Shown here: piece after piece, positions 1 through 42,483 of the stretch
Numbering within the stretch: the first letter of the stretch is position 1
Layout: the number at the start of each line of letters is the position of its first letter
From: Anaerolineales bacterium
GTDB lineage: Bacteria; Chloroflexota; Anaerolineae; Anaerolineales; UBA6663
NCBI GenBank assembly: GCA_020845955.1
Contig: JADLEU010000175.1
Coordinates: forward strand, 1-42,483
Length of the DNA: 42,483 nt
Reading direction: 5' to 3'
Notes under the pieces: model-generated
Seen by the model: only the letters and a program-made list of their open reading frames with translations
Told to the model about the DNA's origin: nothing
Databases searched by the model: none
Position numbers and translations under genes: made by a program

Positions 1-240
1 CAGGCCCTGCGCGCCGCGCAGGAGCGGGTCGCCGCCCAGCCGTGGGTGACGGGGCTGAGCGCCACTGCCGATAACAGCCTGACCGAGTGGCAGGTGAGCG
101 TCAGCGACGCCGGCGCGGCCGAGGCCAGCCTGGCGCCCCTGGCGCTGGCCGACGGCCACCTGCGCCTCAAGGCGTTCCGGCGCAAGCAGCACAACCTGGA
201 AGAAGTTTTTCTGAGCCTGGTCGAAGGAGGCCAATTATGA
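1..240 (+). CDS. ABC transporter ATP-binding protein, C-terminal end (partial)
   Basis: An open frame enters from the left edge and ends at the TGA at 238-240, leaving about 79 residues. The tail LEEVFLSLVEGG is the usual C-terminus of ATPases of ABC-2 type exporters, which energise a separate membrane permease. The Walker motifs and signature lie outside the window, so the substrate is unknown. The stop overlaps the ATG of the next gene, the permease (ATGA at 237-240), and a ribosome-binding site AAGGAGG at 224-230 lies inside this gene. The two are therefore translationally coupled and should form one transporter. The call rests on the tail motif plus the permease neighbour. Confidence 0.85.
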   Translation, partial: QALRAAQERVAAQPWVTGLSATADNSLTEWQVSVSDAGAAEASLAPLALADGHLRLKAFRRKQHNLEEVFLSLVEGGQL

Positions 241-1037
241 CTGCTGACACGACGACCGCACCGCGCGCCCTGCGGCCCATCGCCGGGCGTGGCTGGCGCC
301 TGGGCTTTGCCAACATGCTGGCCAACGAGCTGATGCGCTGGTTCGGCACCCGCCGCTGGCTCATCCAGCTCACCATCTCTGTGCTGCTGATGAATGGCAT
401 GGTGCTGATCGGGTCAGCCATGACCGAGGCCGTGAGCGCGGCCGAAGGGCTGGCCGAGGCCGCTGACGTATTTGTCACTATGCTCTGCATGGTCATGACC
501 ATTGGCGCGATAGTGACTGTCCAAGACGCCATCATTGGCGAGAAGCAGCTCGGCACGGCGGCCTGGGTCATGTCCAAGCCGGCCTCGCGCAGCGGTTTCA
601 TCCTGGCCAAGTTCATCAGCTATGGCCTGGCGCTGCTGCTCTTAGCCTTCCCGGTTCCGGCGGTGATCTTCTACGCCGAGTGCCTGTTCTTCTTTGGGCA
701 GGTGCCGGCCCTTGGGGCGCTGGCCGGCGCGCTGGGGTTGGTGGTGCTCCATCTGGTCTTCTACCTGTCCCTATCCCTGGTGCTCGGCAGCCTGTTTGTC
801 GGGCGCGGGCCGGTGGTCGCCATCTGCTTCGGGCTGCTGCTGGGTGGCCTGGCCCTCGGGAACTCGCTGCCGCTGCTGCTGTACGTGATGCCCTGGTGGC
901 TGCTCAACCTGGCGTACACCGTCCTGGCCGGGCTGCCCTTGCCGCCCGAATGGCCGATCCCCGCTGTCGCGACCGCCGCCTGGAGCCTCCTGTTCCTGGC
1001 TGTGACGCTCTGGCGCTTCAGCCGCGAAGAGTTCTAG
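237..1037 (+). CDS. ABC-2 type transporter permease
   Basis: A 266-residue membrane protein expected to form the channel of an ABC exporter with the ATPase just upstream. About six hydrophobic helices are visible (roughly residues 41-60, 80-100, 122-146, 155-178, 184-208 and 240-258). The cytoplasmic loop reads GEKQLGTAAWVMSKPASR, the family pattern in which a conserved Glu, a Gly-Thr and a Lys-Pro-x-Ser-Arg precede a helix beginning near Lys-Phe. The ATG at 237 is chosen because it overlaps the upstream stop and follows AAGGAGG at a normal distance; a longer open frame from 87 only shadows the ATPase tail. The transported substrate cannot be read from the sequence. Nearby CPBP proteases make a peptide or bacteriocin-type cargo possible, but that is only inference. 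Confidence 0.85.
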   Translation: MTADTTTAPRALRPIAGRGWRLGFANMLANELMRWFGTRRWLIQLTISVLLMNGMVLIGSAMTEAVSAAEGLAEAADVFVTMLCMVMTIGAIVTVQDAIIGEKQLGTAAWVMSKPASRSGFILAKFISYGLALLLLAFPVPAVIFYAECLFFFGQVPALGALAGALGLVVLHLVFYLSLSLVLGSLFVGRGPVVAICFGLLLGGLALGNSLPLLLYVMPWWLLNLAYTVLAGLPLPPEWPIPAVATAAWSLLFLAVTLWRFSREEF

Positions 1038-1065
1038 CCATCCATCCCACCGCAAAGGAATACCC

Positions 1066-2166
1066 ATGAACACCACCGCTTCGCCCCTCACCTTCCCAAC
1101 CTCATCCAGCGCCATGCGCCGCGCGCTCGCCTGGCTCAAGCGCCTCGGCCTCGGCCTGCTCGCCTTCCTCGCCGGCCTGGCCGCCCTCGGCTTCACCTAC
1201 CAGGCGGCGGCCACCGCGCTGGATCGCCGCGCCTACCCGGCGCCCGGCCAACTGGTGGACGTGGGCGGCCGCCAGATGCACCTCTACTGCGCCGGCGCCA
1301 ACCTCGACGGCCGGCCAACCGTGATCCTGGAGCAGGGCGGCGGCGGCAACATGCTGGCCTGGTTCCAGGTGCAGCCGGAGGTGGCCCAGGCCGCCCGCGT
1401 GTGCGCCTACGACCGCGCCGGCCAGGGCTGGAGCGACCAGGGCCCGATGCCGCGCGATGGCGCCCACATTGCCCAGGATTTGCACGCGCTCCTGGCGAGC
1501 GCCGGCATCCCCGGCCCGTACGTGCTGGCCGGCCACTCCTACGGCGGGCTCTTCATCCGGTCATTTGCGAGTCAGTATCCGGAAGAAGTCGCCGGCCTGG
1601 TGCTGCTGGACTCGGCTCACCCTGACCAGTGGACGCGCACGCCCGAAGGTGAAGCCGACTACGCGAACCAATCGCGTCTCTACGGCGGGGGCCGCCTTCT
1701 GGCGCGCTTCGGCCTGCTGCGGCTAGGGCCGAACCCATTCGCGGCGGCACCCGCCGACTGGCCAGCCGATCTGCGAGCCGAGTGGCGGGCGCTGGCCTCC
1801 ACCAACCAATTCTGGGACGCAACGGCGGCGGAATCGAACGCCATGCTCGACACCATGGCCCAACTGCGCGCCGCGCCGCCACTGCCCGCCGGGCTGCCTG
1901 TGGCAGTGGTCACTGCCGGCCTGAACACTGGAGCGGACGGCCATTGGCGCGAGTACCAGGGCGAGTTGGCCGCGCTCTCCACCAACAGCGTCCACATCGT
2001 AGTCGACGGCGCTGGCCACGCCGACCTGTGGGCCGACCCGCGCTACGTGCCGGTGAGTGTGGATAGCATATTTCAGGTCGTCGAAGCTGCGCGCACAGGC
2101 ACACCGCTAAGTCAGGTGCCGCGAGTCTTGACCACGTCCGGCTGGGCCGGTCTGATTGGCCCATAG
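1066..2166 (+). CDS. Alpha/beta hydrolase with N-terminal membrane anchor
   Basis: A 366-residue alpha/beta-hydrolase-fold enzyme. A hydrophobic stretch at residues 27-44 looks like a signal anchor, so the catalytic domain probably faces outward. The nucleophile elbow GHSYGG puts the catalytic serine at residue 158. An oxyanion-type loop EQGGGGN follows strand 3 (residues 89-95). D182 in LLDSAHPDQ and the histidine in GAGHADLW near the C-terminus are candidates for the rest of the triad; the acid could instead be a later Asp. The ATG at 1066 follows AAAGGA. The substrate is unknown; this architecture resembles haloperoxidase/lipase-like hydrolases common in Chloroflexota and Actinobacteria. 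The gene begins 28 bases after the ABC permease and may share its transcript. A truncated paralogue lies immediately downstream. Confidence 0.88.
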   Translation: MNTTASPLTFPTSSSAMRRALAWLKRLGLGLLAFLAGLAALGFTYQAAATALDRRAYPAPGQLVDVGGRQMHLYCAGANLDGRPTVILEQGGGGNMLAWFQVQPEVAQAARVCAYDRAGQGWSDQGPMPRDGAHIAQDLHALLASAGIPGPYVLAGHSYGGLFIRSFASQYPEEVAGLVLLDSAHPDQWTRTPEGEADYANQSRLYGGGRLLARFGLLRLGPNPFAAAPADWPADLRAEWRALASTNQFWDATAAESNAMLDTMAQLRAAPPLPAGLPVAVVTAGLNTGADGHWREYQGELAALSTNSVHIVVDGAGHADLWADPRYVPVSVDSIFQVVEAARTGTPLSQVPRVLTTSGWAGLIGP

Positions 2167-2229
2167 GGCGCTATCCGTTGACCCGGTGCCCATCCGTTGA
2201 CGCCTTCAGCAAATGAAAGGGCAACCAAG

Positions 2230-2679
2230 ATGACCATCGCTGCCACTCCCATTGCTGTATCTGTCAAACAGTCCAAGCCGCAACGCCGCGTCCGTGTCCT
2301 GCCCAAGCGCGAGCTGCTCGGCCTGCTCGCGACCCTGGCGGGCCCGAGCGGCATCGGTGTGATCTATGAGGTCCTGGCCGAGCGCGCCGATGCACGCGCC
2401 TACCCGCCCCCTGGCCAGATGGTCACGGTAGATGGTCGCCACATCCATTTGCAGATTGCGGGCAACGACACCGGCCAGCCCAGGGCGCTGCTGAAAGCCG
2501 GCGAGGAGATTGGCTGGCAGGGCTATGCGCTGCCGCGCCTGGTCGCCTGGTCGCCGCTCGCGGCCAGCCCATTTATCGTCGTGCCCTAGGCCGGGCTGAT
2601 CGTGCTGGTTCTTATCACAACCCGCGGCCGGCTGAGCTTCGCCGACGGAGCGCCTCAAGAGAAGCGGCCCACCGCAGAC
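2230..2679 (+). pseudogene. Chimeric relic: alpha/beta hydrolase N-terminus joined to CPBP protease fragments
   Basis: The frame opens with ATG at 2230 after AAAGGG and stops at TAG 2587-2589. Its first half reads RAYPPPGQMVTVDGRHIHLQ, closely matching RAYPAPGQLVDVGGRQMHLY of the intact hydrolase upstream, including the preceding membrane stretch. It then switches to AGEEIGWQGYALPRL followed by WSPLAAS, the catalytic EExxxR segment of a CPBP protease (compare GEELGFRGYALPKL in the gene at 4040), with the Arg replaced by Gln. After the TAG the same frame continues AGLIVLVLITTRGRLSF, which looks like a CPBP C-terminal helix. The simplest reading is a paralogous hydrolase gene fused by deletion to a CPBP gene that lost its middle and then acquired a stop. 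A short fused protein could still be made, but I expect no function. Confidence 0.7.
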
Positions 2680-2704
2680 CCACATTACCTCCAAAGAAAA
2701 CACG

Positions 2705-3091
2705 ATGAAGACCCTGATCAAAGCTGAAGAACTCTTGCTGACCGGGCTCGCGTTCATGCTCTTCCTGAGCCTGGCCTACGATTGGTGGTGGTTCTGGCTG
2801 CTGTTCCTCGCGCCGGACCTGAGCATGATCGGCTATCTCTTTGGCCCCCGGGTAGGCGCCTGGACGTACAACTTGGCGCACCACAGGGGCCTGGCGGTCA
2901 TGCTGTTCGCCGCCGGCGCCTATATACAGGTGGCGCCGCTCGAAGCGGCGGGTCTCATCGTGCTGGGTCATTCCAGCCTAGATCGCGCGCTGGGCTACGG
3001 CCTCAAGTACCCGGACTCCTTTCAGCACACCCACCTGGGCCGGATCGGTCGCGCCGCGGGCCGAAGCGAACCTGCCGCGCCTCCAGGATAA
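2705..3091 (+). CDS. DUF4260 family membrane protein
   Basis: A 128-residue membrane protein. Three hydrophobic helices are visible (about residues 9-28, 30-47 and 58-80). The conserved features I associate with DUF4260 are present: the acidic residue in LAPDLSMIGYLFGP, the NLAHH motif, and the C-terminal GYGLKYPDSFQHTHLG. The function of the family is not known. The ATG at 2705 has no strong Shine-Dalgarno sequence. It sits between relics and CPBP proteases, all on the plus strand. The last 15 residues (after HLGRIGR) are low-complexity and may be an extension created by local rearrangement. Confidence 0.8.
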   Translation: MKTLIKAEELLLTGLAFMLFLSLAYDWWWFWLLFLAPDLSMIGYLFGPRVGAWTYNLAHHRGLAVMLFAAGAYIQVAPLEAAGLIVLGHSSLDRALGYGLKYPDSFQHTHLGRIGRAAGRSEPAAPPG

Positions 3092-3096
3092 CCAAG

Positions 3097-3994
3097 ATTG
3101 AGGCTGCCGCCACGAACAAGCTCGCAGCGCCAAGCCCAAGGCACTCCTGGCTGTTCGCCTCTGGCATCCTGTTGGTCTTTATCGTGATGCTATTCACCGC
3201 TGCGGCGCTGGGTGCGCTGCGGCCCGGCGCAGGCCCGGCCTCAGTGGGGCGGCCTGGCGGTCCGGGTCATCTCCAGCCGCGTGCTGCTGGCCCGGCTGGG
3301 CTGGCTGCGGTCGGCTGGCCCGGCCTCGCTCGACCCCTGGTGGGTGTGGGGGCTGCTCCCGCTGCCGGTGGCTTACGCCGCGGCCGCGGCTGCCTTCGCG
3401 CTGGCCGGCCGGGTCGACCTCAACGCCTTTGGCGCGGTGCACGCCGGCGCCCTCATGTTCATCGCCGCTGCCGCCTGCCTCGAAGACCTGGCCTTCCGCG
3501 GACTGATGCTGCACGGTTTTGTCAGCGGCTGGGGCGGCACTCCACGGAACCGGGCCGTGAGCGTCGTGGCGGCCGCGCTGCTCTTTGCCGGCATGCATCT
3601 GCTCGATGGCCTCAGCGGCCGGCCCATGCTCAATGTGTTCTTTCAGAGCGGACAGGCCGTCGTATTGGGCGTGTGGCTCGGCGCGCTGATGCTGCGCACC
3701 GGCAGCCAGTACCCCGCCGTGGCCTTCCACGTCCTCTTCAACCTGGCCGGCTACCAACTCTCTAGCCGCCAGGGCCTCGAGCCCGCGCCGGCCGCCTGGC
3801 TGCTGCTGGCCGCGCTGCTGCTGCCCCTCGCCGCCATCGGAATCGGTTGGCTGCGTGCCGCCCCGCGCCGCCAGGCGCCGGGACTGGGGCTGCAGCCGAG
3901 TTGCCTCCCGGCTGAGTCCACCTGGCATTCAGGACACGTCAACCCTTTGGTTGATGACGCTCCACCCGGCCGGCGGCTATTGTCTGAACCATAG
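3097..3994 (+). pseudogene. CPBP family intramembrane protease, damaged at the 5' end
   Basis: The catalytic part is intact in the frame ending at TAG 3992-3994: EDLAFRG (motif 1, with Asp as the second acidic residue), LFAGMH (motif 2, FxxxH) and HVLFN (motif 3, HxxxN), spread over several hydrophobic helices. A typical N-terminal helix, SWLFASGILLVFIVMLF, lies upstream but in another frame, so a frameshift is needed near 3215-3245. At the expected start there is ATT at 3097, where ATG would fit. Both defects point to a pseudogene. Alternatively a shorter protein starts inside the catalytic frame, for example near 3212, and keeps all three motifs. Members of the family cleave prenylated or bacteriocin-related substrates in the membrane. 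Confidence 0.65.
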
Positions 3995-4010
3995 CCGCCG
4001 GCCTTTCAAT
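3968..4010 (+). terminator. Rho-independent terminator
   Basis: A perfect 13-bp stem (3968-3980 with 3991-4003) with a 10-base loop, followed by TTTCAAT. It overlaps the stop codon of the CPBP gene ending at 3994 and precedes the next CPBP gene. The T-tract is short but the stem is very stable. Confidence 0.7.
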
Positions 4011-4039
4011 CCCCCGGCGCCGCGGACAGGAGAAACCAC

Positions 4040-4849
4040 ATGCTCACTTTCATCAAACGCTTCCCGCTCGTCACCTTCTTCGCTATCTCCATCGGCTCGT
4101 TCTACCTCGGCGCGGCGTTGCTGGGCATCGTCCCCGAAGCGCTCTACCCGCTGTTCATCTACGGCACGGCGCTGGGCGCGCTGCTGGTCGTGGCCGTCAC
4201 TGAGGGCCGCGCCGGCGTGCGCGCCTGGGCCAGCCGCATCGTGCGCTGGCGGGTGGGCCTTCTTTGGTACGCCGTGGCCCTGGGCCTGCCCATCGTCCTG
4301 AAGTTCGCCGCCTATGGCCTCAACCTGGCGCTGGGCGCGCCCGCGCCGCCGGCTGAGGCCTGGGGCGCCTGGGCCGAGGTGCCGTTCGAGTTCATCTTCG
4401 TCTTCCTCACCCTGGCCCTGGGCGAAGAGCTCGGTTTCCGCGGCTACGCGCTGCCCAAGCTGCTGGAGCGCCACTCGCCGCTGGCCGCCAGCCTGATCCT
4501 GGGCGTCATGCGCGTCATCTGGCACGTGCCGCTGGTGGTGTTGGCCGGCGACTCGCCCTGGGTCTTCGCCATCGTCATCGCCGGCGACATCCTGTTCACC
4601 TGGATCTTCCTGCACACCCGCGGCAGTGTGCTGATCGCCATGCTGCTGCACTCGTCCCTCAACGCCAGCGGCGCACTGTTCGGGGGATTGTTCACCGGCG
4701 CCTACGCCGCGCAGAACTACCTGCTGCTCGTGGCCTTGTTCGTGGCAGCCGCCGTGGCGTTGCTTCTCATCGCCGGGCCTGGCCTGGCGCGCAGGCGCGC
4801 TGCGCCGGCCGCTAGTGTGGTCGCGGCCCCAGCCGTGGCGGCCAAATGA
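4040..4849 (+). CDS. CPBP family intramembrane glutamic endopeptidase
   Basis: A 269-residue polytopic membrane protein of the CPBP (Abi/Rce1-like) family. All three catalytic motifs are present: GEELGFRGYAL (EExxxR), VIWH (WxxxH-type helix) and HSSLN (HxxxN). Seven or eight hydrophobic helices are visible and the C-terminal tail is Ala/Arg-rich. The ATG at 4040 follows AGGAG at 4029-4033. The gene lies just after a terminator, so it probably has its own promoter, but I see no convincing hexamers in the short gap. Family members process prenyl-CaaX proteins in eukaryotes and give bacteriocin self-immunity or cleave membrane peptides in bacteria; the substrate here is unknown. It is one of three similar genes within 3 kb. 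Confidence 0.9.
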   Translation: MLTFIKRFPLVTFFAISIGSFYLGAALLGIVPEALYPLFIYGTALGALLVVAVTEGRAGVRAWASRIVRWRVGLLWYAVALGLPIVLKFAAYGLNLALGAPAPPAEAWGAWAEVPFEFIFVFLTLALGEELGFRGYALPKLLERHSPLAASLILGVMRVIWHVPLVVLAGDSPWVFAIVIAGDILFTWIFLHTRGSVLIAMLLHSSLNASGALFGGLFTGAYAAQNYLLLVALFVAAAVALLLIAGPGLARRRAAPAASVVAAPAVAAK

Positions 4850-4906
4850 CGCCCGCCCGCGCTGGCATTCGACCGAACCCGATCTGCTGATCAGAAGGAG
4901 ACTACG

Positions 4907-5077
4907 ATGAAATCCTGACCTTCCCGCCTTCGCCTGGCCGCCCTGGCCCACATCGCCGCCATCGGGCTGGCCCGCGCTGGCGAGGCGTTTGTCAACGAAG
5001 CCTACGGCGCTGCACCCCACGCCCTGTATGTCGAGATCGAGGCCGGCGTCGGGGCGGTGGACCTGGAGGTCCGTTAG
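4907..5077 (+). pseudogene. Remnant of a secreted toast-rack-like (LiaF/DUF) protein
   Basis: A good ribosome-binding site AAGGAG (4895-4900) precedes ATG AAA TCC, but the fourth codon is TGA (4916-4918). The same frame then stays open to TAG 5075-5077, encoding about 52 residues. These begin with a hydrophobic signal-like segment and end HALYVEIEAGVGAVDLEVR. That ending resembles the 'IEAGVGAVTLRLP' strand-turn repeat of toast-rack/LiaF-like C-terminal domains. The protein is far shorter than any member of the group, so an internal deletion and a nonsense mutation have probably both occurred. No function is expected. The family assignment is from a short motif only. Confidence 0.5.
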
Positions 5078-5180
5078 TCGAAGGCATAGCCAGCCATGCG
5101 CCCGGCTGGCTGTGCCGCCACTCCTTGCGACAGCCGCCGCCACAGAACCTGGCATTCCAGATTGGATTGGAGGATCTTCC

Positions 5181-5984
5181 ATGAACATCGCCGTCTTTCC
5201 AAGGGATCGGGCGGTCGCGATTTTCTGCGCGCTGGCGGTGGTGCTGTCGTTCGCCGCCTACCTCCTGCCGCTGCCGCGCGAGGCCCTGGCCTTCGTGCTG
5301 GTGGCCATCCCCACGCTCCTCGCGCTGGCCCTGGCCGCCCTGACCGAAGGTCCGGCCGGCGTGGCCCGGCTGCTGCGCCAGCTCGGCCGCTGGCGCGTAG
5401 GCCTGCGCTGGTACGCCGTCGCCATCGGCCTCGGCCTGGCCCTGCGCCTGGCGATGAGCCTGCTCGGGCTGGCGCTCGGCCTGCTCCCGCGCCTCCAGCT
5501 CCGCCCCCTGTCGCCGGTTGAGTTCGTCCTGCTGGCGCTCGTCCCACTGCTGCCCGCCTTCCTGGAAGAATTAGCTTGGCGCGGCTACGCTCTGCCGCGG
5601 CTGCTCGAACGCTGGTCACCCCTGGCGGCCGGCCTGGCCCTGGCCGTGCCGTGGGCTGCCATCCACCTGGCGCTGCACATGCCAGGCATGCTCTACGCCG
5701 GCCTGCCCCCGCTGGCCACCCTGCTACAGCTGCTGGGTCTGGGCGTGATCCTGGCCTGGCTCTACGCGCGGACGCGCAGCGTACCGCTGGCAGCGCTGCT
5801 GCACCTGTCGCAGACCTTCTTCGGCGTGGTCAACCATGGGCTGGGTTCGGTCGAGCAGTCCTGGCTCATGGCAGCGGTCTACGTGGCCGCGGCCATCGCC
5901 ATTACCCTGATGGCCGGTCCGCGTTTCGCGCGGCGCGCCGAAGACCATACGGTTGTTCCCATCCGGGCCCGGGCCCGCGGCTAG
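5181..5984 (+). CDS. CPBP family intramembrane protease
   Basis: A 267-residue polytopic membrane protein. Motif 1 is LEELAWRGYALPRL (EExxxR) and motif 2 is WAAIH. Motif 3 is LLHLSQTFF, in which the usual HxxxN Asn is Thr, so activity could be altered. About seven hydrophobic helices are visible and the tail is Arg-rich. The ATG at 5181 follows GGAGG at about 5169-5173. The upstream open frame from 4989 is not coding. The segment GYALPRLLERWSPLAAGLAL closely resembles the gene at 4040 and the chimera at 2230, which indicates local duplication of this family. Substrate and physiological role are unknown. Confidence 0.87.
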   Translation: MNIAVFPRDRAVAIFCALAVVLSFAAYLLPLPREALAFVLVAIPTLLALALAALTEGPAGVARLLRQLGRWRVGLRWYAVAIGLGLALRLAMSLLGLALGLLPRLQLRPLSPVEFVLLALVPLLPAFLEELAWRGYALPRLLERWSPLAAGLALAVPWAAIHLALHMPGMLYAGLPPLATLLQLLGLGVILAWLYARTRSVPLAALLHLSQTFFGVVNHGLGSVEQSWLMAAVYVAAAIAITLMAGPRFARRAEDHTVVPIRARARG

Positions 5985-5990
5985 CGCCCC

Positions 5991-6012
5991 GCCGCTAGGA
6001 GAGCGGCTTCGC
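5991..6012 (+). terminator. Possible weak terminator hairpin
   Basis: GCCGCT/AGCGGC stem (5991-5996 with 6002-6007) with a 5-base loop AGGAG, 7 bases after the CPBP stop codon and followed only by TTCGC. The position suits a terminator, but the T-tract is poor. Confidence 0.35.
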
Positions 6013-6098
6013 ATCCCTCTTGCCCTCTCCCTCAATTCTGCTACCATATCCGGCCGTTCGCCCCGGGCACCCGCCGCGCCCGCTCAGGGAGAACCTAT

Positions 6099-9000
6099 AT
6101 GCCCAACCGCTCGCGGTCACGTCTACCGGCCCTGGCGCTCGCCGCCACGCTCCTGCTCGGCCTGGCCCAACCCCTGGTGGCTGCCGGTCCGAACCAGCCT
6201 CGCCGCGCGCCCAACGAACTGGTTGCGGCCGTCAGCGGCCGGCGGCCGGCCGCCGCTCCGGCCGACAACCGTATCGGCGTCTACAATTACACCTTCGACC
6301 CGCTGGCCGAGGGCGAGCCGCCGCTGCCGGCCGACTGGCGGGCCGACGCCGCCGGCGAGGGCCCCGGCCTCCATCTGGTGCAGTTCGGCGGCCCGATCGA
6401 AGGCGCCTGGCTAGCCAACCTGGAGAAGGCCGGGCTGCGCCCGCTGCAGTACTACGCCCACAACGCCTACCTGGTGTGGGGCACGGCCGCCTCGCGCCTG
6501 GCCGCCGAGAGCGCCCCGGCCGTGCGCTGGACCGGCGCCTTCCACCCGGCCTACAAGATCAGTCCGGCGCTGGCCCGGCTGGAGGCCGGCCCAATCGACA
6601 ACGTGGCCATCACCCTCTACGACGATGGCGCGCTAGACGCCAGCCTGGCGGCGCTCCAGGCCCTGGGCGGCGCGCACCTCCAGCACTATGCCGCGCAGCC
6701 CGACCGCGCCTTCTACACCGCCATCTTCCACCTCGACAGCGCGCGGCTGGCCGAGGCCGCCGCCCTGCCGACCGTGTGGGCCATCGACTACTCACCGCCG
6801 CGCCCCGGCCTGGACGACGAGATCGGCGACCAGATCGTGTCCGGCAACTACACTTCGCCCACCAGCGTCCCGCCCGGCTACCAGGCCTGGCTGGCCTTGA
6901 AAGGCATCAACGGCAGCGGCATTACCTGGGCCGACGTGGACACCGGCCTGGACGGCGCCCACCCCGACATCACTGGCCGCGTCAGCGCCTACCTCACCTA
7001 CCCCGGCGCCCCGGCCGCCAACACCGACCCCGACGGCCACGGCTCACACACCGCCGGCGCCATCTTCGGCGACGGCCACGGCACCGGTATCACCGAGACG
7101 GCCGGGGTGCTGTGGGGCACCGGCCTGGCCCCCAGCGCCACTCTGGTGGTGCAGAACGTGCTCATGACCAACGTCTGGCCGCCGGCCGGGGGCTACAACG
7201 TCCTCAGCCGCGACTCGGTCCTCAACGGCGCCATCGGCTCGAACAACAGTTGGTTCACCGGCGCGTCCGGCCCGCAGGGCTACTCGGCTGCCGCCCGCGA
7301 GCACGACCTGATGGTGCGCGACGCTGTCTTTACCACCACCAGCGTCGCCGAGCCCATCATCCTGGTCTTCTCGGCCGGCAACGCCGGTCCTGGCGGATCG
7401 ACCCTCACCGAGCCCAAGGAAGCCAAGAACCTGATCGTGGTCGGCAACAGCCACAACTATCCACGCACCGGCGCCGACATCAACGGCCTGGCCAGCAGCA
7501 GCAGCCGCGGCCCGGCTCTGGATGGCCGCCTGCTGCCCAACGTCGTCGCGCCCGGCTCGCAGACCGTCTCGTTTAGGAGCTCCGGCTCCAACATCAGCTG
7601 CTCGGCCTCGCCGGTGGCCGGCGCGGGCGCGCCCTACTACTCGTACTGCACCGGCACCAGCATGGCCGCGCCCTTCGCCTCGGGCGCGGCCGTGCTCATC
7701 GCCGACTGGTGGCAGGACCAGGGCCGCGGCATCCCCAGCCCGGCCATGGTCAAGGCCTTGCTGGTCAACGGCGCGGCCGACATGGCCGGCGGCGCGGGCG
7801 TGGGCGGCAACCTTCCCAACAACAACCAGGGTTGGGGGCGCCTCAACCTGAACAACGTCATCGCGCCTCCGGCGCCGGCGCTCTACTTCGACCAAGCGAC
7901 GCTCTTTACGGATCCGGGCCAGTCGTTCAGCCTGCCGCTGCTCGTGCCCGTCAGCGGCAGCCTGCCGGTCAAGATCAGCCTGGTGTGGTCCGACGCGCCC
8001 GGCGGCATCGGCGTCACCCCGAACCTGGTCAACGACCTGAACCTGGAAGTGACGGCCGGTGCCAGCCTGTACCACGGCAACGTCTTCGCCAACGGCCTCT
8101 CGACCACCGGCGGCAGCGCCGACGCGCTCAACAACCTGGAGAACGTCTTCCTGCCGGCCGGGGGCGGGGCGTTCAGCGTCTCGGTCCAGGCCGCCAACGT
8201 CGCCGGCGACGGCGTGCCCTACAACGGCGACACCACCGACCAGGACTTCGCGCTGGTGATCTACAACGCCGTGGCTGCCAACCAAATCGGCGCGCTCAGC
8301 GGCGAGGTGCGCGACGCGAGCACTAGCAGCCTGATCGCCGGCGCATTGGTCCAGGCTAGCCTGTCGCCTACCCTGACCTTCTCCACCGTGGCCGCGGCCG
8401 GCCTCTACAGCCTGACCTTGCCAGTCAGCACTTTCACGGTGACCGCCTCGGCCGCCGGCTACGCCCCGGCCACTGTCGCCGGCGCAAGCGTGGTCTCCGG
8501 CGCCACCACCACGCGGGATTTCAACCTGGCGGGCGTGCCCGCTCTGGCGGCGGCCGGCCACGCCCTGGCCGAGACCGCCGGCAACGGCAACGGATTCGTG
8601 GACCAGGGCGAGACCTACGCGCTCTCGATCGGGCTGACCAACCTGGGCTTCGGCGCGGCCGCCGGCGTCACCGGCACGCTAGCACTCGACTCGGGCGATG
8701 CCGTGCTGCTGGACGCCAGCGCCAGCTACGGCGCCATCGCCCCGGGCGCCACAATTACGCCGGCCGTGCCGCTCAGCTTCCGCGTGGGGGCCGGCCAGCT
8801 CTGCGGCCAGCCGCTCACCTTCACCTTCACCGCCGGCCAGGCGCCGGGCCAGGGTGGGCCGGTGGTCTACCCGCTCTCGCTACCAGTGGGCGCCAGCACG
8901 CTGGGCGTCACCCAGACCTTCACGTCCACCAACGTGCCCATCGCCATCCCCGACAACAACGCGGCCGGTATCACCTCCACTCTGAACATCGCCGCGTCCG

Positions 9001-9773
9001 GCCTGGTGGGCGACGTGGACGTGCGCCTGACCGACGTCACCCACGGCTGGGTCGGCGACCTGTCGATGCAGTTGTTGTCGCCCGGCGGCGCGCAGGTGTC
9101 GCTCATGAACCGGCCCGGCGCGGGCAGCTTCGGCTCCAGCGGCAACAACTTCGTCAATGCTATCCTGGACGACGACGCCGCCACGGCTATTGAGCAGATC
9201 AGCGGCACGGGGCCCTTCACCGGCGCCTATCGGCCCGACCAGCCACTGGCCAGCCTCAACGGCGGGCCCAACGCCGGCGCCTGGCGGCTGCGCGTGCAGG
9301 ACAACGCCACACCCGACACCGGCAGCCTCAACGCCTGGTCGCTCGACCTGCGCGAGTGGATCCCGGTCTGCGCGTCCTACACCGAGCACGGCGTGTCAGT
9401 CAACCCGCCGAGCGACGCGGCCAGCGCCGCTCCCGGTGCTCAGCACGTCTACAGCCTGCGGGTGGAGAACACCGGCAACATCACAGATACCTACACCGTC
9501 AGCGCCGGCCCACACCAGTGGCCGCTCAGCGCCCCGGCCGCGGCCGGCCCGCTTACCCCCGGCGCCTACGCAGACGTGCCGGTCACCGCCACCGTGCCAC
9601 TCACGGCCTCCGGCGGCGCCCTCGACGCGGTCACGCTGACGTTTACGTCGCAGGCCGACGGCGGCGTCACCGCCAACGCCACCCTGACCACGACGGCCCT
9701 GGTCGCCACCCACCGCTTCTACCTGCCGGCGATCTTTAAGGACTTCGTGGCGACGCTGTTCGGGAGGGACTGA
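6099..9773 (+). CDS. Secreted KP-43-like subtilisin family (S8) serine peptidase
   Basis: A 1224-residue exported protease. A signal peptide (about residues 1-29, ending PLVAA) is followed by a propeptide-like region. The catalytic domain has D281 (ADVDTGLDG), H314 (GHGSHTAG), oxyanion N428 (SAGNAGPGG) and S521 (GTSMAAPFASG). After it comes the beta-sandwich seen in KP-43-type subtilases (LVWSDAPGG, LVNDLNLEVT, NNLENVFLP; about 590-725), then a carboxypeptidase-regulatory-like domain (about 731-810), a CARDB/DUF11-like stretch, a proprotein-convertase P-domain (about 941-1088) and a final NEW3/DUF11-like domain. The C-terminus carries HRFYLPAIFKDF, the short hydrophobic motif typical of Chloroflexota secreted proteins and probably a surface-retention signal. 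The ATG at 6099 follows AGGGAG. Predicted role: extracellular protein degradation. Confidence 0.93.
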   Translation: MPNRSRSRLPALALAATLLLGLAQPLVAAGPNQPRRAPNELVAAVSGRRPAAAPADNRIGVYNYTFDPLAEGEPPLPADWRADAAGEGPGLHLVQFGGPIEGAWLANLEKAGLRPLQYYAHNAYLVWGTAASRLAAESAPAVRWTGAFHPAYKISPALARLEAGPIDNVAITLYDDGALDASLAALQALGGAHLQHYAAQPDRAFYTAIFHLDSARLAEAAALPTVWAIDYSPPRPGLDDEIGDQIVSGNYTSPTSVPPGYQAWLALKGINGSGITWADVDTGLDGAHPDITGRVSAYLTYPGAPAANTDPDGHGSHTAGAIFGDGHGTGITETAGVLWGTGLAPSATLVVQNVLMTNVWPPAGGYNVLSRDSVLNGAIGSNNSWFTGASGPQGYSAAAREHDLMVRDAVFTTTSVAEPIILVFSAGNAGPGGSTLTEPKEAKNLIVVGNSHNYPRTGADINGLASSSSRGPALDGRLLPNVVAPGSQTVSFRSSGSNISCSASPVAGAGAPYYSYCTGTSMAAPFASGAAVLIADWWQDQGRGIPSPAMVKALLVNGAADMAGGAGVGGNLPNNNQGWGRLNLNNVIAPPAPALYFDQATLFTDPGQSFSLPLLVPVSGSLPVKISLVWSDAPGGIGVTPNLVNDLNLEVTAGASLYHGNVFANGLSTTGGSADALNNLENVFLPAGGGAFSVSVQAANVAGDGVPYNGDTTDQDFALVIYNAVAANQIGALSGEVRDASTSSLIAGALVQASLSPTLTFSTVAAAGLYSLTLPVSTFTVTASAAGYAPATVAGASVVSGATTTRDFNLAGVPALAAAGHALAETAGNGNGFVDQGETYALSIGLTNLGFGAAAGVTGTLALDSGDAVLLDASASYGAIAPGATITPAVPLSFRVGAGQLCGQPLTFTFTAGQAPGQGGPVVYPLSLPVGASTLGVTQTFTSTNVPIAIPDNNAAGITSTLNIAASGLVGDVDVRLTDVTHGWVGDLSMQLLSPGGAQVSLMNRPGAGSFGSSGNNFVNAILDDDAATAIEQISGTGPFTGAYRPDQPLASLNGGPNAGAWRLRVQDNATPDTGSLNAWSLDLREWIPVCASYTEHGVSVNPPSDAASAAPGAQHVYSLRVENTGNITDTYTVSAGPHQWPLSAPAAAGPLTPGAYADVPVTATVPLTASGGALDAVTLTFTSQADGGVTANATLTTTALVATHRFYLPAIFKDFVATLFGRD

Positions 9774-9816
9774 AGGGTCCGAGGAACCGGGGGAACTGAA
9801 GGAAATTGGGGAAGAT

Positions 9817-9850
9817 GGGAGCGGCTCGGGGGAGCCGCTCCCGTTGCTTT
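9817..9850 (+). terminator. Rho-independent terminator of the subtilase gene
   Basis: An 11-bp perfect stem GGGAGCGGCTC / GAGCCGCTCCC (9817-9827 with 9832-9842) with a GGGG loop, followed by GTTGCTTTC. It lies 44 bases after the protease stop. Confidence 0.8.
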
Positions 9851-9861
9851 CATGTTCGTGT

Positions 9862-10215
9862 GACGCCGCCGCAGACCCGCCCTCGCACTTGTGCGCCTAC
9901 ACACCCGGCTGTACCCAGCCGCCCACACAGGTGTTTGCCCATTGGGGCGTGACCACCGCCATCACCGGCCGTGCCACCGATGCGCAGACCGGCCAGCCCT
10001 ACGCGCTCGAATAGTGGAACGACCAGATGCTGATGGCCGGCGCTCTCGGCCTGGCCGTCAACGTGGGCGGCGCGCCCCTGCTGGACGACAACTCGCTGAG
10101 CGTGCATGCCTTCACCACTGCCGGCAACTACGTGGGCGACCTGGCGCGCGAGGACGGCGCTGGCCCCGCGGAGGGCCAGCGCGCCTGGAGGCGTGCGAAA
10201 CGTACAAGAGCTAAG
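9862..10215 (+). pseudogene. Decayed coding remnant, unidentified secreted-protein-like fragment
   Basis: One frame is open from about 9862 to 10215 except for a TAG at 10012-10014. It has codon bias like the real genes here but no start codon with a ribosome-binding site. The first part, VTTAITGRATDAQTGQP, resembles the start of a carboxypeptidase-regulatory-like beta domain. The second part contains LLDDNSLSVHAFTTAGNYVG. It sits directly after the subtilase terminator on the same strand and may be the stump of another secreted protein. I do not recognise a full family, and the remnant status is inference from the stop codon and the missing ends. Confidence 0.35.
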
Positions 10216-10220
10216 CAGAC

Positions 10221-10496
10221 TCAGCGCGCCGGGCGGCGCGTCTGTTCGTCCAGCCGGGCAGCGACTTCAGGATGACACTCGTGATAGTGCTCGCGCAGCG
10301 CGGCGTCGTCGCGCAAGGCCAGGTTACACACCTGGCAGAACAATGGCCGGCCAGGCATGCGACCCCAGCCATTGCGCGAGCGCGGGGCGTGAAAGGCTCT
10401 TTCCGTCCCCCAGTCGCTAGTATCCACGTGTTCGTAGTTCGGGTGGAATTCGGGCGCGCCGGCGCAGCCGGGCGCTTGACGGACATCCGTCGCCAT
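10221..10496 (-). CDS. Small C2H2-type zinc-finger protein
   Basis: A 91-residue protein. One finger is clear: C54-x2-C57-x12-H70-x4-H75 in FCQVCNLALRDDAALREHYH, a classical C2H2 spacing, which is uncommon in bacteria. The rest is short and polar, with no membrane segment. The ATG at 10496 is supported by GAGGAGG about 7 bases upstream on the minus strand, which also chooses this frame over an overlapping 97-residue frame. The finger could bind nucleic acid or a protein; nothing shows which. Upstream on the same strand, the region 10553-10652 can fold into several helices and may be a transcribed leader. There are no obvious operon partners. Confidence 0.75.
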   Translation of the reverse strand: MATDVRQAPGCAGAPEFHPNYEHVDTSDWGTERAFHAPRSRNGWGRMPGRPLFCQVCNLALRDDAALREHYHECHPEVAARLDEQTRRPAR

Positions 10497-10552
10497 TTTG
10501 CCACCTCCTCATTGTAACAATAAGAAAACCGCCCAACAGAAGCGCCGGAGAC

Positions 10553-10652
10553 CTGGCCCTGTCAAGGCCAGCTAGAGTCCCGGCTGCAGCCAGCGACCCC
10601 TTCTCCAAGGGGGTCTGGCCCTCCGCTTAAAAGCGGCTCTGGGCCAACCGGG
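10553..10652 (-). promoter_or_regulatory. Potential structured leader upstream of the zinc-finger gene
   Basis: Four or five complementary pairs nest in 100 bases: CTGGCC/GGCCAG (10553-10558 with 10566-10571), GACCCCTT with AAGG(G)GGTC (10595-10602 with 10607-10615), TGGCCC/GGGCCA (10616-10621 with 10641-10646) enclosing CCGCTT/AAGCGG (10623-10628 with 10631-10636), and CCCGG/CCGGG closing the set (10579-10583 with 10648-10652). Minus-strand transcripts reading into the zinc-finger gene would include it. It matches no riboswitch class I know, and high GC makes chance pairing easy. The strand is inferred from the downstream gene. Confidence 0.3.
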
Positions 10653-11022
10653 CGGCGCAGGCGCGCCGATCGTGCGCGTGTGGACAGGGAAGGGTGCGCG
10701 GCCCCAAACAAAAACCGCGGTGATAAGTGGCGCGTCGCATGCCGGCGCCAGCCCCCGCGGCTATCCTTTATTCTATCAGTGTTCGCTCCAACCGCAATAG
10801 GCCATTCGTCCAAAATATACGTTCCACCATTCACTAAGTTCGAGTTTTCTCAATCATCTCTCCCATCCATTGTCTGCGGCCCACCTTTTGTCTCCAGGCT
10901 GCACCCTTGCGCCCATATCGGCCTCGCCTGGGTCGCCGGCTGCCGCCCCTCCTCCTCCGTCTGACAATCAATTCGGCCAAACGCCGATACCTGGCCGGCA
11001 TCTGCCGTGCTACGCTGGCAGG
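10653..11022. other. Intergenic, divergent between zinc-finger and phosphoribosyltransferase genes
   Basis: Between two divergent genes. An AT-richer patch near 10765-10860 is the likely promoter zone but shows no clear hexamer pair. The open frame leading into the phosphoribosyltransferase from 10870 is Pro/Ala/Ser-rich and does not look coding. Confidence 0.4.
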
Positions 11023-11709
11023 GTGAGGCAGCCACACGTCTTTCGCGACCGCGCCGAAGGCGGCCGGCGGCTGGCGACCGCGCTGGCCGGCTATGCCGGC
11101 CGGCCCGGCGTACGCGTGTTGGCCCTGCCGCGCGGCGGTGTGCCCGTCGGCTACGAAGTGGCCCGCGCCCTGCGCGCCCCATTGGAGGTGTTCCTGGTGC
11201 GCAAGCTGGGCCTGCCCGGCCACGAGGAGCTGGCCATGGGCGCCATTGCCACGGGCGGCGTGCGCGTGATTAACCACGACGTAGTCGACGCGCTAAACAT
11301 TCCCGCGGCCGTCATCGACGCCGTGGCCGAGCGCGAGCTGCGCGAACTGGAGCGCCGCGAGCGCGCCTACCGCGGGGACCAGCCCGCCGCCAGCGTCAAG
11401 GACTGCATCGTCATCCTGGTCGACGATGGCCTAGCCACCGGCGCCACCATGCGCGCCGCCGTCGCCGCCGTGCGCCAGGAAGGGCCGGCCAGCCTGATCG
11501 TAGCCGTGCCCACCGCTGCGCCCGAAACCTGCGCCGAGCTCGAAGCGGAAGTAGACGCCATCGTCTGCGCTATCACCCCGCATCCCTTTGGGGGGGTCGG
11601 CCAGTGGTACGAAGACTTTTCGCCGATCAGCGACGACGAGGTGCACGCGCTGCTGCGGCGCGCGCGCCAGACTCCGGGGCCCGGTCCCGCCAGCCAGAAT
11701 GAGGGTTAG
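11023..11709 (+). CDS. Phosphoribosyltransferase family protein
   Basis: A 228-residue protein of the type I phosphoribosyltransferase fold. The N-terminus FRDRAEGGRRLATAL and the strand VLALPRGGVPVGYEVA match the stand-alone 'predicted phosphoribosyltransferase' group. The PRPP-binding signature is VILVDDGLATGATMRAA (about residues 130-146), and the C-terminus has QWYEDFSPISDDEV. The GTG at 11023 is chosen because homologues begin just before F-x-DR-xx-GG; an upstream frame from 10870 looks non-coding, and no strong ribosome-binding site is visible. The base acceptor is unknown; members of this group often occur alone or next to dienelactone-hydrolase-like domains. It stands alone here. Confidence 0.85.
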   Translation: MRQPHVFRDRAEGGRRLATALAGYAGRPGVRVLALPRGGVPVGYEVARALRAPLEVFLVRKLGLPGHEELAMGAIATGGVRVINHDVVDALNIPAAVIDAVAERELRELERRERAYRGDQPAASVKDCIVILVDDGLATGATMRAAVAAVRQEGPASLIVAVPTAAPETCAELEAEVDAIVCAITPHPFGGVGQWYEDFSPISDDEVHALLRRARQTPGPGPASQNEG

Positions 11710-12235
11710 GGTCGCTCACGGCCAGGGCGGGCGGCGCCCCCAGCGCCAGCCGCTACACGCTCGGCGGTGCTCCGCCTCCGACCCAGGCGTGTAGCAGGTT
11801 GGGCGGTCTAATCTCAGCATTTGCGCCCGGCATAACGCTCGACCACGGGATAAGGCAGCTCGCTCAGCCAGCCTGCTGGCGCGCCCCGTGCAATCCGCCG
11901 GCGGCGCAGACGGTTGGCGCAGCGCGGCGGCGCCCAAACCGGCCATCTCCCGCGCACCCTGACACCGCCTTTCCCGCCCCGATTGATCCGCGTTCTAAAT
12001 CCGACTCTGGGTGGATGCGTCTCCGCCGGTTGACAGCTATGCTGACAGCGTGATCGCCGCGCGGCGCGGGTCGGGCCCGCCCGCTGGCAACAACTGGCAG
12101 GCCGCACGACCTGGAGGACGATCGAACCGGTCCCGGCACTCGCTGGCGCCCCGGCACTGCCCGGGCAACCACCAACTTGAAGCTCTGCCTTCTGATTTCT
12201 GACGTCAGACTTCTGATCTCTGAACTCCCGCCCCG
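11710..12235. other. Intergenic region with no recognisable gene
   Basis: 526 bases without a supported gene. Short frames on both strands lack ribosome-binding sites and motifs. A loose tandem of TTCTGA-type units lies at about 12188-12222, just before the lycopene cyclase start. No terminator is evident after the phosphoribosyltransferase. Confidence 0.5.
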
Positions 12236-13504
12236 ATGCCGCCCACCCCCCTCTACGACTTCGTCTTCGCCGGCGGCGGCCTTTCGGCCCTAAGCCTGGC
12301 CTACCGCCTGGTGCAGACGCCCGGTCTGCGCGACCGCAGCATCCTGATCGTCGATCCCGACGAGGCCCATCCCACCGCGCACACCTGGTGCTTCTGGGCT
12401 GACCGGCCCATGCCTTTCGATCACCTGATCCGCCAGTCGTGGCCGCGGCTGAGGCTGCTCGACCAAGACTACCAGCAGACCCTCGAGCTGGGGCCGTTCC
12501 ACTATCACCTGATCCGCGGCCACGACTTCTTCAGCCACGTGCGCGCCGCTCTGGCCGAGCATCCCACCGTCACCTTCCTGCCCGAGCGCGTGACTCGCCT
12601 TGAAGACGGCTCGGCGGCGGGTGGCGTCGTCGCCGGCAATCACATCTACGCCGGCCGCTGGGTCTTCGACAGCCGTTTCCGTCCGGTCGACACGCTGCGC
12701 GCCCTGGCCCCGCTGCGCGCGGCCGACGCCCAGGCCGCAGCCCAATCCATCCCGCTCTCGTCCAGCCTGCCGCGCGGCGTCCTGGCGTCCGTGGCCGCCG
12801 CCGAGCGCGCGCGCTATCACACCCTGTGCCAGCACTTCGTCGGTTGGACGATCGAGACCGACGCCCCGGTCTTCGATACCAGCGCTGCCACCTTCTGCGA
12901 CTTTCGCGCGCCCACCTCGCGGCGGCCCGAGGGCGAATGGCGCTTCTTCTACCTGCTGCCCCTGGCCCCCAACCGCGCCCAGGTGGACTACGTCACCCTG
13001 ACCTCGGCCGAAGCCGACCAGGCGATACGCCACTACCTCGAGCGGGTGCTGGACATCGGCGAATACCGCGTGGTCTCGCGCGAGCGCGGCGTCAACCCGC
13101 TCACCGACCGGCCGTTCCCCCGCCGCACTGGCCGCCACGTGCTCACCCTGGGCACCGCTGGCGGCCGCGTCAAGCCGTCAGCCGGCTACGCCTTCACCCG
13201 CATCCAGCGCGACTCCGACGCCGTGGTGCGCTCGCTGCAGCGCTACGGCCACCCCTTCGCCGTGCCCCCCGACCCGCTCTTCTATCGCCTGTGCGACGCG
13301 CTGCTGCTCAACGTGCTCGAGCACCAAGGCCGGCTGGCGCCGGCGCTTTTCCGGCGCCTGTTCGCCCGCAACCCTCCCGCCCGCATCCTGCGCTTTCTCG
13401 ACGAGCGCAGCGGCCCCGTCGAAAACCTGCAAATCATCGCCTCGATGCCTGTGCCGCTCTTCCTGCGCGCTTTCCTGCGCGTGCTGCGCCGCCAGCTGTT
13501 CTAG
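12236..13504 (+). CDS. Lycopene cyclase family protein (CrtY/CrtL type)
   Basis: A 422-residue flavoprotein of the lycopene beta-cyclase family, which closes beta-ionone rings on linear carotenoids. The dinucleotide-binding start is YDFVFAGGGLSALSLAYRL, and the diagnostic TWCFWAD segment (residues 50-56) follows an acidic strand end IVDPDEAHP. Later motifs include RGVNPLTDRPFPRR, then GGRVKPSAGYAFTRIQRD with the conserved GR-x-KPS-x-GY-x-F core. The start at 12236 has no Shine-Dalgarno sequence, but the flavin-binding motif begins only a few residues in, so little room exists for another start. No other carotenoid gene (crtB, crtI, crtE) is in the window. The product likely provides membrane pigment or protection; ring number and type cannot be told. 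Confidence 0.88.
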   Translation: MPPTPLYDFVFAGGGLSALSLAYRLVQTPGLRDRSILIVDPDEAHPTAHTWCFWADRPMPFDHLIRQSWPRLRLLDQDYQQTLELGPFHYHLIRGHDFFSHVRAALAEHPTVTFLPERVTRLEDGSAAGGVVAGNHIYAGRWVFDSRFRPVDTLRALAPLRAADAQAAAQSIPLSSSLPRGVLASVAAAERARYHTLCQHFVGWTIETDAPVFDTSAATFCDFRAPTSRRPEGEWRFFYLLPLAPNRAQVDYVTLTSAEADQAIRHYLERVLDIGEYRVVSRERGVNPLTDRPFPRRTGRHVLTLGTAGGRVKPSAGYAFTRIQRDSDAVVRSLQRYGHPFAVPPDPLFYRLCDALLLNVLEHQGRLAPALFRRLFARNPPARILRFLDERSGPVENLQIIASMPVPLFLRAFLRVLRRQLF

Positions 13505-13776
13505 GCGGCCCGCCCGGGCAAGGCGCTGGCATCAAGCCCGATCACAGCCTGAACTGGTCTCCACGCCAACCCCGCCAGCGTTGGCCCAATCCTGGTGAGG
13601 TTCGCCACGGCTCAGCCATCATGGGTTACGCCTCGGGCAGCTTTTGCGTCCAGCCGCGCGGACGGGCTGGCGGCTCAGCGGTGCTGCTCAACCCGATGCG
13701 CTGGCCGGCAGGCTGGTTCTCCAGGCGGCCGAGCCAGCCGCGTCCCGCCGGCTGAGTAGAAACGCCTGGGTGTGGT
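13505..13776. other. Intergenic region with no recognisable gene
   Basis: The gap between the lycopene cyclase and the large regulator runs to 13853. No supported gene or strong hairpin is seen. The last part holds the promoter listed separately. Confidence 0.45.
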
Positions 13777-13804
13777 TTGCGGCCTGGCTCGGCTGTGCTA
13801 TGCT
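13777..13804 (+). promoter_or_regulatory. Predicted promoter of the AfsR-like regulator
   Basis: TTGCGG (13777-13782), a 16-base spacer, then TATGCT (13799-13804) preceded by TGTGC. It lies 49 bases upstream of the GTG start at 13854. Confidence 0.45.
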
Positions 13805-13853
13805 TCGGCCACCTTATCAGGCGATCCTTTAGAGCTCAACGGCTGGCGTCTTC

Positions 13854-16800
13854 GTGAGCGAAAAACTTGAGATACGGCTGCTGGGCGGGCTCCAGCTCAG
13901 CGCGGCCGGCACCCCCCTGACGGGCTTTGTTTCCAGCAAGGCACCGGCTCTACTGGCCTACCTGGCTGTGACGCGGCGCCCCCACCCACGGGAGACGCTA
14001 GCGGCCCTGCTGTGGGGCGGGCTGCCCGACGCCGACGCCCGCAACAACCTGCGCCAGGCGCTTTCCAGCCTACGGCGTAGCCTCGATCCCTATCTGGTGA
14101 TCACGCGCGAAGCCATTGCTTTCAACCCCGCGCCAGCGTATTTCCTCGACGTCGAGGCCTTCGAGCGCGGCTGGCGCTCCGCCCACGGCGATGGGCCGCA
14201 GGCCGATCGTGCCGCCGGGCTGGAGGCGGCCGCGGCGCTGTACCAGGGCGACTTTCTGGCGGGCTTCACCGTGCGCGACGCTCCCGAGTTCGAGGACTGG
14301 CTGCTCGTCCAGCGCACGCGCCTGCGCGACATGGCGGTGCACCTGTTGCGTGGCCTGACCCAGCTCCACCTGCAGCGCGGCAACGCAGCCGGCGCCATCG
14401 CGAGCGCCAACCGCCTGCTCGCCCTGGATGCCTGGCGCGAGGAAGCCCACCGCCAGCTCATGCTGGCCCTGGCGCGCAGCGGGCAGCGCGCCGCTGCCCT
14501 GGCGCAATACGAAAACTGCCGGCGGCTGCTGGCGGCGGAGCTAAACGTCCAGCCCGCGCCGGAGACAGCAGCGCTGTACGAGCGCATCCGGGCCGCCAGA
14601 CGCCGCGTCCATCTGCCGCCGGCGGCCACGCCGTTTGTGGGCCGGTCCGCGGATTTGGCGAACATCGCTGGCCTTCTGGCCGATCCGACCTGCCGCCTGC
14701 TCACGCTGGTCGGCCCTAGCGGCAGCGGCAAGACACGTCTGGCCCTCGAGGCCGCGGCGCGGGCGATGGAGGGCTTCTTGCACGGGGTCTGCTTTGTGTC
14801 ACTCGCCGGCGCGGGCTCGGTCGACACGGTCCCGAACACCATCGCCGAGACGCTGAAGCTGCCCTTGACGGGCAAAGCGGATCCGTGCGAGCAGCTCCTA
14901 CAGCACCTGCGCGATAGGGAATTACTGTTGGTCCTGGACAACCTGGAGCATCTGGCGGGCGCGCCGGCGCTGGTGGGCGCCCTGCTGGATGCCTGCCGCG
15001 AGGCGAGGCTGATCGCCACCTCGCGCGAGCGCCTGAACCTGCACGGCGAGCGCCTCGTGGAGCTGGACGGCCTGGCCGCGCCGCCCGACGAGGCTGGTGA
15101 CACGATTGAGCGTTACGAGGCGGCGCAGCTGTTTCTGACGGCGGCTCGCGCCGCTCAGCCGGCCTTCGCGCCGAGCTCGGACGAGCGGCGGGCCATTGCC
15201 CGCATCTGCCGGCTGGTGGCAGGGCTGCCCCTGGCCATCGAACTAGCGGCGGCCTGGGTCCGCCACCTGCGCTGCGACGAGATCGCCGAAGAGATCGGCC
15301 GTAACCTGAATTTTCTCGCGACCACCCAGCACAACCTGCCAGCCCGCCACCGCAGCCTGCGCGCTGCCTTCGAGCACTCCTGGACCCTGCTCAACGCCGA
15401 CGAGCGCTCGGCGTTCCCTCGGTTGGGGGTCTTCCGGGGCGGCTGCGACCGTGACGCTGCCCTGGCCGTCACTGGCAGCGCTTGGCCAGTGCTGGCGGCG
15501 TTATGCGACAAATCGCTGGTCCGCCGCGACGCCGCCGGCCGCTATGGGCTGCACGAGCTGCTGCGCCAGTTTGCCGAAAGCAAGCTCCAGGAGGACGCGC
15601 TGGTTTGGCACGAGGCCAGAACACGGCACCGGGACTACTACCTCGACCTGCTCAGCGCGCAGCAGGCAGCCCTGAGCGATGGCGGGCAGATCGGGGCGCG
15701 CCAACGCCTGATGGCGGAGATCGACAACATCCGGCTCGCCTGGCAGGGGGCCGTGGCCGAGCAGCAGGTTGAGCGGCTGGCGTTCGCGCTGGAGGGCCTG
15801 CGCTTGTTTCTCGAACATACCGGCTGGTATGCGGAGGCCGTCAGCCTGTATGGCGCCGCGGCCGAGGCCGAACGGGCGCGCGCCGCCGATGGCGGACCGC
15901 TGCTGGGGCGGCTCCTGGCGCGGATGGCCTGGTTCCAGCACCGGCTGGACGACTTTGCGGCCGCGCAAGCCTTGATCGACGAAAGCCTGCCGCTTCTCAG
16001 GCGCGCCGAGCCACGGCTGCCTTCTGATGAAGCGCTCTGTCTGCTGTGCCAGGCCAATATAGAACGTGCCAGGGGTGACTTCGCGCGCTCGAAGGACCTG
16101 GCGCGCCAAGGTCTGGCGCTGCAACGCCAGACCGGCGATCCGCCGGCCGTTGCAGCCGCCGTCAACGCCCTGGCGGCCGCCCTGACGGAGTTGGGCGAGT
16201 TTGACGAAGCCGAGCAGTTGCACGAGGAATGTCTGGCGCTCCGGCGCGAACTGGGAGATCGCCGCGGGGCGGCGACCACGCTCGTTAACCTGGGGTTTAT
16301 GGGGCTGAGCCAGGGCCGCTATGCTGACTCGCAGCGCTACGAGCGCGAAGCGCTGACGATCTTCCGCGACATCGGCTACCCGATGGGCGAGGCGGTGGCG
16401 CTCAACAACCTGGGCGTGGCCTGCCAGATGCTGGGCGAGCACGCGCAGGCGCGCGCGACGCTTACGGAGTGCGTCACTCTGTGCCGGGACCTGGGCCACC
16501 GCCATATCATGGCCCACGCCCTGGGGAGCCTGGGCGGAATTGCGGCCGCCAGTGGGGAGCTTGAGCAGGCCTGGCGGTATCTGCGCGAAGCGCTGCAGAC
16601 GGCGCGAGCCATCGGTTCGATCTCGGCAACCTTGTTTGGACTGGTCAGCGCGGCAGAAGTCCTGGCCCGCCAGGGACAGCCCGAATACGCCGCCGAAGCG
16701 GCCGCCCTGGTCGTGGGGCACAGCGCGGCCAACCGCGAGACCAAGAACCGCGCGGAGACTCTGCTCGCCTGCCTGGAAGCGCAAGGGCCGGCGCCGCTGC

Positions 16801-16895
16801 TGGAGGCGGCCCGAGCGCGGGGGAGCGCCGGCTCTCCGGACGCCCTGGCGGCGCGCATCCTGGTGCTCATAACCGGTCGTGACACGCAACTTTGA
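13854..16895 (+). CDS. AfsR/SARP-type transcriptional regulator (BTAD-NB-ARC-TPR)
   Basis: A 1013-residue multidomain regulator. Residues 1-90 form an OmpR-like winged helix (EIRLLGGLQL, then RPHPRETLAALLWG and ARNNLRQALSSLRRSL). About 95-245 is the bacterial transcriptional activator domain. An NTPase module follows with Walker A GPSGSGKT (287-294), Walker B LLLVLDNLEHL (about 358-365) and a GLPLAIELAAAW motif typical of NB-ARC/STAND ATPases. The C-terminal half is a run of TPR-like helices (for example LALRRELGDRRGAATTLVNL). Such proteins integrate a ligand or partner signal through the STAND module and activate transcription. The GTG start lacks a clear ribosome-binding site but begins right at the domain. 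The target is unknown; neighbours are unrelated enzymes. Confidence 0.9.
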   Translation: MSEKLEIRLLGGLQLSAAGTPLTGFVSSKAPALLAYLAVTRRPHPRETLAALLWGGLPDADARNNLRQALSSLRRSLDPYLVITREAIAFNPAPAYFLDVEAFERGWRSAHGDGPQADRAAGLEAAAALYQGDFLAGFTVRDAPEFEDWLLVQRTRLRDMAVHLLRGLTQLHLQRGNAAGAIASANRLLALDAWREEAHRQLMLALARSGQRAAALAQYENCRRLLAAELNVQPAPETAALYERIRAARRRVHLPPAATPFVGRSADLANIAGLLADPTCRLLTLVGPSGSGKTRLALEAAARAMEGFLHGVCFVSLAGAGSVDTVPNTIAETLKLPLTGKADPCEQLLQHLRDRELLLVLDNLEHLAGAPALVGALLDACREARLIATSRERLNLHGERLVELDGLAAPPDEAGDTIERYEAAQLFLTAARAAQPAFAPSSDERRAIARICRLVAGLPLAIELAAAWVRHLRCDEIAEEIGRNLNFLATTQHNLPARHRSLRAAFEHSWTLLNADERSAFPRLGVFRGGCDRDAALAVTGSAWPVLAALCDKSLVRRDAAGRYGLHELLRQFAESKLQEDALVWHEARTRHRDYYLDLLSAQQAALSDGGQIGARQRLMAEIDNIRLAWQGAVAEQQVERLAFALEGLRLFLEHTGWYAEAVSLYGAAAEAERARAADGGPLLGRLLARMAWFQHRLDDFAAAQALIDESLPLLRRAEPRLPSDEALCLLCQANIERARGDFARSKDLARQGLALQRQTGDPPAVAAAVNALAAALTELGEFDEAEQLHEECLALRRELGDRRGAATTLVNLGFMGLSQGRYADSQRYEREALTIFRDIGYPMGEAVALNNLGVACQMLGEHAQARATLTECVTLCRDLGHRHIMAHALGSLGGIAAASGELEQAWRYLREALQTARAIGSISATLFGLVSAAEVLARQGQPEYAAEAAALVVGHSAANRETKNRAETLLACLEAQGPAPLLEAARARGSAGSPDALAARILVLITGRDTQL

Positions 16896-17092
16896 GCCGG
16901 CCGGGCTGCGGGACTGCCCGGCGACCAACGATGTGGCGTTTGGCCGGGCCGAAGATCGGTTCGAGCGGGTTGAGCCAGGGAAGACGCGACGGCAGCGGCA
17001 CGAACGGTGGCCGGGGCCGGCCGGCGCGCTTGGCGGTCTGACTGTGGCGATAGGACTAGCGTCGCGTAGCCTCCCCCGGGCCTACGCGGCCA
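16896..17092. other. Convergent intergenic region, no gene seen
   Basis: Spacer after the AfsR-like gene. No supported frame. It leads into a hairpin and a minus-strand relic. Confidence 0.4.
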
Positions 17093-17124
17093 GGCCGGCG
17101 ACGATAAGCACATCGTCGCCGGCC
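17093..17124. repeat. Perfect inverted repeat (13-bp arms, 6-base loop)
   Basis: GGCCGGCGACGAT (17093-17105) is exactly complementary to 17112-17124, with loop AAGCAC. It lies between convergent genes (plus gene ending 16895, minus gene ending 17422), where a bidirectional terminator would fit, but neither side has a T-tract. Confidence 0.6.
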
Positions 17125-17127
17125 CGC

Positions 17128-17370
17128 TGGTTACCGGCGCTGCGGGCGGCCACCAGGGCTTCGTCGCTGGCAGCCCGGTCGGCGTATCCTCGCGCTCCGA
17201 CGCCCACGCGAACGTAGTACGCGGTTTGTCGTGTTCGCCCTCCAGCCGATCCAGCCAGCGGCTCTGCCGGGGGCTGTTGAGCTCTGGCGGGGCCGGCAGC
17301 ATCCGGCTGGCCAGGTCTGCCTCCGGCGAAAGCGCCTGGCCGCCGCGGGGCAGCGCAGGCATGCGGCCGT
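17128..17370 (-). pseudogene. Relic of a LuxR/AfsR-type ATPase regulator
   Basis: On the minus strand one frame reads PELNSPRQSRWLDRLEGEHD and continues FAWASERED. This matches the linker that joins the NTPase module to the TPR region in large LuxR- and AfsR-like regulators (typically 'RQ-WLDRLE-EHDNLRAALAWA'). Just downstream another frame contains DEALVAARSAGNQ, resembling the following TPR helix ('KALVAAG-LA-NQGD'), and upstream a third frame has HNHTAACLR resembling 'RHAAYYLAL'. The pieces need at least two frameshifts to join. I infer a decayed copy of such a regulator; it lies tail-to-tail with the intact one at 13854 but is not an obvious copy of it. Confidence 0.5.
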
Positions 17371-17421
17371 GTGGTTGTGCACGGCCGCGCGGCAGAGACG
17401 TTCGCAGGCTGGCGATACCCG

Positions 17422-18573
17422 TCACAGGCCCCGCCTGGTTCCTGGCTCGGCGGTCCCCCGCCGCTCCGGCGCTGCCTCCAGGATGAGTTCCGCGATCTGC
17501 CTCGCCCCCAGGCACGTTTCCCGCGCCAGCGCTGGATTGCGCAGCCGGAGCAGCTGCCCGGGGTCCTCCACGAACCGCCGTGCCAGCCGCACCGTCTCGG
17601 CCGGGGTCGCGGCCTCCACGGCCACGCCCGCGCCCGTAAAGAAGCGGCTGTTGCCGGCCTCCTGCCCGGGCAGACTTCCCGTCAGGATTACGGGCAAGCG
17701 GCTGGCGACCGCTTCGAACACCGTGCTCGGCCCAGCCTTGCTCAGCAGCACGTCGGCCGCGCACATCAGCTCGGGGATTTCGTCGGTATAGCCCAGCACC
17801 AGCAGCCGCCGCGGCCCAGCTGTCCCGGCGGCCAGCGCGCTCAGCGCCTGCTGCAGCCGGCGGTTGTGGCCGCAGACCACGGTCAGCGCCAGCGGCAGAT
17901 CGCTGGCCAGCAGCGCCTGCACATCGGCGATCAGCCGGCCCGCGCCCGCACTGCCGCCCATCGCCAGCACGCGCAGCGCGCCGTCGGGCCGGTGGCCGTT
18001 GGGCCCGCCCGCCCGGCAGAACAGGTGCGCGCGGATAGGAAAGCCCGCCCGCCGCAGCCGCGCCTGCGGCACGCCATACTGCCGGCAGGCCATGTAGGCC
18101 GCCTCGCTCGGCGCCACTACCAGCTGGGCGCGCGGCGTGATCCAGGCGCGCGGCACGGTCACCAGGTCGCTCACCACCGTTACCAGCGGCGGCGCTGGCC
18201 GCACCGCTTCGGCCAGCCGGTCCGCCTGCCCCAGGTCGCTGATAACGCCGACGATGACGTCGGGCGCGTCGTCGACCGCCAACTGCCGCAGCGCCTCTGC
18301 CCGCGTCAGCCGGCGGCCCAGCCAGCGCACCGCGCGTAGCGCCGGCCGGCGCTGCCCCAGCGCAAAGATCAGCCCCCAAAACCGCGGCGCGCGTGTGACC
18401 AAGCGCTCGTAGCTGTTGGCCGCCGTGGAGAAGGCGCCCGTGACGACACCGCGATTGTAAACGTCGACGATCTGAACCTGGGACTCGGGCTGGGCCGCCC
18501 GCAGCGCCCAGGCCAGCGCCTCGGCCACGCGCACGTGCCCACCCATCCGCCCGGACCAAATCTGGATCTTCAT
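17422..18573 (-). CDS. MGDG-synthase/MurG-like glycosyltransferase (GT28-type fold)
   Basis: A 383-residue GT-B glycosyltransferase. The N-terminus MKIQIWSGRMGGHVRVAEAL is the glycine-rich loop of the monogalactosyldiacylglycerol-synthase-like domain, and the YNRGVVTGAF and NSYERLVTRAP stretch follows as in that family. The C-terminal half carries the UDP-sugar site: LAMGGSAGAGR, then GYTDEIPELMCAADVLLSKAGPSTVFEAVASRLPVI (split by eye; the Gly-Pro-Ser-Thr and Glu are key residues) and LPGQEAGN. The start is the ATG at 18573 since the domain begins there; a frame extending to 18738 adds a sequence with no family likeness. Predicted role: transfer of a sugar to diacylglycerol or a similar membrane lipid. 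It is convergent with the AfsR-like gene and divergent from the SRPBCC gene. Confidence 0.8.
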   Translation of the reverse strand: MKIQIWSGRMGGHVRVAEALAWALRAAQPESQVQIVDVYNRGVVTGAFSTAANSYERLVTRAPRFWGLIFALGQRRPALRAVRWLGRRLTRAEALRQLAVDDAPDVIVGVISDLGQADRLAEAVRPAPPLVTVVSDLVTVPRAWITPRAQLVVAPSEAAYMACRQYGVPQARLRRAGFPIRAHLFCRAGGPNGHRPDGALRVLAMGGSAGAGRLIADVQALLASDLPLALTVVCGHNRRLQQALSALAAGTAGPRRLLVLGYTDEIPELMCAADVLLSKAGPSTVFEAVASRLPVILTGSLPGQEAGNSRFFTGAGVAVEAATPAETVRLARRFVEDPGQLLRLRNPALARETCLGARQIAELILEAAPERRGTAEPGTRRGL

Positions 18574-18793
18574 GCCTGCGCCGCCCCGATCACTAAGCCG
18601 AAAGCGCGACAGGGCCGGAAGGCAAGCCGCCTGCCCTGTCCCACTTGTGAGGACGGCCGCCAACGTGAGCGCGTCATGGCGCCGTGGAACCCGCAGCCGT
18701 GAAATGCTCGTTGTTCGCCTTTGGACGCCCAGACACACGTGCGCACACTCACGCGGTCACCCCCCCTGCCGCTCCATTATAGTCCCCGCGTGG

Positions 18794-18808
18794 TATAACT
18801 TCTTGCAT
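18794..18808 (+). promoter_or_regulatory. Minus-10 element immediately upstream of a start codon (leaderless)
   Basis: TATAAC at 18794-18799 ends 9 bases before the ATG at 18809, and no ribosome-binding site is present, so the transcript probably begins at or next to the start codon. No good minus-35 hexamer is visible. Confidence 0.5.
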
Positions 18809-19510
18809 ATGTCGAAGCGCCGCGCGATCCCATTGCTGGGTTTCTCCGCCGCGGCGGTGGCCGGCCTGGCCTACGTGGGCTGGGTGCGGCCGTGGATGCT
18901 GCGCTGGGGCGCCACCCGGTCTGAGGCGCGCCGGTCCCTGCCGGGCGATCACCTGGTGCCGGCGCCGCGCACCAGCTTTACGCGCGCTATCAGCCTGCGC
19001 GCCTCGCCCGAGCAGGTCTGGCCCTGGCTGGCGCAGATCGGCTGCCACCGCGCCGGCTGGTACAGCTACGACCAACTCGACAACGGCGGCCATCCCAGCG
19101 CCGCCTGCCTGGTGCCCGAACTCCAGAACTTGGGCGTGGGCGACGAGATTTGGGCCGCGCCCGACGGCACGCTGGCCTTCTCCGTCTACGCCCTCGACCC
19201 CGGCCGGTCGCTAGTGCTCAGCGGCCCGCTCGACCGCACCACACCCTTCACTCCTGGCCGGACCGCCTTCGGCGCTACCGCGGCCCTCGACCCGGTGCGC
19301 GCCAGTTGGGCCTTCGTGCTGGTGGAGGCCGAGACGCCCGGGCTCACGCGCCTGCTGGTCCGCTTCCGCGCCGACTATCCCCCCAACCCGCTCAGCAGCC
19401 TGGCCGGCGCGCTGCTCGAGCCAGTGAGCTTCCTGATGGAACGCAAGATGCTCCTGGGCATCAAAGCCCGCGTCGAGCGCCAGCCGCCGCACGACCGCTG
19501 TGCACAATAG
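18809..19510 (+). CDS. SRPBCC-fold protein with N-terminal membrane helix
   Basis: A 233-residue protein. A hydrophobic helix (about residues 8-26, LLGFSAAAVAGLAYVGW) anchors it. The rest matches the SRPBCC (START/polyketide-cyclase-like) fold in a form common in actinobacteria and Chloroflexota: RAISLRASPEQVWPWLAQIG, then GWYSYDQLDN, VGDEIWAAPDG and a C-terminal amphipathic helix with LEPVSFLMERKMLLGIK. The fold usually encloses a hydrophobic ligand; none can be named here. The ATG at 18809 is favoured by the minus-10 element 9 bases upstream. It is divergent from the lipid glycosyltransferase-like gene, so a shared membrane-lipid theme is possible but unproven. Confidence 0.8.
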   Translation: MSKRRAIPLLGFSAAAVAGLAYVGWVRPWMLRWGATRSEARRSLPGDHLVPAPRTSFTRAISLRASPEQVWPWLAQIGCHRAGWYSYDQLDNGGHPSAACLVPELQNLGVGDEIWAAPDGTLAFSVYALDPGRSLVLSGPLDRTTPFTPGRTAFGATAALDPVRASWAFVLVEAETPGLTRLLVRFRADYPPNPLSSLAGALLEPVSFLMERKMLLGIKARVERQPPHDRCAQ

Positions 19511-20003
19511 AACGCGCCTTGCGCGGCCGGACAGCGGGGCAGGTGCTCAGTTTGTCGCTAATGAATGGTGACGAAATCGCACGCGCTGTCAGCCGGCGCG
19601 TCACTCGTGGGGCGTTAACCGCGAGTCAGCCGGCACCGGCACGGGAACCGGGCGCGGGCCGCGGGGCGCCGCGGCCTCGGCCATGCCGCGCAGCGCGGCC
19701 GCCGCTGCGCGCAGGGCGCTGCGGGCCCGCTTCAACCGCGGGGCGGCAGCGCGTTTCGCCTGAGCTTTTCGCATTCGGCCTGTCTTTCGATGTAATTGTG
19801 CTCTTTCGGGCTACGAAGGTCGGCCCGCTTTAGAGCCACCCTACCATTCCCCGCCGGTATTGGCTATCGGCCCGCGGCTTAATCGGGTGTCAGCCTCCGG
19901 CCGACAACGAGCGCAAGCACAGTGGACCCGCGCGGAATCGTGGCAGGCGCCGAGCCGCTCAAGGGCCGCGGGCCTCGTCCCAAGCGCAGCTTCAGCAATT
20001 GGC
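19511..20003. other. Intergenic region with no recognisable gene
   Basis: About 490 bases with only shadow-like frames, no motifs and no clear terminator. Its right end leads into the TATAAT element before the diguanylate cyclase. Confidence 0.45.
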
Positions 20004-20009
20004 TATAAT
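20004..20009 (+). promoter_or_regulatory. Consensus minus-10 TATAAT of the diguanylate cyclase gene
   Basis: A perfect TATAAT lies 14 bases before an in-frame GTG (20024) and 44 bases before the ATG (20054). The minus-35 region is poor. Confidence 0.5.
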
Positions 20010-20053
20010 CCCACGCATAATCCGTGCTGCCGCGCCCAGCCGCCGACCTACTC

Positions 20054-20812
20054 ATGCTCCGCGCCCTGTTCGAGCGTTTCGGTTACTTGCCCCTCACGTT
20101 GGGCCTGACGACCGCGGTTGTGCTGGTTTCCATTAGCGTCACCCTAGTCGTCACCAGCCTGCTGGGCGAGGCGCCCGGTCCCACCGGGCTGGCCATCGCC
20201 GTCATCGTGCCGGCGCTGATTACGCCGGTCTTCACCGTGCTCGTCCTGCGGCTGCTTTCACAGCTCTGGCAGGCCGAGGCCAGCCTTAAGATCCTGGCCG
20301 TCACCGACGAGCTGACCCAGGCCAACAACCGCCGCCGCTTCCTCGAGCTGGCGGCGCACGAGCTGGAGCGCGCCGAGCGATACCAGACCGTCTTTTCCAT
20401 CAGCCTATTCGACCTGGATAACTTCAAGGCCATCAACGACACCTACGGCCACCGCGCTGGCGACGACGTTCTGCGCCAGGTAGGCGCCGTCAGCCGTGTC
20501 GCGCTGCGCGCCGGCGACACCTTCGCCCGCTACGGCGGCGAGGAATTTGGCGTGCTGCTCGAAGCCGCCGACGCCGAGGCCGCGCGCTGCGTGATCGAAC
20601 GGCTGCGCGCGCGCCTGGCCGAAACAGTCGTGCTCTCCGGCGGCCGCGCCATCCGCTGTACCGTCAGCGTGGGCCTGGTCACCTGCGACCTGCGCCTCGG
20701 CGCGGCCCCCCTACCCGGTGGACCGCCTACGCTCGACCAACTCCTCGAGCGCGCCGACGCCGCGCTGTATTCCGCCAAGGCCGCGGGCGGCAACGCTGTC
20801 GTGGCGGCGTGA
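20054..20812 (+). CDS. Membrane-bound GGDEF diguanylate cyclase
   Basis: A 252-residue protein predicted to make cyclic di-GMP from two GTP. Two membrane helices (about residues 11-36 and 43-66) are joined by a short loop, so there is almost no external sensor domain. The GGDEF domain begins LAVTDELTQANNRRRFLELA; the metal-binding DLDNFKAINDTYGH segment and the active-site GGEEF (161-165) are intact. An RxxD inhibitory site, RAGD at 152-155, lies exactly five residues before GGEEF, so product inhibition is expected. The start is uncertain: ATG 20054 is chosen because the helix follows directly, while GTG 20024 would add 10 residues and sits closer to the TATAAT. No EAL or HD-GYP partner is in the window. 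Confidence 0.92.
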   Translation: MLRALFERFGYLPLTLGLTTAVVLVSISVTLVVTSLLGEAPGPTGLAIAVIVPALITPVFTVLVLRLLSQLWQAEASLKILAVTDELTQANNRRRFLELAAHELERAERYQTVFSISLFDLDNFKAINDTYGHRAGDDVLRQVGAVSRVALRAGDTFARYGGEEFGVLLEAADAEAARCVIERLRARLAETVVLSGGRAIRCTVSVGLVTCDLRLGAAPLPGGPPTLDQLLERADAALYSAKAAGGNAVVAA

Positions 20813-20819
20813 CCATAGG

Positions 20820-20852
20820 AAATCCGGCGGGGTGCCCAGCCGGGTTTCTCAG
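20820..20852. terminator. Bidirectional terminator between convergent genes
   Basis: AAATCCGGC (20820-20828) pairs with GCCGGGTTT (20839-20847) with one G-T wobble and a 10-base loop, giving an A-tract on one side and a T-tract on the other. It serves the diguanylate cyclase (stop at 20812) and may also serve the minus-strand operon ending at 20916. Confidence 0.65.
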
Positions 20853-20915
20853 TTAAATGCCGCGAACGCGCCGGCGGGCGCGCTCGCGGTCCTCTCCATA
20901 TTCACAATCTGCCGC

Positions 20916-21698
20916 CTAGCGGATGGCCATGCGCAGCCGCCGCGCCAGGATCACTACCACAATCAGGCCCAACCCGGCCAGCACCAGGCCCGGCACGCCG
21001 GCCTCGTCGGCGAAGCCGGTGTCGGGCAGTGCCGTGGCCGTGCGGGTGGCGGTAGGCGCCGGCACCAGCGTGCCGGGCGTGCCCGTGGTCGTGATCTGCA
21101 CCAGTTGCGTCGGCCCAGGGCTGGGCGTGCGGCTGGGCAAGCGCGTGGGCGTGCCGCCGGCCACGCCCCCAGTTGGACTGGGACCAGGCGTGGCCGTATC
21201 GTCGTCGCCACCGCCCGCGCCGGGCGTGCCGGTGGCCGCCGCGGCGGTTTCGGCTGCCGCCGTGGCGCTAGCCGCCTGTTCGGCGCTCAGCGTCTCGGTG
21301 GGGAGCGGCGTATCGGTAGGCACGGGCGTGCGCGTTGAGGTCGGCGCCACCACCGGCGTGTTGCTCGGCAGGGAGGTAGGCGTGTCGGGCAGGGCCAGCC
21401 GCGTGGCCGTGGCCGACCGGGCGGTCGCCGTCGCCTGCCCCTCTACAAAGCCGCGCGTCATCTCGGCCGCGACCTGTGTGTTCTGGGCGACGATCTGGGT
21501 GTTCTGGGCGTTTACGGCAGCCGCCTGGGTGCGCTGCGCGCTCGCCCGCAGTGGTCCAATAAACACCGCGTAGATACCCAGGCACAGCAGACCGATAATG
21601 AAGATGCTGCCGAGCAACGCCGCCAAAATAATGAATGCGCGGTTTGAAGCCTCTTCCGGCGGCGGTCCCGCGGCCTCGATCGGTTCTTCCTCTGCCAT
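20916..21698 (-). CDS. Thr/Pro-rich membrane protein with LPDTG-like C-terminal anchor
   Basis: A 260-residue protein. The acidic N-terminus (MAEEEPIEAA) is followed by a membrane helix (about residues 22-46), a Gln/Ala-rich stretch with repeated QNTQ-type units (about 56-80), a long Thr/Pro/Ser-rich linker, and a C-terminus of ALPDTGFADEAG, a hydrophobic helix and RRLRMAIR. That tail has the layout of a sortase sorting signal (LPxTG, helix, basic end), but the N-terminal helix is not a cleavable signal with an external start. The protein may therefore be held at both ends. No sortase gene is in the window. The ATG at 21698 follows GGAGGAG. It is the last gene of the minus-strand cluster; a 132-base gap separates it from the KOW-protein gene, so it could also be transcribed alone. 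Confidence 0.8.
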   Translation of the reverse strand: MAEEEPIEAAGPPPEEASNRAFIILAALLGSIFIIGLLCLGIYAVFIGPLRASAQRTQAAAVNAQNTQIVAQNTQVAAEMTRGFVEGQATATARSATATRLALPDTPTSLPSNTPVVAPTSTRTPVPTDTPLPTETLSAEQAASATAAAETAAAATGTPGAGGGDDDTATPGPSPTGGVAGGTPTRLPSRTPSPGPTQLVQITTTGTPGTLVPAPTATRTATALPDTGFADEAGVPGLVLAGLGLIVVVILARRLRMAIR

Positions 21699-21830
21699 AG
21701 ACTCTCCTCCTTATCGGCGCCGGCCGGCCGCGCCGACCACTCTGCCGCGCCTGTCTCACGCCTCCGGGGTTAGGCCCCACGGCCGGGCCTCCCGGCCTCA
21801 GATTGTGCAGCCCCCAGCTTCCGTCTGTTC

Positions 21831-22907
21831 CTACTCCAGTATCTCCAGGTTCGCCAGCGGCACGTCCACCACGCCGGCCGCGCCGTCCAGCGCCACCTGC
21901 GCCGCCCGCAGGCGCAGCCCACTGGCCACCAGCACCGGGCGCTCGCTCAGCGTGCGCACCGTGCCCACCCGGCCGGTCTGGGGCCCGCGCAGCACACGCA
22001 CCCGCCGGCTTTCGGCCAGCGCCTGCCCTTCCATCGGCGGCAGCGGCGCGGTACCCGGGCTGGGCAGCGGGATCAGTAGCTCGGGCTGCCGGCCGGCAAA
22101 CCGATCGGGCGCCACGGCATTCAGCCAGGCCTCGCGGCCAGCATTACTGGTCAACAGGTTCCAGGCCGGGGTCGAGAACCCCCGCGCGCCAAACCCCTCC
22201 ACGACCAACACCGGCAGGTCAAGCGCCCGCGCCGCCGGCAGCAGCGCCGGGCCCAGCCCGCCCACCACCAACCCGCGCACGCGCACCTCCCCCAGCCGCC
22301 GCAGCGCCGCCGCGTCGGCCAACGTGCCCGCTGCCAACAGCGCGCCGCGCCATTCCATTTCCACCTTGTCCGCGGTCAGCGGCGCGGCCGGGTCAGCGCT
22401 CGTCAGCCGCAGCGGCGCAGAGTCTTCGCGCCCATTGCCCCACACCCCTTCCAGCAGTGCGCCTGTGGTTTCAATGACCACGCCCCGCGACTGCAAGACC
22501 GTGACCACCTGGCCGGGGATACCGGCCCGCAGCTCAAACGGCCGCGAAATAGCCGCTACCAGAGCCTTGCCGCCCGCGGCCACCACCAGCCGGCCGTCGG
22601 CGGGCGAGCGCGCCGCGCGCCGGCCCAGCCCCAAAGCCGTCTTGCGCACCGCGATCGGTTCGCCGGCCTTCACCGGGTCTCCGTCCTGCTTCACCAGGGC
22701 GCTGTCGGCCTTCTCGTCGGGCACGCCCAGCTTGCGGGCCACGTCTACCAGATAGTGGCGGTCGGCCAGGAACGTCTGCGCCACCACGTCAGCGGCTTCC
22801 ACGCGCTGGCGCGGCTGCACGATTACCTCGCCCGCCAGGGGCAGCATGCGCTCGCGCCGCAGCGTGGCCAGCAGAGTCACATGCGCGGTCGGAGCTAAAT
22901 AGGGCAT
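21831..22907 (-). CDS. Conserved protein with KOW-like motif, partner of the GlmL-like gene
   Basis: A 358-residue protein without membrane helices. The first 120 residues have Gly/Val-rich, barrel-sandwich-like repeats (LPLAGEVIVQPRQRVEAADV, then DGDPVKAGEPIA and ADGRLVVAAGGK), reminiscent of lipoyl/RnfC-type hybrid motifs. The middle is an alpha/beta region with LVVGGLGPALLPAARALDLPVLVVEG. Near the end RVRVLRGPQTGRVGTV is a KOW-like motif, as in ribosome- or RNA-polymerase-binding proteins. Its ATG lies one base after the stop of the GlmL-like gene (TAG-C-ATG), so the two are translationally coupled and probably act together. I cannot assign a function. The domain readings are motif-level only. 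Confidence 0.8.
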   Translation of the reverse strand: MPYLAPTAHVTLLATLRRERMLPLAGEVIVQPRQRVEAADVVAQTFLADRHYLVDVARKLGVPDEKADSALVKQDGDPVKAGEPIAVRKTALGLGRRAARSPADGRLVVAAGGKALVAAISRPFELRAGIPGQVVTVLQSRGVVIETTGALLEGVWGNGREDSAPLRLTSADPAAPLTADKVEMEWRGALLAAGTLADAAALRRLGEVRVRGLVVGGLGPALLPAARALDLPVLVVEGFGARGFSTPAWNLLTSNAGREAWLNAVAPDRFAGRQPELLIPLPSPGTAPLPPMEGQALAESRRVRVLRGPQTGRVGTVRTLSERPVLVASGLRLRAAQVALDGAAGVVDVPLANLEILE

Positions 22908-22908
22908 G

Positions 22909-24663
22909 CTAGGCGCCGTTCAACTGATCGATCCACAGCTGCACCAGCGCCTGGCGCTGCTCGGGCGCGCGCGGGAACACGATCGGCCGGCCGCGCGCGT
23001 CCACGATCACCCCCAACCCCGCGCCCAGCACACGCAGGCTGTGTCCGCGCCCCAGCCCCGCGCCCGCGCTAAAACCGGCCCGCGGGCGAATAGTGAGCTT
23101 GGCCGTGCGCCCGCGCGCCAGCGGCAGCACCTCCAGCGCGCCGTACGGCACGTCCACTTCGCGCGTCGCGCCGTCCTCTTCCACCAGCTTGATGTGGGCG
23201 GCCGTCTCGCCTGGGCGGCCACGGCCCACCAACGACACGGCCGTGCCTAAATCCAGCATCGCCTGCGAGTCGTGCACCTGCGCCGCCGCCAGCGGGTTGA
23301 CATAGGCCAGCGCGCCCAGCGCGGGCGCCAGGTGATAGGGATCCGCCCACAACCGCGTCACGCCCGCCGGCTGCAGCGCGTCCAGCAGCACCAGCGCGGC
23401 CAGCCCCGGCCGTGGGGCGCGGCCCAGAGCGGCGCCGCCGCCAACGATCAGGCTGAACCAGGGCAACAGCTCGGGACGCGGGCCGGGCGTACGCTCGGGC
23501 CAATCGGGCCGGGCCTTGCGCATCGCCACGCGAATCACGTGGCGCGCCAGCGCCAGCTCCCGCCACAGGTCGTTGGCGTCGACCGGCACGGTCGCCGGGT
23601 GAACACTCTTGTTAAGCGCGAAGGCGCGCACTGCCTCGTCGTCGAGGGCATATGGCAGCCAGCGCGTGATCTGGTCAATGTGGCTTTCGGCCAGGGCGTT
23701 GGCCGCGCCCGCACCCACCCCCAGCCCGGGGCGCACACTCAGGTGCAGCTCGCCGTTCCAGGCCGCAGCCACGCTGGTGTTGGCTGAGCCCACGTTCACG
23801 CTCAGCACGCCGCGCGGCCAGGCCTGCAGCTTGCTGAGGAAACGCACGTAATAGCCCTCGGCCTGCGCCGTGGGCACGATCCGTCCGCCGGCGGCCTGGG
23901 CCAGGTCGCGGAAACCGCCGATCTGCTCCAGGCGTAGCGCCTCATACAACTGGCCCAGCTCGGCGCGCGCTGGGCCGAGCTGCTCGTAGCCCAGCGCCGG
24001 CAGAACGTTGGCCGCGGTGCGCACCAACGCCACGCGCCCCAGCATCTCGCTCATCCGCGCCTGCAGATCGGCGTTGCCGGCAAACAGCGCCTTGGCTTTC
24101 GAGCCAGGCGGCAGCAGATGGCAGGCCAGGCTGATCGTCTCGACCAGTTTCAGCAGGGCTTCGCTCGCCCCACCGTCGGTGCCCCCGGCGATCACCAACA
24201 GCTCGGGCTTGGCCGCGATCACCGCATCGATCTGCTGGTCCTGCCCGCGCGTATCGCCCAGGCTGAACTGGTCCACGAGCTGCACGTAGCTGCCGCCGAC
24301 GATGCGCCGCGCGCTCTCCAACGACACGTCAGGCAGCAGGCCCACCAGCAGCCCGCGCACTGCCGGTCCCGCGCTGGAGGTGGCCACGACGACGTCCAAC
24401 CCGCGCCCGTCAGCGCCGGCCGGCATCATCAGACGCGCCTCGTCATTGATGACCTCGCGGCCGGTCACCGCTTCCAGCTCGGCCAGCGCGTGGCGCAGCC
24501 CTTCCGATGCGTCGTGATACGGCGCGGCGGCCGTCGTGGGCGCCTCGGCACAGCCTACCAGGCGGTAGGCGCTCTCCACCACGTCGAACAGCAGCGCCCG
24601 CGTAGTCGCGCTGCCGAAGTCAATGGCCAGGATAGTGTCGGTCGCGCCCGTGTCTATCGCCAT
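22909..24663 (-). CDS. GlmL/MutL-family ASKHA ATPase
   Basis: A 584-residue protein of the actin/Hsp70/sugar-kinase (ASKHA) fold. The phosphate-1 loop is LAIDFGSATTRALLFD (residues 12-27). Further family marks are DVVVATSSAGPAVRGLLVGL, LLVIAGGTDGGASEALLKLV, VNVGSANTSVAAAW and LIVGGGAALGRAP. This matches MutL/GlmL, the protein encoded beside the subunits of coenzyme-B12-dependent glutamate mutase and thought to help reactivate it. No mutase subunit or B12-binding DxHxxG motif is seen in this window; instead the gene sits among membrane and zinc-ribbon genes, so a different client is likely. The ATG at 24663 is one base past the stop region of the upstream gene (24667), and the downstream KOW protein is coupled. 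Confidence 0.85.
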   Translation of the reverse strand: MAIDTGATDTILAIDFGSATTRALLFDVVESAYRLVGCAEAPTTAAAPYHDASEGLRHALAELEAVTGREVINDEARLMMPAGADGRGLDVVVATSSAGPAVRGLLVGLLPDVSLESARRIVGGSYVQLVDQFSLGDTRGQDQQIDAVIAAKPELLVIAGGTDGGASEALLKLVETISLACHLLPPGSKAKALFAGNADLQARMSEMLGRVALVRTAANVLPALGYEQLGPARAELGQLYEALRLEQIGGFRDLAQAAGGRIVPTAQAEGYYVRFLSKLQAWPRGVLSVNVGSANTSVAAAWNGELHLSVRPGLGVGAGAANALAESHIDQITRWLPYALDDEAVRAFALNKSVHPATVPVDANDLWRELALARHVIRVAMRKARPDWPERTPGPRPELLPWFSLIVGGGAALGRAPRPGLAALVLLDALQPAGVTRLWADPYHLAPALGALAYVNPLAAAQVHDSQAMLDLGTAVSLVGRGRPGETAAHIKLVEEDGATREVDVPYGALEVLPLARGRTAKLTIRPRAGFSAGAGLGRGHSLRVLGAGLGVIVDARGRPIVFPRAPEQRQALVQLWIDQLNGA

Positions 24664-24666
24664 AGC

Positions 24667-25350
24667 TCACAATTGAAAGATGACCAGGATCGCGCTCAGG
24701 CGCTCGGCGAACACCGCCACGCTGGCCGCCAGCGCCCCGGCATACATCACGCCAAAGGTCACCGCAATGAAGATCTGGCCCACCGCCGCCACCGGCCGCG
24801 CCAGCGGCGCACGCTGCACCGGGCTGCCCAAGGGTCCGGCTCGCCCGCCATACCAGAAGAAGCCCAGCGTGGCCAGCGTGCCGACGATCATGAACAGCCC
24901 CTCGACCACCAGCTCCACAAACTGGCCGGGCTGGTCAAAGGGCAGCAGCGAGACCCAGGCGGCCGCGGTCTGGGGCAGCAGCGTGCCGGTAATGGCTCCG
25001 CCCACGGACGCGGCTGCACCCACCCCCAGCATGGCGGCGACAACCAGCGTGCCCAGCCGGGCGTCGACGTGCAGCGTCTTGAGCAGCAGCAGCACGCCGC
25101 CGATCAGGCCCGCCAGGCTCACGAGGGCCGTGACCGCCAGGGTCACCAAGTCGCCGCCGTTGCCCAGGGTCACCAGCCGGCGCAAGTGGGGCAAGATCAC
25201 GGTGTGCCAGGCCAGCACCACGGCGTAGCCCGCCGCTAGCCCAACGAACAGGTGCGCTGCCGCCCGGTACAGCGGGTTATCAGCCACCAGGTAAGTCAGC
25301 AGGGCCAAGGTCAAGACCAGCGCGGCCATCGCGGACGCGAACTCAAACAT
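24667..25350 (-). CDS. Six-helix membrane protein of the GlmL-associated operon
   Basis: A 227-residue integral membrane protein with about six helices (roughly 5-22, 28-50, 66-90, 98-122, 145-165 and 187-211). Polar marks within the membrane region include ADNPLYRAAAHLFVGLAAGY, a His-Thr-x-Ile-Leu-Pro-His segment (about 49-55) and FDQPGQFVELVVEG. I do not recognise a named family. The ATG at 25350 is 2 bases past the stop of the 1092-aa gene, and the next gene follows within 4 bases, so it is certainly co-transcribed. It probably works in the same membrane assembly as the adjacent zinc-ribbon protein. Confidence 0.82.
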   Translation of the reverse strand: MFEFASAMAALVLTLALLTYLVADNPLYRAAAHLFVGLAAGYAVVLAWHTVILPHLRRLVTLGNGGDLVTLAVTALVSLAGLIGGVLLLLKTLHVDARLGTLVVAAMLGVGAAASVGGAITGTLLPQTAAAWVSLLPFDQPGQFVELVVEGLFMIVGTLATLGFFWYGGRAGPLGSPVQRAPLARPVAAVGQIFIAVTFGVMYAGALAASVAVFAERLSAILVIFQL

Positions 25351-25352
25351 GG

Positions 25353-28300
25353 TCAGCGCTTTCGACGGCGTACGAGGCTCAGCAGCCCGTACACCAGGTT
25401 ACCGGCCGCGATGATCACGGCAGCCGCCAGCAGCCCCCCACCCAGGGCCGGCCAGCGCTCGGTGCCGGTGCCCGGCAGGCCGGCGTGCTGCTCATATTGA
25501 GTCGCGCCGGCCAAACCTGCCACCAGGCCATCGACCTGCGGGTTGTCGTCGCCCTGGGTGTAGGGCCGCAGCAGCGGCTCGGCGCCCATGCTGGCCACGA
25601 CCACCAGGTCTACCTTGGGCGCATAGCGCTGGGCCTGCTCGACCCAGGCGCGCGCTGCCTGCGGGGTGTCGGCTGCCACCACGATCAACCCAAAATCGGC
25701 CAGGGCGTTCACCCCTGCCAGAGCCGAAGTCTCCCATACGGCCTCGCCGCGCAGTGTGCCGGTGAAATCGCTCTGGAAGGCGCCGCGCGGCCCGCCCGCG
25801 AATTGCAGCAGCCCCACTGGGCCGCCGGGCAAGAAGCCAAGGTTCAAGTAGTGGGCGCCGTAGCTGTAGCGGAATCCGGTCTGTTCGCCCAGGCTGGTGG
25901 CCGTCGCCTCCAGCACTTGTTGGCTCACGGCTGCCCCGGCCGGCCGCGACGACACGGCCACGACCGGCAGCCCAAGCCCCAGCACCTGGCGCACGATGGC
26001 CTGGGCGCCGGGGTTCAACTCACCCTGTAACGCCGGCTCGTACTCAAAGGCCACCAGAACCGGCGCCGGCCGCGTGCCGGGCGCGCCCGACCGGGTCCCG
26101 GCGGCGGCCACGGCCTCGTAGGCCGCCTGGGCTTCGGCCGTCATGCCCAGCGGCAGGGGGAACAGCGCCGGCCAGTAGAACTGGGCTAGCCCAATGGCCG
26201 CCGCCAGCACGGCGAAGATAACCCAGCGCTCCACCAGCGCCCCCAGCCGAGACCGCCCGCGCCGATCCGAGCGCGGAGCGATCTCAGTTTGCAGCAGGTC
26301 CACTAGCAGCTTGGCGTGCGCGGACTGTGCATCGCTGACTTCCAGGCGGCGCACCGGCGCGGCCGCCGGGTGGGGCTGCGCCACGATTGGTTCGGCGCGC
26401 AAAACGCCGCGCATACCGGCCAGAACGCCCAGGGTCTCCTCGTAGGCCTCGGCCTCGGGCGCGGACGGCTGCGCCAGGTCCACCGGCCGCATCGCGGCCA
26501 GCCAGGCCGGCAGTTGCGCGGGCTCGGCGGCCGGCGGTTGGGCCGGCTCGGGCTCAACCGGCGTCTGGACCTCGGCCGCCTCAAAGCGGGCCGGCTGCGG
26601 CTCGCGCTCGGCGGGCGGGGAGGCGGCCTGGCCGCGCAGCGCGCGCAGCCATTCCGGCACCTCTTCGGTGCCGGCCTCTTCCTCTACCGGCATGCCGCGC
26701 AGCGCCTTCAGCCACTCGGGTAGCTCGGCGTCGGGCGTGGGCGCGATCTCGGGCTCAGGCTCGACCGGCGCTGCGGCGGCCGGGAGGGTGGGCGCGGCCG
26801 CCGTCGCGGCAGCCAGCTCGTCCATCCAAGCCGGGACCTCGACCGGCGCCGGCGTCTCGCCCAGGTCCGGCGGCTCGGCGGTTTCGGCTGCGGCTGCAAC
26901 GCCCGCGCCAACCAGCGGCCCGCTCCCGGGCGGCGAGGTCAGCACGGCCTGCGCGTCGGGCTCGGCTGGCGGGGCGGCCGAGAGTTGGCTGAGCCAGGCC
27001 AGGGTCTCTTCGTCTAGTTCGGGGAGGCCGGGGGGCGGCGTGGCCGCGGGAGGCTCGGGGCCTTCGGCGGCTGGCGCGCTGTGGGCGCCAGCCGCCAGCG
27101 TCGCCAGCCATTCGGGCATCTCGCCCGAGGTGTCGGTCGGCACGCCGGGCAGTTCGGCGGCTTCGGGCGCCTCGGGTCGCATGGCCTGCAGCCACTCGGG
27201 CAGGCTCTCCTCGGCAGCCGGGGCGATGGTTGGCTCAGGCGCCCGCGGGATTTCGGCGGGCGGCTCTCCGGGCCGGCCGGCCCCCTTGAGCCAGTCGGGC
27301 AACTCCTCGGGCTCGACGGTGACGATGGCCTCCTCGCCCGCTGCGCTCGCGCCGCCCGACAACACCGTCAGCCATTCGGGCACCTCGGCCTCTGCGCTGG
27401 CAGGCGCCGCGCCCTCCGGGCCGCTGGGCGTAGAGCCCAACCAATCGGTCATCTTCTTCCTGCCCGCCGGGCGCGCCTGGCCAGGTACGGTGGTCGGAGT
27501 TTCGACCGTCTTGGTGGGTGGCTCGGCCTCCGGCTTATCCGGCGGCGCCAGGATCTGGTTCAGCCAGTCGGGCGTGCCGGCGTCGCCCTGGATGGGCGAC
27601 GTGGGGTGAGGTGCCGGGGGCTGGGGGCTGGGCGGCTCCGGCGCCTGCGTGCCGGCCAGCTCGGCCGCGGCCGCCTGCTCCGCGGCCGTGGGCCGCATCC
27701 AGGGCGGCGGCACCGCCATCCGGCCCGCGGCTGCCGGCGGCTTTCCTTCTGCCGTGGGCGGCTGCTGGTCCGCGGCGCCCGAGGGCAGCGCCTTCAGCCA
27801 ATCGGGCACGTCGGACTCTTCCGCCGGCTGCGCCGGGGTGGGTGCGCCCTCGGCGGGCGCGAGCGGGGCCAAGTCCTGCAGCCAGGCGGGCACCTCGTTA
27901 GATGGCGGCTCCTGGCCCGCGGCCAGCCAATCGGTCATCTTGCGGCGGGGTCGGTCGGCCGCGAGCTCGCCGGCCGGCACCACGGTCGGCGCGGCCTCTT
28001 TCAGCCAGTCGGGCATCTCGTCGCTGGAGGCGGGCTCCGCAGCAGGAGGCTCCGGGACGGGCGGGGGAGTGAGTGTTTCCGGCGCCGCCGTGGGCCCGGT
28101 CACTGGGGCCAGGTCGCGCAGCCAATCGGGCAGATCATCGCCGGCCGGCTCCGCGGCCGGCGTTTCGGTCTGGCCAGTCCACATCCAATCCGGCTCGTCG
28201 GCCGGCCCGCTGTGCACCTCGCGCAGCCGGCTCATCCAATCGTCCGGCGTTTCGGGCTCGGTCGCCGGCGGCGCCTCGGGTAGCGGCGGGGGCTGCTCAG

Positions 28301-28631
28301 CCGGCTGCGCGCCGCGCATCAGGCGCTCGCGCAGGCTGCCGGAGGCCGGCTTGGCGAGGCTAGGAGCCGCGCCCGCCTCAGCGGGACCAGACGCCTTGAG
28401 CGGCGCGTGGCAGTTCCGGCAGGTCGTTTGGGTGGCAGGGTTGGGCTGGCCGCACACCGGGCAATTTACGCTCTGCGTCCCGGCCGCGATCAGCGTCTGG
28501 TCGGCGGGTACGCTCGCGGGCGCGGGGGCCTCCCCGACCGCCGGCAGCTTAAGCCGCGCCTCGCAATACTGGCAGACTTCCAGGAAGTCCGGGTTGGGCT
28601 TACCACACGCCTGGCAGCGAATGACAGCCAT
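25353..28631 (-). CDS. Large double zinc-ribbon protein with PxWL-repeat linker and C-terminal membrane domain
   Basis: A 1092-residue protein. Two zinc ribbons open it: C6-x2-C9, C20-x2-C23 and C57-x2-C60, C71-x2-C74. Residues from about 110 to 760 are Pro/Ala/Glu-rich, probably disordered, and carry about 18 copies of a short motif such as DLPDWLRDLAP, EMPDWLKEAAP, DVPDWLKALPS, ELPEWLKALRG and QLPAWLAAMRP. A membrane helix (VIFAVLAAAIGLAQFYW, about 795-815) leads to a roughly 230-residue domain (VLVAFEYEPALQGELNPGAQ and later LIVVAADTPQAARAWVEQAQ) and a final helix with a basic end RRRKR. The topology suggests cytoplasmic ribbons and motifs with an external domain. The repeated Trp-Leu motifs look like multivalent docking sites. 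The function is unknown. The ATG at 28631 starts directly at the ribbon. Confidence 0.85.
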   Translation of the reverse strand: MAVIRCQACGKPNPDFLEVCQYCEARLKLPAVGEAPAPASVPADQTLIAAGTQSVNCPVCGQPNPATQTTCRNCHAPLKASGPAEAGAAPSLAKPASGSLRERLMRGAQPAEQPPPLPEAPPATEPETPDDWMSRLREVHSGPADEPDWMWTGQTETPAAEPAGDDLPDWLRDLAPVTGPTAAPETLTPPPVPEPPAAEPASSDEMPDWLKEAAPTVVPAGELAADRPRRKMTDWLAAGQEPPSNEVPAWLQDLAPLAPAEGAPTPAQPAEESDVPDWLKALPSGAADQQPPTAEGKPPAAAGRMAVPPPWMRPTAAEQAAAAELAGTQAPEPPSPQPPAPHPTSPIQGDAGTPDWLNQILAPPDKPEAEPPTKTVETPTTVPGQARPAGRKKMTDWLGSTPSGPEGAAPASAEAEVPEWLTVLSGGASAAGEEAIVTVEPEELPDWLKGAGRPGEPPAEIPRAPEPTIAPAAEESLPEWLQAMRPEAPEAAELPGVPTDTSGEMPEWLATLAAGAHSAPAAEGPEPPAATPPPGLPELDEETLAWLSQLSAAPPAEPDAQAVLTSPPGSGPLVGAGVAAAAETAEPPDLGETPAPVEVPAWMDELAAATAAAPTLPAAAAPVEPEPEIAPTPDAELPEWLKALRGMPVEEEAGTEEVPEWLRALRGQAASPPAEREPQPARFEAAEVQTPVEPEPAQPPAAEPAQLPAWLAAMRPVDLAQPSAPEAEAYEETLGVLAGMRGVLRAEPIVAQPHPAAAPVRRLEVSDAQSAHAKLLVDLLQTEIAPRSDRRGRSRLGALVERWVIFAVLAAAIGLAQFYWPALFPLPLGMTAEAQAAYEAVAAAGTRSGAPGTRPAPVLVAFEYEPALQGELNPGAQAIVRQVLGLGLPVVAVSSRPAGAAVSQQVLEATATSLGEQTGFRYSYGAHYLNLGFLPGGPVGLLQFAGGPRGAFQSDFTGTLRGEAVWETSALAGVNALADFGLIVVAADTPQAARAWVEQAQRYAPKVDLVVVASMGAEPLLRPYTQGDDNPQVDGLVAGLAGATQYEQHAGLPGTGTERWPALGGGLLAAAVIIAAGNLVYGLLSLVRRRKR

Positions 28632-28649
28632 CTTTCAGTGACTCACGCC

Positions 28650-29318
28650 CTAGTCGCCGTAGGGACGGTCAAGACCCATAAGCAGGCGCAGGCCGGTGGC
28701 GATGGTGCCCAGCGCCACCCCCAGCAGCAGCCCGCGCGCCCCGGCCGTGGCGGGCAACAGCGTCGCCGTGCGCAGCAGGTCGCGTAGCGATACCGAGCCG
28801 GCTTGCGGCGCGGCCTCCAGGCCCGCCGGCCAGGGCGCCAGCGCCACCAGCGCCACCACCACCGTCAGTCCAAACACGGCCGTGGTCAGCGAGGGGCGCG
28901 TCCGCAACAGGCGATAAGCGGCGTAGACCAGGAAGAACGCCACCAGCCCGGCCAGCGCCGCGCCGCCCGTGCCGATCAGGTAGGTGAGCAGCCAGCTGTT
29001 GGCCGCGCTGCCCGCGCCGCTGCCCCACCCCAGCAGCGGTCCGACGAGGTTGACGACGATGACGGCCAGGAAGCCGATGTAGACAAAGACGCTGTACATC
29101 CAGCCTGGCGACTGGCTGAGGAATTTCTTGCCGTGCACCATGAGCAGGTTGAGGCCGCCGGCCAGCACGGCCCAGGCCGCGAGCAGGCTAACGGTGGACA
29201 CTGCCACCAGCCGCGCGTTTTGCAGCACCTCGAGATCAGAAAAGTAGCCGAACAGCGTGAGCAGGCCGGCTGCGATGGCGAACAGGGTGGCCAGCAAGTT
29301 GAAGAAGCGAAGTCGCAC
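28650..29318 (-). CDS. Six-helix membrane protein of the GlmL-associated operon
   Basis: A 222-residue integral membrane protein with about six helices (roughly 4-24, 37-60, 75-96, 108-132, 145-162 and 196-214). A basic patch, HGKKFLSQSPGW, lies between helices 2 and 3 and a polar loop GAGSAANSW before helix 4. I recognise no family. The start is GTG at 29318, preceded by AGGGG on the minus strand. The stop lies 18 bases before the next gene. The gene before it (the DUF6754-like gene) ends 26 bases upstream, so it belongs to the same transcript. Confidence 0.78.
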   Translation of the reverse strand: MRLRFFNLLATLFAIAAGLLTLFGYFSDLEVLQNARLVAVSTVSLLAAWAVLAGGLNLLMVHGKKFLSQSPGWMYSVFVYIGFLAVIVVNLVGPLLGWGSGAGSAANSWLLTYLIGTGGAALAGLVAFFLVYAAYRLLRTRPSLTTAVFGLTVVVALVALAPWPAGLEAAPQAGSVSLRDLLRTATLLPATAGARGLLLGVALGTIATGLRLLMGLDRPYGD

Positions 29319-29344
29319 GTGTTTCCCCTGACGTCCGGTGTTCG

Positions 29345-30097
29345 CTAGAAAAGTCCCAGGGTCTTGGCCGCGACACCCAGCAGAATCGCGACACCCACCG
29401 CCAGTCGCAGGATGTCTTGCGCCGTCAGGCTGGCCAGGTGCGCGGGCGCGCCGCCCACATACGCGCCGCCGGCAAACAAGTCTTCGCCGATCAGCGGGTG
29501 GTCGGCGGCGGCATACAGCACGGCCTGCGCTGTCAGGTTGTCGGTGCCGGCCAGGGTGGTCACGCCAGCGCGTTGGCCGGCCTCGGTCAGCAGCACCGCC
29601 TCTGTGCCAATTGAGCCCAGCAGCAGCGCCCCGGCCACCGCCTGGTCGCTCGGCAGCATTGTCTGCGCCGCGCCAAACGAAGCCGGTGTCAAGCCCACCG
29701 CCTGCGCCGACTCGGGGTCGTAGCGCGCCAGCGCGTTCTGGCGGGCATAAACACCGCGCAGCGTGTCCTGAGCCAGCAGCATGGCCGTGCCGTCGGCGGT
29801 AGTGACGATGGGCGGCCGGTCGCTCATGGCGGCCGCGGCCGCCACCTGGTCCAGCACGACCACCCCGGCCAGCATGGCGGCCGTGTCAGCCCCGCCGACC
29901 GTGCCAGTGCCCAGCGAAAAGTGCAAGCGCTGGCCGGCCTCAACCGCCGTGCCGACCGTGGCCGGCAGGCTCTGGTAGCCGTCGATGCGGCGCAACACGC
30001 GCCGCCGCGCGCCCTTGCGCTGGGCCAGCAGGGTGAGGCCGGCGATCAAGCCGGCAAAGGCCATCAGCGCCAGCAGGCCCACAAATTGACTGATCAT
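29345..30097 (-). CDS. DUF6754-like membrane protein
   Basis: A 250-residue protein with an N-terminal helix (about residues 3-24), a basic stretch KGARRRVLRR, a soluble domain of about 190 residues and a C-terminal helix (about 228-246). The soluble part contains LHFSLGTGTVGG, PPIVTTADGTAMLLAQDTLR and AGALLLGSIGTEAVLLTEAG. I associate this pattern with DUF6754, a family of unknown function found mainly in Chloroflexota; the name is from memory. The ATG at 30097 overlaps the stop of the upstream small gene (ATGA at 30097-30094), so translation is coupled. The fold, anchored at both ends with a central external or internal domain, parallels the C-terminal part of the 1092-aa protein. Confidence 0.75.
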   Translation of the reverse strand: MISQFVGLLALMAFAGLIAGLTLLAQRKGARRRVLRRIDGYQSLPATVGTAVEAGQRLHFSLGTGTVGGADTAAMLAGVVVLDQVAAAAAMSDRPPIVTTADGTAMLLAQDTLRGVYARQNALARYDPESAQAVGLTPASFGAAQTMLPSDQAVAGALLLGSIGTEAVLLTEAGQRAGVTTLAGTDNLTAQAVLYAAADHPLIGEDLFAGGAYVGGAPAHLASLTAQDILRLAVGVAILLGVAAKTLGLF

Positions 30098-30381
30098 GAC
30101 TTGTGCATTGGCCCCCGTTCGCCGTGCGCTGGATCGCGCCCGAGCTCGGCCGCTAACGCGCCTGCCGCCGCCGGGTCTTCCAGCAGCGCCGCCAGGTCGG
30201 TCACGCCCTCGCCTGTCCCCAGGACGCCCAACACTGGCGCCGCGAAGTATAACGCCTGCGCCCCGAAAAACGCCAGCGGCCCGCCGTCGGCCAGGAGCGC
30301 AGCCGCCACCCCGCCCAGGCCCCACCTGCGCAAGGCCCGGGCCGCGCGCTCAATCCGCCCGTCGCGCGTTACCTCCGACAT
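30094..30381 (-). CDS. Small protein, first gene of the GlmL-associated operon
   Basis: A 95-residue protein. A basic N-terminus (RDGRIERAARALRRWG) is followed by an Ala/Gly/Leu-rich stretch (about residues 21-50) that may be one or two short membrane helices, then an acidic segment GVTDLAALLEDPAAAGALAAEL. No family is recognised. The ATG at 30381 is preferred over longer frames because a minus-10 element (TATACT) ends 8 bases upstream, and because the extended sequence towards 30660 has no coding features. Its stop overlaps the start of the DUF6754-like gene by four bases. It would be the first translated product of the eight-gene cluster. Confidence 0.65.
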   Translation of the reverse strand: MSEVTRDGRIERAARALRRWGLGGVAAALLADGGPLAFFGAQALYFAAPVLGVLGTGEGVTDLAALLEDPAAAGALAAELGRDPAHGERGPMHKS

Positions 30382-30398
30382 TATGGGCGAGTATAGCA
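30382..30398 (-). promoter_or_regulatory. Predicted leaderless promoter of the minus-strand operon
   Basis: On the minus strand, TGC then TATACT (extended minus-10; hexamer at 30395-30390) ends 8 bases before the ATG at 30381. No ribosome-binding site lies in between, so the transcript probably starts at the start codon. The minus-35 hexamer is weak. Confidence 0.5.
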
Positions 30399-30811
30399 CA
30401 ATGGGACTCGCAAGCATAGCGATCCAACCGTACCTGTGGGTAGGGGTGCAAGACTGGTGCCAAGATATGGACGCCCACCAGCGCGGCGGGAGGTCTGAAT
30501 CCAACCAGCTTCCGACCCGTGCCCGGCTGATCTTGCTTGGCAGGAGCACCGGATGCGCCTTGACGGTGACGATCGGTGAAGGCCCATTGCCCGTCCGCCC
30601 GCCTGGCGCGCCACGGCGCCAGACGCATTCCCGGCGGAGGGGTCGGGGTGCATGTTGCAAACGCGATTAGCCGCCCGTACAAAAAGGCGCGTCCGCCGCG
30701 CCGCATCGCGCCACCAGGACCCGAAGATCGAACCCACCCAAGTCTGGCCAATATCTCCACTACCATGCGGGGGCGTGACGTTGCGCACGAACCGACATGA
30801 TTTTGGTTACG
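30399..30811. other. Divergent intergenic region with no recognisable gene
   Basis: About 410 bases between the minus-strand operon and the DUF418 gene. Short frames on both strands show no motif or ribosome-binding site. Nothing else is recognised. Confidence 0.45.
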
Positions 30812-30839
30812 TTGGTCTCCGATGGGCATGCGCTATGAT
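30812..30839 (+). promoter_or_regulatory. Predicted promoter of the DUF418 gene and possibly the ATPase operon
   Basis: TTGGTC (30812-30817), a 16-base spacer, then TATGAT (30834-30839). It lies 26 bases before the ATG at 30866, which has its own AAGGGAG. Confidence 0.5.
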
Positions 30840-30865
30840 GACCTTACGCCAGAAGGGAGCGCGTC

Positions 30866-32167
30866 ATGGCCGCTGCCACGCTTGCCTCCGATCGACCCGC
30901 CCTCGGCCCCACCCCGCGCGCCGAGCGCCTCGACGTCGTCGACAGCCTGCGCGGTTTCGCGCTCTTGGGGATCCTGCTGGTCAATATGGGCATCTTCAGC
31001 CAATCGGCCCAGCAACTGGTGCTGCCCCTGCCGCCCGGCACGCCCTGGTACGACGTCGCCGCGGCCTGGCTGGTGCGCTTCCTGGCCGAGAGCAAGTTCT
31101 ATTCGCTCTTCTCGTTCCTGTTCGGCCTGTGCCTCGTCCTGTTGATGGACCGCATTGAGGGCCGCGGCGGCCGCTTCGTGCCGCTCTACCTGCGCCGGCT
31201 GACGGCGTTGCTGGCCATCGGCCTGGTCCACGCGCTCCTCATCTGGAACGGCGACATCCTGGTGCTCTACGCCCTGCTGGGCGCCGTCCTGCTGCTCTTC
31301 CGCCGCGCTCGGCCGCGCACGCTCCTCATCTGGGCCGTGGCGCTGCTGCTGATCATGCCGCTCTTCAACACCGTCGTCGCCGGCCTCATCGCGCTGGGCC
31401 GCAGCCTGCCCCAGGGCGCCGCGCAGATCGACGCCGCCATGGCCGACGTGGTCGTCCGTTATCGCGCCGAGGCCCAACTGGCGCGCCAGATCTATGCCAA
31501 CGGCAGCTACGCCGAAATCACGGCCCAACGCGTGCGCGAATATCTCAGTTTCATGGCCATTGGCGACGCCATGATGATACCCAACGTGCTGGCTATGTTC
31601 CTCATCGGCGTCTACTTCGGCCGGCGCCGGCTGTTCCACGACGTGGCCGCCAACCGGCCCTTCTTCCAGCGGCTGCTGGCCTGGGGCCTGGGTCTGGGCC
31701 TGGTTGGCAATTTCGTCTATGCCAGCTTCAGCCTGTGGCTCTCGCGCGCCGAGATCTCCGGGCAACTGCTGCTGACGCAGCTTGGGCTGAGCCTGGGCGC
31801 GCCGGCGTTCTGCCTGGCCTACGCGTCGGCCCTCAGCCTGCTGGCCACGCGCCCCGGCTGGAGCGCGCGCCTGAAGGTCCTGGCGCCGGTCGGGCAGATA
31901 GCGCTCACCAATTACCTGCTGCAGTCGCTGATCTGCACCTTCATCTTCTACGGCTACGGCCTAGGCCTGTTTGGACTCATGGGCACGGCGCTGGGCGTAG
32001 TGCTGACCCTCAGCATCTACGGCCTGCAGATCCCATTCAGCCACTGGTGGCTGCGCCGCTTCCGCTTCGGCCCGGCCGAGTGGCTCTGGCGCTCGCTGAC
32101 CTACGGGCAGCCGCAGGCCATGCGTCGCCAGCCCGGGCAGCTTCAACCGCGTGGAGGCGCCACTTAG
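30866..32167 (+). CDS. DUF418 domain-containing membrane protein
   Basis: A 433-residue integral membrane protein with about nine or ten helices. The N-terminus RLDVVDSLRGFALLGILLVN is the family hallmark (an Asp-x-Leu-Arg-Gly-Phe motif shared with acyltransferase-like proteins). The loop YLRRLTALLAIGLVHALLIW and the C-terminal DUF418 region (GQIALTNYLLQSLICTFIFY, then PFSHWWLRRFRFGPAEWLWR) are all present. The biochemical function is not established. The ATG at 30866 follows AAGGGAG. The stop at 32165-32167 is only 4 bases before the first ATPase gene, so both are probably co-transcribed, which is an unusual partner for an A/V-ATPase. Confidence 0.9.
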   Translation: MAAATLASDRPALGPTPRAERLDVVDSLRGFALLGILLVNMGIFSQSAQQLVLPLPPGTPWYDVAAAWLVRFLAESKFYSLFSFLFGLCLVLLMDRIEGRGGRFVPLYLRRLTALLAIGLVHALLIWNGDILVLYALLGAVLLLFRRARPRTLLIWAVALLLIMPLFNTVVAGLIALGRSLPQGAAQIDAAMADVVVRYRAEAQLARQIYANGSYAEITAQRVREYLSFMAIGDAMMIPNVLAMFLIGVYFGRRRLFHDVAANRPFFQRLLAWGLGLGLVGNFVYASFSLWLSRAEISGQLLLTQLGLSLGAPAFCLAYASALSLLATRPGWSARLKVLAPVGQIALTNYLLQSLICTFIFYGYGLGLFGLMGTALGVVLTLSIYGLQIPFSHWWLRRFRFGPAEWLWRSLTYGQPQAMRRQPGQLQPRGGAT

Positions 32168-32171
32168 CCTG

Positions 32172-32525
32172 ATGGGCGCGCACACGCCAGAGGCCCGTGG
32201 CGCGGCCAGCGTGCTGGCCGACATCCGCCAGGCCGAAACCGAAATCAGCCGGCGGGTCGCCGCCGAACAGGAGGCCGCGGCCGACCGCCTGGCCGAAGCC
32301 CGGCGCACCGCCGCGGCCCGCCTGGAAGCGGCTGAAGCCGAAGGGCGCCAGGAGGGCGAACAGCGCCGCCAGGGCGCGCGGCTGCAGGCCGAGCGCGACG
32401 CCGCCGAGATCGTCGCGCGGGCCCAGCGCCAATCGGCGATCCTGCAGCGGGCCGGCGAGGCCGCCCTGGCGGCCGCCGTCAAGCTGGCGCTGCAGGTCGT
32501 GCTGGAGGATGAGCATGCGGCTTGA
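32172..32525 (+). CDS. A/V-type ATPase subunit G/H (peripheral stalk)
   Basis: A 117-residue, almost entirely alpha-helical protein rich in Ala, Glu, Arg and Gln, with a heptad-like pattern (AETEISRRVAAEQEAAADRL). It would pair with subunit E in the stator stalk of the ATPase. The ATG at 32172 is used; a GTG at 32151 in the same frame would overlap the DUF418 gene and cannot be excluded. The 3' end overlaps the start of subunit I by 11 bases. The sequence itself is low-complexity, so the call leans on its being the first gene of a complete ATPase operon. Confidence 0.78.
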   Translation: MGAHTPEARGAASVLADIRQAETEISRRVAAEQEAAADRLAEARRTAAARLEAAEAEGRQEGEQRRQGARLQAERDAAEIVARAQRQSAILQRAGEAALAAAVKLALQVVLEDEHAA

Positions 32526-34410
32526 GATGGTCCACCTCCAGATCGTCGGGCTCAAGGCGCTGCTCGGCGGCTGCGTCCATCGCCTGCACCAACTCGGCTG
32601 CGTCCAGCTCGAGAAGCTCTCCGACCTTTCCAGCCCGCCGGTGCGCCCGCTGCACTTGGAGCCAGACGCCATCCGGCAGCAGGAAGACCTGGCCCACCTG
32701 GTGGCGCGGCTGGAGGGACTGCTGGCCTTGCTCGGCGACGCCGGCGCACACCCCGGCGTGCCGGCCGGCGAAGCCCCTGACGACGATTGCCAGGCGGCCG
32801 CCCAGGCCGGGGCCGACGAGTTGGCGCCCCAGGTGCGCGCGCTCACCGCCCGGCGCGACGCCCTCCTGGCCGACCAGGCCTCGCTCCCGCGTTACACCGC
32901 CACCCTTACCCGGCTTCTGCCGCTTGTGCCCAAATCCGCTCACAGCCCAGATAACCTGGCGGTAGCCGTGCTCGTCAACCGCTCCCAATTGGCCCTCCTC
33001 GACCTGCTGGCCCAGAAGGTCACCAGCCTCACCGGCGGGCGGGCCGAGATCGTCAGCAATGAGGTGGACGCGGCCACGCGCGCCATGCTGCTGGTGGTGC
33101 CGCGCGAGCACGGCGACGACGTGCAGCGGATGCTGGGCCGCGAAGACATCTCGCGCCTGCAGCTTCCCAGCGAGTACGCCGGCCAGCCGTTCGAGGTGGC
33201 CCTTTCGGCGCTGCACCAACGCCTGGCCGCCATCCCGGCCGAGTTGGCCGAGGTCGAGGCCGGCCTAAGCCGCCTGGCCGGGTTCTGGCGCCCGCGGCTG
33301 GAGCGCTGGCGCCGCGGACTGCGCGACCGGCTCGACGAGTTCGTCGTGCAGTCTGGCTTCGGGGAGACCGAGCACACCTTTGTGCTGTATGGCTGGGCGC
33401 CGGCCCGCGACCTGCCGCGCGTCGAGGCAGCCCTGGCCGAAGTCGGCGAGGGCCTGGTGGCAGAGGCGCTGCCCCTCAGCGAGCGCGACCTGGCGCGAGC
33501 GCCGGTTGCGCTCGACAACCCGGCGCCGGCCCGGCCGTTTGAGAGCCTCGTGCGCCTGCTGACCCTGCCGCGCTACAACGGCCCCGACCCCACCCTGCTG
33601 ATGGCCTTTGGCCTGCCGTTCTTCTTCGGCATCATCCTGGGCGACGTCGGCTACGGCGCGCTGCTGCTGCTGCTCAGTCTGGGGCTGCTGGCCCGCTTCA
33701 GCCGGCCCGGCACGCTGCGTGACCTGCTGCGCGTGCTGGCGCTGGGCGCGGCCTGGGGCATCGTCTTCGGCTTCCTGTATGGCGAGGCCTTCGGCAACCT
33801 GGGCGAGCACTTCGGGCTGCGCCCCCTGTGGCTCGACCGCGGCAGCGCCAGCCAGGTGCCGGCGCTGCTGCTCTTCACCCTGGCGCTGGGCGCGGCGCAC
33901 GTCACGCTGGGCCTGGCCTTGGGCGTGTGGGAGGCCTGGCGCGTGCGCAGCCGCGGCCACCTGCTGGAGCGCGGCGGCATGCTGGTCGGCCTCATCGGCC
34001 TGTTCCTCGTCGTGGCCGCGCTGCTCGATTGGCTGCCGGGGGGGATAACGCCCGGCATGGCCGTCATCCTGCTCGGCGTGGTCTTGCTGGGCAGCGCCTA
34101 TGGCTGGGTGGGCGTCCTGGCCGGCCCAATCGAGTTCATCGGCGCCATCGGCAACATCCTGTCCTACTTGCGCCTGGCGGCCATCGGCCTGGCATCGCTC
34201 TACCTGGCCCGGGTGGCCAACGACCTGGCCGGCAGCCTCGGCAACGTGGTCGTCGGCGCCGTCGTGGCCGTCCTCATCCACGCCCTCAACCTGGTCATGG
34301 GCGCCTTTAGCCCCAGCATTCACAGCCTGCGTCTGCACTACGTCGAATTCTTTCGCAAGTTCTACGAGGGCGGCGGGCGGCCCTACGAGCCCTTCAGGCA
34401 GCAGGCCTGA
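32515..34410 (+). CDS. A/V-type ATPase subunit I (a-subunit)
   Basis: A 631-residue membrane stator subunit that provides the ion half-channels. The N-terminal half is cytoplasmic with long helices (about residues 1-340, starting MRLEMVHLQIVGLKALLGG). The C-terminal half has about eight membrane helices, beginning with LLMAFGLPFFFGIILGDVGYG, the signature GDxGYG region. The essential channel arginine is R553 in ILSYLRLAAIGLASLYLA. The end, SPSIHSLRLHYVEFFRKFYEGGG, is the usual family terminus. The ATG at 32515 follows GGAGG by six bases; an in-frame ATG at 32509 would add two residues. It overlaps subunit G. Confidence 0.93.
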   Translation: MRLEMVHLQIVGLKALLGGCVHRLHQLGCVQLEKLSDLSSPPVRPLHLEPDAIRQQEDLAHLVARLEGLLALLGDAGAHPGVPAGEAPDDDCQAAAQAGADELAPQVRALTARRDALLADQASLPRYTATLTRLLPLVPKSAHSPDNLAVAVLVNRSQLALLDLLAQKVTSLTGGRAEIVSNEVDAATRAMLLVVPREHGDDVQRMLGREDISRLQLPSEYAGQPFEVALSALHQRLAAIPAELAEVEAGLSRLAGFWRPRLERWRRGLRDRLDEFVVQSGFGETEHTFVLYGWAPARDLPRVEAALAEVGEGLVAEALPLSERDLARAPVALDNPAPARPFESLVRLLTLPRYNGPDPTLLMAFGLPFFFGIILGDVGYGALLLLLSLGLLARFSRPGTLRDLLRVLALGAAWGIVFGFLYGEAFGNLGEHFGLRPLWLDRGSASQVPALLLFTLALGAAHVTLGLALGVWEAWRVRSRGHLLERGGMLVGLIGLFLVVAALLDWLPGGITPGMAVILLGVVLLGSAYGWVGVLAGPIEFIGAIGNILSYLRLAAIGLASLYLARVANDLAGSLGNVVVGAVVAVLIHALNLVMGAFSPSIHSLRLHYVEFFRKFYEGGGRPYEPFRQQA

Positions 34411-34445
34411 GGCCGCCGCCTGAGCCAACGGAAAGGGAGGTTTGC

Positions 34446-34679
34446 ATGGATGCAAGCGGTTTGATCGCTATCGGCGCCGGCCTAGCCGTCGGCCTGGCGG
34501 CCATCGGCACCGGCTGGGCCCAGGGCCGCATCGGGTCGGCCGGAGTGGGCGCGGTCGCCGAAAAGCCTGAGATGCTCGGCTCCGTCATCCTCCTCATTGC
34601 CATCCCCGAAACAATGGTGATCCTGGGTTTTGCCGTGGCGGCCATGGTCCTACTGCTCAGCGGCGGGGGCGGCGGATGA
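34446..34679 (+). CDS. A/V-type ATPase subunit K (c-ring proteolipid)
   Basis: A 77-residue two-helix proteolipid that forms the rotor ring. Helix 1 is Gly/Ala-rich (LIAIGAGLAVGLAAIGTG) and helix 2 carries the ion-binding Glu, E55, in IAIPETMVILGF. The size is that of F-type or archaeal 8-kDa c-subunits, not the duplicated four-helix form of eukaryotic V-ATPases. The Gln in helix 1 that accompanies sodium binding is not seen, so protons are more likely, but this is inference. The ATG at 34446 follows AGGGAGG. The stop overlaps the start of subunit E (ATGA). Confidence 0.93.
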   Translation: MDASGLIAIGAGLAVGLAAIGTGWAQGRIGSAGVGAVAEKPEMLGSVILLIAIPETMVILGFAVAAMVLLLSGGGGG

Positions 34680-35323
34680 GCCTGGAGGCCATCCTGGCGG
34701 CGATCGAAACCGCCGGCGCGGCCCAGGTGGCCCAGGTGCAATCTGACCTGGCAGCGCAGCTGCGGCAGCTCGAGGCCGAGACCGCAGCCGGCGAGGCGGC
34801 GCGCCGCGCGGCCGCCAGCGGCGCGGCCCAGGCCCCCATCGGCGAGGAGCGCGCGCAGCTGCTGCACGCCGCCCGCCTGGCGGGCCTGAGCCTAGCGGGC
34901 CAGGCTCGCCAGCGGCTGGTGGAAGCCGCCCTGGGCGAGACCCGGCAGCGCCTGGCCGAGCTGCGCCAGCAGCCGGGTTACGCCCGCCTGTTGCGCCACC
35001 TGATCGACGACGCCCTGGCCGCGTTGGGACCGGAGGAGTTGGCCACCGCCGCGCCGAAAATCCTGGTCGATGCGCGCGACGAGGCGCTGGCCCAGACCAG
35101 CCTAGACGCCAACGGCACGGTCCCGCGCGCCATCCTGGAGCCGTCGCTCGACAGTTGGGGCGGTGTCAGCGTCCGCAGCGGCGACGGCCGCATCGTCATC
35201 GACAACCGGCTGGAGGCGCGTCTCGAACGGGCCACGCCCTACCTGCGGCGCGCCCTGGCGGCCGCGTTCGAGCGGGCCGCCTCGGCCGAGGGCGCGGCCC
35301 TAAGCCCGGCGCTGGCCTGCTGA
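34676..35323 (+). CDS. A/V-type ATPase subunit E (peripheral stalk)
   Basis: A 215-residue stalk protein. The N-terminal half is a long Ala/Gln/Glu-rich helix (residues 1-95); the C-terminal half is the globular head that contacts subunit B, with the family-like segment GGVSVRSGDGRIVIDNRLEA followed by a final helix. The ATG at 34676 overlaps the stop of subunit K by four bases. It lies between K and C, as expected in such operons. Sequence drift in the helical part is normal for this subunit. Confidence 0.88.
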   Translation: MSLEAILAAIETAGAAQVAQVQSDLAAQLRQLEAETAAGEAARRAAASGAAQAPIGEERAQLLHAARLAGLSLAGQARQRLVEAALGETRQRLAELRQQPGYARLLRHLIDDALAALGPEELATAAPKILVDARDEALAQTSLDANGTVPRAILEPSLDSWGGVSVRSGDGRIVIDNRLEARLERATPYLRRALAAAFERAASAEGAALSPALAC

Positions 35324-35325
35324 CC

Positions 35326-36396
35326 ATGTCGGGCTTCGACTACGCCAACGCCCGCCTGCGCGCGCTCAAGTCGCGGCTGCTGCCGCGCGCCGCGCTGGAG
35401 GCGCTGGCGGAGACCGGCAGCATCCGCGGCCTGCTGCTGGCCCTGACCGACACCGCCTACCGCGCGCCGGCGCAGGCGGTGCTGGCGCAGGCCCCGCCCG
35501 GCGCAGTGGAGGCGCACTGGCTGGCCGAAGCCCTGCGCGTGGATTTGCTCAACACCCTGGGACGTGTGCGCGGCTTCTTCTCCGCTTCCGACGAGGCGGG
35601 CCCGCTGGCCGCCGTGGTCTTCGGGCGCTACGACGTGCACAACGTCAAGGCCGTGCTGCGCGGCCTGGCGCGGCAGGCGCCGGCGGCCGAAATCGTCGCG
35701 AGCACCATGCCCATCGGCGATTTGGGCCCGGCTGAGCTGGCCCGGCTGGCGGGGAGCGCGCGCGTCAGCGCCGCGCTCGACCTGTTGGCCACCTGGTGCC
35801 TGCCGCTGGCGCAGCCCCTGTTGGCCTGGCGCGCGTCCGCCAATGATCACCCGCTCGATCTGGCTCACATGGAAGTGGCGCTGGAGCGTTGGCGTCTGCT
35901 GGACGCCCTTGAAGCAGCCGAGGCGGCCGGCGCCAATGGCGCCGCCCTGCAGCGCGCGCTGCGCCGCGAGGCCGACGCCGCCAACGCGCTCACCGCGCTG
36001 CGGCTGGCCAGCATGGCCAAGCGGTCGCTGCTGGACACGCAGCTGTTCGCCGGCCCTGGCTTCGTGCCCGTGGCGCTCGTATTGGAGAGCGCTTCGCGGC
36101 CATCCGTGGAACAGGCCGTGCGCGCCTGGGAGCGCACCGCCTACGGTCCGGCCCTGACCGCCACGCTGCCCGAGTACGAAGCCACCCGGCGCTTGAGCGT
36201 CTTCGAGCGCGCGCTCAGCCGGCTCGACCAGCACGTCCTGATGCGCGAGGCCATCGAGGACGCCCTGGGCATCGGCGTGCTGCTCGCCTACATCGCGCTC
36301 AAGCGCAATGAGATCGCCAACCTGCGGGCGATCGCGCACGGCCTCGCGCTCGGCGCGGCGCTCGACGAGCTCCTGGCCGAGCTGCTGTTGGACTGA
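35326..36396 (+). CDS. A/V-type ATPase subunit C (d-like, AC39 family)
   Basis: A 356-residue all-helical protein that sits on the membrane ring and links it to the central shaft. The start MSGFDYANARLRALKSRLLP, the internal FGRYDVHNVKAVLRGLARQ and the near-terminal LLAYIALKRNEIANLRAIAHG are characteristic of the family (DxxNVKxxLR and KxNExxNLRxI). The ATG at 35326 lies 2 bases after the stop of subunit E. The upstream open frame from 35155 is only a shadow. The next gene starts 1 base after its stop. Confidence 0.92.
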   Translation: MSGFDYANARLRALKSRLLPRAALEALAETGSIRGLLLALTDTAYRAPAQAVLAQAPPGAVEAHWLAEALRVDLLNTLGRVRGFFSASDEAGPLAAVVFGRYDVHNVKAVLRGLARQAPAAEIVASTMPIGDLGPAELARLAGSARVSAALDLLATWCLPLAQPLLAWRASANDHPLDLAHMEVALERWRLLDALEAAEAAGANGAALQRALRREADAANALTALRLASMAKRSLLDTQLFAGPGFVPVALVLESASRPSVEQAVRAWERTAYGPALTATLPEYEATRRLSVFERALSRLDQHVLMREAIEDALGIGVLLAYIALKRNEIANLRAIAHGLALGAALDELLAELLLD

Positions 36397-36397
36397 G

Positions 36398-36733
36398 ATG
36401 AGCCGCTTGCTGATCGTCACCCAACCCGCGCTGCTGCCCGGTTTCCACCTGGCGGGCGTGGAGGCCTACGGCGCGGCCTCCAGCGAGGCCGCCCAAAGGC
36501 TCATCGCCGGCTGGATCGAGGCCGGCCAGGCCGGCCTGCTGGGCGTGGACGAAACCCTGCTGGCCGGCTTCACGCCCGCCTTTCGCCGGCGGTTGGAGGC
36601 GGCCGCCCAGCTGCCCTGCCTGGCCATCCCCGCCGGCCAGGCAGGGCAGGCCGGGCGCCTGCGCCAGGAGATGGCCGAGCTCATCCGGCGCACGGTCGGG
36701 TTTCACATCACCTTCCGCGGAGGCGAGACATGA
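36398..36733 (+). CDS. A/V-type ATPase subunit F
   Basis: A 111-residue protein of the central rotor stalk. The pattern of subunit F is visible: an N-terminal strand with [20 protein letters not shown], a central [12 protein letters not shown], the strand LPCLAIPA and a C-terminal amphipathic helix [10 protein letters not shown]. The ATG at 36398 is one base after the stop of subunit C. The end overlaps the start of subunit A by four bases (ATGA at 36730). Confidence 0.88.
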
Positions 36734-38519
36734 CGCTGGCCCCCCTCTCTGGCAATGGCGCCCGGCCCGCTGGCGCCGTCGTGCGCATCGCCGGCCCGGT
36801 GGTCTCGGCCACGGGGCTGGACGGCGCGCGCCTCTACGACGTGGTCCGCGTCGGCTGCTCTGGCCTGGTGGGCGAGGTCATCCGCCTGGCCGGCGAGCTG
36901 GCCACCGTTCAAGTGTACGAGGACACCAGCGGGCTGCGCGTCGGCGAGCCGGTGGAGAACACCGGCCAGCCCCTGATCGCCCGGCTTGGCCCCGGCCTGC
37001 TCGGCCGCGTATACGACGGGCTGCAGCGCCCGCTGGCGGCGCTGGCCCGCGCCGGCGGCCATTTCTTGGAGCGCGGCGGAGCGGTCTCGCCGCTGCCGCT
37101 CGACCGCGGCTGGGCCTTCGAGCCGCGCGTGCGGCCCGGCCAGGAAGTCGAGCCAGGCGACGTGCTGGGCGTCATAGCGGAGACGGCCATCATCGAGCAC
37201 CGCCTGCTGGCGCCGCCCGGCCTGCGCGGCCGCGTGCTCGCCATTGCGCCCGGCGTCTTCACGCTGAACGAGGCCGTCACCCAGATCGAGCCGGCCGGCG
37301 GCGGCGCGCCGCGCGCCGTCACGCTGCGCCAGGATTGGCCGGTGCGCCACCCGCGCCCCAGCCGGGCCAAGCTCAGCCCCGATTGGCCCCTGCTCACCGG
37401 CACACGCATCATCGACGCCCTCTTCCCGGTCGCCAAGGGCGGCTCGGCCGTCATCCCGGGCGGCTTCGGCACCGGCAAGACCGTCATGGAGCAGTCGCTG
37501 GCGCGCTGGGCGGCCGCCGACATCGTGGTCTACATCGGCTGCGGCGAGCGCGGCAACGAGATGTCCGACGTGCTGGAGGAGTTCCCGGTGCTGCAGGACC
37601 CGCGCCACAACGTCCCGCTGATGGACCGCACGGTGCTGATCGCCAACACCTCCAATATGCCGGTGGCGGCGCGCGAGGCCAGCATCTACACCGGCATCAC
37701 CATCGCCGAGTACTACCGCGACATGGGCTACGACGTGCTGGTGCTGGCCGACAGCACCTCGCGCTGGGGCGAGGCGCTGCGCGAGATCTCGGGCCGGCTG
37801 GAGGAGATGCCGGGGGAAGAGGGCTACCCGGCCTACCTGGCCACGCGCCTGTCCGAGTTCTACGAGCGCTCGGGGCGCGTGCGCTGCCTGGGCATGCCCG
37901 AGCGCCACGGCTCGCTCACCCTGGTCGGCGCGGTCTCGCCGCCGGGTGGCGATTTCTCCGAGCCGGTCACGCAGAACTCGCTGCGCGTCGCCGGCGCCTT
38001 CTGGGCGCTGGACTACGAGCTCTCGCGCCGCCGGCACTTCCCGGCCATCAACTGGACGCGCAGCTACTCGCTCTACGGCCTGCAGAACTGGTACGCCTCC
38101 GAGGTGTCGCCCGCCTGGCCGGGCCTGGTGGGCGAGGCCACTGCCCTGCTGCAGCGCGAGGCCGAGCTGCTGGAGATCGTCCAGCTCGTCGGTCCCGATG
38201 CCCTGGCCGAGGCGCAGCGCGAGGTGCTGGCCATCGCCCGGCTGCTGCGCGAGGACTTCCTGCAGCAGGCCGCCTTCGACGAGGTCGACCGCTACTGCCC
38301 GCTCGACAAGACCTTCTGGATGCTCAAGGCCGTCCTCGAATTCCACCAGCGCGCGCAGGCCGCCGTGGCGCGCGGCCAGGCGCTCGACGGCCTGATGGCC
38401 CTGCCGGTGGTGGGCGACATCGCGCGCATGAAGGAGCTGCCGCCGCCGGAGGCCACCGCCGCGCTGCCGGCGCTGATCGCGCGGATCGCGGCGCAGTTCG
38501 AGCAATTGGAGCAAGCCCC

Positions 38520-38523
<4 letters not shown>
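36730..38523 (+). CDS. A/V-type ATPase catalytic subunit A
   Basis: A 597-residue catalytic subunit. The N-terminal beta barrel begins [16 protein letters not shown]; the bulge ('non-homologous') region with [14 protein letters not shown] follows. The Walker A motif is GGFGTGKT (residues 244-251), and [15 protein letters not shown] and [27 protein letters not shown]-type segments mark the catalytic site. The C-terminal helical domain ends with Glu-rich helices. The family usually has GAFGSGKT in the P-loop, so the Gly and Thr changes are mild variants. It overlaps subunit F upstream and subunit B downstream by four bases each. It hydrolyses or makes ATP coupled to ion flow. Confidence 0.96.
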
Positions 38524-39924
<1,401 letters not shown>

Positions 39925-39932
<8 letters not shown>

Positions 39933-40569
39933 CCTGTCGGCCACCCGCATGGAACTGCTGGCCAAGAAGGCCCATCTGGCGCTGGCCGAGCAGGGCCAGG
40001 ACCTGCTGGAGCAGAAGCGCCTGGCCCTGCTGCGCGAGCTGTTGAGCGTGGTCGACCGGGTGGTGGCCGGCCGCGAGCAGCTGCAGGCCGCCGCCCTGGC
40101 CGCGCGCCGCGCGCTGGCGCGCGCCGAGGCCTTCGCCGGCGGCGAAGCGGTGCGTTCGGCCGCCCTGGCCGCCCGCGCCGACCTGCCCATCCAGGTGCAG
40201 ACCGCCAACGTGATGGGCGTCAGCGTGCCGACCATCGAGCGCAAGCGCGTGGACCGCTCGCTGCTCGGCCGCGGTTACGCCCTGACCGGCACGCCGGTCA
40301 CCATCGATGAGGCCGCCGGGGCCTTCGAGGCCGAGGTGAACCAATTGCTCGAACTGGCCGAGAGCGAGCTGCGCCTGACGCGCCTGGCCGCCGAGATCCA
40401 GCGCACCTCGCGCCGCGCCAACGCGCTCGAATACGTCCTGATCCCGCGCCTGGCCGCCGAGCGCGATGCCATCGCCTTGGCGCTCGACGAGCGCGAGCGC
40501 GCCGACCACTTCCGCCTCAAGCGCGTCAAGCAAGTGCTCGAGCGCCGCCGCCCGGCCGACGAGCGCTGA
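39925..40569 (+). CDS. A/V-type ATPase subunit D (central shaft)
   Basis: A 214-residue protein forming the long helical hairpin that rotates inside the A3B3 head. The start [20 protein letters not shown] and the C-terminal helix [20 protein letters not shown] followed by [13 protein letters not shown] fit the family (TxxxLxxLKxxLxLAxxG and RVNALExVxIP). The ATG at 39925 lies inside the end of subunit B. It is the last gene of the operon; I see no good terminator after it. Confidence 0.94.
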
Positions 40570-41010
40570 CGCTGCGCCCGCGGACCTCCGCCGCCACCGG
40601 CCGCCGCCCTGGCGCGGCCCTCATCCGCACGCCCACCCACCCCGCCGTACCCAGCCGCCTCGGCCAGGCTGCGCGGCGCCGAGGCCGTCTCTGCCGCTCT
40701 GGCGCAGCGCCTGTCCAATCCGCTGATCCCCTGGGATGAGGCGATCCAGCAGAGGGCCGGCGCCTTATCGACGGTGATCCAGCCGCCGCGCGAGCCAACC
40801 CCATAAGCCAAGCGCGCGTGCCAGATCGTGACCGGCCCGGCCGTGGCGCCGGTCTCGGTGGAGACGACTGGGCCTGACATCGTGACTCACGAGCGGCTGC
40901 GTTCACTCAAGTGGGTGAATAGGCTCCGCTTCGCCGGATTGAACGCGGTCCGATTGACACAAAGGGGCGCTTCGCCGATGCCGTCATGCCCCAATGGTGA
41001 CGCCTAACAC
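40570..41010. other. Intergenic region with no recognisable gene
   Basis: The gap between the ATPase operon and the next gene runs to 41095. A short plus-strand frame (about 40664-40806, containing LSNPLIPWDEAIQQ) might be a coding remnant, but it has no start, ribosome-binding site or family. Minus-strand frames of 126 and 201 residues are antisense shadows or composition-driven. Confidence 0.4.
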
Positions 41011-41039
41011 TTGTCTCCCGCTGGCGCACATGACAGAAT
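41011..41039 (+). promoter_or_regulatory. Possible promoter of the 80-aa gene
   Basis: TTGTCT (41011-41016), a 17-base spacer, then CAGAAT (41034-41039), 56 bases before the ATG at 41096. The minus-35 is good; the minus-10 matches 4 of 6 consensus bases. Confidence 0.35.
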
Positions 41040-41095
41040 ACAGAACAACGACGCGAAATCGGAGTCTTCGGGACAGATCGTGATCGGAGGATCAG

Positions 41096-41338
41096 ATGTC
41101 CACGCACGAGGCCAAAACCGAACCCGTCGCGGACCCGCACGCGCGCCTGGAACGGGCTTTCATCGAGGAGTACCTGCATGAGCGCGGCTACAGCCTCAAG
41201 GAACTGCACAACCTGCCCGAGGCGCTGGCCCACCAGTTGATGACCGAGGCCAGCACCTATGCCTCGTCGAAGCTGACCGAGGTAGAAGCCCGCGCCCGCT
41301 TCGTGGACAAAGTCCACGACGCCATGCCGCGCCAGTAG
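41096..41338 (+). CDS. Small conserved hypothetical protein
   Basis: An 80-residue soluble, helical, charged protein: HARLERAFIEEYLHERGYSL, then KELHNLPEALAHQLMTEAST and KLTEVEARARFVDKVHD. I recall similar small proteins in many Chloroflexota genomes, with the pattern 'IxEYLxxRGYTLxxLxxLPxxxAxxLMxEAxxYAxxKLAExEAR'; no function is known to me. The ATG at 41096 follows GGAGGA by a normal distance, which strongly supports translation. It stands alone, convergent with the broken LTD gene downstream. Confidence 0.8.
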   Translation: MSTHEAKTEPVADPHARLERAFIEEYLHERGYSLKELHNLPEALAHQLMTEASTYASSKLTEVEARARFVDKVHDAMPRQ

Positions 41339-41462
41339 GCCGCCCGCCGGCAGCCTGACCCTGCAGCCCCCACCCGGGGGGCGCGGGCCTCGTGACAGCG
41401 CGCGCAACTACCCCGGAGGAGTTGCCAGGAGCGGCTGGCCGCCGCGACACAATCGCGCGCTG

Positions 41463-42123
41463 TCACAAATCCACCCGCAGGGCCGGCTTCCTCACTCGCA
41501 GCGGCGCCGCGTAGCTGTAGGTGTCAATCACCGTCCCGCCCGCGTTGCGCAGCGTGGCCGTGTCGCCCTCGTTGTCCCACACCGGATCGCCGCGGCCCCA
41601 ATACAGGTCGTCGCCGTCGTTGACGCCGCCGTTGGTCTACACGCGCACGGCCGCGCCGTTGGTGAGCACGAAGCCGGGGAACGTGTAGCAGTTCCCAGCC
41701 GAATCGCACAACGTCCAATGGGTCAGTGTCGTCGGGCCGGCGCCGTGATTTTCGATGCGCACATGCTCGCTGATCCCGTCGCCCGGCCAGAAGTCGATCC
41801 AGGCGATCCGCACGGCCGGCGGCGGCTCGGTGCGCGTCGGCGCGGGCGTGCGTGTGACGGTAGCCGTGCGCGTGGGAGTGCGGGTGGGGCCGGTGGGGGT
41901 GGAGGTGGCCGTGCGGGTCGGCGTCGCGGTGCGCGTGGGCGTCGCCGTCACGGTCGGGGTGCGCGTGATAGTCGGGGTCAACGACGCCTGGCGCAGGATC
42001 ATGGGGAAGTAGATCGGTGTGCCGGTCACGTCCAGGGCTGGCGTGGCCAGCCCGGTCCGCAGCATCAGCATGGCCAGCAGCCCCCCAACCCCAACGCCAA
42101 CAAGGCCTTAATTTGCAGCATAG
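41463..42123 (-). pseudogene. Secreted lamin-tail-domain (LTD) protein with frameshift and internal stop
   Basis: The minus-strand frame from ATG 42071 reads IYFPMILRQ, a TPTxTRTPT linker, then an LTD beta domain (IAWIDFWPGDGISEHVRIEN, then LTHWTLCDSAGNCYTFPGF) up to TAG at 41639-41637. The same frame continues past the stop with TNGGVNDGDDLYWGRGDPVW and DTATLRNAGGTVIDTYSY, which complete the usual LTD fold, ending at TGA 41465-41463. At the 5' end, an ATG at 42123 gives MLQIKALLALGLGG, a good signal peptide, but in another frame; one extra G in the six-G run (42085-42080) would join it to LLAMLMLRTG. The gene thus has two lesions and is probably inactive, or one or both are sequence errors. 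Confidence 0.7.
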
Positions 42124-42370
42124 GCGCCCCGTCTCCCCGGCGATCATCCTAACATGGGCGCCAGGGGCGGCACAAGCCACGCGCTGGTCCGGGGGACCCG
42201 CGGCGCGTTTCGTGAATACTGTCACAATGTTGCGCCAACGTGGAAGTGCGCTACGCTACCCATGCCTGACCGTCACGGTCAACCCGGAGAAAGGATCGCG
42301 CCTATCGCCGCCCGCCGCCTGACGCCTCTATGCAGCTTTATCCTGGCCTAATCCACCTGGGAGGTCGTCC

Positions 42371-42483
42371 ATGAACCTGCGCAACTACCTGACCGTGTCC
42401 GCGATTCTGGCTTTCGCCTTTGGCATCGCCTGGGCCGTGTTCCCTGGGCCGTTGGTGGCGCTCTACGGCCCCACGCTCGACGC
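42371..42483 (+). CDS. Membrane protein, N-terminal start (partial)
   Basis: A frame starting at ATG 42371, with GGGAGGT about 7 bases upstream, runs off the right edge after 37 residues. It begins NLRNYLTVSAILAFAFGIAW, a membrane helix, followed by VFPGPLVALYG. The opening resembles small multi-helix proteins of the DUF4345 kind ('YLxxxAxLxLxFGxxxLxxPxxxLxLYG'), but too little is present to be sure. Confidence 0.6.
   Translation, partial: MNLRNYLTVSAILAFAFGIAWAVFPGPLVALYGPTLD

Follow-up and report, generated by a model that had tools for sequence, protein, structure and literature searches.

What does a protein of the GlmL/MutL family do in an operon that encodes no mutase? The question is raised by eight genes on contig JADLEU010000175.1 of an Anaerolineales bacterium, of which the whole analyzed stretch (42,483 nucleotides) is referred to here as the window. 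An earlier note, made from the sequence alone, had proposed that the operon's ASKHA ATPase serves a membrane machine. We find that the operon is real, is widespread in Chloroflexota and is unrelated to the B12 enzyme glutamate mutase. A search of the literature found no description of the operon's function, no mention of DUF6754, nothing joining Chloroflexota, MutL and glutamate mutase, and nothing useful on GlmL and its chaperone role; nothing on the operon was found in the Chloroflexus aurantiacus proteome paper.

Gene order and distribution across Chloroflexota

All eight open reading frames were found in the ORF list at the coordinates proposed for them in advance, with plus-strand genes at both ends, confirming the close-packed minus-strand arrangement that had been described (Table 1). 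The first pair, encoding the 95-aa and DUF6754 proteins, shows a short overlap, and the gaps that follow are, in operon order, 26, 18, 2, 3, 1 and 132 bases.

Table 1. Coordinates of the operon, its flanking genes and the features of its products within the window
Feature	Positions	Strand	Basis or remark
Eight-gene operon	20916-30381	-	Anaerolineales bacterium contig JADLEU010000175.1
GGDEF gene	20024-20812	+	Bounds operon on one side
DUF418 gene	30866-32167	+	Bounds operon on other side
95-aa protein, one hydrophobic segment, first operon gene	30094-30381	-	ORF; counterparts in relatives
DUF6754 protein, 251 aa: TM, soluble domain, TM	29345-30100	-	PF20539, 112.8 bits (cut-off 27)
222-aa six-TM protein	28650-29318	-	Hydropathy, conserved gene order
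Adaptor, 1092 aa: zinc ribbons, PxWL repeats, TM-domain-TM	25353-28631	-	Pfam scan, motif counts, hydropathy
Double zinc ribbon of adaptor, residues 6-74	28410-28616	-	DZR, 27.0 bits, E 5e-6; curated cut-off of 27.3 narrowly missed
PxWL repeat region, residues 147-711	26499-28193	-	15 PxW[LM] motifs
TM-Rossmann-like domain-TM of adaptor	25353-26285	-	Predicted structure, pLDDT 91.5; domain predicted extracytoplasmic
227-aa six- or seven-TM protein	24667-25350	-	Hydropathy, conserved gene order
MutL-type ASKHA protein, 584 aa	22909-24663	-	PF13941, 201 bits, E 3e-59; GlmL equivalog score; tree
Phosphate-1 motif DFGSATTR, residues 15-22	24598-24621	-	Motif alignment of relatives
Phosphate-2 motif, Asn290 replacing usual Asp	23776-23796	-	Motif alignment of relatives
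C-terminal extension, ~120 aa past Pfam MutL end	22909-23268	-	Length comparison with mutase-linked GlmL
DxRGRP signature, residues 555-560	22984-23001	-	Asp555, Arg557 conservation
KOW protein, 358 aa: barrel-sandwich-like N-terminus, swivelling beta/beta/alpha domain, KOW domain	21831-22907	-	Predicted structure, pLDDT 91.9
Swivelling beta/beta/alpha domain, residues 150-281	22065-22460	-	Fold match of predicted structure
KOW domain, residues 296-358	21834-22022	-	Fold match of predicted structure
LPDTG-tailed protein, 260 aa: N-terminal TM, Ser/Thr/Pro-rich stalk, LPDTG, TM, Arg-rich tail	20916-21698	-	Sequence
LPDTG motif, residues 224-228	21015-21029	-	Sequence

Conservation of the gene order was likewise borne out: all 80 named relatives, most of them Anaerolineae, are collinear. 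Full operons also occur in several further families, including Herpetosiphon; Herpetosiphon aurantiacus (G110; PMC3368417) has the full operon minus an adjacent KOW gene. The MutL-type and KOW genes are same-strand neighbors in 60 of the 79 sampled genomes having both; they are separated on the same contig only in families f21, f31, f57 and f60, and lie on different contigs in 14 more pairs. PF13941 fails to detect the diverged MutL-type protein of some lineages, and all 11 examined genomes with a KOW protein and no Pfam MutL match encode such a diverged protein directly upstream. In many Chloroflexota the two genes are neighbors while DUF6754 and the polytopic proteins are missing; these accompany the pair in some lineages only, and the membrane set is therefore outside the core. 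What stays invariant is the MutL-type protein, with its private C-terminal domain, together with the KOW protein; usually this core is joined by an adaptor that carries zinc ribbons, PxWL motifs or both. The MutL-KOW pair was found in over half of the 201 sampled Chloroflexota genomes.

The surroundings of the core vary. In one lineage group it is inserted in a cluster of the order glmS-acpS-carbohydrate kinase-alr-[MutL-KOW]-tsaE-tsaB-rimI-tsaD, and argS or ispD are its neighbors in other lineages. In the Chloroflexia scanned, KOW has genes for two-component proteins and an L,D-transpeptidase as neighbors, and MutL is absent. An anti-phage defence role was dropped, as PADLOC returned no match for the eight proteins, as was plasmid-borne spread, as tblastn of the DUF6754 and 227-aa proteins against 72,556 plasmids gave no match.

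A mutase-free branch of the MutL family

The MutL-type protein resembles GlmL/MutL (PF13941, NF040745, TIGR01319) across its ASKHA domain, matching profile positions 1-447 of 450 far above the PF13941 cut-off of 27 bits, with recognizable phosphate-1, phosphate-2 and adenosine motifs. It differs in scoring 88.3 bits against the GlmL equivalog NF040745 (cut-off 475), in its altered phosphate-2 motif, in the lack of GlmE and GlmS, and in the C-terminal region holding DxRGRP, which extends a median of 120 aa past the end of the Pfam match as against 6-33 aa in mutase-linked GlmL. In the phylogenetic tree, the mutase-linked proteins form one group with 100/100 support and the operon's protein falls outside it. 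GlmE and a B12-binding gene adjoin the mutase-type GlmL in G089 and G176, whereas a profile search of the source genome (G000) gave no match to the glutamate mutase E chain (PF06368). The glutamate mutase link was rejected on these two grounds, and the absence of a mutase subunit reported for the operon extends, for glutamate mutase E, to the whole genome. The accompanying premise that GlmL/MutL is known only as a companion of the mutase may reflect the accepted view, but in Chloroflexota the mutase-free branch far outnumbers the other (83 genomes listed, compared with 5 that have the mutase-type protein). Weak PF13941 hits in several families were left out of these counts; the cases scanned were hydantoinase/oxoprolinase proteins.

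Residue conservation bears on whether the protein is an ATPase. Among 133 relatives, position 290 is Asp in 105 and Asn in 14, and both phosphate-loop aspartates are kept in 92; the protein of the window has Asp15 but Asn290. Nucleotide-site aspartates are thus replaced in roughly 30% to a third of the family, the window protein included, and the site's residues are degraded in several lineages. The ATPase label is therefore unproven: judged from these residues, ATP hydrolysis appears doubtful in part of the family, and scaffolding at least as likely. Asp555 and Arg557 of the C-terminal domain, by comparison, are invariant in 133 of 133 relatives. With the core occurring apart from the membrane set in many genomes and the aspartates so often incomplete, the proposal of an ASKHA ATPase serving a membrane machine finds no support in that wording; the earlier interpretation is supported in part, for the conserved gene order, the phylogenetic separation and the missing mutase.

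Architecture of the partner proteins

The KOW domain scored 16.6 bits in Pfam, under the cut-off of 22.3, and was confirmed by fold, superposing on the Spt5 KOW domain 4ytl (Z 8.8, rmsd 0.8 A over 51 residues). The best Foldseek match was Thermotoga maritima NusG. The likeness to Spt5, NusG and uL24 lies in this C-terminal SH3-like fold, whereas barrel-sandwich-like and swivelling domains precede it: the Pfam scan found no NusG family up to E 0.1, and thus no NGN domain, and swivelling-domain matches occupy that place instead. The swivelling domain matches 2hi6 (Z 11.9, rmsd 2.4 over 112 residues) and PTS enzyme I 2wqd (Z 11.8), and it shares the beta/beta/alpha fold of the phosphohistidine-type domains of PTS enzyme I, rifampin phosphotransferase and the aconitase X small subunit (Z ~11-12). 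Unlike those, it has no conserved histidine, none being invariant or near-invariant in the 30 sequences compared, and it is therefore not a phosphocarrier of their kind.

The Spt5 superposition and the NusG match would suit a co-translational or RNA-associated device, in which the KOW domain and the zinc ribbons would attach to ribosomes or RNA polymerase, with the MutL-type protein as their link to membrane insertion or to the synthesis of surface proteins; translation genes (tsaE/tsaB/rimI/tsaD, argS) flanking the core in several lineages would fit as well. We regard such a device as unlikely, given that Pfam detected no NGN domain, and given the several lineages that lose the zinc ribbons yet keep the MutL-KOW pair. 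KOW folds can also be simple protein-binding modules.

The adaptor contains 15 PxW[LM] motifs, against 0.39 expected and a maximum of 4 in 2000 shuffles, and among 10,217 ORFs at least two PxWL motifs were found in none besides the adaptor and two MutL-type proteins. Its outer domain gave generic Rossmann-like matches only (best MthK RCK, Z 9.8), from which function cannot be read. As its C-terminal TM-domain-TM arrangement makes the adaptor itself a membrane protein, TM-like hydrophobic segments occur in six of the eight operon proteins; the earlier description of five membrane proteins and a multivalent scaffold is corrected in its count. In lineages without the membrane module, adaptors occur that combine a C-terminal TM with zinc ribbons, PxWL motifs or both; the adaptors of f26, f42 and f44 have no TM by the hydropathy test.

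DUF6754 (PF20539), a family without known function, is matched by the operon protein over its full length. It occurs in single copy in 44 of the 201 genomes, is confined in the sampled Chloroflexota to genomes with the MutL-KOW core, accompanies MutL in 43 of the 44, and is adjacent to it in all 35 genomes with both on one contig. Its soluble domain is predicted to be cytosolic from an Arg-rich stretch after TM1 (charge count). Counterparts of the 95-aa protein are encoded directly before DUF6754 in some 24 loci, where the two genes often overlap by 4 bases. No PDB relatives were found for the 222-aa or 227-aa proteins, and only weak matches for the other membrane proteins. Shared ancestry was rejected on profile comparison, both for the soluble domain of DUF6754 with the outer domain of the adaptor (probability 1%) and for the two polytopic proteins with each other (2%).

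Three co-inherited membrane proteins linked closely to the MutL-type gene, together with a TM-anchored extracytoplasmic domain, might suggest a transporter or secretion machine, with DUF6754 and the polytopic proteins as channel, the Rossmann-like domain binding substrate and MutL-type ATP hydrolysis driving transport. This is improbable to a similar degree as the RNA-associated device: the core pair occurs in many genomes without any of these membrane genes, the nucleotide-site replacements affect the supposed motor, and known transporters are matched by neither fold nor sequence.

The LPDTG-tailed protein, encoded in 77 of the 80 named loci, resembles sortase substrates in its motif, hydrophobic segment and positively charged Arg-rich tail, and the source genome encodes two sortases. 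It differs from them in that its N-terminal TM, which comes after an acidic stretch, is no obvious cleavable signal, and in that a few relatives have lost the motif (LPxTG in 8 of 11 sequences).

A candidate scaffold at the cell envelope

The results above show the genes and their order, their co-inheritance, the phylogenetic separation, the predicted domain folds and the motif excess; a physical complex, docking through PxWL, a role in the envelope and nucleotide switching are inferred from them tentatively. The reading that we favor, plausible but held at somewhat less than an even chance, is a scaffold for housekeeping of the envelope, tethered to the membrane and possibly under nucleotide control. 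The operon would encode a vertically inherited Chloroflexota complex, and no B12-mutase accessory, with the MutL-type and KOW proteins as its soluble core. In most lineages examined, the tethered adaptor would bring this pair to the cytoplasmic membrane, its PxWL motifs, probably disordered, presenting one binding site many times over. The core would be coupled, in Anaerolineae, Chloroflexia and a few other families, to a membrane module made up of DUF6754 with its cytosolic domain, the two polytopic proteins and the extracytoplasmic Rossmann-like domain fused to the adaptor, and the LPxTG surface protein would be an addition of Anaerolineae. Nucleotide binding may set the MutL-type protein in a conformation that allows its C-terminal domain to assemble with the KOW protein on the PxWL tether, or both to leave it. 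The assembled scaffold might then organize housekeeping of the envelope at the membrane, for example the growth of the cell wall or the display of surface proteins. The degraded nucleotide sites of several lineages fit scaffolding and weaken the switch.

Counted as envelope hints for the scaffold were the sixth membrane protein, the LPxTG tail with the sortases, the glmS-alr cluster context and co-occurrence with SEDS cell-wall polymerases. Because tRNA-modification genes sit in that cluster too, and argS or ispD adjoin the core elsewhere, the neighbors do not single out the envelope. SEDS proteins are present in 114 of 114 KOW-protein genomes and the KOW protein in none of 23 SEDS-negative genomes, a correlation confounded by phylogeny, as the SEDS-negative genomes come mostly from lineages in which the module is missing in any case, and it is also missing from many SEDS-positive genomes. 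FtsA and PilM are membrane-recruited actin-fold scaffolds, and short motifs perhaps recruit the MutL-type protein in a similar way; the likeness is an analogy only. The MutL-type protein has no FtsA match in Pfam, and its replacing FtsA is unsupported because nearly all sampled genomes have separate genes for FtsA-family proteins (matches in 199 of 201).

A motility or filament-specific apparatus of gliding Chloroflexota, suggested by the operon of the gliding filament H. aurantiacus, is very unlikely, since the core is spread over very many lineages, small-genome families included, and no motility gene was recognized among the neighbors scanned. Least probable of all is a distant, unlinked chaperone or reactivase of a B12-dependent mutase encoded elsewhere, as presumed for GlmL: the PF13941 homology and the methylmalonyl-CoA-mutase-type genes located away from the operon in the source genome speak for it, and against it stand the separate clade, the presence of both MutL types in G176, a mutase-type GGATTD stretch that is not conserved in MutL-type relatives, and six module carriers (G072, a full operon in a genome 99% complete, and G010, G023, G033, G042 and G051) with no PF01642 match and no GlmE above cut-off.

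Returning to the scaffold, and with a shade more reserve, we suggest that the mutase-free MutL branch may be a widespread Chloroflexota envelope system without a described counterpart, in which the DxRGRP domain, and not ATP hydrolysis, would be the conserved business end. Multivalent PxWL tethers would hold it as a scaffold with the KOW/swivelling-domain protein, and some lineages would join this scaffold to a DUF6754 membrane complex. No part of the MutL-KOW core has an assigned function, even though it is so widespread and extends to a cultured filamentous model. Annotation by family name could wrongly call its MutL-type protein a glutamate mutase accessory. The MutL/GlmL family gains a mutase-free role that needs explanation, and the invariant DxR motif, the PxWL repeats and DUF6754 provide handles on the envelope biology of this major phylum, which is poorly known.

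Organization and conservation of the operon

The eight genes encode, in order, a 95-aa protein, a DUF6754 protein, a 222-aa protein, a 1092-aa adaptor, a 227-aa protein, a MutL-type protein, a KOW protein and an LPxTG protein. Genes 1 and 2 overlap slightly, and the later spacings are 26, 18, 2, 3, 1 and 132 bases; since overlaps of 1 or 4 bases are common at the equivalent junctions in relatives, co-transcription and coupled translation of the operon are suggested. Pfam clearly or nearly names three of the eight proteins, namely MutL (PF13941, 201 bits), DUF6754 (PF20539, 113 bits) and a double zinc ribbon in the adaptor, which scores at the cut-off. The KOW domain falls under the Pfam cut-off and was confirmed by fold comparison. 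The adaptor contains 15 PxW[LM] motifs, compared to 0.39 expected from shuffling, followed by a transmembrane (TM)-domain-TM unit, and thus TM-like segments occur in six of the eight operon proteins. A TATACT hexamer lies upstream of the first gene, separated by 8 bases from its ATG, which is where a -10 box would sit if transcription were leaderless; a consensus scan did not report it. Upstream of the operon is a terminator-like site, in which a G+C-rich six-pair stem is followed by TTTTT.

Features of the operon region, in positions of the window
Feature	Position	Strand	Basis
Eight-gene operon	30381 down to 20916	minus	ORF calls
GGDEF protein gene, operon flank	20024-20812	plus	Pfam
DUF418 protein gene, operon flank	30866-32167	plus	Pfam
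TATACT hexamer	30390-30395	minus	
Terminator-like site	30686-30702	minus	

Across the phylum, 201 Chloroflexota genomes were searched with PF13941, 20-kb loci around the matches were retrieved, and profiles were iterated. The full eight-gene order recurs in relatives belonging to several families. Among GTDB species genomes, at least 570 relatives were found, and the best 80 of these were studied, predominantly Anaerolineae and with few exceptions labelled Chloroflexota; all 80 are collinear on one strand. Where sequence was available among these 80, the loci contain genes for the 227-aa protein (74/76), KOW protein (68/68), adaptor (64/66), LPxTG protein (63/64), 222-aa protein (57/59) and DUF6754 protein (55/57). 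The operon picked out in the earlier note is real, and its conservation is wide. DUF6754 occurs as one copy per genome in 44 of the 201 genomes, 43 of which also carry a MutL-type gene, and the two are adjacent on the same strand in all 35 genomes that have both on one contig. The 44th genome (G105) has a partial MutL-type gene beside a KOW gene at a contig edge.

Relationship of the MutL-type protein to glutamate mutase

The same note remarked on a missing mutase, and this holds: glutamate mutase E (PF06368) scores above cut-off in only 4 of the 201 genomes, and the profile search did not find it in the window's genome. Mutase-type MutL proteins of genomes G089 and G176 score 530-567 bits and their genes adjoin those for GlmE and a B12-binding protein. 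In a maximum-likelihood tree, mutase-linked MutL proteins form one 100/100 group with all operon-type proteins outside it, so the operon's putative ATPase does not group with true mutase-linked GlmL; G176 carries one of each kind. Against the NCBIfam GlmL equivalog, the window protein scores 88 bits versus a cut-off of 475. Methylmalonyl-CoA-type mutases (PF01642) are common across the phylum, including the window's genome, but have no match in G072 (full operon, 99% complete), G010, G023, G033, G042 and G051, all of which carry the module. Genome G184 encodes a 1264-aa protein (L047:4233-8027) with a B12-binding-like domain at its N-terminus and a MutL domain at its C-terminus.

An alignment of 133 operon-type and six mutase-type MutL proteins reveals a C-terminal DxRGRP motif whose Asp555 and Arg557 are retained by every one of the 133 operon-type members. 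The motif lies in a region of ~120 aa beyond the Pfam domain; mutase-type proteins lack this region and have tails of 6-33 aa. Both phosphate-loop aspartates are retained in 92 of the 133, making the C-terminal region, rather than the catalytic site, the most conserved property. The window protein has Asp15, with Asn290 in place of the second aspartate, and the loops are degraded in members from families f5, f19, f32 and f52. Judging from these residues, ATPase activity is uncertain, and some members may bind nucleotide without hydrolysis or bind none.

The MutL-KOW pair, the adaptor and the membrane genes

The KOW profile matched 117 of the 201 genomes, or 114 after three weak matches were dropped. 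KOW and MutL-type genes occur together in 79 genomes and are adjacent in 60 of these, a count slightly favoured because some weak MutL matches were kept partly for an adjoining KOW gene when the list was hand-curated to remove mutase-linked and hydantoinase-like matches. The two are far apart on one contig in five genomes (f21, f31, f57 and f60) and on different contigs in 14 of the 79. All 11 examined genomes with KOW but without a curated PF13941 match have a diverged MutL-type gene directly upstream of KOW, detected only with a profile built in this analysis. Membrane genes are absent from many genomes holding the pair, and the 227-aa profile had no match in 21 of 23 selected genomes. The proposal of an ATPase serving a membrane machine is thus not supported as worded, as the core occurs without membrane genes and its ATPase activity is uncertain. 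It should be replaced by a core of the MutL-type/KOW pair, usually with a PxWL adaptor, which is linked to a membrane module in part of the phylum. In five loci of Chloroflexia and kin (L173, L175, L178, L179 and L180), KOW has relocated away from the MutL-type gene; it neighbors genes for response regulators, one for an L,D-transpeptidase, and others resembling F-type ATP synthase genes by size and TM count.

The adaptor occurs in three architectures: zinc ribbons, PxWL motifs and TM-domain-TM in full operons; TM-domain-TM alone in f17; and zinc ribbons and/or PxWL motifs with a single C-terminal TM or no detected TM (f5, f28, f52; f26, f42, f44). Adaptors carry 0 to 49 PxWL motifs. Among 10,217 ORFs of the fetched loci, two or more motifs occur only in the adaptor gene and in two MutL-type proteins, both from f31 genomes (Herpetosiphon and kin; L036 and L078), each of which carries two. 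The adaptor's outer domain was modelled as Rossmann-like (pLDDT 91.5), and structure comparison gave no specific match. Based on charge distribution (positive-inside rule), this domain is predicted to face outside and the DUF6754 soluble domain to face the cytosol.

Clues to function

In the KOW protein model (pLDDT 91.9), a barrel-sandwich-like N-terminal part is followed by a swivelling beta/beta/alpha domain resembling those of PTS enzyme I and aconitase X (Z about 11-12), and then by a KOW domain whose superposition on Spt5 gives an rmsd of 0.8 A. The swivelling domain shares its fold with PTS enzyme I, but the aligned relatives have no conserved histidine, and hence the KOW protein is not a PTS-kind phosphocarrier.

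In one group of lineages (f17, f29 and f39), a housekeeping gene cluster comprising glmS, acpS, a carbohydrate kinase gene and alr, then tsaE, tsaB, rimI and tsaD, contains the MutL-KOW pair as an insertion; in loci L184, L188 and L192 (core near 6-11 kb) the pair sits between alr and tsaE/tsaB/rimI/tsaD. SEDS cell-wall polymerases occur in 114 of 114 KOW-protein genomes and the KOW protein in 0 of 23 SEDS-negative genomes (Fisher p about 6.5e-10; since the SEDS-negative genomes are concentrated in related lineages, shared ancestry inflates this significance). The Anaerolineae operon ends with the LPxTG protein gene, and two sortases are encoded in the window's genome. Neighbors, SEDS and LPxTG/sortases point to the envelope without proving it; translation genes are about as frequent among MutL-KOW neighbors as envelope clues. 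In f44, f18 and f52, but not elsewhere in the phylum, FtsA-family matches are few or weak, and G156 and G188 have none. We tentatively infer, at somewhat less than even likelihood, that the MutL-type/KOW core, usually with its PxWL adaptor, would act as a membrane-tethered, possibly nucleotide-controlled scaffold serving envelope housekeeping.
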